Positions 1-64,000 of a DNA stretch of 64,000 nucleotides are shown in pieces. Where the stretch lies: contig NC_087078.1 in NCBI RefSeq assembly GCF_026151205.1, forward strand, positions 3,861,675 to 3,925,674, written 5' to 3'. The notes under the pieces are model-generated. The model was not told where the DNA came from. It ran no database searches and worked only from the letters and a program-made list of their open reading frames with translations. This DNA comes from Bolinopsis microptera. Taxonomy: Eukaryota > Ctenophora > Tentaculata > Lobata > Bolinopsidae. The translations under genes and the position numbers were made by a program. Numbering within the stretch: position 1 is the first letter of the stretch; every line of letters begins with the position of its first letter.

Positions 1-126
1 GCCCACACACACGCCCACACACACGCTCACACACACGCTCACACACACGCTCACACACACGCCCACACACACGCTCACACACACACACGCACACGCCCAC
101 ACACACGCTCACACACGCGCACAACA
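1..126. repeat. CA-rich microsatellite
   Basis: Imperfect tandem array of CACACACG and GCCCACACACA units at the window's left edge; it probably continues outside. From 127 to 899 the sequence is AT-rich and I see no coding exon, apart from a short segment (about 793-842, CTCAAATTATTTGTTATAT) that recurs near 34347-34386. Confidence 0.85.
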
Positions 127-899
127 CTGCGCTAAGTTGAAAGATGAATATTTGAAAGATGAATATTTGAAAGATAAGATACCAATTAGAATGCTCTCAC
201 TAGAAGAATTATAGTGACCGATGTAAAATGCCACGTTTTAGCCGTGCGGGAGAGTAGTGTATTGATTAATTGCATCCATTTTCTCTGACGATATGCTTAT
301 TAATTTCATGTTCAATAACGTGTTAAAAATGTAAAGCAATTTCGTATTTTCTATGATATTTATATTGAAATCTTGAGACCGATTCTATTTGTAGAGAGAA
401 GGAAAACGTCATTGCTAAAAAACGTAAAATTATAGTGATGATATATGGAGCATAAGATATCAAAATATATTGCAAAACAAATGTACCTCAAAATGAAATA
501 TCAAAAGTGTAATCAAACGGATAAAAAGCTGTAGTTACAAAACATAATTCTATATCAGGAAATAAATGCGTCACCTCTAACAGTAACCAACGATGACTTA
601 CTTTTCATTTGCATAAAAATAATGTAACAGAAGAGGGGTACCTCATTTCCTTCTCAATTTTCCTAAAACAGATAGATGAAAGCAATTGAAGTAAGTTTAA
701 CAAGTGTAACTTAATAACCTTATAATGCTTTTGGACACGATGGGAAACACACAACATAAGGCTTGAAATCTTCGTAAAACTACATCATTAGAGCCTCAAA
801 TTATTTGTTATATTATATGTAGTAGTGTTGAAAGTATTAAAATAACCTTATCACACAACTCAGTTAACCCAGTGTAACTGGTACACTCCCGCAATGTTT

Positions 900-3507
900 C
901 TATTTAACAGGGATAATCCTGTCAGAGGAAAGTAGTGTCCTGATATCTGAACTGTTGGAACTCTGCCAAGAGCAGTCTGAACTGATTTCACGTTGTGTGG
1001 AAGAGGCGTAGAGCAAGGTAAAGTGAATACCATCCTTTCCCTGGGATCAGTTTTAGTGGGGGGGGGGGGGGCGAGGTATTCTATAGATTACAAGAAATAG
1101 AATACAGCAGTATGGATAACAAGAGGGTAAAGGTAGATAGGTGAAATCTGCAATGATTCGCTTCAATACAATACAAAAATAAGGCTTATAAGAAATGCTA
1201 AGAGACTGGCAGTCATTATTTTAGCCACGACTTTTAAAGCTTAATAGTATTCATTCTTGATCACACTCATTATTATTTTTAAATCGACAGCCGAGAAAAT
1301 CATGACAAGGATAATCAATTTAATAGGGAAGTTCATTGGATCAAGGAAAGGACAAGCTGTGATTAGAATAAAACCACTCTCACGAAAGTGATCTCAGTTT
1401 AGAATTAGATAAGAATGAGCGAGATTCGTAGTAGTTAGTTGCTGTTATTACTTCAGCGAGATGTCCTTACAATTATCACTTCGTCAAAATTCAAGATTGT
1501 TGGTTAGATTTTTCATAACAACACGTGTGAAACATAACAACACTTGTAACACATAACAACACGTACCTGTCGACCATCGTAGGCTAAAGTTAGAATACCG
1601 CGAAATAACAAGTCAGAGGTGGAGCCAACTCCTACAATCTCCTGAATTAGAACTGTTTGTAGATCTCAAGTAAGTTGAGTTTTAGAACTGGACTGCTACT
1701 TTAAACGCAGCTATTGTATCAGCTGTGATTCTCGAATACACGTTGAACTTCTGTGCGTACATATGAAAATATCAGATTTCATATCAAAAGATTGCAAGCC
1801 TATGCAAACTTTCAAATGTAATGAGTTTGAACTATAAAGTTTCTGAGTAAAGAAGAGTGACGACCAATGTCCCTTAATCAATGGATCTCACATACCTTGC
1901 ATATCTTGTCAGCTATCCCAAATATGTCGAAAATATGTTTGGCATGGCTTTTGGGGTCCCTTTTTTCAATAGACATGGTCGGGAGACCTCCACTTCTATC
2001 AGTCACAACTGATATCGGACTGTAAGTAAGCTATGTTAAACTCATGAATCAGGGGGTGGGGGACCGGGACTCTAGGGCGTAAGACTTTACGGCGGCGCCG
2101 TGCAAACCGGGACTCTAGGGCCTGGGGGTGTGAAAAAACAGGACTCTACGGCGGCAAATATTATTTTCCTATTTTCGATCAAAATAGATCTAATTCCATA
2201 TTAAATGTTAATTAGCAATTAGGATGCTCGTAGTCACAGCCCGTCACAGGGAGTGTTCTTTGAAAGGGTGTTAATCATCGAGTGACTATAAATTGAATCA
2301 TAAGTTTAAAGATTTGTAAATAAACGAAGATAAACCTCCCACTATTATCATTAAACACGATAGCAAGGGATACAGTGTAATTAGCTCTCTCTATCGCAGA
2401 AGGGAGAGTACCAACAAACAGTTTCTCCTGTTGTACCACAGCATTCCGTATCACTGGGATAATATCGGCGGCCCTGAAATTATACAATTTATTGAACCAG
2501 AATCGGGTCATCTAACCCTACTTATAATTATAGTTATTGTTATAAAACAATATTGAAAATGTTCAAGATATTCAGCGTTTAATGAACGATCCCGGCGATA
2601 GACACTGCGCGCGCGTTAGAAAACACGTGCTATGGAAAATAAGTACCCTTGCAGAAACACCGCGCGTTACTAAAACAGTATGTTCGAAACGTGACTACAT
2701 AATGGCAAACCTTAAATCGATTCTGCGGTCGAGTACTTCCGTCAAATCAAACCACTTGGCTTGAATGCTTTCCTTGTCTTCGTGAGTCTTCAGTTCTCCT
2801 CCAGATATCTCTCCGTAAAAGTTAAATCTCATCCACCTGAATTGGGCGAGAGCAATTTTAATTAAGGGAAACTTCTGGTCGACAATTCTGCTCGATACAA
2901 GGGTATACTCAAATTTAATAAATTACGGTTATTTGATCTGTTAACCATATTATTGAGCTAACTTGACCGTACCCAGGAGAGCTCCCCTCAATTCCCACAA
3001 CACGTGTCGGATTAAAGAGAAACCCCGCCTCCTCCTGCACCTCCCTCTGTACAGCCAGTGTCAGTGTTTCTCCAGGATCTACTCTCCCTGCAGGCAGGTA
3101 CCATTTACCTCTACACCCCAGCTTAGCTTCCTGGATCATCAGCACCTGGTCAGTGGTGATTATTGGACTCCAGCCAAGTTGGGACACGTGCAGTGCAGTA
3201 TAGTAACATGCGAGTAACAAGCACTTGTTTATCATAACACACTAAGATTTCAGTAGAAGTGTGGTTTAAAAGTAGACGACTAAAATATGGAACTAAGTAT
3301 TGTGGTTAGTAGTAGTTACAAAATTATACGAATAACTAAGTACCGTGGTTTACAGTTTAGCACTATGAACAATACCTTGTTATCTTTGAGAATAACAGCA
3401 CTGACGATGTAGCAACAGTTCCGTCTAAGTTGAGCCACATAACCATCAGTAGGAAGAGAGGGAGAGAGGGACAGTGGGGAAACTAACAATCTTCCTAAAT
3501 CTTCCAT
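900..3507 (-). CDS. NUDT18: NUDT18-like nudix hydrolase (8-oxo-dGDP diphosphatase), 7 exons
   Basis: Exons on the minus strand in order: 3507-3376, 3145-2973, 2836-2711, 2473-2336, 2019-1896, 1641-1567, 1040-900. All junctions are GT-AG and in phase, total 909 nt, 302 residues (human NUDT18 is about 323). The nudix box lies in exon 2: GRVDPGE followed by REVQEEAG, i.e. G-x5-E-x7-REVxEExG. WYLPAGR and [11 protein letters not shown] before it are typical of NUDT18. Exon 3 starts with [20 protein letters not shown]; the protein ends SDRIIPVK, resembling the family's VVPV-type C-terminus. Known family role: hydrolysis of oxidised guanine nucleoside diphosphates, cleansing the nucleotide pool. The start ATG at 3507 is the first in-frame Met and precedes the conserved [10 protein letters not shown] strand. 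The second intron of the region (2020-2335) carries a GGGACTCTAGGGC repeat. Orthology is by motif recall, not by search. Confidence 0.85.
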
Positions 3508-4361
3508 CTTCCTCTGTCATCCAACCCATCTACTTTATCACGCGTTATTCACATCCGCTAGTTCATGTTTATAGCTTTATAGTACTCTACTCTTTTATAA
3601 ATCAGTAATAATTTTGCAAAACCATTTTTAGTTCTGACAGTACAGTTTGGTTTTAACAAAATATGAAGATTAAGTTATTTTATATTTCTTTGTCCCCGAG
3701 GCGCATGATCTCTGGGCAAGATTTAATAGTTTGATTAAAGTGATTCTTTGCCAAGATTATAACTTTTGTTTGCTTTCACATGTTATTGAATTGTTGAGCT
3801 GTGCCAACATAAACAAACTGTTAACCACTTTAGTGACTTTTGTAAATCAAATAATATGTAACAAATAATTAGCCAATCATAGCTCAAGACTTTTGTATTT
3901 GAATTTTAACAATGAACAAAACAAACACGTGTGGATATTGTCCAACATAATGACTGTAATAAATAATAATGACATCACCAAATTGAGAATTCTAATTAAA
4001 CTGATAAATTTGTACATTAAGACGAAGATTCGCCTACAAGAGTCTGTGAATATGCCCAGTACTGCGCACACAAGTCTCTTTTGATGAGGGTTTCATTCAG
4101 TCAGTGCACCTTTTTACTTAATATTATTTTTTGAAATACTTGTTATAATGATAATTAACATGCCTTTGTAAAAGGTGAAAATAATTCGGTGTTCTCAGGG
4201 CTGTTTCTAAAATATGTTGCATGCCTTATTAGGAAATTACTTTAGAAGAAATGTTCAAGTAACCGGAATATTGTCTGAAATAGGATGCATCATGCAATTC
4301 TCCATACAAATAAACATATTGCTCTTCAGTCCTTTGTTGTAAAGAATAAATATATATCCCA
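3508..4361. other. AT-rich intergenic stretch
   Basis: Between the NUDT18 start and the 3' end of the small peptide gene. It is probably the promoter side of NUDT18. Short ORFs on both strands at 3877-4084 mirror each other and show no domain, signal peptide or splice logic. I see nothing else here. Confidence 0.6.
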
Positions 4362-4577
4362 TTATCCTTTTCTGAAACCACTCTTCAGTCCGTGTTTTAA
4401 AATATTACCCTCACTATCCATATCATGAATTATCTCCACCATATCCACCAACTCCGCCTCATCCAACTCTGCCTCAGGAACTTCAATATCACTAATGTCT
4501 TCTTCGACCTCAAATTCAACTGGTTTAGCTGATACCGCGAACAATACAAACAGAACCAAGACAATGTGGCTGTTCAT
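4362..4577 (-). CDS. Small secreted acidic precursor peptide (71 aa), unknown
   Basis: Single-exon ORF starting with a clear signal peptide (MNSHIVLVLFVLFAVSA, probable cleavage before KPVEF). A strongly acidic segment follows at residues 19-58 (many Glu/Asp, repeats of the type EAELDEAELVD), then a short basic end, KHGLKSGFRKG. The layout signal / acidic pro-region / basic tail is that of precursors of antimicrobial peptides or neuropeptides, but no dibasic cleavage site or cysteine pattern proves either. The ATG at 4577 is the only Met before the hydrophobic core. No homologue is recognised. It could also be the first exon of a longer spliced gene. Confidence 0.5.
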   Translation of the reverse strand: MNSHIVLVLFVLFAVSAKPVEFEVEEDISDIEVPEAELDEAELVDMVEIIHDMDSEGNILKHGLKSGFRKG

Positions 4578-5582
4578 GGTTTACAGAACAAGATAATTTA
4601 CCAGCAAATACTAGTTGTCAATTGATGCACTGATTACAAGGAAATGCCACATTTAGCATTTATTCTTAAAGAAAAGTCTTCAAGTTTACTTACTGTTAAT
4701 ATATCGTCATCATGGGAATTTTAGTATACTACTGAATAACTTCATTGTGGAGAATATTAATCTATCTTCGCAAAGTGTGAACCAAACAATATTAACATCA
4801 ATTAATAAGCAGAGAATAAAGCTGTTTAATAGAGAGAGAGAGAGTGTGCCTCAAATATAGCTGGAAACTATCGATCAGTCTCAATGAAGTTAGTGTAATG
4901 ACACAAGTAACACCCCCTATCAAGATTGCTGAGAAAGTGCGATGAGCCTGGATTATGGGCATTTGAAAGTGCGATTGTCACGTGTCACGGGGGGGGGGGG
5001 GGGGGGGGATTTTTGGCCTAATTCAGCATATCCTGTCAAATTGCAGTATAACTGCACGAAATTCGCCCCTTGTAGTCCAAATTTACATTTCTTATTACTA
5101 GAATTCATTCCTCAAAACAAGTGTTTCAAAAATTGTTCCAGATCCTTCCTCCTTGCGCCCTTTCTGAGAGTGAAACCTACTGTAACCATATTTTTCAAAA
5201 TTTACAGGAATTAATCCTTTGATATGACCCTTAAATTAGCGCAAGAAAATCTTGCTAGAATTACCATTTCACTGAATCTCCTGAAACTATTTTGAGAGAA
5301 TACGATATGCTTGAACTAAACTTATTTTGCTAGAACTGCTTGCACGCCCTAATATGCATTCAAAATCGTATTATTTGATATTTGTTATTGAAACTGTGTT
5401 TGAAAATTATCTCTATCGCCAAATTTTTCATTGCAAAAATAAGTACCAGTAAAATGATCTTCAACGGGCTTCGGACCGCCTACATATGGCATCATAGAAA
5501 AGTGGCTAACCAATCGCGCCACTGAGTATACATATATAATAATATTTGTGTATATATATACGCGCGTTCATGCTAATTGCTT
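4578..5582. other. Intergenic DNA with poly-G tract
   Basis: AT-rich sequence left of the copia element. It holds a GA microsatellite near 4834-4852 and an uninterrupted run of about 20 G at 4989-5008, preceded by CACGTGTCAC, which resembles the GTGTCA-poly-G end of the mosaic repeats at 10304 and 21852. It could be a decayed end of that repeat. No gene is seen. Confidence 0.5.
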
Positions 5583-5731
5583 TGTTAAGTTGCTTTATAT
5601 CATTAACTATGTATTTCCCAGGGCTTTGCTGTATATAAGCGTATGACTTGATACTGTATGACTTGATACGATTCATTACTACCTTTCATATAACAACGGT
5701 GTAGTTACTGGTACCAAACACAAGGTTAACA
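5583..5731 (+). repeat. 5' LTR of Ty1/copia element (149 bp)
   Basis: Starts TGTTAAG and ends GTTAACA, so the termini are the inverted pair TGTTAA/TTAACA with canonical TG...CA. It contains a TATATAAG box at 5632-5639. The same sequence recurs, as far as I can read without a mismatch, as two pieces at 10287-10303 and 24386-24523. The flanking tetranucleotide GCTT (5579-5582) recurs just after the 3' LTR (24524-24527) and is the probable target-site duplication. Confidence 0.9.
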
Positions 5732-5752
5732 GTGGTTGCAGGAAGTGTGAAA

Positions 5753-8239
5753 ATGTCAAAGCAAAGCCCTCCTAGGATTGGTGAGGATTATGGAGCATGG
5801 AAAAAGGAGATAAAAATCTGGGAGTTAGGGACTGATGTCGCGGTGAAGAAACAAGCTCCTACGGTTATTGGGGTCTTGGGTGGAGACTACAAAACTGTTG
5901 CAATTGAAATGTCTCTAGAAGATATGGTCAAAGAAAATGGTTTGGAACTTTTAATCACACATCTAGACAAGGTGTTTGAGAAAGACAAAAATGATATGGC
6001 CTATGAAAGGTATGTTATTTTTGAAGATATAAGAAGAAATCAAGATGAAGAAGTCGCAGACTTCATGATTCGTTTTGACCGTGCTATGAAACAAGCTAAA
6101 GCTATTGACATTACTTATCCTGATAATGTGCTTGCTTTCAAATTGATGAGGTCCATGGATCTGAGTGCTGATGAACAGAAAATGATCATGACTGCTTGCA
6201 CTGATATTAAATATGACTCAATGCAGTCTGTCATCAAACGTATCTTGGGTGGAAAAACCAGCACATGTGGATCAAATGATATCAAAATTAAGCAGGAGAC
6301 ACAAGAGTCGTTCTATGCCAGACAAGGACAAAAGAACTACCAAAACTATAGATCAGGGAACAAATTCAGCTCAAATAATAATCAACAGTATTACCCGAAC
6401 GGTAATCAGCAGCAACATCAGGGCAAGAACAAGTACATAAATCGAAAGGACAAGTATGGGAACATAATGTTGTGTTTGATATGTGATTCAAAGTATCATT
6501 TGGTGCGAGAATGCCCACGCAAAAGTACACCATCCTTCTTTACACGCTCAGTCCAAGGAGAGCTGGAAAGTGAACCTAATCTGGAGAACGTTACAGAGAA
6601 GGTGAAACTTCAATATTTCACCAAAGAGTATTCCTCACCCCAAGCTATTTACCTTGCTGAATCATTTGGTAATGCTATTTTGGATACTGGTTGTACCAAA
6701 ACAGTGTGTGGTGAATTATGGTTGAAGGATTTTGTGAAAAAGTCCAAAGTTGTTCTCGAAACCTCTCCTTCTTCGGCTGTGTATAGGTTTGGTGATGGTG
6801 ACCCTATCAGAGCAACAAAACAGGTTCTTCTGCCAATGAATCTTGATGGTGAGTTGTTTGATCTAAAATGTGATGTGGTAAATGATGATATACCTCTTTT
6901 AATTAGTCAAGAGACTATGCAGAATACTGAGACTGTCATTGATATGGTCAACAACCGTGTTAGTATGTTTGGGAAGGACATTCCTACTTCTTTCACCTCC
7001 ACTGGGCTAATAATGATTGATATGTTGCCTCACATTGAGATTGATGATACATTTGAAGACCACTTAGAAGAAGCAGCTACCGTTAATGTCTGTCAGTTTG
7101 TCGAAAAGAAATTGGACAAAGCTTCGGTGAAAAAGCTTCATTGTCAGCTGGGACATGGTTCATATGACAAGCTCAGGCGACTACTTAGTGATGCTGGTTT
7201 GGGAGATGTAGATTTGTTTAGAGTTCTACAAGAGGTCATTGAAACTTGTGAGATCTGTCAAGTTTACAAGAAGGCTCCTGCTAAACCATGCACATCATTT
7301 CCAAGAGCTCGAGGAATAAATGAATCAGTTGCCATTGATCTGCACAAGCTGGATAATAATTTGTACTACCTGCACATCATTGATGAATTCTCTCGGTTTA
7401 GTCAGGCTGGGATTGTCAGGTCCAAGAAGACTAGTGAGATTATTGATGTTCTCAGTCAGAAATGGATATCCGTCTTTGGGTGCCCTTCATTGATATTCTC
7501 TGATAATGGCGGAGAGTTTTGTTCCAAAGAGTTTGAAGATTGGACACAGAATTTCAACATTGAGCATAAGACTTCTGCTGCCTATAGTCCTTTCTCAAAT
7601 GGAATAGTTGAGCGGCATAATGCTGTAATTTCCTTGATGATGCTGAAACTGGCTGAAGAATTTCCAAATACTAATGTTGATACCATACTCAGCTGGGCGT
7701 GTAGTGCAAAGAACTCACTCAGTACTGTTGCGGGTTTCTCACCCAATCAGCTCATGTTTGGGACACAAACATACCTGCCCAATGTCCTCAACTCAAGTCC
7801 ACCTGCTCTTGAGAATGAAACATCAAGTAAAGTAGTCGCTAGTCATATTAATGCAATGAACGCTTCTAGAAGGATGTTTCTAAGCTGTGAAAGCTCCAAT
7901 AGGATAATGAAGGCTTTGAAGAAGCCACTGAGAACTTACACAACACCCATAACCTTTGGAAGTAAAGTTTACTACAAAGCTGTGGGATCAGACAAGTGGA
8001 AGGGCCCTGCAACGGTAATAGGACAAGATAGTACAGTGGTATTTCTTCGTCAAGGAAGCTTTGTAACAAGAGTACATCAGAGCAGGATCTCTCTTGTGAA
8101 GGACCAGGTTCCCTATGAATCTAAATCTGATAGTACAAATGGTCCAATTCAGGATGTTGAGTCTATCAAGCAAGTGTACTTAGAATACCAGGTCTTGACT
8201 GTTCTAGTGATGATGTTCCAGTCCAAGAAGTTGAAGTAG
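5753..8239 (+). CDS. Copia Gag-protease-integrase polyprotein
   Basis: The reading frame is open from 5732 (GTG), but the first ATG, MSKQSPPRIGED, is at 5753. Gag (UBN2-like, GAWKKEIKIWEL) comes first, then a CX2CX4HX4C zinc knuckle (CLICDSKYHLVREC, about 6470-6512), an aspartic protease with DTG (AILDTGCTKTVCG, about 6670), an HHCC zinc site (HCQLGHG ... CEICQVYKK) and a DDE integrase core (IDLHKL ... IFSDNGGEF ... SNGIVERHN). The frame ends at TAG 8237-8239. The homologous acidic linker (VPVQEVEVEPS) continues in another frame, so a frameshift lies near 8175-8190. The GTGGTTGCAGG just after the LTR is the probable primer binding site. Function: capsid, maturation and chromosomal integration. 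Confidence 0.9.
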   Translation: MSKQSPPRIGEDYGAWKKEIKIWELGTDVAVKKQAPTVIGVLGGDYKTVAIEMSLEDMVKENGLELLITHLDKVFEKDKNDMAYERYVIFEDIRRNQDEEVADFMIRFDRAMKQAKAIDITYPDNVLAFKLMRSMDLSADEQKMIMTACTDIKYDSMQSVIKRILGGKTSTCGSNDIKIKQETQESFYARQGQKNYQNYRSGNKFSSNNNQQYYPNGNQQQHQGKNKYINRKDKYGNIMLCLICDSKYHLVRECPRKSTPSFFTRSVQGELESEPNLENVTEKVKLQYFTKEYSSPQAIYLAESFGNAILDTGCTKTVCGELWLKDFVKKSKVVLETSPSSAVYRFGDGDPIRATKQVLLPMNLDGELFDLKCDVVNDDIPLLISQETMQNTETVIDMVNNRVSMFGKDIPTSFTSTGLIMIDMLPHIEIDDTFEDHLEEAATVNVCQFVEKKLDKASVKKLHCQLGHGSYDKLRRLLSDAGLGDVDLFRVLQEVIETCEICQVYKKAPAKPCTSFPRARGINESVAIDLHKLDNNLYYLHIIDEFSRFSQAGIVRSKKTSEIIDVLSQKWISVFGCPSLIFSDNGGEFCSKEFEDWTQNFNIEHKTSAAYSPFSNGIVERHNAVISLMMLKLAEEFPNTNVDTILSWACSAKNSLSTVAGFSPNQLMFGTQTYLPNVLNSSPPALENETSSKVVASHINAMNASRRMFLSCESSNRIMKALKKPLRTYTTPITFGSKVYYKAVGSDKWKGPATVIGQDSTVVFLRQGSFVTRVHQSRISLVKDQVPYESKSDSTNGPIQDVESIKQVYLEYQVLTVLVMMFQSKKLK

Positions 8240-8307
8240 AGCCTTCTACAAACCCTGTAGCTGAAGTTAATTATCCAGCTGAAATCGAAGCTGAGTCACC
8301 TACAAGT

Positions 8308-9666
8308 TTGCCTGAAATTGCTGAGTTAGATAACAACACAGTCAGTACTAAGCAGGATCAAAGAATTGACAAGCCAACTGCCATTAAGAGAGGCTCAACA
8401 ATAATCTTTGTTGATGATGGGACACAGTATGAGGCTGTTGTATTGTCAAGAGGAGGAAGGGCTAATGGTAAACATAAGAACTGGTACAATGTTCATGTTA
8501 AAGAGACAGATGAAGTCATATCTATAGATGTATCTACCATTGATGACTTCACTGTACTGAACAAAGATGAAGGTGATGAGTTTGATTTCGACCCAATTGA
8601 AGATGTCTATGCTGTTCAATTGGATGACTATGCAACTGAAAAGCAGTTAGAACTGAGTTCGTGGGTAACTAACAAGGTGTATGAAGAAGTTCAGATAGAA
8701 GAGCTAGATGCTAGAAAAATTATCACAAGTACTTGGGTATGTAAACAGAATGGCGATACCAAAAAGGCTAGACTAGTTGCTCGGGGATTTCTTGAGGATA
8801 CATCGTCCATCCTAAGTGATTCCCCTACTTGTTGCAAAGAGAGTCTTCGTTTGCTTCTTGCCATCATTGCCGGAAAGAATTGGATTGTACAAGCATTAGA
8901 CATTAAGTCTGCTTTCTTGCAAGGGAACGACATGATGAGACCTGTGTACATGAAACCTCCTAAAGAAGCAAAAGTTGCCTCAGAGGTAATATGGAAGTTA
9001 AAAAAGTGTGTCTATGGGCTAGTGGACGCCAGTCTTAAGTGGTATCAGCGAGTTGCTGATTGTTTAATTGATCTTGATGGTGTGAAATCGAAAGACCCTG
9101 CTGTGTTTTACTGGAGAAAGGATGGAGACCTTGAAGGGGTTCTTGCCTTGCATGTCGACGATTTCATGTTTGCTGGATCAGCGAAGTTTCTTGAAGAAGT
9201 AATGACAAAAGTAAAATCTGAATTCCTCATAAAGACTGAAGAAAAATCTGCTTTCACTTACCTTGGGCTAGAAATTCGTCAAAAGGCTGACTATATTGAG
9301 ATGGATCAGAAGAAGTATATTGAAAAGCTTTGTCCCATTGATATACCAGGTGGCGCCCTTAAAACCAGGGACCTCTCCAGTGATGAGAAGAATACTCTTA
9401 AGTCTAAGCTGGGCCAGATCCTTTGGGTATCCAACCACTCTAGGCCTGATGTGTCATTTCAGGTTTGTGTTACCAGCACAGGTATCAAAGATGCCACTGT
9501 GAAGGACTTTCATGACTGTAATCAGGTCATAGAAAGGCTAAAGAGAAAGCATGTCTGTATCAAGCATCACTCACTTGGGAATCTGAAAAATCTGAAGTTT
9601 ATCCTCTTTAGTGATGCCTCACACAAAAACCTCTACAATGGAGCTTCACAGGGTGGATATATGTAG
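8308..9666 (+). CDS. Copia reverse transcriptase segment of the polyprotein
   Basis: This is a continuation of the copia polyprotein after the frame break near 8180; in this frame the sequence is open from about 8180, so the Met at 8308 is not a true start. Reverse transcriptase motifs: ALDIKSAFLQGN (finger/palm), VYMKPPKEA, KKCVYGLVDASLKWYQR, and the catalytic LHVDDF (the copia YVDD box with His for Tyr). It ends ASQGGYM-stop, where the RNase H domain would continue as GGYVVFIK in the next frame: a single-base indel near 9660. It would synthesise element cDNA in the virus-like particle. Confidence 0.88.
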   Translation: MPEIAELDNNTVSTKQDQRIDKPTAIKRGSTIIFVDDGTQYEAVVLSRGGRANGKHKNWYNVHVKETDEVISIDVSTIDDFTVLNKDEGDEFDFDPIEDVYAVQLDDYATEKQLELSSWVTNKVYEEVQIEELDARKIITSTWVCKQNGDTKKARLVARGFLEDTSSILSDSPTCCKESLRLLLAIIAGKNWIVQALDIKSAFLQGNDMMRPVYMKPPKEAKVASEVIWKLKKCVYGLVDASLKWYQRVADCLIDLDGVKSKDPAVFYWRKDGDLEGVLALHVDDFMFAGSAKFLEEVMTKVKSEFLIKTEEKSAFTYLGLEIRQKADYIEMDQKKYIEKLCPIDIPGGALKTRDLSSDEKNTLKSKLGQILWVSNHSRPDVSFQVCVTSTGIKDATVKDFHDCNQVIERLKRKHVCIKHHSLGNLKNLKFILFSDASHKNLYNGASQGGYM

Positions 9667-10082
9667 TGTTCATTAAGTCGGATGATAGCCAGTTTGCCAC
9701 TCCTTTGATATGGTGCTCAAAGAAGTTAAAGCGAATTGTAAGAAGCACCTTGTTTGCAGAAACCTATGCACTCCTTGAAGCAATTGACTCCTGCATCTTC
9801 CTTCGCAGAATGACATCACAGCTACTCAACATTGAGGATATTAAAATTGAATGTTATGTTGATAGTCAAACTTTGTGTGATTCCATTGTTAGTAATAAAC
9901 TGAATGAGGATAAGAGACTTAGGCATGAAATAGAATGTTTAAAAGAAACTGTTAAATTAGATAATATTGAAGTTCATTGGATATCTAATAAACTGCAAGT
10001 TGCAAACGTATTCACCAAAGCTGGGGCACCGACAAATTTAATACTTGAAGTTTTGGATACTGGAGTTTTAAGATTTCGATAA
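9666..10082 (+). CDS. Copia RNase H C-terminal segment
   Basis: The last part of the polyprotein, shifted by one base from the reverse transcriptase frame at about 9660. Recognisable copia RNase H motifs: PLIWCSKKLKRIVRST, FAETYALLEAID, YVDSQTLCDSI, and the end HWISNKLQVANVFTKAG, typical of copia C-termini. The DAS acid (FSDASHK) sits upstream in the previous frame. The stop TAA is at 10080-10082, followed by about 200 bp and the polypurine tract. Confidence 0.88.
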   Translation: MFIKSDDSQFATPLIWCSKKLKRIVRSTLFAETYALLEAIDSCIFLRRMTSQLLNIEDIKIECYVDSQTLCDSIVSNKLNEDKRLRHEIECLKETVKLDNIEVHWISNKLQVANVFTKAGAPTNLILEVLDTGVLRFR

Positions 10083-10286
10083 TTAATTTATCGTGTATTT
10101 GATAGATTTTACCCCCGGTGTTTTTTATGGGTCTATTGTTAGATCTCATTCGTTGTTTTATATGAACCCCCAGAGTTTCATCTCATCTTTACTTTATAAA
10201 TGAAGTTTTATATTGACTATTTAAATTATTACTATCACCTCGATTTTTATCCTAAGCTTTTGTTCATTGTTTGAAAGGGGTAAGAT

Positions 10287-10303
10287 TGTTAAGTTGCTTT
10301 ATA
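10287..10303 (+). repeat. First 17 bp of the split 3' LTR
   Basis: TGTTAAGTTGCTTTATA, identical to the start of the 5' LTR and placed right after the polypurine tract. The LTR stops at TTTATA and the poly-G end of the inserted repeat begins at 10304. Confidence 0.9.
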
Positions 10304-12927
10304 GGGGGGGGGGGTGTCATGTCCGTCTATGTCCGCCTATGTCCTGTCCTTTTTGGATTCTATGAGACAACGGACGTGTTTTTTGGGACATTGGCGGACA
10401 CGGACGGACATTGGCGGACACGGACGGACATTGGCGGACTCGGACGGACATTGGCGGACTCGGACGGACATTGGCGGACTCGGACGGACATTGGCGGACC
10501 CGGACGGACATTGGCGGACTTGGATGGACATTGGTGGACATTAGCGGACATTGGTGGACATTAGCGGACAATGTACTAATGTACAGAGTACTGAAGAGTA
10601 CTGAAGAGTACTGAAGAGTACTGAGGAGGATGGCTGAGAAGGATGGCTGAGGAGGATGGCTGAGGAGGATGACTGAGGAGGATGACTGAGGAGGATGACT
10701 GAGAGGGAGGAGAAGGATCAGGAAGACCCAGGAGGAGGAGGAGGAGGACCCAGAAGGAGGACCTAGGAGGAGGAGGAGGAGAACTGAGGAGGATGACTCA
10801 GGAGGAGGAGGACTCAGGAGGAGGACTAAGGAGGACTGAGAAGGAGGAGGACTGAGGAGGATGACTGAGAGGGAGGAGGAGGAGGAAGAGGAGGAAGAGG
10901 ACTGAGGAGGAGGAGGAGAAGGACTGAGGAGGAGAAGGAGGACCCAGGAGGAGGAGGACCCAGGAGGAGGAGGACCCAGGAAAAGGCCCCAGGAGGAGGA
11001 GGAGGACTGGGGAGGAGGAGAACTGTTGAGGACTGATGAGGAGGACTGAGGACGAGGAGGAGGAGTAGGAGGATGACTGAGGAGGGGAGGAGGAAGAGGA
11101 CTGGGGAGGATCAGGAAGACCCAGGAGGACCCAGGAGGAGGAGGAGGAGGAGGAGGACCCAGGAGGAGGAGGAGGACTGAGGAGGACTGAGGAGGAGGAC
11201 TGACGATGACTGAGAAGGAGGAGGACTGAGGAGTACTGCGGAGGATGGCTGAGGAGGATGGCTGGGGAGGATGGCTGAGGAGGATGACTGAGGAGGATGA
11301 CTGAGAGGGAGGAGGAGGAGGACTCAGGAGGAGGACTCAGAAGGAAGAGGAGGAGGACTCAGGAGGAGGACTTAGGAGAAATGAGAAGGAGGACTGAGGA
11401 GAACTGAGGAGGAGGAGGAGGAGGACTGAATAGGAGGAGGAGAAGGAGGGGGACTGGGAGATGACTGGGGAGGAGGAGGACTGATGAGAAGGATGAGGAG
11501 GAGGACCCAGGAGGAGGAGGACTGAGGACCCAGGAGGAAGAGGAGGAGGATGAAGAGGAGGAGGACCCAGGAGGAGGAGGACTGAGGAGGAGGACTGAGG
11601 AGGACTGAGGAGGACTGAGAAGGAGGAGGAGGACTGAGGAGGACTGAGAAGGAGGAGGAGGAGGACTGAATAGAAGGAGGAGGGGGACTGGGGGAGGGTA
11701 CCGCGACAATTGACCCCCCGACAATTGACCCCCCGACAATTGACCCCCCGACAATTGACCCCTATGTAATTACACTGGGGTCAATTGTCGCGAAATCTAG
11801 GCTTGAGTACGACAATTGACCCCCCGACAAGTAACCCCCCGACAATTGACCCCCCGACAATTGACCCCCTATGTAAATACACTGGGGTCAATTGTCGCGA
11901 AATCTAGGGCTCAGTACGACAATTGACCCCCCGACAATTGACCCCCCATGTATTTACACTGGGGTCAATTGATCGGGTTAGGGTCAGGGTCCTGGGTCAG
12001 GATCCTGGTTCAGGGTCCTGGGTCAGGGTTAGGGTTAGGGTTAGGGTTAGGGTTAGCGTTAGGGTTAGGGTTAGGGTTAGGGTTAGGGTTAGGGTTAGGG
12101 TTAGGGTCCTGGGTCAGGGTCAGGGTCATGGTTAGGGTTAGGATTAGGGTTAGGGTCCTGGGTCAGGGTTAGGGTTAGGGTTAGGGTCCTGGGTTAGGGT
12201 TAGGGTTAGGGTTAGGGTCAAGGTCAGGGTCAGGGTTAATTGTATTAAATCATATTGTCGGGGGGTCAATTGTCGGGAGGTCAATTGTCGGGGGGTCAAT
12301 TGTCGCCCACCCTGGGGGAGGACTGAGGAGGAGGATGGAGGACTGAGGAGAAGGATGAGGAGGAGGACTGAGGAGGACTGAGGACTGAGGAGGAAGAGGA
12401 GGAGGATGAAGAGGAGAAGGACCCAGGAGGAGGACCCAGGAGGAGGACTCAGGAGGAGGAGGAGGACTGGGGAGGAGGAGGACTGTTGAGGACTGATGAG
12501 GAGGACTGAGGACGAGGAGGAGGAGTAGGAGGAGGACTGAGGATTTGAGGAGGAGAGGAGGAAGAGGACTGAGGAAGATCAGGAAGACCCAGGGGGAGGA
12601 GGAGGAAGAGTAGGAGGAGGAAGCATCTAAATGTTATTTCCATTTTTGTCCGTTTTTGTCCATTTTTGTCCGTTTTTGTCCGCTCTATTTTTTGTCCGTT
12701 TTGAAAATATAGGGTACCGAACGGACAAAAAACATGATCCCCCTATAACAGCAAAAATTGAACATTTTATTTAGCAATTTAGGTGTCCATTAATGTCCGC
12801 CTATGTCCGCCTATGTCCGTCTATGTCCGCCTATGTCCGTCTATGTCTGCCTATGTCCGCCTATATCCGCCTATGTCCTGTCCTTTTTGGATTCTATGAG
12901 ACAAGCGGACATAGACGGACGTGACAA
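10304..12927 (+). repeat. Mosaic repeat, copy 1
   Basis: Order inside: poly-G, TGTCCGTCTATGTCCGCC repeats, TTTTTGGATTCTATGAGACAA, a 20-bp minisatellite (CATTGGCGGACTCGGACGGA) at 10388-10560, a long purine tract (GAGGAGGACTGAG units) to 11697, a nested element 11698-12312, more purine tract, TTTTTGTCCG repeats, TGTCCGCCTATG repeats, a second TTTTTGGATTCTATGAGACAA and AGCGGACATAGACGGACGTGACA. The poly-C end present in copy 2 is missing; gene sequence follows directly at 12928. Open frames across it (proline/serine- or arginine-rich) are repeat artefacts. Confidence 0.85.
11698..12312. mobile_element. Nested element with CGACAATTGACCCC arms and TTAGGG array
   Basis: Left arm: repeated CGACAATTGACCCCC; right arm: the inverted form TCAATTGTCGGGGGG (12255-12305). 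Between the arms are two TACACTGGGGTCAATTGTCGCG hairpin-like segments and about 220 bp of TTAGGG-type repeats with variants (TCAGGG, TCCTGGG). It sits within the purine tract, and TGGGGGAG on both sides (near 11689 and 12314) looks like an 8-bp target duplication. The second copy lies at about 23153-23765. Confidence 0.65.
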
Positions 12928-14831
12928 GGTGTTTGAACAAAAGAGCACTTCTTGCACACCCACCGAGAGAGTTTACCGGTCCTACTCCTCTGGAGCTGTC
13001 CTCTCTAGTGACCTAACCAAAGCAGCAGGAAAACATTGCGCCTTTCCGAGCCAATGTAAGCTCTCTAAAACTGGGAGCAGTCTTCAAGCAGCAACCTGCA
13101 CCGAACTGCTGAGGATCAGAGACGAGATAACCAGCGGTGGATACACGGCCACATGCCGGCATGATCAAACCAACTGGAATGTTAGCCCTCCAGAAAAGAA
13201 AGGATGTGGTGCTGATGGAGTATGTACTGATCCTAATTACAGCATCTTTCTTCAGAGGAGACTTTCTCCAGCAGGTTGGTTTACACGTTTTTAATTTCCG
13301 GACGACATGTTTGTTGTAATTGTCTAACATTGTCACATTAAATCGTATCGCAACATTGTTCACCCGTTTCAGCCCGTTTTAGGATTACGTTTTGAAATTT
13401 TTAGACGGCATACAATCAATTTTTGTTAACCCTATTCCAATTATTCCGTCAAAGTTGACTATCTTTAATAAACCTCCACCAGGTCTACGCCGATCAAGTG
13501 TACAAGGACAATCTCTTCTAAAAGCTGGAGTACAAATAGACAGCCTGGTATCCTCCTCTTACGAGCGTTCTAAGAATTCTGCTAAACAAGTAGGATACTG
13601 GTTTGGGATCACTGAGGTTAAAGAGGAGCCTCTTCCTTTGGACAACGGTGTACACGGCGCCCAGGATTACGAGAGGAAGGCTGGATATGAACCAAAGACT
13701 GATTCTGATCGGGGTTCAGATATCAAGAAAATCATGCGAGTTCGTATGAGGAATTGGCTACAAGAGGATTGGGACAAGCAGACTGAAGGAGGGGTAAGGT
13801 TTACTTATAGCCATGGAGGTACAATGGAAAATGCTTTCGGACACTCATTTGACGAAGGTGACTGTGCTTGGTCGAAGCCAACAGACAAAACTTACGATCT
13901 GAACGAGCCTTTGACTGTGGTTCTAAGCCAAAAGGAATTTCCAAACGAAATGGAAGTTGGAACAAAGAAGATTGACTTGTTTGCGGTGCTGAGCCCAGAG
14001 CAGACACAGAAGATGGCCCAGTGCACTGAGCTGAGAAAGGACTATGAGGATAGTATTTCATCATCAGATACTACGATTCTAGCAGCTGACAAAGACAAGG
14101 ATCTTGAAATAACAGAAGATGAATTTACCAAATTCTGTGAAAATTCAGTGGATACTTCAAGAACATGCTCTGATCTATGGAAGTCTATCCTTTCGCTGCA
14201 AGCAAAGCCGTACTGGCAGAAAAACACAGTTTCCACTAGCTTTTTCATCGGAGAGCATGCTTACTTTAACGGGGGGTGGTATGAAAAGGAGCACAGTTAT
14301 GGTGCCTGGCAATTTCCTTATCGTGGGACAACACTGGACACAATCAGACCCACAGTTTCAGAAATGAAACAAATCCTAGCCCCTTTGGACGAGCTGATAA
14401 GAGCTGATCTTAATGATAAGGAAACGAAAGCAGTTGTAGACTGTATCCCACAAGAAAGCACAATCCAACAGTTCAGCAGCTGTGCTTCCTCTCTGCTGTC
14501 CTACAAGCCCATACCAACCCGCAATCGACCTGAAGATGACGTGCATCTGACAGATGATTACCCCATTCTAGGACAGAAATACGCCTACCCGACCACAATA
14601 ACCATCACCCCCGTCCCTAACCCTGTGATGAAACTAGCCATGTGTTTGGTGGAGAAGAGACACATCACAGCAGAGAGGATGTCCCAGCTAATGGGTTGTG
14701 AATTAGCCGGGTCTGCAAATCAGAAGGGTGCATCGTGCACACCCTCTGAAAATGGATACAGGCTCAACTCCGGATATCGTCACCAGTTTGTCTTTGTGGT
14801 GGTGCTGACAATTATCTATAACATGTTTTGA
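12928..14831 (+). CDS. 5'-truncated gene for a Cys-rich secreted or anchored protein with an EF-hand loop
   Basis: Exon about 12928-13274 (frame open through the repeat border; donor GCAG|GTTGGT) joins in phase to exon 13483-14831 (acceptor CACCAG), which ends at TGA. About 560 residues remain. Features: many cysteines; an EF-hand loop DKDKDLEITEDE (about 14088-14123) with acids at positions 1, 3, 5 and 12; a motif SCTPTERVYRSYSSG near the start and a second copy, SCTPSENGYRLNSG, near the end; a hydrophobic C-terminus (FVFVVVLTIIYNMF) that could be a GPI signal or membrane anchor. I do not recognise the family. Upstream exons and promoter are absent: the gene begins exactly where mosaic repeat copy 1 ends, so it is probably a captured 3' fragment. 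Confidence 0.6.
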
Positions 14832-16774
14832 GAGCGGGATAGTCGGAAACTTACTTGTATTTAGTAGATAAACTTTTTCTTTACAGTAGACTTATCGTAT
14901 AATTACATTTTTATATAAGAATATGTATCGAGATTCGAGAGGTGATAATTTAAGTTCCAAACAACTATCAGACTGGATGAATTAGAGATAGGTGATATTA
15001 TATTATATATAATTATATATTATAAAAGGAGTTGTTACGGTAAAGTTCCAGCATCGTGGTTTTGATAGGTCTCTCTCTACTCGAGCTGCTATGTCGAGAT
15101 CCAACATGGATTATTTATTTATGGCTGCGACGGCTTTGATTGTCCCAAACATTTTTTCTTTCTTTAAATATGAGCTGTCTCAAACTTGTCCAGCTTCTAG
15201 TTCTCGATAAAACCTTCCCAATATGATCATCGTGGAAAAACTCAAGCGGCACTGCTGTACATATAAACATTTCAGAGTTAGAAAATATCCGTGAGCAACG
15301 CTCAATTAGTTACATTTTTATGGCAAATCATATTGAACAACTAGCCAGTCAAAGTATCACTGCCATCAGAAAGTGAAATTGTGTGTACATCTGACTGACA
15401 AGAAACAATTAAAGTACCACAAGACGACATTACGACCAGATAATCGCTTTGTACCATCTGTTTGAGATTGGAGCTGTCTTTGAACTACCCATAAATACTT
15501 TCGGCAAAGAAAAAGTATCAAAAAAATCTGAAATGGTCATACTTCAGTACACTTTTAAAGAAAAGATGTATTATATCTTCTATTTTTATATATATAGCAC
15601 TAAAGAGGTTGCCTCAAAACTCACCTGGTACTAAAACTCACACGTGAGGCATTAGGAGCTGTAAAGCATATCATTTTGTAATTTTGTCATCCTTACTCTG
15701 CCTTCAGTTAGATTAACTCATGGGTCAAACACCCACCACTGCTGCTCTCTTGAGCCAGATGAAAACTATTTTATAACCATTCTTCATTTTTTAAAGCTAT
15801 TAACTGCTCAATGCTATTTTAAGACCGCCCACGGGCCAAGTGAGCAGTAATTAAGTAGCAGGTAAGTAGCAGGTAAGTGGCTAGTAAGTGGCCATTAGTG
15901 ACTAGCCGACCAGTGGCCGACCAGAAGCTTGCTATGAAGCGGTGGTGGTTGGTGTTTGACCTCATTCTCAATTCACTACTTACTATTTATAGGTTATTGA
16001 AGTTAGACCAAAGGTACCATTGTAACCTGAATAACTTGTTTGTTGATCCTCTTGCCCCGGGACGCTCTCGTATGAATTATGTAGCATTCCCTGGAGAGTG
16101 GGTCTGGAGCGGTGGTATATATTTGACTAAGTTACCATCACTTCTGGCAGGGAAAGCAGAATAGAACAATGATAGAACAATGATATTGTGCGGCATATTT
16201 TAGAGCAACTTGTCTAATAGACTTACTGACTAAATGACACATAAATGGCACGTGAGCGTCGTTGGAATGCTACATAATTCATATGAGGGCGTCTTGGCAA
16301 GGGACTTGAAGCAGCTGGAATATCAGACAAGAGAGACGTAGAATACAATAGGTCTCTTTTGTTCATATGTTATAGTATGAACATTGTAGCTCCAGAATTA
16401 GAACAAGTTTTATTGTTAGTCTTTGTTCCTATTCCTAGCTTTGTTCTCATAAAGCTAGGAATTGTTAAGCTTCGCTTTTGGATGGAGTTAAAGAGTTAAT
16501 AGTTTCTCAGTACTTTCCTGTTTATTTACCAGGGTGAAGTATAGAGTACATAGTTTTTATGTACCGTTTGTCAGCGGTGAGCGGCAGATTTCACACTTTC
16601 TTAACTATTCGGCCGCATTTGTTGTAATTTGCTCTCCGTATTAAGACAGCATCACGTTATTCGTAAATCAGAGAATATTCTTCGATTTCATAGCCATCTT
16701 TCATTATTTTGATCTTGAATAATAACCAGTAAATAGCAACAAGCAAAACTACATTTCAACGACAATAAGACGGC
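14832..16774. other. Noncoding DNA between the two cargo genes
   Basis: AT-rich. A perfect AT palindrome is at about 15000-15024. A short array of GTAAGTGGC-type units is at 15858-15895. An imperfect inverted repeat (about 40 bp arms, CGTATGAATTATGTAGCATTCC) at 16045-16088 and 16264-16305 bounds a small hairpin element. The ORF across 15877-16164 lies in it and shows no domain. The last part is the probable promoter of the gene starting at 16775. Confidence 0.5.
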
Positions 16775-19700
16775 ATGATACGAGTAATTGTTCAATTGGT
16801 GTTGTTGGCGTTGTACACAGAAGGTAAACATCTATAAATATCATGTTGACTTGTATTGCCCAATTTGAATTAAAACGTCGAACCAATCCGATACAATGTT
16901 AATTTGTTAAATACCATGTGTGTATACTAAAATAACCATCCTTCTGCAGGATCACTAGAATACAAGTTAGCAGAACACAACACCCCAACCACATTCAACA
17001 CATCATGTGACCTGATCATACTCTCAACAAAGAACTTAGTCTTTACGCAAGGCTGGGAGGGGGATATCATATTTTTAGCGGCCACTGAAGAAGTCCTCAC
17101 GATTGGACTGCATCCGGAAAGTGCCAGCTTGGCTATCAAGAATGATGTGTTTCTAGGAGATAGGGAACAGTGGGATTTCCAGTGGGTGGAACAAGTGTTT
17201 TATCCAAACCGTGATGTTAATGCTCAATGGGAGACTACCGTTAGCTTCAATGATGACGAGCTAGTGGTAACGTGTGAAGGGGAGGTTAGGTCGTTAGGAT
17301 GCTTTATTTCAAAGTTCATAATTGTATTAATTTCTTCAGTGAGAAACGCTTCTAGCAGTTTAACATTTCAACTGGTTGAAAGATATTAGATAATTACCAA
17401 GGACTAAAATTTGTTTGATATATTTCATACCTATTGGATCTTCCTAATGCATATTAGCTAATTTAATTGAAGAAAGTGCTTAAATGCTATTAATTTCAGA
17501 CTCTAAAGATTTTAGCTGAGATCCCGTATACTGAATTAACGGGCGATAAAGATACGTTTCTGGCCAGCATTGATTCAATCTCTTTTATTCTGGAGGGGGA
17601 TAAACCTGTGGCTAGTAGAATCTATTACACCCTCAGTTGTAAAGGTAAATGTTATAATGGTTTTACATATTATAGCATTGAGCAGTTAATACCTCAAACA
17701 CACCTTATTATTAATTTAGAAAACTTAGTAAAGAAGGTAACTAATATCTGCTATTTTCAGAATCATGTGCTGCAGGACAACGTTTTGATCAGAGTAACGG
17801 CTGTGTGGAATGTCCGGAAGATACGTGGAGTGTTGCTGGAAATACAAGTCCATCTTGTACAGACTGTCCAGAAGGAAAAGGTGTTGCAGCTGGGCAGGGA
17901 AAACATTTAAATGACTGCACATGGAGTGAGTTAGACTCTGTTATAACAAAACAGTTCATCAACAATCAACTGTCAACTTTGTAGATCGAAATTGTTATTT
18001 GTTACATTAGTAAAGAAAGTTAATATCTTCTATTTTCAGAATCATGTGCTGCAGGACAACGTCTTGACCAGGTTGACGGTTGTGTAAACTGCCCGGATAA
18101 TCAGTGGAGCTCTGATGGAAATAACGCGGCTACTTGCCAGATATGTCCTTCAGGGAAAGGGGTGGCAGCTGGAGAAGGGAGAAAGGAAAGTAATTGTGCT
18201 TGGGGTAAGTTCAGTTCTTCTCTTTGGACTTTTAGTTGTGAAGTGCAAACGCTAGAAGTTGTAAATTAAGATTTTCAAGATAATGAACAATGGTTACCAT
18301 CCTTCTTTTCAGAGCCGTGTGATGCTGGACAATTCCTTCAACAGAGTATCGGCTGTGTGGAATGTCCAGAAGATACGTGGAGTGTTGCTGGAAATACAAG
18401 TCCATCTTGTACAGACTGTCCAGAAGGAAAAGGTGTTGCAGCTGGGCAGGGAAAACATTTAAATGACTGCACATGGAGTGAGTTAGACTCTGTTATAACA
18501 AAACAGTTCATCAACAATCAACTGTCAACTTTGTAGATCGAAATTGTTATTTGTTACATTAGTAAAGAAGGTTAATATCTGCTATTTTCAGAATCATGTG
18601 ATGCAGGACAACGTTTTGATCAGAGTAACGGCTGTGTGGAATGTCCAGAAGATACGTGGAGTGTTGCTGGAAATACAAGTCCATCTTGTACAGACTGTCC
18701 AGAAGGAAAAGGTGTTGCAGCTGGGCAGGGAGAACATTTAAATGACTGCACATGGAGTGAGTTAGACTCTGTTATAACAAAACAGTTCATCAACAATCAA
18801 CTGTCAACTTTGTAGATCGAAATTGTTATTTGTTACATTAGTAAAGAAGGTTAATATCTGCTATTTTCAGAATCATGTGCTGCAGGACAACGTCTTGACC
18901 AGGTTGACGGTTGTGTAAACTGCCCGGATAATCAGTGGAGCTCTGATGGAAATAACGCAGCTACTTGCCAGATATGTCCTTCAGGGAAAGGGGTGGCAGC
19001 TGGAGAAGGGAGAAAGGAAAGTGATTGTGCTTGGGGTAAGTTCAGTTCTTCTCTTTGGACTTTTAGTTGTGAAGTGCAAACGCTAGAAGTTGTTTATTAC
19101 GATTTTCAAGATAATGAACAATGGTTACCTTCCTTCCTTTCAGAGCCGTGTGATGCTGGACAATTCCTTCATCAGAGTAACGGCTGTGTGGAATGTCCGG
19201 AAGATACGTGGAGTGTTGCTGGAAATACAAGTCCATCTTGTACAGACTGTCCAGAAGGAAAAGGTGTTGCAGCTGGGCAGGGAAAACATTTAAATGACTG
19301 CACATGGAGTGAGTTAGACTCTGTTATAACAAAACAGTTCATCAACAATCAACTGTCAACTTTGTAGATCGAAATTGTTATTTGTTACATTAGTAAAGAA
19401 AGTTAATATCTGCTATTTTCAGAATCATGTGATGTAGGACAACGTTTTGATCAGAGTAACGGCTGTGTGGAATGTCCAGAAGATACGTGGAGTGTTGCTG
19501 GAAATACAAGTCCATCTTGTACAGCCTGTCCAGAAGGAAAAGGTGTTGCAGCTGGGCAGGGAAAACATTTAAATGACTGCACATGGAGTGAGTTAGACTC
19601 TGTTATAACAAAACAGTTCATCAACAATCAACTGTCAACTTTGTAGATCGAAATTGTTATTTGTTACATTAGTAAAGAAGGTTAATATCTGCTATTTTCA

Positions 19701-20844
19701 GAATCATGTGCTGCAGGACAACGTTTTGATCAGAGTAACGGCTGTGTGGAATGTCCAGAAGATACGTGGAGTGTTGCTGGAAATACAAGTCCATCTTGTA
19801 CAGACTGTCCAGAAGGAAAAGGTGTTGCAGCTGGGCAGGGAAAACATTTAAATGACTGCACATGGAGTGAGTTAGACTCTGTTATAACAAAACAGTTCAT
19901 CAACAATCAACTGTCAACTTTGTAGATCGAAATTGTTATTTGTTACATTAGTAAAGAAGGTTAATATCTTCTATTTTCAGAATCATGTGCTGCAGGACAA
20001 CGTCTTGACCAGGTTGAGGGTTGTGTAAACTGCCCGGATAATCAGTGGAGCTCTGATGGAAATAACGCGGCTACTTGCCAGATATGTCCTTCAGGGAAAG
20101 GGGTGGCAGCTGGAGAAGGGAGAAAGGAAAGTAATTGTGCTTGGGGTAAGTTCAGTTCTTCTCTTTGGACTTTTAGTTGTGAAGTGCAAACGCTAGAAGT
20201 TGTAAATTAAGATTTTCAAGATAATGAACAATGGTTACCATCCTTCTTTTCAGAGCCGTGTGATGCTGGACAATTCCTTCAACAGAGTATCGGCTGTGTG
20301 GAATGTCCGGAAGATACGTGGAGTGTTGCTGGAAATACAAGTCCATCTTGTACAGACTGTCCAGAAGGAAAAGGTGTTGCAGCTGGAGAAGGGAAAAAAG
20401 AAAGTGATTGTGCTTGTAAGTTCAGTTCTTCTCTTGTACTTGTAATCAGAAATTACCTTATCGGACATTATTAGTAAGAAAATAATTATGAACGGACATT
20501 AAAATGCACGCTAGAACCCCCAGCGTCCAATACATGTCCGTTCAAATAAAGTCCGGTAACAGATAAACGTTTGTAGCGTTTTAATTATTTTGAACTAGCT
20601 TATAAGTACCGTTATTCAACCAAACTTATTTGTTATATTCTGACGAAAACCCCAAATTCCAGTCCCGTGTTCCAACCTGGGTTCAGCTTGGGATAACGTC
20701 GTAAAAGATTTCTCACTGCCGATAGAACACGGCCAATCAGTGGAGTTCAAATGTGATCAGAAATATGTCAACATGGGGGATAAAACTGCAACATGCAGTG
20801 ACGGATCCCTACAACCTGAACCAAACTGTAGAAAAACAAGTTAG
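16775..20844 (+). CDS. Secreted protein with ten ephrin-receptor-like (GCC2/GCC3) repeats and a sushi domain
   Basis: Fourteen exons: 16775-16823, 16950-17284, 17500-17644, 17761-17925, 18040-18204, 18313-18477, 18592-18756, 18871-19035, 19144-19308, 19423-19587, 19702-19866, 19981-20145, 20254-20415, 20663-20844; 2358 nt, 785 residues, all junctions in phase. Exon 1 encodes a signal peptide (MIRVIVQLVLLALYTEG). Exons 2-3 (residues about 17-176) form a domain with few cysteines that I cannot name; faintly lectin-like. Exons 4-13 each encode about 55 residues of the type C-x-A-G-Q...GCVECP...W...G...SCTDCP.G.GVAAG...DC.W, the cysteine pattern of the GCC2/GCC3 (ephrin-receptor-like) family. Exon 14 is one sushi/CCP domain with four cysteines, then the stop. 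Likely an extracellular adhesion or recognition protein. The gene lies whole inside the composite insertion. Confidence 0.75.
17761..20415 (+). repeat. Tandemly amplified three-exon module (A-B-C)
   Basis: The ten repeat exons follow the order A B C A B C A A B C. Type A reads ESCAAGQRFDQSNGCVECP, type B ESCAAGQRLDQVDGCVNCP, type C EPCDAGQFLHQSNGCVECP. Starts of A at 17761, 18592 and 19423 are exactly 831 bp apart; an extra A exon follows after 279 bp (19702). Introns are as similar as the exons (for example ATCGAAATTGTTATTTGTTACATTAG before A and B exons), so the copies arose by recent unequal exchange. All these exons are phase 1-1. Confidence 0.9.
20450..20562. mobile_element. Short MITE with CGGAC termini in intron 13
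   Basis: Begins TTACCTTATCGGACATTATT and ends AATAAAGTCCGGTAACAG; internal ATGAACGGACATT and ATGTCCGTTCAAAT. The ends match those of the pogo-like element at 52620-53517, so it is probably a deletion derivative of that family. Confidence 0.6.
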
Positions 20845-21851
20845 AAAATTAAAGATTTTAGTTCTCACATTCTTACGAGTGGTAACTGTCGAATGTCGAT
20901 ACAACATTATCATTTTTGTATAACCATGGCTATATTTTACAATTTAAGAGAAAGAAAACGTGAACTTTGTTTGAAAATCATATTGTAGGGATATGATTTT
21001 CACACAAATTAACGCTATGTTATTTATCTTGCATTTTCAGTAAACTTTGGATCATGTGAACAATCTGATACGATCAAGTGATAACATATGATCAGTCAGT
21101 CTTCACAATTAACATTTTACGTTTTAGGTTAGTATTGGTAGTAAGAACTGCTGCAGCCGTTAAATGCAGTCAGCACTATCAAAATCTTTATGATCTGTTC
21201 GTCCAACAAGGATTCTAGTACACAGTAAAGAAATTGTTGGTGTGAAAATCTTGCATGAGATGGTCACTGGCGTTCCTGTGAAGTCATTTGGGCTGGACAG
21301 ATTTGGTGTAGGGGCATAAACGCTTAAACTCTTAAGTAGGCGTATCTTACAATTAGTAGGCGTATCTTACAATTAGTAGGCGTATCTTACAATTAGTAGG
21401 CGTATCTTACAATTAGTAGGCGTATCTTACAATTCCTCGGGGATCACAACAAAAATGTAGTATCGTGCTGAAATGACAAGTTTGTGACGGTTCATGATGA
21501 CAGTTCTCACTCGAGAAAACTGTCAATATTTTAGATGTCGTATTATCAAGTGTACCACCCTCCTGAAACTAACTTCATAAAACGGGTCACGTGACTAAAC
21601 ACAGGTCTGTATTAATCACGGCAGGTAATATAACCAGGTTAATGTATATGTAGTTCTACATTCTTTTCTAATGGTGATCACAGCTGAAGACTACTTAACG
21701 AATTGTTGCATCTTCAAAAAATTCTCCATCTCACATTTTATCCTAATGTCTGGTGATTATCATGGCCAATAACTCTACTGGTTCCTTCGCTTTCTCGGCT
21801 CAAAAGGTAAATGAAATAATTAGTAAAATAGTTAATTAACCATTTTTTAGT
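20845..21851. repeat. Noncoding DNA with a 20-bp tandem repeat
   Basis: Downstream of the sushi exon. Five head-to-tail copies of GTAGGCGTATCTTACAATTA lie at about 21336-21433. Otherwise AT-rich DNA with no recognisable coding exon, up to the poly-G start of mosaic repeat copy 2. Confidence 0.75.
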
Positions 21852-24385
21852 GGGGGGGGGGGGGGGGGGGGGGGGTGTCATGTCCGTCTATGTCCGCCTA
21901 TGTCCTGTCCTTTTTGGATTCTATGAGACAACGGACGTGTTTTTTGGGACATTGGCGGACACGGACGGACATTGGCGGACACGGACGGACATTGGCGGAC
22001 TCGGACGGACATTGGCGGACTCGGACGGACATTGGCGGACTCGGACGGACATTGGCGGACCCGGACGGACATTGGCGGACTTGGATGGACATTGGTGGAC
22101 ATTAGCGGACATTGGTGGACATTAGCGGACAAACATTTTGAGGACTGAAGAGTACTGAAGAGTACTGAAGAGTACTGAAGAGTACTGAGGAGGATGGCTG
22201 AGAAGGATGGCTGAGGAGGATGGCTGAGGAGGATGACTGAGGAGGATGACTGAGGAGGAGGAGGACTCAGGAGGAGGACTAAGGAGGACTGAGAAGGAGG
22301 AGGACAGAGGAGGATGACTGAGAGGGAGGAGGAGGAGGAAGAGGAGGAAGAGGACTGAGGAGGAGGAGGAGAAGGACTGAGGAGGAGAAGGAGGACCCAG
22401 GAGGAGGAGGACCCAGGAGGAGGAGGACCCAGGAAAAGGCCCCAGGAGGAGGAGGAGGACTGGGGAGGAGGAGAACTGTTGAGGACTGATGAGGAGGACT
22501 GAGGACGAGGAGGAGGAGTAGGAGGAGGACTGAGGAGGGGAGGAGGAAGAGGACTGGGGAGGATCAGGAAGACCCAGGAGGACCCAGGAGGAGGAGGAGG
22601 AGGAGGACCCAGGAGGAGGAGGAGGACTGAGGAGGACTGAGGAGGAGGACTGACGATGACTGAGAAGGAGGAGGACTGAGGAGTACTGCGGAGGATGGCT
22701 GAGGAGGATGGCTGGGGAGGATGGCTGAGGAGGATGACTGAGGAGGATGACTGAGAGGGAGGAGGAGGAGGACTCAGGAGGAGGACTCAGAAGGAAGAGG
22801 AGGAGGACTCAGGAGGAGGACTTAGGAGAAATGAGAAGGAGGACTGAGGAGAACTGAGGAGGAGGAGGAGGAGGAGGACTGAATAGGAGGAGGAGAAGGA
22901 GGGGGACTGGGAGAGGACTGGGGAGGAGGAGGACTGATGAGAAGGATGAGGAGGAGGACCCAGGAGGAGGAGGACTGAGGACCGAGGAGGAAGAGGAGGA
23001 GGATGAAGAGGAGGAGGACCCAGGAGGAGGAGGACTGAGGAGGAGGACTGAGGAGGACTGAGGATGACTGAGAAGGAGGAGGAGGACTGAGGAGGACTGA
23101 GAAGGAGGAGGAGGAGGACTGAATAGGAGGAGGAGGGGGACTGGGGGAGGGTACCGCGACAACTGACCCCCCGACAATTGACCCCCCGACAATTGACCCC
23201 CCGACAATTGACCCCTATGTAATTACACTGGGGTCAATTGTCGCGAAATCTAGGCTTGAGTACGACAATTGACCCCCCGACAATTAACCCCCCGACAATT
23301 GACCCCCCGACAATTGACCCCCTATGTAAATACACTGGGGTCAATTGTCGCGAAATCTAGGGCTCAGTACGACAATTGACCCCCCGACAATTGACCCCCC
23401 ATGTAATTACACTGGGGTCAATTGATCGGGTTAGGGTCAGGGTCCTGGGTCAGGATCCTGGTTCAGGGTCCTGGGTCAGGGTTAGGGTTAGGGTTAGGGT
23501 TAGGGTTAGCGTTAGGGTTAGGGTTAGGGTTAGGGTTAGGGTTAGGGTTAGGGTTAGGGTTAGGGTCCTGGGTCAGGGTCAGGGTCATGGTTAGGGTTAG
23601 GATTAGGGTTAGGGTCCTGGGTCAGGGTTAGGGTTAGGGTTAGGGTCCTGGGTCAGGGTTAGGGTTAGGGTCAAGGTCAGGGTCAGGGTTAATTGTATTA
23701 AATCATATTGTCGGGGGGTCAATTGTCGGGAGGTCAATTGTCGGGGGGTCAATTGTCGCCCACCCTGGGGGAGGACTGAGGAGGAGGATGGAGGACTGAG
23801 GAGAAGGATGAGGAGGAGGACTGAGGAGGACTGAGGACTGAGGAGGAAGAGGAGGAGGATGAAGAGGAGGAGAAGAACCCAGGAGGAGGACCCAGGAGGA
23901 GGACTCAGGAGGAGGAGGAGGACTGGGGAGGAGGAGGACTGTTGAGGACTGATGAGGAGGACTGAGGACGAGGAGGAGGAGTAGGAGGAGGACTGAGGAT
24001 TTGAGGAGGAGAGGAGGAAGAGGACTGAGGAAGATCAGGAAGACCCAGGGGGAGGAGGAGGAAGAGTAGGAGGAGGAAGCATCTAAATGTTATTTCCATT
24101 TTTGTCCGTTTTTGTCCATTTTTGTCCGTTTTTGTCCGTTCTATTTTTTGTCCGTTTTGAAAATATAGGGTACCGAACGGACAAAAAACATGATCCCCCC
24201 TATAACAGCAAAAATTGAACATTTTATTTAGCAATTTAGGTGTCCATTAATGTCCGCCTATGTCCGCCTATGTCCGTCTATGTCCGCCTATGTCCGTCTA
24301 TGTCCGCCTATGTCCGCCTATGTCCTGTCCTTTTTGGATTCTATGAGACAAGCGGACATAGACGGACGTGACACCCCCCCCCCCC
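21852..24385 (+). repeat. Mosaic repeat, copy 2
   Basis: Same order and orientation as copy 1, nearly identical, with both ends present: poly-G (about 22 G) then TGTCATGTCCG at the left, and GGACGTGACA then poly-C at the right. It lacks about 100 bp of the purine tract found in copy 1 and has small length differences in the arrays. Its right end abuts the LTR at TTTATA. It contains the nested CGACAATTGACCCC/TTAGGG element at about 23153-23765. Confidence 0.88.
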
Positions 24386-24523
24386 TTTATATCATTAACT
24401 ATGTATTTCCCAGGGCTTTGCTGTATATAAGCGTATGACTTGATACTGTATGACTTGATACGATTCATTACTACCTTTCATATAACAACGGTGTAGTTAC
24501 TGGTACCAAACACAAGGTTAACA
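24386..24523 (+). repeat. Remaining part of the split 3' LTR
   Basis: Begins with the duplicated TTTATA and continues TCATTAACTATG to GTTAACA, identical by eye to 5' LTR positions 5594-5731. GCTT follows at 24524-24527, matching the left flank of the copia element. Confidence 0.9.
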
Positions 24524-24674
24524 GCTTGACTCGAAAAAATACTACTAGATTTTCGAGAATTTCCAGGAACATTTTTCATTGAAAAGTTACCTTCTGCAAA
24601 AGGCCAATGACCAAGTTAATAGTTAATAATGGTTAATAGCCAATAGTTCTATGTTTATTGTTTACAGTATGCAC

Positions 24675-24893
24675 TGACGGGGTATCCTAGGAAGTTTCTT
24701 GAATTTTTAACTGGTACCCCTTCTCATTTAACCGTAAATTAAGTTTCCTATCATTCGGCTGAGTCAACCGGGGAGATCGCACAGATTCGATGGATCCTTA
24801 GCTACTCCATAAACTAGGTGACACTGTGAATCGAACCCTGAACCTTCTGCGCAGAGGGTGGGTCCTCTAACCACTAGGCCACCTATAATGCTG
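24675..24893 (-). mobile_element. tRNA-derived SINE
   Basis: Read on the minus strand, AGGTGGCCTAGTGGTTAGAG (A-box like) and GGGTTCGATTCACAG (B-box like) form a tRNA-like head at about 24825-24893. A body follows with GGAGTAGCTAAGGATCC and a tail with GGGTACC near 24711. The same core is found at 61096-61171 and, without the head, at 37262-37360. Repetition marks it as a SINE rather than a functional tRNA gene. Confidence 0.7.
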
Positions 24894-25182
24894 AAAAAGG
24901 ATGCCGAAATCTCGCGGAAAATCTCACGATATCGTGAGCCTAGCTATGAGATTTAAACGAAACTTGCAAAAATCTTGCGCACGTTACGTCGAAGTTTTCA
25001 CGCTATAAACAAGTGATGAAATACACGTTAGGTGTATAAAATACACGTTAAGTTCCTAATTATTGTGTCCCTCAACTTTTTCTGTTTTTTCATTTATTTA
25101 CAAATTTTGTGCGATGAGTCTGGCTCGCAATCTCGCATGAATCTTGACCTGGGAGTAACACTGTGGATGGCAGAAAATCATC

Positions 25183-25645
25183 AGATTAGAAAAAAAGATT
25201 TTGGAAGATTTTTGAAGAGGAGCTTTTCTGCTGTCTCCTTGACCAATATTTCGCAGTTTTTACTGTATTTTTGACCAGTGACCGATCAGTCAGGTCGGTG
25301 AGAGTGACACAATTTGACATCAAGGTACTGGAAACTGTATACCCGGAGAAAACTTTCCATGATCTAAATTTCACTGTTTTGACTGAATTTTTATTGACTG
25401 ACCATCTAAAAAGGCCATTGAGGATGGCACAAGACACGATTGAGGTACTGAAAGTTGGATTTCCAAAGAAAGCTTTGATAAACGGAAAATCATCAGAATA
25501 GAAAAAGAGACTTTGGATGATTTTTGAAGAGAAGCTCCTCTGCTGTCTCCTTGACCAATATTTCGCAGTTATGACTGAATTTTTGACCAGTGACCGATCA
25601 GTGAGGTCGGTGAGAGTGACACAAGTTGACATCAAGGTACTCGAA
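25183..25645. repeat. Diverged direct repeat of about 155 bp, period about 309
   Basis: The segment from AGATTAGAAAAAAAGATTTTGG to ATCAAGGTACTGG (25183-25335) recurs with a few changes at 25492-25645; shared core CTGTCTCCTTGACCAATATT and GACCAGTGACCGATCAGT. A partial third unit lies between them. ORFs across it are accidental. Confidence 0.7.
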
Positions 25646-26100
25646 GCTGTATATCTGGAGAAAACTTTGATGGAAGGACAAAATTTTTAATTTCCTACCA
25701 GTAGAACATTTTCAGATTTCAGATTTCCATGACCCAAATTTCAATGTTTCGGATAAATAGCTTGGATTACTAGCCAAGCAGTTTACATTTACTTTTCAGC
25801 ATCAACAAGCCTCGAAATTATTTCTCTGTTACACAAATAAGTCACGTTCTGAATATCCTAGACGATTCTAGTTTAAAGCAGTGTGTTTAGAACACACTGT
25901 TCTTAAACAACTTTTTCTAAAATAAATTATTCAATTAATTAAATAATTAATAAATTTTTTCAAATATTTCAAAAATATATTTTGATAAAAATGTTCACAA
26001 TTACATTACACGTTAACATAATTACATTACACGTACACACACATTACACGTATAATGAACAAATTTTTATAAAACTTTTGAAAATTTGCACTAATAAAAA

Positions 26101-27715
26101 GGCACTATCCGTCGCGGAGTAGAGTCCGCGGCGGAGCCGCCGGACTCCGAGCGGACTCCGAGCGGACTCCGGCGGAGCCGCCGGACTCCGAGCGGACTCC
26201 AGCGGTGCTCCGCCAAAATGTATTTACACTGGACTCGAGTACATTTTGGCGGACTCCGAGCGGAGCCGAGCGAGCCGAGCGAGCCGAGCGGACTCCGAGC
26301 GGAATTTATATTTCGCTGCCTGGCAGCTCATTGCGCGTCGCAACGAGCTTCGTTGTTCGTTGACGTGCGACGAGCAACGAGAAAAATTGCGTGGTGCGTC
26401 GGGTGGCACATCTTAACGGGTGATACGCGTATAAATTTCGATCGCTGACGTACAGCGAACATCACAGCTGCGAGTGGCGTCAGCTAGTAGGATTTCATCC
26501 TACAATGCAAGGCACATCGCGTTCATCTAGCTAACCAGGTGCTTTCGCGCCGCTGCAGGCGCGCTTGTTCCACAAGTCATTTCCGGCGGTCTCACGCTAC
26601 TGCAAGCGATAGGGCTATACTTAGAGCAACACATCGCGCCACAAGCCATATATTTATCAACATCTTGACTAGCTACGCGGTCGTTTTCCGCATGCGCTCG
26701 CGCTGTGCTCAAAAATTGACGTCGTCAATTAATCAACATCAAGATTTTAGTTTTACATTTGACCTTTATGTCAAAAAATCTTTGAATTTTCAATCGGTGG
26801 TCGATGTTACCTGAGGACCTCAGGCTTCGTCCTTACTTCGTCACAGGACGATCGGAGCTCGAAGAGCGTAGAGAGTGCTGGCTGGCGTCGTCCTGTGATG
26901 GTCGACGTATTTTTGCTTGCTGGGATCCGGCCGAATGACGCCACATGCAACATGTAGGGTAAAACTAAAAACGCTTCCCTATATGAGACATTATAGGGTC
27001 AAAGTTAGGACTAGAATTGTACACTATTGACATTGTGAGGGTAATGGTTAAGGTTTATCACTAGCGACCTTTTCATCTGACCACAATATTGCAAAATGCT
27101 ATGTTGTATGTCACGTGACAAATTTAGCCGAGGGTCGGAAGTCAGAGGTCGGAAGTCAGTGGACTCTGTTGGAGTCCGGCGGACTCCGAGCGGAGTCCGC
27201 CGAGCTGGCGGACTCCGCCAAGCTCCGCCAAGCTCCGCCAAGCTCCGCCAAGCTCCGCCAAGCTCCGCCAAGCTCCGCCAAGCTCCGCCAAGCTCCGCCA
27301 AGCTCCGCCGGACTCCGCCGGATTCAAGTCTGGCGGAGAGGTCCGGCGGAGTCCGCCAAGCACTCCGCCGGAGTCCGCAGCGGACCGGAGTCCGCCTAGT
27401 GGCTTACTCTGCGGCGGACACTGTGCCGAGCCGCCGCGGAGCCGCTCGGAGTCCGCGGCGGACTTTAAAGTCCGCTCGGAGTCCGCTCGGCTCCGCTCGG
27501 AGTCCGCCAAAATGTACTCGAGTCCAGTGTAAATACATTTTGGAGGAGCACCGCCGGAGTCCGCTCGGAGTCCGGCGGCTCCGCCGGAGTCCGCTCGGAG
27601 TCCGCTCGGAGTCCGGCGGCTTCGCCGGAGTCCGCTCGGAGTCCGGCGGCTCCGCCGGAGTCCGCTCGGAGTCCGGCGGCTCCGCCGCGGACTCTACTCC
27701 GCGACGGATAGTGCC
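26101..27715. mobile_element. GC-rich non-autonomous DNA transposon with 8-bp target duplication
   Basis: Terminal inverted repeats start GGCACTATCCGTCGCGGAG at both ends and extend as arrays of GGACTCCGAGC/GGCGGAGCCGCC over 200 bp. AATAAAAA flanks both sides (26093-26100 and 27716-27723), an 8-bp target duplication as made by hAT-type transposases. Inside are a ten-base array (AAGCTCCGCC, nine copies, about 27216-27308), a subterminal palindrome around GTATTTACACTGGACTCGAGTAC (both ends) and GC-rich unique sequence. No transposase is seen; ORFs in the arrays are artefacts. The surroundings are strongly AT-rich, so base composition changes sharply at the ends. Confidence 0.75.
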
Positions 27716-28009
27716 AATAAAAACGACTTCTGATGTCTTAGAAAGTTCTAGATTAAACTGATGTGTTCAAAACAGGAAAGAGAACAACTTTTTATCTGAC
27801 AACCATTTGATTAGATAATTAATTAATTAGTTAATCAATTATTAAACAAATATTCAAAAATTATGAAATTATTTTCGATCAAAATATTTTAAAATTACGT
27901 AACATGAATAATAAACAACTTTTCACTAAATTAATCGGGAAATCGAAGCAGTACTTTATATATGACCATATTATATACTAGATAAGAGTCTTACTTATGA
28001 AGTCCTCAG

Positions 28010-28135
28010 CTGGCACATTGGTGCAATTGTCCTGACATTTAAGGCAGGTTGATCCACAATGTATTCCTGCTTTTCTGCATGAACAAGCATTGCCACAACC
28101 TGACTTTAAACAGTTGCAACTGATGTTTTAAATGA
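28010..28135 (-). pseudogene. Remnant with CXC-type cysteine motif
   Basis: The minus strand reads ISCNCLKSGCGNACSC then RKAGIHCGSTCLKCQDNC: a C-x-C-x4-C-x3-C-x-C-x6-C-x3-C-x2-C-x4-C arrangement like the C-terminal cysteine motif of transposon-associated proteins in invertebrate genomes. With the fragment at 29749-29950 it probably belongs to one protein, now split by the ORF1 unit between them. Confidence 0.45.
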
Positions 28136-28359
28136 GCTTTTTCGGAGCTGTATTCATAAGAGTGGTCACTGGTACATGTGCCCCATTATTCTTCTTTCAT
28201 CCTCAGCTTATCGGATCTAGGTTATTATTGTAATCAGTGTAGCTTGTGTTGCAAATATCGAGCTCTCTTATCTTTTGTAAATTTGCAATAAGTTCAGTTT
28301 GCTGCTACCGCGTAGTTTACCTTTGCGTGTGTACTTGTACATTACTATACAAGTACACT

Positions 28360-29256
28360 ATGGCGGATGACCCAACTTTGACCCGATCCCAGGAGTTGAT
28401 TAAGGAGTTCAACTATGATCAACAGGAAGATGTGGAAGGCTGTGTTGCACGCTGGTCCATTCAGTTAGAAAAAGACCTGCATATTGACTACCGTGAAATT
28501 GACTACGAAAGTCGTGAAAAGATCAAGACTAAGGATAAACTGACTCTGTCTGGCTGGATTGTGGATGCAGTGGACCTTGTTCGTCGGCAGAGTAGTCAGA
28601 TGTATCTCTTGAAGGAGATCATCGAGTGCTTCAAGACGGAAGCACTAGCAGACAAAGAAAAGGTGATCAGACTGCAGGGCCAGCTGCTGATGCAGAAGGA
28701 CGAACAACTACAGTTGCTTAAGACGTCTGTTGAGGAGACAGTACAAACAACGGTGGAGTCTGGGATTCAGAACTATAGTGCAGCTGTTCAACAGAACAGT
28801 GCAAGTGGTACGGTCTGTAACAGTAAAATCCTGAAGAAGGTGATGAAGAGTGTGGCTGCAGAGGAGGACAGGAGCAAGAACCTGATCGTGTTTGGGCTGA
28901 AAGAAGAGGAGGAAGAACAGCTTCCAGCGCTAGTTACCGCAGTTTTGGAGGAGATCGGGGAGAAACCTCACTTCGAAGCGACTAGAGTCGGTTGGAAGAG
29001 GCCAGGTAGTACGGCTATCCGACCAGTCAAGATCACCGTCCCAAGCTCAACAGCGGTTCATCAGATTCTGATGAAAACAGGGAGACTGAGGGAGACGCAC
29101 AAAGATGTATGGATATGTCCAGACAGATCCAGCGAAGAACGAGCAACAAGGAAGCATCTGGTCACTGACCTGAAGAAAAAGAGGGCTGAACAGACTCATC
29201 TCGACCACTACATCCGGTACGGGAAGGTATGTAGCCGTGATAAGAAGTCATCATGA
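28360..29256 (+). CDS. LINE ORF1-type protein (stand-alone)
   Basis: Intact 298-residue ORF from ATG 28360 (MADDPTLTRSQELI); the frame is open further upstream to 28246 but that part is hydrophobic and probably noncoding. The middle (residues about 115-165) is coiled-coil-like (KEKVIRLQGQLLMQKDEQLQ). The C-terminal half has the RRM-like core found in many LINE ORF1 proteins: EDRSKNLIVFGLKEEEEEQ, then VLEEIGEKP, RVGWKRPG, RPVKITVPS and DRSSEERATRKHLV. Such proteins bind element RNA. No reverse transcriptase in the same orientation follows, so this is a non-autonomous copy or a solitary insertion. A decayed relative lies at 34960-36140. Confidence 0.7.
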   Translation: MADDPTLTRSQELIKEFNYDQQEDVEGCVARWSIQLEKDLHIDYREIDYESREKIKTKDKLTLSGWIVDAVDLVRRQSSQMYLLKEIIECFKTEALADKEKVIRLQGQLLMQKDEQLQLLKTSVEETVQTTVESGIQNYSAAVQQNSASGTVCNSKILKKVMKSVAAEEDRSKNLIVFGLKEEEEEQLPALVTAVLEEIGEKPHFEATRVGWKRPGSTAIRPVKITVPSSTAVHQILMKTGRLRETHKDVWICPDRSSEERATRKHLVTDLKKKRAEQTHLDHYIRYGKVCSRDKKSS

Positions 29257-30186
29257 GTTATTCATGTCTCTTGGACACTGATCAGTATATGAAGGAGTGA
29301 TGATTATTTTAAGAATTTTCAGACGTTATCTGTATTTAAAAGACAACTATATATATTGAATATTTTATTATTTGATTGTTTCACACTTTTCATATTTCAT
29401 AATTTTATTACTAGGTGGAGGTGATGTTATTGAGACTTTGGGCGGCCATAAAACTCCTGTTTTGAAAGTTGTCCTCTGTACTTGTTTCACTGACCCACGC
29501 TTTATAGCATTTATACATTTCGGCCCATTTTATATGTTTGTTCGATTTGCTGTACATTTGTATATTTGCTATTGTGTAAAAGTTTCAAATCAAATCATCT
29601 TACGCCTGCAGCTGATGGTAAACAAGATTAGAATGTTGTTCAGCTGTCCCAGATGTTGGCGGGAGCTGTTCCCACTTGATGTCTGCTGTTGAAGATTGCG
29701 ACTTCTGTTCAAGAACTGAAAGTCTAGCTTCATCTAGTCATCTCGATTTTGATGAAATCAACTGCAGCATCAAAAGTTCTCCGACATGCTTTATGGTTGC
29801 TGGTGTAGAATTTGCCGAATAAAAAGCATCTATTACACTTTCATCGATAGATGCGATCGTTCTAAATAGCCGATCCTTACCAATTCCGTGGATCCGACTG
29901 GTGGTGTCTGATCCAGTGAAAGCGTGGCACAGCAGTATCGTGTTTACGTGCCTCCAAGTTTAGGGGGAGTGTGGGTGCCATGAGTCAATACACATACGCA
30001 TACGTTGAGTCTTATAATCGACATGTACTCGTGTTTGCGAACTGCTGTAAACTGCATTATAACATATTGCAATATGATGGCGCGAAACGGATTGAAAATG
30101 ATGAAGTTATCAAACAATTTGTTTATCTCGTTAGCGAAATTGATTGGGTTATCAATGATTACCTAATCGCTAATCACGTGACAGGG
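29257..30186. other. Noncoding DNA with transposon remnants
   Basis: AT-rich 3' flank of the ORF1 unit, the remnant at 29749-29950, and unique DNA up to the microsatellite tail of the LINE. ORFs at 29372-29692 and 29971-30192 show no recognisable domain. Confidence 0.4.
29749..29950 (-). pseudogene. Remnant of a 'HAFTGSDT' transposon-associated protein
   Basis: On the minus strand, VNTILLCHAFTGSDTTSRI and HGIGKDRLFRTIASIDESVI are read without a stop over about 65 codons. The HAFTG-x-DTTS motif is familiar from uncharacterised, probably nuclease-like proteins multiplied in invertebrate genomes. Identification is by recall only. Confidence 0.45.
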
Positions 30187-30362
30187 TGCTAAAGTAAAGT
30201 AAAGTAAAGTAAAGTAAAGTAAAAATTATGACATAACATCATCACTAATGTCTACAAAGTATCATCACACTACATGGAAAAATAACTATTTCTCCATCAA
30301 ATTTAAAGGTAATAATTTATCAAATATTAATCATGAATAAAAACAACATTACAAAATTTAAT

Positions 30363-33300
30363 TTATTCATACTTCCCAGTGGAGTAAAGATTTATAAAAC
30401 GTTTCTTTGCTACATAAGGATGGAACCACAGATAATCATTGTGTTTTTCCTTATTACTGATATAACTGGTACCTTCAATTCTTGTTAAAACTTCTTTCGA
30501 AACATTCCAAAAATGAAAGTCATTTACAATACATTTAGAAATCATATTCTTTTTAAAACTTTCCAATCCAATTTTAAAACTCAAAACTGTCAAGCAGTTC
30601 TTCACCTCCGAAGGGAGTTTGTTCCAATAAGGAACAACCCGCTCTGGAAGAAAAGAAAACTGAAGATTCTTGACCTTTGTCACACTCTTACTACATCTAT
30701 TGGATGAAACCAGATTAAGACCTGATCTGCTTGGTCTGAACAAGTCTGAACCATAATCAGTCAAGCCATTAATAACCTTAAAAGCTTCAATAAGGTCCCC
30801 ACGTATTCGCCGCTCTGCCAGCGTTGTCAAATTAAGGATTTCCAGTCTACGGCTGTAAGGAAGAGTACCCACCTCATCAATCAGACGGGTAAACCGCCTC
30901 TGGACGGTCTCCAGCTCCAAAACAGTCCCCCAACTTCCATGAGCCGCAACTGGATTCCACAATTGGACACAATACTCTAGATGAGGTCTTATCAAAGCTT
31001 TATAGATGGCTATCATTACACATTTTTCTCTAATTATCAAATTCCTTACAATCCAGCAAATCATTCGATTTGCCTTGGAAATACATGCTTTTATCTGTTC
31101 ATTCCAAAGCAGGGAACTATGGGTAATAACCCCCAAATCTTTTTCCTGATCAGATACTTCAAGTTCTACACCATTTACTAAATAATTTAAGTTAGGGTTG
31201 CTATTAAGATTAATATGAACAACTTTACATTTAGCAGGATTAAACTTCAAAAGCCAAATACTCTCCCAGACTTCCAGTTCTACAATATCTTCAGCAACAC
31301 TGCTGTGGTTAGCTGCATTACCAATCAACTTGAGGTCATCTGCAAATAATTTAATCTTATTCTTGACTATATCAGGTAAATCATTAATATAAAGAATAAA
31401 TAGCAAAGGACCCAATACTGACCCCTGGGGAACACCAGATAACACGTGTTTCACCTCAGACCATTGTCCTTCTACACAAACCCTCATGGTTCTGTCTGTA
31501 AGAAAATCTTTAATAACATCTAAAACTTTTCCTTTGACCCCAAACCCCTCCAATTTAGATAAAAGTCTAAAGTGGGGGACAGTGTCAAAGGCCTTACTAA
31601 AATCAAAATACAGTAGATCAACAGGATCACCTTCATCTAAAATATCAAGAATATTATCAAATGTCTCTAAAAGATTAGATAAGCAAGATTTGCCCTTAAC
31701 AAATCCATGCTGATGCTTTGATATTCGTTCTTCTAAAAAATCCAATAAATGTGCCCTCACCAACTTTTCGTACACTTTGCACAAAATACAAGTTAAGGAA
31801 ACTGGTCTATAGTTTAAGGGATCTGATTTAACACCCTTTTTAAACAATGCTACAACGGATGCTGACTTCCACACCTCAGGAAGAGATCCCGTTTCTGAAC
31901 ACATTTTAAATAATTTAGTGACTGCTTCTACAAAGTTGTCATCATAAGCTAACGATTTTAATAACTTTGGATGAACACCATCCGGACCTGAACTCTTAAA
32001 AATATTAAGCTTTAAAAGTTGCTTCTTAATATCAGCACTGCTAACTTGCAAATCACTAATAACATCTTTATCATAATCCAAAGTGTCATTTTTAGGAAGA
32101 GGGCCAGGTGGCTCACACACAAACACTGAGCTGAAGGCACTTGCAAGTACTTCAGCAGACTCAGCAGAACTATCTGTGCGTGTACCATCTCCTCTATCCA
32201 AAGAAACCACACTTGATTTTACTTGCCTTTTGTTACGTAAATATGAGTAAAAAGACTTACTATTCTGCTTTAAATTAGATGTAATCTTCTTTTCATAGTT
32301 AACTTTAGCTTTAACTTCAGCCACTTCAAAAATATGTTGCTTGCTATTAGCATAACTAAAATTGATTACAGATGGATTTCTATCAAACTCAGCCCATGCT
32401 TTGTCCTTATTCTTCCTCATTCTCTTAAGTGAAGTTGTACTCCATGGCAACTTGACAGGCCTGTTGTCGAGATAAACAGAAGCAGCTGGGACAGCAGCGG
32501 CAACAGCCTCCAGTTTACCATGTAGTTCAGTCCACATTTCTTGAACATTATAATTTGTAGAACTATAATCCCAGTCAATGTTATCCATACTAAACTTCAA
32601 TAATTCATCAGACGAAATCTTACCCCAGATAGGTTTTACAGTTTTCTCTTTAGGACTCTTATCAGTATTTGACGAAACAACCAGTTCGACAAGTATCCCA
32701 ACGTGATCACTCTTACCAAGCGGTGAAACAATCTTACAACCGTTGACAAGAGCATCATTTGTATACAAGACCTGATCAAGGAGGCTCTCCTGGAGAGTAT
32801 CTTTCACAAGCCGTCTTCTGGTTGTTTCGTTGGTAAAGTACCATGTTAAACCACTGTCATTAAAAATATCCATATACTTCTGTTGAATAGTTAAAAATTG
32901 ATTTCTACTAAAGATATTATTATTTACACTTCCATTTACCCATGATACAGTAGGTAAATTAAAATCTCCTATAAGGATTGCTTCAGAATTGTTCTTTTCA
33001 CTACATATACCCTTGATACAAGATAGTAATGTATTGTTCTGTTTTAAATTTAAAGAAGTTGATCTATAAATACAACAAATAGTAATCAATCCACCAGATG
33101 TGTTAATACTAACAGCTAAAGAGTCTGGTGCACTTAAAAAAGAGCTTACTAAAGAAGCATTACAGCTGTTCTTGATATAAATGATAGAACCACCACCCCC
33201 ACTTATAATATTGGTAGAATTGTCAATCTTAAAATCTCTATCCTTTCTAAACATAGTAAAACCTTCAATAAAAATTTCAGCATCTAATATGTCACTACTA

Positions 33301-33420
33301 AAATGAGTTTCTGTTATGCAAATCACATCAATAGATTTATATACTGGTAAAATACATTTAAGTTCATCAATTTTATTAAAAAGTCCATTAGCATTGGTGT
33401 AAAATATATTTAAGCCTTTA
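30363..33420 (-). CDS. LINE ORF2: apurinic-type endonuclease and reverse transcriptase
   Basis: The open frame extends about 30 codons upstream of the first GTG (33326) into the end of ORF1 (GLNIFYTNANGLFNKIDEL), so translation probably continues from ORF1 by reinitiation or frameshift. Endonuclease motifs: ICITETHFSSD, ILIGDFNLPTVSW and SPLGKSDHVGI. Reverse transcriptase motifs: NYRPVSLTCILCKVYEKL, LYFDFSKAFDTVPH, GVPQGSVLGPLLFILYIND and the catalytic FADDLKLIG (FADD for YADD). The C-terminal part (ACISKANRMICWIVRNL, WNPVAAHG) is typical of the CR1/jockey lineage. About 1,015 residues with no break. It nicks target DNA and copies the element RNA. Confidence 0.92.
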
Positions 33421-34339
33421 CTGATTCTCCTTTCGTCTTTTCCAACCTGTTCTTCTCTGCTTCCAACTGTCTCTTCTTCCTCTCCTTTCTGGCTAAAAAA
33501 TGGATCTCGCGGTCTGATCTACACTGGTCTTGATTGATCCAGTAGGACGATTCCTTCCAGCCTTTACCAAAGTCAGAGTAAAAATTTACTGACTCTTCGT
33601 CGACTGTCTGTATGATGAGAGGTCGACAGTAGTCATGGTTGTTTGGATCAACTTTTCCAGCACGATGGCAGCTAACAATGTCGTCTTTCTTCATCTTGAG
33701 TGTTTCTACGCAGAAAGAGACATCATCCTTCTGACGCTGCTTAGGGTTCTTCTCCTTACTCTCAGGAACCTTCAGAACACATAAGTTATGTTTCCTTCTG
33801 TTCCTTTCAAATGCATCAGTGTGCATCTTGGACTGCACTTTAGCAATAACATTTTCTGATGACTGGGAGTTGCTCAGATCTTCTATTACTGTCCTCTGAG
33901 ATTTTGCTGTAATTTCTGAGTAAAGTTGCACAGCTTTGTTGACAGTTTTATCTGCGCTTCCTTTAATAGCTTCCTTAATCGAGTTAGTCAGGGCTGGGGT
34001 CAAATGTTGGAGTTCCTCTTTAATAATAGCCCTGACAGCCCCGTTTTCCTTAGTGTCAGCTGAGGTATGAGGTGCCACAAAACAGTATGGGCACTTCCAA
34101 TTTGTTAGATTCAGTAACATCTCGTTTTTAAGGCCAGATAAACCAACACAACTCAGGTGCCAAAATAATTGGCAAGCTTCACATTCAACTGATAGTTCTT
34201 CTGACATGTAAACATCACATTGGCAGTATTTTTCCTCTGGCACTGGGACATTATCAGAAGATGAATCCTTAGGGGGACTCGTCTTGACTCCACGTTTTTT
34301 TCGTATCGACACCCTCTCGGGTACATTGTTACTTGCCAT
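33410..34339 (-). CDS. LINE ORF1: PHD finger and RRM-like nucleic-acid-binding protein
   Basis: 309 residues from ATG 34339 (MASNNVPERVSIRKKRG). An upstream in-frame TTG at 34351 also exists. PHD finger at residues about 36-85: CQCDVYMSEELSVECEAC, HLSC, CPYC (C4HC3). A low-complexity linker follows, then the RRM-like region KHNLCVLKVPESKEKN, CHRAGKVDPNNHD and RPLIIQTVDEES, and a basic helical tail ARKERKKRQLEAEKNRLEK. It stops at 33410-33412 where ORF2 overlaps. PHD-bearing ORF1 proteins are known from CR1-type LINEs; they bind RNA and perhaps chromatin. Confidence 0.85.
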   Translation of the reverse strand: MASNNVPERVSIRKKRGVKTSPPKDSSSDNVPVPEEKYCQCDVYMSEELSVECEACQLFWHLSCVGLSGLKNEMLLNLTNWKCPYCFVAPHTSADTKENGAVRAIIKEELQHLTPALTNSIKEAIKGSADKTVNKAVQLYSEITAKSQRTVIEDLSNSQSSENVIAKVQSKMHTDAFERNRRKHNLCVLKVPESKEKNPKQRQKDDVSFCVETLKMKKDDIVSCHRAGKVDPNNHDYCRPLIIQTVDEESVNFYSDFGKGWKESSYWINQDQCRSDREIHFLARKERKKRQLEAEKNRLEKTKGESVKA

Positions 34340-34385
34340 CCCTGAACTCAAATTATTTGTTATATAGTAGTGTTGAAAGTATTAA

Positions 34386-34740
34386 AACTGCTAGGATACT
34401 GTAATTGGGCTTTCTGCACGATTAGTTTAATCTAGAACTTTCTACGACATTCAGAAGTCGTTTTATTAGCGGAGATTCAATGTGGCAAAAAGTGGTAAAT
34501 AGTGGTTACTCTTTACAAATTTCGAAAAGTCCAAAATATTGCAAGTGAAATTTTCAAAAGTTTTATGAAAATTAGTTCATTATATTTAATTAATTGAATA
34601 ATTTATTTTGGAAAAAGTTGTTAATGAAAAAGTTGTTCTTCTTTGTTTTCTAAACACACTGCTTTAAACTAGAATCTTCTAGGATATTCAGAACTTGACT
34701 TATTTGCGGAAAACCAAAATGGTAAAAAGGTGGTAAAAAA
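34386..34740. repeat. Repeat copy inverted relative to 25840-27780
   Basis: Its reverse complement (AAATAAGTCAAGTTCTGAATATCCTAG ... AAAACGACTTCTGAATGTC ... AGAAAGTTCTAGATTAAAC) matches 25843-26100 joined to 27716-27760, i.e. the DNA into which the GC-rich transposon inserted. The two copies face each other across 8 kb. Confidence 0.65.
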
Positions 34741-34959
34741 ATGTGGTTTGGGAATTCTCTGGAATGATTCCTGGGACCATTTCCCTTTAAAATCGCTTAG
34801 TTGCGAATTTTGTCTGACAAAAAGACGTATTTGACTGTACTACTTATATATAACAGAATCACAAGAGGGGTAACAGTTCGTAAACACACATGATGTAACG
34901 GTAATAACATGTTATGTGTATTACCTCTGAATTGTATCAAAGACATGACTAAAAAATAT

Positions 34960-36140
34960 ACGTGTGTCAGTGGAGCTTACATTGCAATTATCAAACTCTC
35001 TTATCTTTTGGTAACTTGTGATAAGAATTACTAGCCTGTGCCTTTGTGTGCTTGCTACACATCTTGTGGACAGAAATATACAATGCAAAACCCTTGTATA
35101 ACAAACATCTAAAGAATTTGCATGCGGTTAGAGATCAGATCTTTCATAAGTTGTATTTTGACCAAGGGACAGTTTTTTATCCAAGATTAAAAGTGAAATT
35201 AACAAGATAAGTTACGAGGAGATTCAATCTTGCAATTTGATGAACAAGAGATCATGAACAAGAGAGTAATGATTAATGAAAGAGAAACTATGCAAATGGT
35301 TGGAAACTGTCTGTTGTATATTGGACCAGGTCAGTATCCCCTGGCTAAGGATGGCGACACCTCTTGCAGAAGAAATTGACAAGCTGAAAAGTGAGAAGAT
35401 TTCAGATCAGAGCACTATCATCTATCTTCACAGTAAAGTAGTAGAAAAAATTAATAGAAAGTAACCATACTACACATTGAATTAGGATTCCTTTAAATAT
35501 CAAATTGATTAATTGTAAACTTGTTTATTCTGAAATAAGTGGCATAAAAATGAAATTTTTGTTTAACTGAAATTTTTGTTTAACTGAATAGAAAGTAATA
35601 GGAAGTAATAGAAAGTAATAGAAATAATAGAAAGTAATAGAACGTAATAGAGAAAAGCGACGAACTGCTAAAATCAGTGCAGAATAGTCGTGCAAACGGA
35701 GATGAAAAGCTACTCTTCAGTCGTTAGCAAAAGTATCAATACAATGCTGCTTGCGCCCCGAAGTAGATACACGCTGCAGTTAAGAAAGTAGAAAACCAGA
35801 TTGAGAGAAACAAGAACGTTGTCATTTATGGTTTACTATCATAATCAGAGAATGAGCAACTCCAGAGTAACCTTGAGGAGGTTCTGAGTGAAATCGGTGA
35901 GAAGCCTTTACACAAAGACTGCTGTCGATTTGGAGCTCTGAAAGAAAATGTGTCCTAAATATAGGACCAGTCAAGTTCATATCGAGCAACTCTGACACAA
36001 GTGATCAGAAACGCCAGTAAACTACACACTATAGAGGGGTATAGAGCGGTTTACATCAGCCCTGATAGAACTGTCGCGAGACGAGCTTACGAAAAGCTTG
36101 TAGAAGAACTGAGACTGAAACAGACTACATAACAGAGCCT
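34960..36140 (+). pseudogene. Decayed copy of the stand-alone ORF1 gene
   Basis: AAACTCTCTTATCTTTTGGTAA parallels 28260-28280 and GAGGTTCTGAGTGAAATCGGTGAGAAGCC (35877-35905) parallels the VLEEIGEKP coding region of the gene at 28360. Stops and indels throughout; a (GAAAGTAATA)n patch lies at 35590-35650. Confidence 0.6.
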
Positions 36141-36186
36141 GACAAGTTTCATAATACCAGGAAGAATTATTATATAGTCAGCTTTG

Positions 36187-36822
36187 TTGTATCACGTCGT
36201 GACCCCCACGGTCGTTTCACTAAACCCCTGTATAGTTTCTACGATACAGGGGGAGCCGCGCACTCGTGCGCGGCGGGTCATACAGCGTATGACAACAGCT
36301 TTGTAGAGTAAAGGCGAGACTGGCTAAAATTGGTATTCCTACTTATCTCAATTTAAACAATAAACATTATTGTTGATTTTTATTTTGAAGGGACCACCGA
36401 CCATATAATACATTTTTACGGCCAAAATTTGCTCAATATGATTTGTTTTTTATTTCAGGATTGCCACGATCGTAAATTCAATAAATGTGATTATCATTTT
36501 TGTATTTAACGGGCTTCGCTAAGCAACGATCTCAAAGGGTTGACATAATAGTCAATCAAATGTTGATCATTGATATTTTAAGTTTAACCAATTAAGTCTT
36601 GTAGGCTTATAACCTACGCTACTAAAATGCGCCCACCGAGTTGGAGATCGTCGACGGTCTATTATTTGAAAAAGAGTATCACCCGTTAATAACGGGTGAT
36701 ACTCGTTAAATATTTGTCATACGTTGTATGACCCGCCGCGTACGAGTGCGCGGGTCCCCCTGTATCGTTAAAATTCTACTACACTATAGTGACACGACAT
36801 TGGGGGTCACGACGTGATACAA
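36187..36822. mobile_element. Non-autonomous element with about 110-bp inverted repeats
   Basis: The left end TTGTATCACGTCGTGACCCCC and the right end GGGGGTCACGACGTGATACAA are inverted. The arms continue through GATACAGGGGGA, CGCGCACTCGTGCGCGGCGGGTCATAC and, inverted, on the right. No coding capacity in the 400-bp centre, which includes a small GAGTATCACCCGTTAATAACGGGTGATACTC palindrome at 36675-36705. Confidence 0.7.
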
Positions 36823-38782
36823 TTAAATATTTGTTTTGAATAGGACCGTCGCACGTCGACGAGTCCAACTCGGCGCGCGTCCTGGTAGGTTGCAGTAAAC
36901 CTACAAGACCCGTTAACATAACAGAATTAACCAAAGCTTTGCAGTAGCGCGCGCACGCCGATTACCAGACGTTAACTTGTCTCTATGCGCGCCGCGGTGC
37001 TCTTTCCTTGAGAGGAGCAGGGGGATAGCTTAACATCAAATTAGGTGGCTGCATTTTGTTTTGATTTTAGTAGGTCCTAGTATTTATTACTATTGCCTTA
37101 AAGTGTTAAAAGAACTCACCTTAAATTATTTAATTAATGCAGTCACTCAGATAAGTTTTATCCCAGGACACTTCAACAAAGACACATACTTTGCCCACAA
37201 TAAGAGGCCTTAATTGTTTTAATTATGTAACTGTATAGAATTATTATTATTATTATTATAATTGAAGGGGTATCCTAAGAAGATTCTTGATCGGGGATAC
37301 ATTACCCAGATGTGTAATTTGTATAAATCCAATGGATCCTTAGCTACTCGCAAGACTTGTGGGTTTATAACCCATCAAGGGAATAAAATTGTTAGTCATA
37401 AACTGTAAAGGCAACTTAACAAAATAATCGACATAGTCATAGTTTCCTACTCTTGAGGCACTAAGTCAATGGAAATATTATGGCTTGTACCATTGTAAAG
37501 ACAGAGGGGAATGAGTAGATTCCTGGTCTAGTAATTGAAAACAATTTTCTGCTCCAAGTAGTTTTTATCCTCATTATTGTAGTTGCTCACAGCAGCTCAC
37601 TGGAAGTTCCACCAAGAACATTGTTATGGGAAAAGCAGATTTTGACCTTTAACAAATCCGTACCGTGGCTGGAATATTTTTCAGATGCAAGGCTAGGACC
37701 AACTACCAGAAATGCACTATTTAAATTCTGGAGCATGCTCCAGAAATGCATAATCTGGAGATATGTTGTCTATAAATTCGGAAATCACCAGCTGGTTTTT
37801 GATGCAGCCCTTTTGGTTTCACTTCAAATCTAAAGTAAAGTAAAGTAAAGTAAAATTTATGACATCACATCATCACACATGTCTACAAAATATCATCGAA
37901 CTGTGTGAAAAAATATATAATAAATTATTTATCAAATACAATATTTTCAAAAAATTTATCAAAAACATTATCCTATTTTAAAAACTTTCCAGTGGAATAA
38001 AGATTTATAAAATGCTTCTTTGCCACATAAGTACGAAACCAAAGATAATCGTTATGTTTCTCTTTATTACTGACAGCAGGGACTACAGCACCAGAATGTG
38101 ACAGATTTCACAAACGTCTTGCTAGATTGATATCAAAGAAGAGAAAGGAGAGCTACACAGATGTTATCAACTACATCAGGACCAAGATATGCTTTGCTAT
38201 GCTTAAAAGCTTAGTGGTATCAGTTCATGGTGTGAGGAGTCAAGAAGAAAAGAAAGTAACAAAAACGGTTGCTGACACAGCATTTGGACTTATACCTAGT
38301 ATGACCTCTTATGAGTGCCGTTAAATTATTAACAGGAAAATTGTCTTAATTTTGGTTGATCGAATGTTTTATATCAGATGTTGATTTCTTAAAGATAGGT
38401 GTATATTTTTGCTATTATTTCTATGAAAGGGGAGGTACAGATAAAGTACCAAACCTTATTGTGTATATTTGGTTGCAACTCCGGTAAATGATGAAACATG
38501 TCTCTTATGAGAGTGATACCGTGAGTTGCTCCCTTTTTTTTTTTTTTTTCTTTATTACTGACATAACTGGCTCCCTCAATTCTTACTAAAACTTCATTGG
38601 AAACAATCTGCTTTATGTTAAACTACTTTTTCTTACTAAAAGATTATATGAAAATTAGATATTCCCCAATGTTGTTTGATAATGTTTTAATCAGAGGGGG
38701 CCCATTTGTAACTGAGAGTGGATTGTTCCTAGTCTGGCACTTGTCTAACTTAATATAATCTTTAGATTTATGGGTTTCAATT
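36823..38782. other. Transposon graveyard with LINE tails, a SINE fragment and a protein remnant
   Basis: Holds a SINE body (37262-37360, GGGGTATCCTAAGAAG and CAATGGATCCTTAGCTACTC), a LINE 3' end with AAAGT microsatellite (37831-38083, minus), another LINE piece (38551-38608) after a poly-T run (38526-38547), and between them at 38100-38324 a plus-strand remnant. The remnant reads ECDRFHKRLARLISKKRKES then YTDVINYIRTKICFAMLK, a phrase I know from repetitive proteins but cannot assign. No host gene is seen. Confidence 0.5.
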
Positions 38783-39302
38783 ATGGACCCTAGAAACGTG
38801 ACAGAGAGCAAAAAATTAGGACAAGTGACACAGTTTCTGCCTGAGATCTACAAACTGCTTGAGCTTCTAAACACAACAAGTGATATTGGAACCGTTAATA
38901 AAACTGTAAGTTTTTTAACATACCTCGTCCCTTTAATGGATCATATTTCTAACACACATAATGCAACAAGTTACATTGGTATGTAAATACTTATTATTTA
39001 ACCTAGAGTATTATAATGCATCATTATTTTCTTGCTCCAGCATACCAATCTGTTTTGTTTAAACATTGTAATACCAAATTTCTGCATATTCCATTTTGCA
39101 CTATCCCATTCTATGATTTATTTGACAGGTGGATAACATAGAAAATCAGTTTAAAGAAGCACGTGAAGTTGTATCTCAACTATCCTCTGAAACAACTGAA
39201 CAGCTCAAGGAAAAACTAGCAGCTTACAAAAGTGCTAACCATCAACAGAAAGTTTTGTTAAAAGAGTACCGACATTTGCCTGTATTTACTGAACAAAGCT
39301 GA
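38783..39302 (+). CDS. MED9: MED9-like Mediator subunit, 2 exons
   Basis: Exons 38783-38905 (donor ACT|GTAAGT) and 39129-39302 (acceptor TGACAG), phase 0; 98 residues. Features: FLPEIYKLLELLNTTSD near residue 18, then a coiled coil (VDNIENQFKEAREVVSQLSS ... EQLKEKLAAYKS) ending LLKEYRHLPVF. This matches the layout of metazoan MED9 (FLP..., helical KF-x-EMRKLI, LREQ..., LLQKYKSL), which lies in the Mediator middle module bridging transcription factors and RNA polymerase II. The proteins are short and the match is by pattern, so another small coiled-coil protein is possible. The stop is 5 nt before the LRMDA start in the same exon. Confidence 0.55.
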
Positions 39303-39307
39303 GCGAG

Positions 39308-40762
39308 ATGCTTACCACTACAGGTAACTATCTTATTGTAATCAGTAGGTAGATATATTCATTTATAGCTCCAATGATTGAAGAATGATGCTCATGAGAA
39401 CAAATGATTTGAGTGATCCATCTCCTTACTAAACTCAATCCTGATTGTTTCAGATAACGATAATGAGTATTCAAGCAATAAGGAAACAGACAGTCTGTTT
39501 CTAGTGGGCCAGGATATCACTGAGTTTAACATAGCTCCAAACAATGCTCAATACATAAAACATCTCGACCTTAGTTACAATCTGTTGGAGAAGGTTCCTT
39601 TTGTCATACCATCACATATTTTATGATCCATTGACATCTTTACTATTGATTTTTTACATAGATACCCATAGTTTAATCTATGCATTTTAAAACCCTGGAA
39701 TGCAGCTCCGCATTATGAAATTTTAATTTTAATTTTTGCAGTTTATTTCTCCTACAAAATTTCTCAGTTTTTAGTTGCAGACAGTGTCATTATACCACAT
39801 CTTGTTACATGTATCTTATCTTGTTAAAAGTGACTGTCTAGTACGCAACAAATTATCTACATCATAGCGTGGTGTTGTATTACTTGTATTATCACAAGAT
39901 TAACACTGCTGTTTACTTCTCAACAAATTCATACTCTATCAAAACAGGTAGAAGGGCTACAAAGGTTTGTGGGACTACGCGAACTTATCCTGGACAACAA
40001 CATGTTGTCTAACATACAGATCCCACTGCTACCCTTTCTACACACGCTCTCACTTAACAAGAACAGGGTTTACGATCTGGATAACTTACTGGATACACTC
40101 AGTAAACACACCCCTCTATTAGAATTCCTCAGCTTGTTGGGTTTGTACTTTGTAGTTACTTACTTTCTCAATTATATTTAATTTATTTTTGTTTTAACTT
40201 CTTTTAAAGTTCAACTTGTACATGAATGAACAATAATAATATATGTCCTTGTATAATATTTTCAACTGATAATGCTGAGTATTTTATTGAACCTGTCAGG
40301 TAACCCGGCTTGTCCCAATGAGCTAATGCACGGTGACGAGGAGGATTATCAGAACTACCGCTACTCTGTCATTAACCGCCTCAAACACCTCAAGTGAGAC
40401 ACTTCATCACAGAGACAACTAGTTCCATTTCTTTGCTAATATAAACTATATGATTTTGTGTTCCATTTATATTAAACCATTCCTATCCCAGGTTTCTAGA
40501 TTCCAGACCTGTAGTAGCAGCAGAGCGCTATGACGCACAGAACAGAGTTAAGATAGTACAAGTTGTAAAGGCTCTGCAAGAGGACCTGTGTCCTGATGAC
40601 TCTCTAGATCTGACTAGATCACTAGATCTGAGGACAGCAGAGACAACCCCCCTAGACAGGAGCCAGGACATGGTACAGCGTGCTGGGTTCGGGAAACGTA
40701 GTTACAAGTACAAGGGGAAGAATAGTGAGGGGAATAAGTTCATTTCAAATGACGATCTGTAA
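39308..40762 (+). CDS. LRMDA: LRMDA-like leucine-rich repeat protein, 5 exons
   Basis: Exons 39308-39323, 39454-39593, 39948-40140, 40300-40393, 40492-40762; 714 nt, 237 residues, all GT-AG and in phase. Conserved landmarks: [76 protein letters not shown] and [20 protein letters not shown]. These follow human LRMDA (C10orf11) closely, including NPACPNEL after the last leucine-rich repeat. The vertebrate gene is linked to melanocyte differentiation; the ancestral role is unknown. The first exon encodes only MLTTT plus one base and is the 3' part of the exon that ends the MED9-like ORF. Confidence 0.85.
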
Positions 40763-41320
40763 ATTGGGCGATGTGAGGCGTGGTATTTGGGGAACTTGAG
40801 AATAGGGTAGTATTTGGGTATTATCATCAGATAGTGGAGGAGTTTTTATTAAATTTGATCTTGTGTGAATAATGCTGATTTGGATGATTTTCTTGCTTAC
40901 TTAACTAACAATCTAATATTGCGAAGAAGTCGTTTACTTTTGGTCTATTCCTTATTATTATAAAATCATGTTGGCCCAGAAAACGATGATATGTTTCATA
41001 TGTTTTACATTTATTTGTATTTTAATCATCGTTATTGTTATATTTGTTAATGCAACTTGTTTTTATCATTATTAATCATTTTAAATCATGTGCTGTACCG
41101 CTTATTATATTATGGACAGTAGTTCCACTCTATTAATATGACTAATAATTTATATCTTGAAAATAGTCATATCTACCGGTAAAAATGAGAATGACGTATT
41201 ATACGTCACGTACATTCCATCCAGAAAATCATTGTGACAAAACCAATTTCAGCACAGAATTAACTGTATTATTGAACTGAATTTAAACAACTTTCCATCT
41301 AGCAGAAAGTAATAAAGTTC
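40763..41320. other. Intergenic region upstream of YIPF4
   Basis: AT-rich, 558 bp, between the LRMDA stop and the YIPF4 start. It should hold the LRMDA 3' UTR and the YIPF4 promoter. I see no clear TATA box or coding exon. Confidence 0.5.
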
Positions 41321-57774
<16,454 letters not shown>

Positions 57775-59254
57775 GGCGCTTTCTGGTTTATCCTTCGTAA
57801 TTCAATCTTAGCTTTATTCTGATACTTTTCGAATGTCAAAGATATGATTTCAAGATTTTTCTGTAGTGTAATATTTAAGAGCGTTTTAAGTGGTTCTGGT
57901 CATTTTTTATATTCGTCTGGATTTTGCACCACTTACTTTGATCACTTATCCTGCTTTGTTATTTTGTGGGTTTAAAAGACTATTTAAAGCTAAAAATAAT
58001 TATGAATTTTGAAACGAATTGAAATAATGACATCGAAATTGATAAAGAAGTAAAATTAATACACTTTTCTGGATTAATAAAACATTTTTCTGGTTTAATA
58101 GTTCTTTGCGTCAGAATTTAATTGCTTGTTAGATACAATTTGTACATTTTACAATCTCAATGAAAAATTTCAATTGTTTTATTTATAATATGGATCTCGA
58201 TCATATTGACAAGTACCTGACGAATGGATTTATGGATATCACTATTTAATATGGTAGGGACCGACTTATTTGCGTGTTTCTACACCAGAAATAGTCAGCT
58301 CCGTCCTCTACACTGCACTGTCTGCATGTTCTCTGTTATACACCGTACACGTAACATGGTCCTGTCTCATTGAACCCGAAAAGTGGTACCACATAAGAAA
58401 CCATGTGATGTCTGATATGTAGGGCGCGAAGCTCAATTTAATCTGGTTCCGGCGCGATTATATACACGTACTTAATATGATGATTGAAGCGCGCGCCCAA
58501 CATAAAATTAAACAGCTATTTATATGTATGTTGTTATTATGTTGTTGTAAGACAAATTAGTCCCCTGGCCTGGTCAGGTAACCAAACAAGAATTGCGCCC
58601 GTTATTTCGTTTTGGCGGACGCTAGATTTCCGTTCACTATAACTATAAATATAGGCTCCAATCAGCTCACTTCATAATAATAATATTGATACATATCAGT
58701 ACACTATACAGTATACACGCATACCACGTACAAATTGGGCTTAATACCTCATGCTATACATTACATAATATACATTAAAATTCTCTCGCGCCGCGCATTC
58801 ATTGACATGCTAGCTATATACATCACATCTCCACAGCGCAAGCAATACTCGCGCGCTTCACTGCGCGCTGGTTGTCATGGTAACTAACGGAAGGACTGAC
58901 GACATATTCAGACCCGCCTACCGCTATCTCCAAAATCCACGTTTTTCTGCAAAAACGTCCATTCGTAACTTTTCACTATTGCCTTTTTAGAAAAGGGTGA
59001 ACGGAAAAAATCGTCACAGACGTGCAGCGTTCGAGTTTTTTGATAATGTAATGTTTGCCATATCACATATAACCAATGACATGACAGGATTTGTGATTCG
59101 TAGTTTTTATTGTACACGGCCTGTCGATTATTAATAATGGTCTAGTCGGCTTGCGCACGCTACTTCGTATCACTTGCTTCGCGGGCAAAAAGGCTCTACT
59201 TCGAAGATATTTAGACTAGTAACATCCGTTTTGCTCTATCCAGAGCCCTTCTGC

Positions 59255-59460
59255 CTTACCTGAGGACCCCAGGCTTTAATGTTGTAAACCGAATAGAGAT
59301 TAGGCGGAATGACAGGCTGAGCGCGGCCCAGTAACCTTTTGCCCTACTTTGCGCTTGCAGGTGCTCTAACCAGAGCCCTCTCGCTTACTGGGCCGCGCTC
59401 AGCCTGTCATTCCGCCAAATCTTTATTAATGAACATAATAGCCTGGGGTCCTCAGGTAAC
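59255..59460. mobile_element. Fold-back MITE with CCTGAGGACC ends
   Basis: Arms of about 75 bp: TTACCTGAGGACCCCAGGCT ... AATGACAGGCTGAGCGCGGCCCAGTAA and its inverse. TTACCTGAGGACCTCAGGCT also occurs at 26811-26830 inside the GC-rich transposon, so the sequence belongs to a repeated family. Confidence 0.65.
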
Positions 59461-59728
59461 CTTTCGCTTGCAGTAGCGCGCGACCGCCGTAGGCGGCAAA
59501 GTATATATTCAACTTGTGAAACAAGCGCGTCACGCAGTACGCGTATACACATGGCTATGTGAACGCTTGCAGTACACAGGACAGTAACGCGGCAGCGGAG
59601 GCGCGAAAGCACATGGTAAGGTGAAACATTCGTCAACCACTCCACGCAATTTAAAAATTGAATCAATTTTATCAGTTAAAATCCGCTTGGTTTTCTAATA
59701 TCCTTGATTGACGATGTCAATCCGTCGA

Positions 59729-59789
59729 GATCGTTGCTCTGCGAAGCAGAGCAACGATCGTCGACGATCTTGCTTCGATGCGAAGCAAG
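59729..59789. repeat. Two adjacent perfect hairpins
   Basis: GATCGTTGCTCTGC-GAA-GCAGAGCAACGATC (59729-59759, 14-bp stem, 3-nt loop) and CTTGCTTCG-ATG-CGAAGCAAG (59769-59789, 9-bp stem). Just downstream GCGCGGCGCGTC (about 59809) pairs with GACGCGCCGCGC (about 59861), giving a third, wider stem. Confidence 0.8.
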
Positions 59790-61095
59790 AATGCTAGTTT
59801 GCGCGGCGCGTCGAAGCGGCGAAGTCCTCCAACTAATATCCATATTTTTAGTATAGGACTTAGACGCGCCGCGCATGCTTGGTACTCTACGTGATGCGAC
59901 GAGATCATAGCGCAACTACGAGCAGAAACAAACTGTCATCGTCAGTCAATTAATTTATTTTCCCACGTTTACTGTAACCACTGTGCAATTGCTGATTGCA
60001 GATTGTTGATTGTTGTGTAGCTACAGTCAAAATTGGCCAAAGTTGATACAATAACAATAAAACAACAAAATATACAGTACAAACAATAGTTTACGTAAGC
60101 CAAATAAATATTAACTATTTTTGATATCGGCCTCTTTTAAGCTGTTACTATTGTTCACAACAAGTTTAGTAACCCGAAGTTTTAAGTTTTTGTTTGCTAT
60201 TATATCAAAAATATAATAGCAAACAATTATTTGTTTTTAATCTTTCAGGCATAAAATTTTTAAACCTGGTGTATAATACAACTTTTCGTAGTAAGTGTGA
60301 AATAACAGTTACAATGGGTAAGCGACCCAAGTCTATATATTTTATATATACATTTTTCTGTGTACACCATTTTGTTTATAAACAAAATATACAATAAATA
60401 AATAAGTTGTGTTGGGATTTGTGTTTGCAAACATTTTAACAGATCTGCCTTGTCTTCGGGGCTATACTATGCTCTTGCAGACAAATAACCGGTGATACTC
60501 GTAAAATATTTGTTCCAACAATTTGAGCCCAACTCCGCACGCATCTTGGTAGATTATAAACATACAAGCAAACAACATCATTTATGTTGTATATAATTTT
60601 ACGGACGAAATGATCCCAGGGGGGACTCCCAACCCACCGCTTCGGCGGGTAGTTGACGCACCTTTCACAAGCAAGAGCCACTTTGGTCTACTTGCTGTGA
60701 GGTGTCTCAGCTACATGGGTTGGGGGTCCCCCCTTTTTTTTTAACAACATCATTTAAACTCACAAATTTAGGTATTCTTTACCTTGATCTTACCTATATC
60801 TTAGAAAGCGCTTGCGCTTTGAGGTATTAAAGACAACGGTTATTTCGATAAGGGGGGACAGAGGGCCCAAGTTGCGATATAAACCAGACAATATTGAAGA
60901 TTTAGATTTAAATATTGAGCCCTTTGGATAGAGAATACTTTCTTGAATATATCATTATCATTGGTAATGTTAATGAATTGTAATTGATTGATATGTAATA
61001 TTTAGGCCCGTGGCCAGTTTTCAAAAAATTCTTTACCTTGATGTCTTCGATTTTACGTAAGACCACACTTTGTTGGATATTAGAGTCATCGCATA

Positions 61096-61171
61096 GATCC
61101 AATGGATCCTTAGCTACTCCCTAGACTAGGTGACACTGGAATTCGATGCTCTAACCACTAGGCCACCTAGT
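61096..61171 (-). mobile_element. tRNA-derived SINE, truncated
   Basis: The minus strand reads AGGTGGCCTAGTGGTTAGAG, then TCGAATTCCAGTGTCACC and GGAGTAGCTAAGGATCC, matching the SINE at 24675-24893. The middle of the tRNA-like head is deleted. Confidence 0.7.
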
Positions 61172-61376
61172 CCATTTGTCTGCTTTAATACTTTTGAGAT
61201 TTAGGCAGAAAGTTCTCGAAGATAGTTTATATAATGTTAACCAAGATTTTAGCTGACGTTTATTTAGTCAAAATTCATTAAATTTACAACAATTTTTATC
61301 GAAACCTTGACTTAATATTTGATATACAGTTTATTGTTTAGAAACTGAGTAATCTGTTTCCCAATGGTAATCTACA

Positions 61377-62552
61377 ATGAAATACGTCTTTGCAATTTTC
61401 GGTAGCATCTTCAGTGCAATATACTTAAGTAGCCTACTCTACAGTACCATGGACGACAATAAAGAAGAAACCAGCATCAAAGAGGAAGATAACAAAATGT
61501 CTCTCCTTGAAGTGGAGGAGGAAGAGAACAAAATGTCTTACGTAGAAATGGAGGAGGAAGATAACAAAATGTCTTTTGTAGAAGTGGAGGAGAAAGATAA
61601 GAAATTGTCTCTCGAAGAAGTGGATGAGGAAAATAAGAAATTGTCTCTCGAAGAAGTGAAGGAGGAAAACAAGAAATTGTCTCTCAAAGAAGCAGAGACC
61701 TCCGTGATAGTGGAAAAAGTTGGAGACACTGGATTTCACTTCACAGAGTCAGGAGAATTTCTTGATGAGCATGATTCAAAGTTTCAGTTTGCTGTATCAG
61801 ATGACCATTCTGATAATCAATCCAGGTATGAACAAATTGGAGATGCTGTTACTGAATACATCTACACAGTCATGGAAGAAAAATATGGACTGCGACGGAT
61901 ACACATTCCAATTGGGATAGAAGAAGCAGACCCATCATCATTTGTCTTTGTGTCAAATGAGTTCCAAAGCTCTGCAAATAAGAAGCTTGTCCTTATAAAT
62001 GGCAGTGGAGCTGTCAAAGCTGGTCAGTGGGCAAGAAGTATCATTATGAATGATAATCTCTATCCCGGTTCAATGCTACCATACATTCAGTGGGCTGCAG
62101 ACAATGAATTTGATGTCCTGGCTTTAAATACCAATGAATGTGGTTATGAAATGAATGGATCTCGTACACCATTCGAACATGCTCAAACTGTTTGGGATGA
62201 CATGATAAGTGGAGTTCTAGAAAAGAGTGTCTTTATTGTGACACACAGTTTTGGTGGGGTTGTTGTGCAGAAGCTAATAAAGAATAATTCCAATTTTAAA
62301 GATATCGTTTCAAAGATCGCATTCACTGATAGTGTACACATGGGAAAGATACCGTGTGATTCTATCCCATGCATTAATTGGGTATCATCCTCAAAACCTG
62401 TTGATAAACATTTGGGAGACGGGTTTGGTTGTGAGATGAGATCAGCAGGCTCTACAAAACACCCCTGGACATCACATTATGCTATGGATTATATTTTCAG
62501 TTGGTTCATGGAGAATGAAACTGATGAAGCTAAGGATGAAAATAAATTGTGA
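61377..62552 (+). CDS. Intronless ARB2A/FAM172A-like (Arb2-domain) protein with N-terminal signal and 12-residue repeats
   Basis: 391 residues in one exon. The N-terminus (MKYVFAIFGSIFSAIYLSSL) is a signal peptide or anchor; another Met stands at residue 25. Residues 40-107 are six tandem acidic/lysine 12-mers of the type KMSLLEVEEEEN, KLSLEEVKEENK. The Arb2 domain follows (about 115-385): ESGEFLDEHDSKFQF, RYEQIGDAVTEYIYTVMEE, IPIGIEEADPSSFVFVS, KLVLINGSGAVKAGQWARS, and THSFGG with the nucleophile-elbow Ser291, then AFTDSVHMG and NWVSSSKPVD. These phrases match animal FAM172A/ARB2A, an alpha/beta-hydrolase-like protein tied to AGO2 and cotranscriptional splicing control. The large intervening insert of vertebrate FAM172A is missing. 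No introns, so it may be a retrocopy or a lineage-specific paralogue. Confidence 0.82.
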   Translation: MKYVFAIFGSIFSAIYLSSLLYSTMDDNKEETSIKEEDNKMSLLEVEEEENKMSYVEMEEEDNKMSFVEVEEKDKKLSLEEVDEENKKLSLEEVKEENKKLSLKEAETSVIVEKVGDTGFHFTESGEFLDEHDSKFQFAVSDDHSDNQSRYEQIGDAVTEYIYTVMEEKYGLRRIHIPIGIEEADPSSFVFVSNEFQSSANKKLVLINGSGAVKAGQWARSIIMNDNLYPGSMLPYIQWAADNEFDVLALNTNECGYEMNGSRTPFEHAQTVWDDMISGVLEKSVFIVTHSFGGVVVQKLIKNNSNFKDIVSKIAFTDSVHMGKIPCDSIPCINWVSSSKPVDKHLGDGFGCEMRSAGSTKHPWTSHYAMDYIFSWFMENETDEAKDENKL

Positions 62553-63384
62553 CTTTATTGAATTACCATGATGTTCAGAAGATAACTCTAGCAGTAAAGT
62601 TTCTAGCCTAAAGTTTGCTGCTTCAATTTGTTTGCAAGTTAAGAGTCTAAAGAGAAATTCTCCAAGAGAAATCAAGTTCAAATGCGACTCATAAATATAG
62701 CCCCCTTGAACTATCTAGCAGTATTGTTTTGTTAATACAAGTAATTCGTTGATGTGGTAAATTTTATTGTTAAAATTTTACGATTGCACACATTTACAGC
62801 CAAAATTTAGTTTTTTGTTTGACTTTCCTCACTCTATAATATCAATTCTTTGTTATTTAATTTTATCATATTTCTATTGAGTGTCACATTTTTATGTAAC
62901 CTTTAAAATAATCTTATAATATTTTCTTGAAATATGAAAAAAACATTATTATTACAAATTGTGATGAAATTTGTCTAAGTGCCTCTGAAATGATATATTT
63001 TCATTATCTTTTGTTTAGTTAATTGGAAATTGATCGATTCTAGCTTCTAAGCAGTGTGCCAGTAATAATATTGCGTATTCTATTATAACACTGCTTTTTA
63101 AAATATAATGGATATGGTTCAACAGTAATTAACTCCTTGATCCACAAAGTTGATTGATTCTAGATGACCTTCCAAGTTGCCAAATTATACAGCTATAATG
63201 ATCAGAAATTACCCTAATTGAAAGCTATATGTGATGACCCTTCTAGATTATGATCATTTACAGGACTTCAAATAACTACAAAATCTATTCAGGCAAGATT
63301 ATGGCAAGCTGACTAGAAAATGGCTTTATTGTGAGTTGAGAAGACTAGTACAGCCTATTACACAAACTACAATCCCTTGTGATC
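62553..63384. other. AT-rich intergenic region
   Basis: 3' flank of the Arb2-domain gene, low GC, no coding exon or repeat recognised. Confidence 0.5.
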
Positions 63385-64000
63385 ATGAACAAAGTGAAGG
63401 TTCCAATGGATTTTGGAGTTGAAAATTTGCAATGTCCTGTTCACAATAACATAGAACTACTGGTGGCTGACAAGAAGTTGTGAGAGCAAACTCTCTCATC
63501 CTATCTTACAACGGTGCTGTGTTTTACGATATATTTTTCAAACAATTGCTAAATTCAGTTGATGTAACCAGCTTTACCAAGAGCAGTGTTGATATCTTTG
63601 TCAAGTGCCTGTACTCTGGGAAGGTTTATATCAACCATGACTCTTTAGAGAACTATGTGAACTAGCTGACAAGTTTTTAGTTGACTGGGTCATTCAACAA
63701 TGTGACAGATTCTACATGCAAGAAATAGATTCCATTTCAGTCAGCAACAAGAACCTTGATGAAAAATTCAAGATTTTGAAGTTCTCTTTTGATGAAGCAT
63801 TGTGTGCCCCGAAGCGATACAGACAAAAGTACAAGTTAAAGGTACAAGAGAAGATGTCGGTAATGAGAGCATATGAGAAACGAAATTTCATTCAGAAGTA
63901 TTCTGCCACATACCTGTATCTATCAGTTGATCAATTGAATGCTTTGCTTGAGATTGCTAAAGGGTACGATGGAATTTTGTTAAAGATTGTTCAGGAAAAT
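63385..64000 (+). pseudogene. BTB/POZ-domain gene with two frame breaks, cut by the window end
   Basis: Starts ATG 63385 (MNKVKVPMDFGVENLQCPV ... NIELLVADKKL, then TGA at 63481-63483). The BTB sequence continues in a second frame, RANSLILSYNGAVFYDIFFK and VDVTSFTKSSVDIFVKCLYS, to a TAG at 63663-63665. A third frame continues from about 63660: ELADKFLVDWVIQQCDRFYM, SFDEALCAPKRYRQ and LYLSVDQLNALLEIAK, open to the window end. The pattern (LVADKKL-x-RANSLIL, YSGKVYI, LADKFLVDWVIQQC) is that of BTB proteins of the BATH/BTB-BACK kind, usually substrate adaptors of cullin-3 ligases. Two frameshifts suggest a pseudogene; sequencing errors are possible. Confidence 0.65.

Follow-up and report, generated by a model that had tools for sequence, protein, structure and literature searches.

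The interrupted copia element

The window analysed here is a 64,000-nucleotide stretch (C7:3861675-3925674) of a ctenophore assembly that was searched as a whole (264.65 Mb in 232 contigs; the genome matches listed fall on C1-C13 and on a few higher-numbered contigs, i.e. C61, C62, C94 and C197). It contains a copia retroelement whose 3' LTR is interrupted, between two copies of TTTATA, by a 14-kb block (10304-24385) that is made up of two same-direction copies of a non-autonomous transposon (A and B) placed around host DNA. In window positions, the features are as follows:

5583-5731, + strand: uninterrupted 5' LTR of copia (149 bp; TTTATA at 5594-5599)
5705-9666, + strand: copia open frames, stop to stop (integrase core 5705-8239; RVT_2 8161-9666)
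10287-10303, + strand: 17-bp left portion of the split 3' LTR, closed by the first TTTATA (10298-10303)
10304-12926, + strand: element copy A (G11 + TGTCAT...GTGACA), its right (inner) end without a C tract
12927-15024, + strand: cargo piece 1, a host gene without the 5' part of its first exon, abutting A's right end
15020-15027, no strand: junction of the cargo pieces in an AT-rich run (C7-type homology stops at ~15024, C6-type starts at 15027)
15027-21851, + strand: cargo piece 2, similar to a C6 locus, containing repeated cysteine-rich exons and a sushi exon
21852-24385, + strand: element copy B (G24 + TGTCAT...GTGACA + C12)
24386-24523, + strand: the second TTTATA (24386-24391), then the remainder of the split 3' LTR

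The block opens with the G11 that begins at 10304 and closes with the C12 that finishes at 24385. An earlier note on this DNA had described a 14-kb block with inverted poly-G ends, flanked by a TTTATA that is single in the 5' LTR, and within it two same-orientation 2.5-kb repeats around ~9 kb; the former description is confirmed to the base, and the repeats correspond to A (10304-12926) and B (21852-24385), with 8.9 kb of host DNA between them. Upon removal of the block and of one TTTATA, the 3' LTR (10287-10303 joined to 24392-24523) was found to be identical to the 5' LTR (0/149 differences by a script that compared 151 letters, the sole mismatch lying two letters outside the LTR). Furthermore, the whole copia is bordered on either side by GCTT (5579-5582 and 24524-24527), which makes a larger rearrangement unnecessary. 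The empty target, which the earlier note had proposed to look for, is represented by the 5' LTR (where TTTATA is single) and by at least 11 other LTR matches, each spanning at least query 43-192, that cross the site unbroken among the 40 of 43 candidates scored. The view that the move was very recent is reduced to a bound, set by the identity of the LTRs and by the block being younger than the copia.

The transposon family and its termini

The family's exact 21-bp end occurs at 724 places genome-wide (371 forward, 353 reverse), which corresponds to about 360 copies. From 100 of these end places we drew a control of 35 pairs of neighbouring ends in opposed orientation, to which C1 contributed all of its 32 pairs and C2 contributed 3 of its 10 (13 unpaired C1 ends, 3 unpaired C2 ends and the 7 remaining C2 pairs fell outside the control). 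An exact duplication of at least 6 bp flanked 32 of the 35 pairs (31 recognized by script and one, L098/L099, by eye past an interrupted C tract), while two had one mismatch and a single pair (L102/L103) had none. Since in all 35 the left end was preceded by 7 G or more and the right end was followed by 5 C or more, the poly-G/poly-C runs are taken as part of the termini, and the norm of the family consists of poly-G/poly-C outer ends accompanied by a 6-bp target duplication; unrelated copies shared such a 6-letter duplication by chance in 3 of 496 comparisons. A's left end and B's right end, taken as one pair, fit this rule (G11, C12, TTTATA). The earlier proposal that the two elements moved as a unit by their outer ends is thereby supported by the survey of 35 pairs, as well as by the unbroken LTRs elsewhere and by the empty inner site of B (see below).

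The element possesses inverted ends (exact over 21 bp except for one variable letter, plus the poly-G), a GAG-rich satellite interior and tandem sub-repeats that, by eye, are arranged differently at its two ends. Frames of at least 110 aa (8 overlapping A and 8 overlapping B, with one A frame entering the gene) are mostly of low complexity, a Pfam scan of three frames of A and B gave no match, and no transposase gene was found in either copy, so that both would have to rely on a transposase encoded outside them. An autonomous partner was sought among the 21-bp ends that diverge straight after the exact sequence (11 places, all with T instead of C) and in the middles of eight long pairs, and no transposase was identified in these: seven middles have the same satellite-like interior, and the eighth (C2:6752773-6759293), considered as a second composite and rejected, is one element that has a retrotransposon-like sequence nested in it. 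The long copy at C1:309288-315299 was likewise rejected, being one element with an internal tandem duplication, and no second composite was met in what was read among the family's end pairs. In bacterial composite transposons the outer ends are used and the inner ones skipped. The block resembles them in this use of its ends and differs in the lack of a transposase gene found in its flanking copies, so that the bacterial logic invoked by the earlier note stands for the outer-end unit and fails for the enzyme.

Inner junctions and cargo

While TTTATA lies outside the block, TTTAGT lies at B's inner end, and A's inner end shows no duplication. To the left of B, G24 is preceded by TTTAGT (21846-21851) rather than TTTATA, and the site is empty in two paralogs (on C6 and C13), which read TTTTTTAGT uninterrupted; we interpret this TTTAGT as the site that B itself had once targeted, and B's left junction looks like that of a normal insertion. 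At the right of A, no C at all follows the exact 17-letter end. Such ends without a following C number 6 in a search of exact ends only (which an end with a single C would escape), and in the other 5 a C tract is found 1-3 letters on. A and gene 1 share one letter at their junction.

These flanks bear on the possibility that A and B arrived by two independent successive insertions, as members of an abundant family might. Each insertion should, however, have its own duplication pair, whereas A has TTTATA on the left only, B has TTTAGT on the left and TTTATA on the right, and the block lies within one LTR; we find this scarcely credible, and the stepwise insertions with different target duplications that the earlier note had raised are contradicted by the flanks.

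Inside the element, A and B (in the same direction) differ by 22 substitutions in 2493 aligned letters, nine of them in one block (the totals become 26 and 2497 if the four letters past A's end are included), and by indels of 1-111 bp. They hold in common an internal telomere-like insert, the left junction of which (as an exact 20-mer, which overlooks diverged sub-family members) is present 4 times in the genome: in A, in B, at C13:12204855 and at C5:15455295. The copies at the last two places have duplications of their own (TTCTTT on both sides on C13, ATTATA around the C5 copy) and are thus both simple insertions. The position of two of the four places only 9 kb apart points to a linked origin, and a rare insert junction common to A and B is what one would expect of a linked pair and not of a chance partner. 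Over the first 1450 bp, the differences amount to 16/1336 between A and B, 17/1411 between A and the C13 copy and 3/1323 between B and the C13 copy; the closer relative of B is thus the C13 copy and not A, so that A and B do not form a freshly duplicated pair, and the derivation of both from one element via the sister chromatid was disfavoured on the same ground.

The differences between A and B also concern the chance that the arrangement is an assembly error, in which a single element in the LTR was wrongly connected to a different locus by way of the 2.5-kb repeats. Repeats of this length would invite such an error, as would the probable source assembly (wtdbg, gap-closed and haplotig-purged, according to the consulted part of PMC10232365). 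Nevertheless, the window is without any N, the 22 sites and the indels would allow long reads to distinguish the copies, and more than one misjoin would be required, with no repeat common to both sides seen at either the A/gene-1 or the piece-1/piece-2 junction; we consider this explanation highly improbable.

In the rest of the genome, the two cargo pieces have their counterparts at separate loci. Piece 1 matches C7:20039700-20041666 at 98.9% over 1967 bp (its first 1.97 kb), two further C7 copies at 96-99%, a fourth at 89-94% and one on C13 at 83-86%. In six matches from these five loci the gene-1 exon runs upstream to the start codon, and gene 1 is therefore 5'-truncated here; the two of its frames that were scanned with Pfam gave no family. 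Piece 2 is similar to C6:2042849-2049025 (91-95% for the larger local alignments, 87.6% for the leftmost part and 88-92% for the genome-search matches) and carries tandem cysteine-rich exons with sub-threshold TNFR/NCD3G-like matches, together with a sushi exon above threshold (Pfam). The truncated gene announced by the earlier note is hence borne out, while its complete gene is only gene-like. The C6 locus was rejected as a direct donor (~5-12% divergence, site without an element), and no locus holding both pieces appeared among the 40 of 871 candidates scored. About two letters at the piece-1/piece-2 junction are unassigned to either side, and since gene-1 homology stops at the same AT-rich run in two other loci (with a different continuation in each), this junction may be old.

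Proposed movement of the block and its precedents

A single event through A's left and B's right end would explain both the outer duplication and the two differing inner junctions. The best reading of the block is, in our opinion, that a linked pair underwent a single alternate-end transposition (macrotransposition), a reading to which we give a probability of roughly 55%. The donor site would have held two members of one rare sub-family, ~9 kb apart and in the same direction, with A joined to the gene-1 fragment and B lying at TTTAGT beside the C6-like gene. A transposase acting in trans would have brought together the left end of A and the right end of B, both of them intact, while skipping the two inner ends, and the 14-kb unit would have entered the copia 3' LTR, making the family-normal 6-bp duplication TTTATA. 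We infer that a donor with this arrangement existed and that the block was moved in a single transposition event; the loss of the C tract may have disabled A's right end and thus favoured pairing with B. Macrotransposition from a linked donor represents the simplest form of a single-event account, and we favour it, as a one-step process, over a composite insertion of the maize type or a repair-based capture. For the expected C6-type right flank of B, the 40 of 49 candidates scored included no other copy exceeding 88%, and the donor locus that the earlier note had proposed to seek was found neither with the cargo nor with this flank among the candidates scored; the absence of a donor, which is common to all models, is perhaps due to the purging of haplotigs from the assembly.

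A maize-Ac-type composite insertion, generated by transposition-coupled re-replication, would require another donor order (gene 2, B, a short spacer, A, gene 1), with B's right end facing A's left end. These two ends would enter an unreplicated target, replication would leave through A and B into the flanks and abort, and the flanks would be end-joined, which would make the cargo junction near 15025 the scar of aborted forks. The order observed here (duplication, element, flank, junction, flank, element, duplication) matches that of the maize report (PMC4270019, in the part consulted). Moreover, such an insertion would also account for the internal cargo junction, at which two flanks from separate loci meet with about two unassigned letters, and A's damaged inner end recalls the fractured Ac of maize. 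On the other hand, the AT-rich run at 15025 also ends gene-1 homology at two other loci (an indication that the junction may be old), the 40 of 49 candidates scored included no donor in which B lies next to A, and no animal case stood out in the titles and abstracts surveyed; we regard this route as possible, if unlikely.

Quite unlikely, in our estimation, is that A inserted simply at TTTATA and that a break in its right C tract was repaired by copying. The gene-1 fragment and a B-carrying C6-like locus would in this case have been copied, closing on the C tract, either by gap filling/template switching (a mechanism put forward for the Pack-TIRs of animals) or through gene conversion with a different locus as the source. 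Such a repair would explain together the absence of A's C tract, the truncation of gene 1 and the joining of the cargo pieces, and in the consulted part of PMC8277862 gap filling is preferred as the origin of single-copy Pack-TIRs in animals. However, the filler in such Pack-TIRs splits one element, with the breakpoints inside it, whereas both copies are of full length here (A lacking the C tract only), with four terminal repeats. Furthermore, random capture would be unlikely to pick an insert junction found 4 times among ~360 copies, B's right end differs from A's at 12683, 12739, 12841 and 12865 and is not a copy of it, and the 40 of 49 candidates scored did not include a template that carries B.

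The favoured macrotransposition has counterparts in maize, where Ac macrotransposons and their excision have been described (PMC9910405, in the portion consulted). The Ac/Ds macrotransposons share with the block two same-direction copies, non-transposon DNA between them and a duplication at the outer ends only; its one pair member with a damaged end recalls fractured Ac, and the reversed-ends composite insertions share the succession of element, flank, junction, flank and element between target duplications. Unlike Ac/Ds, the block has a 6-bp duplication, poly-G ends, an unclassified superfamily, an animal host, a cargo from two sources and an unseen donor. Foldback elements, by comparison, have long inverted repeats as ends. 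In the foldback-bounded 'TE' (Ising) of Drosophila, host DNA is mobilised between two DNA elements, as it appears to have been here, although the composite mobile units bounded by foldback elements span hundreds of kb (PMC6431247, in part), in contrast to the 14 kb and the short exact termini of the block. The animal Pack-TIRs (including Ssk-FB4), of which 370 were reported from 100 animal genomes (PMC8277862, consulted in part), resemble the block in holding host sequence within transposon ends and in their normal target duplication. The earlier statement that such cases are rarely documented in animals can be kept as rare, yet known from the Drosophila 'TE' and the Pack-TIRs.

The kind of movement is thus already known (maize Ac/Ds, Drosophila foldback 'TE') and the family is new; the phylum is probably new for composite movement, with no ctenophore composite case or description of this element found in the literature searched. 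For maize there is ample documentation of paired DNA transposons that carry host DNA along as a composite, but clear animal cases are few. In the present one, a single insertion brings together an empty target, hundreds of family copies that serve as an internal control and an inner end whose damage may be the reason for the joint move. If the favoured reading is accurate, an abundant short ctenophore element can move gene segments, which would help to explain scattered gene duplicates; if re-replication was involved instead, the block would constitute a natural composite insertion in an animal. As regards the origin of A, a degenerate element end lies ~1.3 kb upstream of the gene-1 copy at C7:13.53 Mb, and as a source of A it is suggestive only.

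Junction of element A with gene 1, and copies near gene-1 paralogs

At the right end of element A (10304-12926) an open frame (12794-13294) runs without a break from the terminal repeats of the transposon into an exon of gene 1 (the 5'-truncated host gene joined directly to it), and is, as judged by eye, in the reading frame of this gene. The nearest relative of element B (21852-24385) among the copies compared (C13:12203721-12206227) is found upstream of a paralog of gene 1 (C13:12193184-12195124), at a distance of ~8.6 kb and in the same relative orientation as A in the window. A further gene-1 copy (C7:13533300-13535600) is preceded, ~1.3 kb upstream, by a solo right terminus of the element that has degenerated, and the whole segment appears, by eye, to be bordered on either side by a recurring ~70-bp stretch.

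Enlarged copies and an unmatched end pair

The 6-kb copy at C1:309200-315400 is enlarged through internal tandem duplication and has its own target duplication (AATAAT). C2:6752718-6759348 is a single element with matching CTTACT on both outer sides, whose interior holds ~3.4 kb of nested retrotransposon-like DNA (with a reverse-transcriptase-like frame, recognized only by eye). Among the 35 opposed neighbouring end pairs surveyed, solely C1:12361299-12363063 (loci L102/L103) had non-matching flanks; it is possibly a recombinant or another alternate-end product.

Other repeats in the window

At 26101-27715 a GC-rich stretch has a foldback-like structure, with arms measuring 144 bp (98%) and 60 bp (100%) and with tandem CGGACTCCGAG repeats.
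Long minisatellites (units of 15-35 bp) in the right half:
41707-42099
47601-48192
49439-50142
51873-52283
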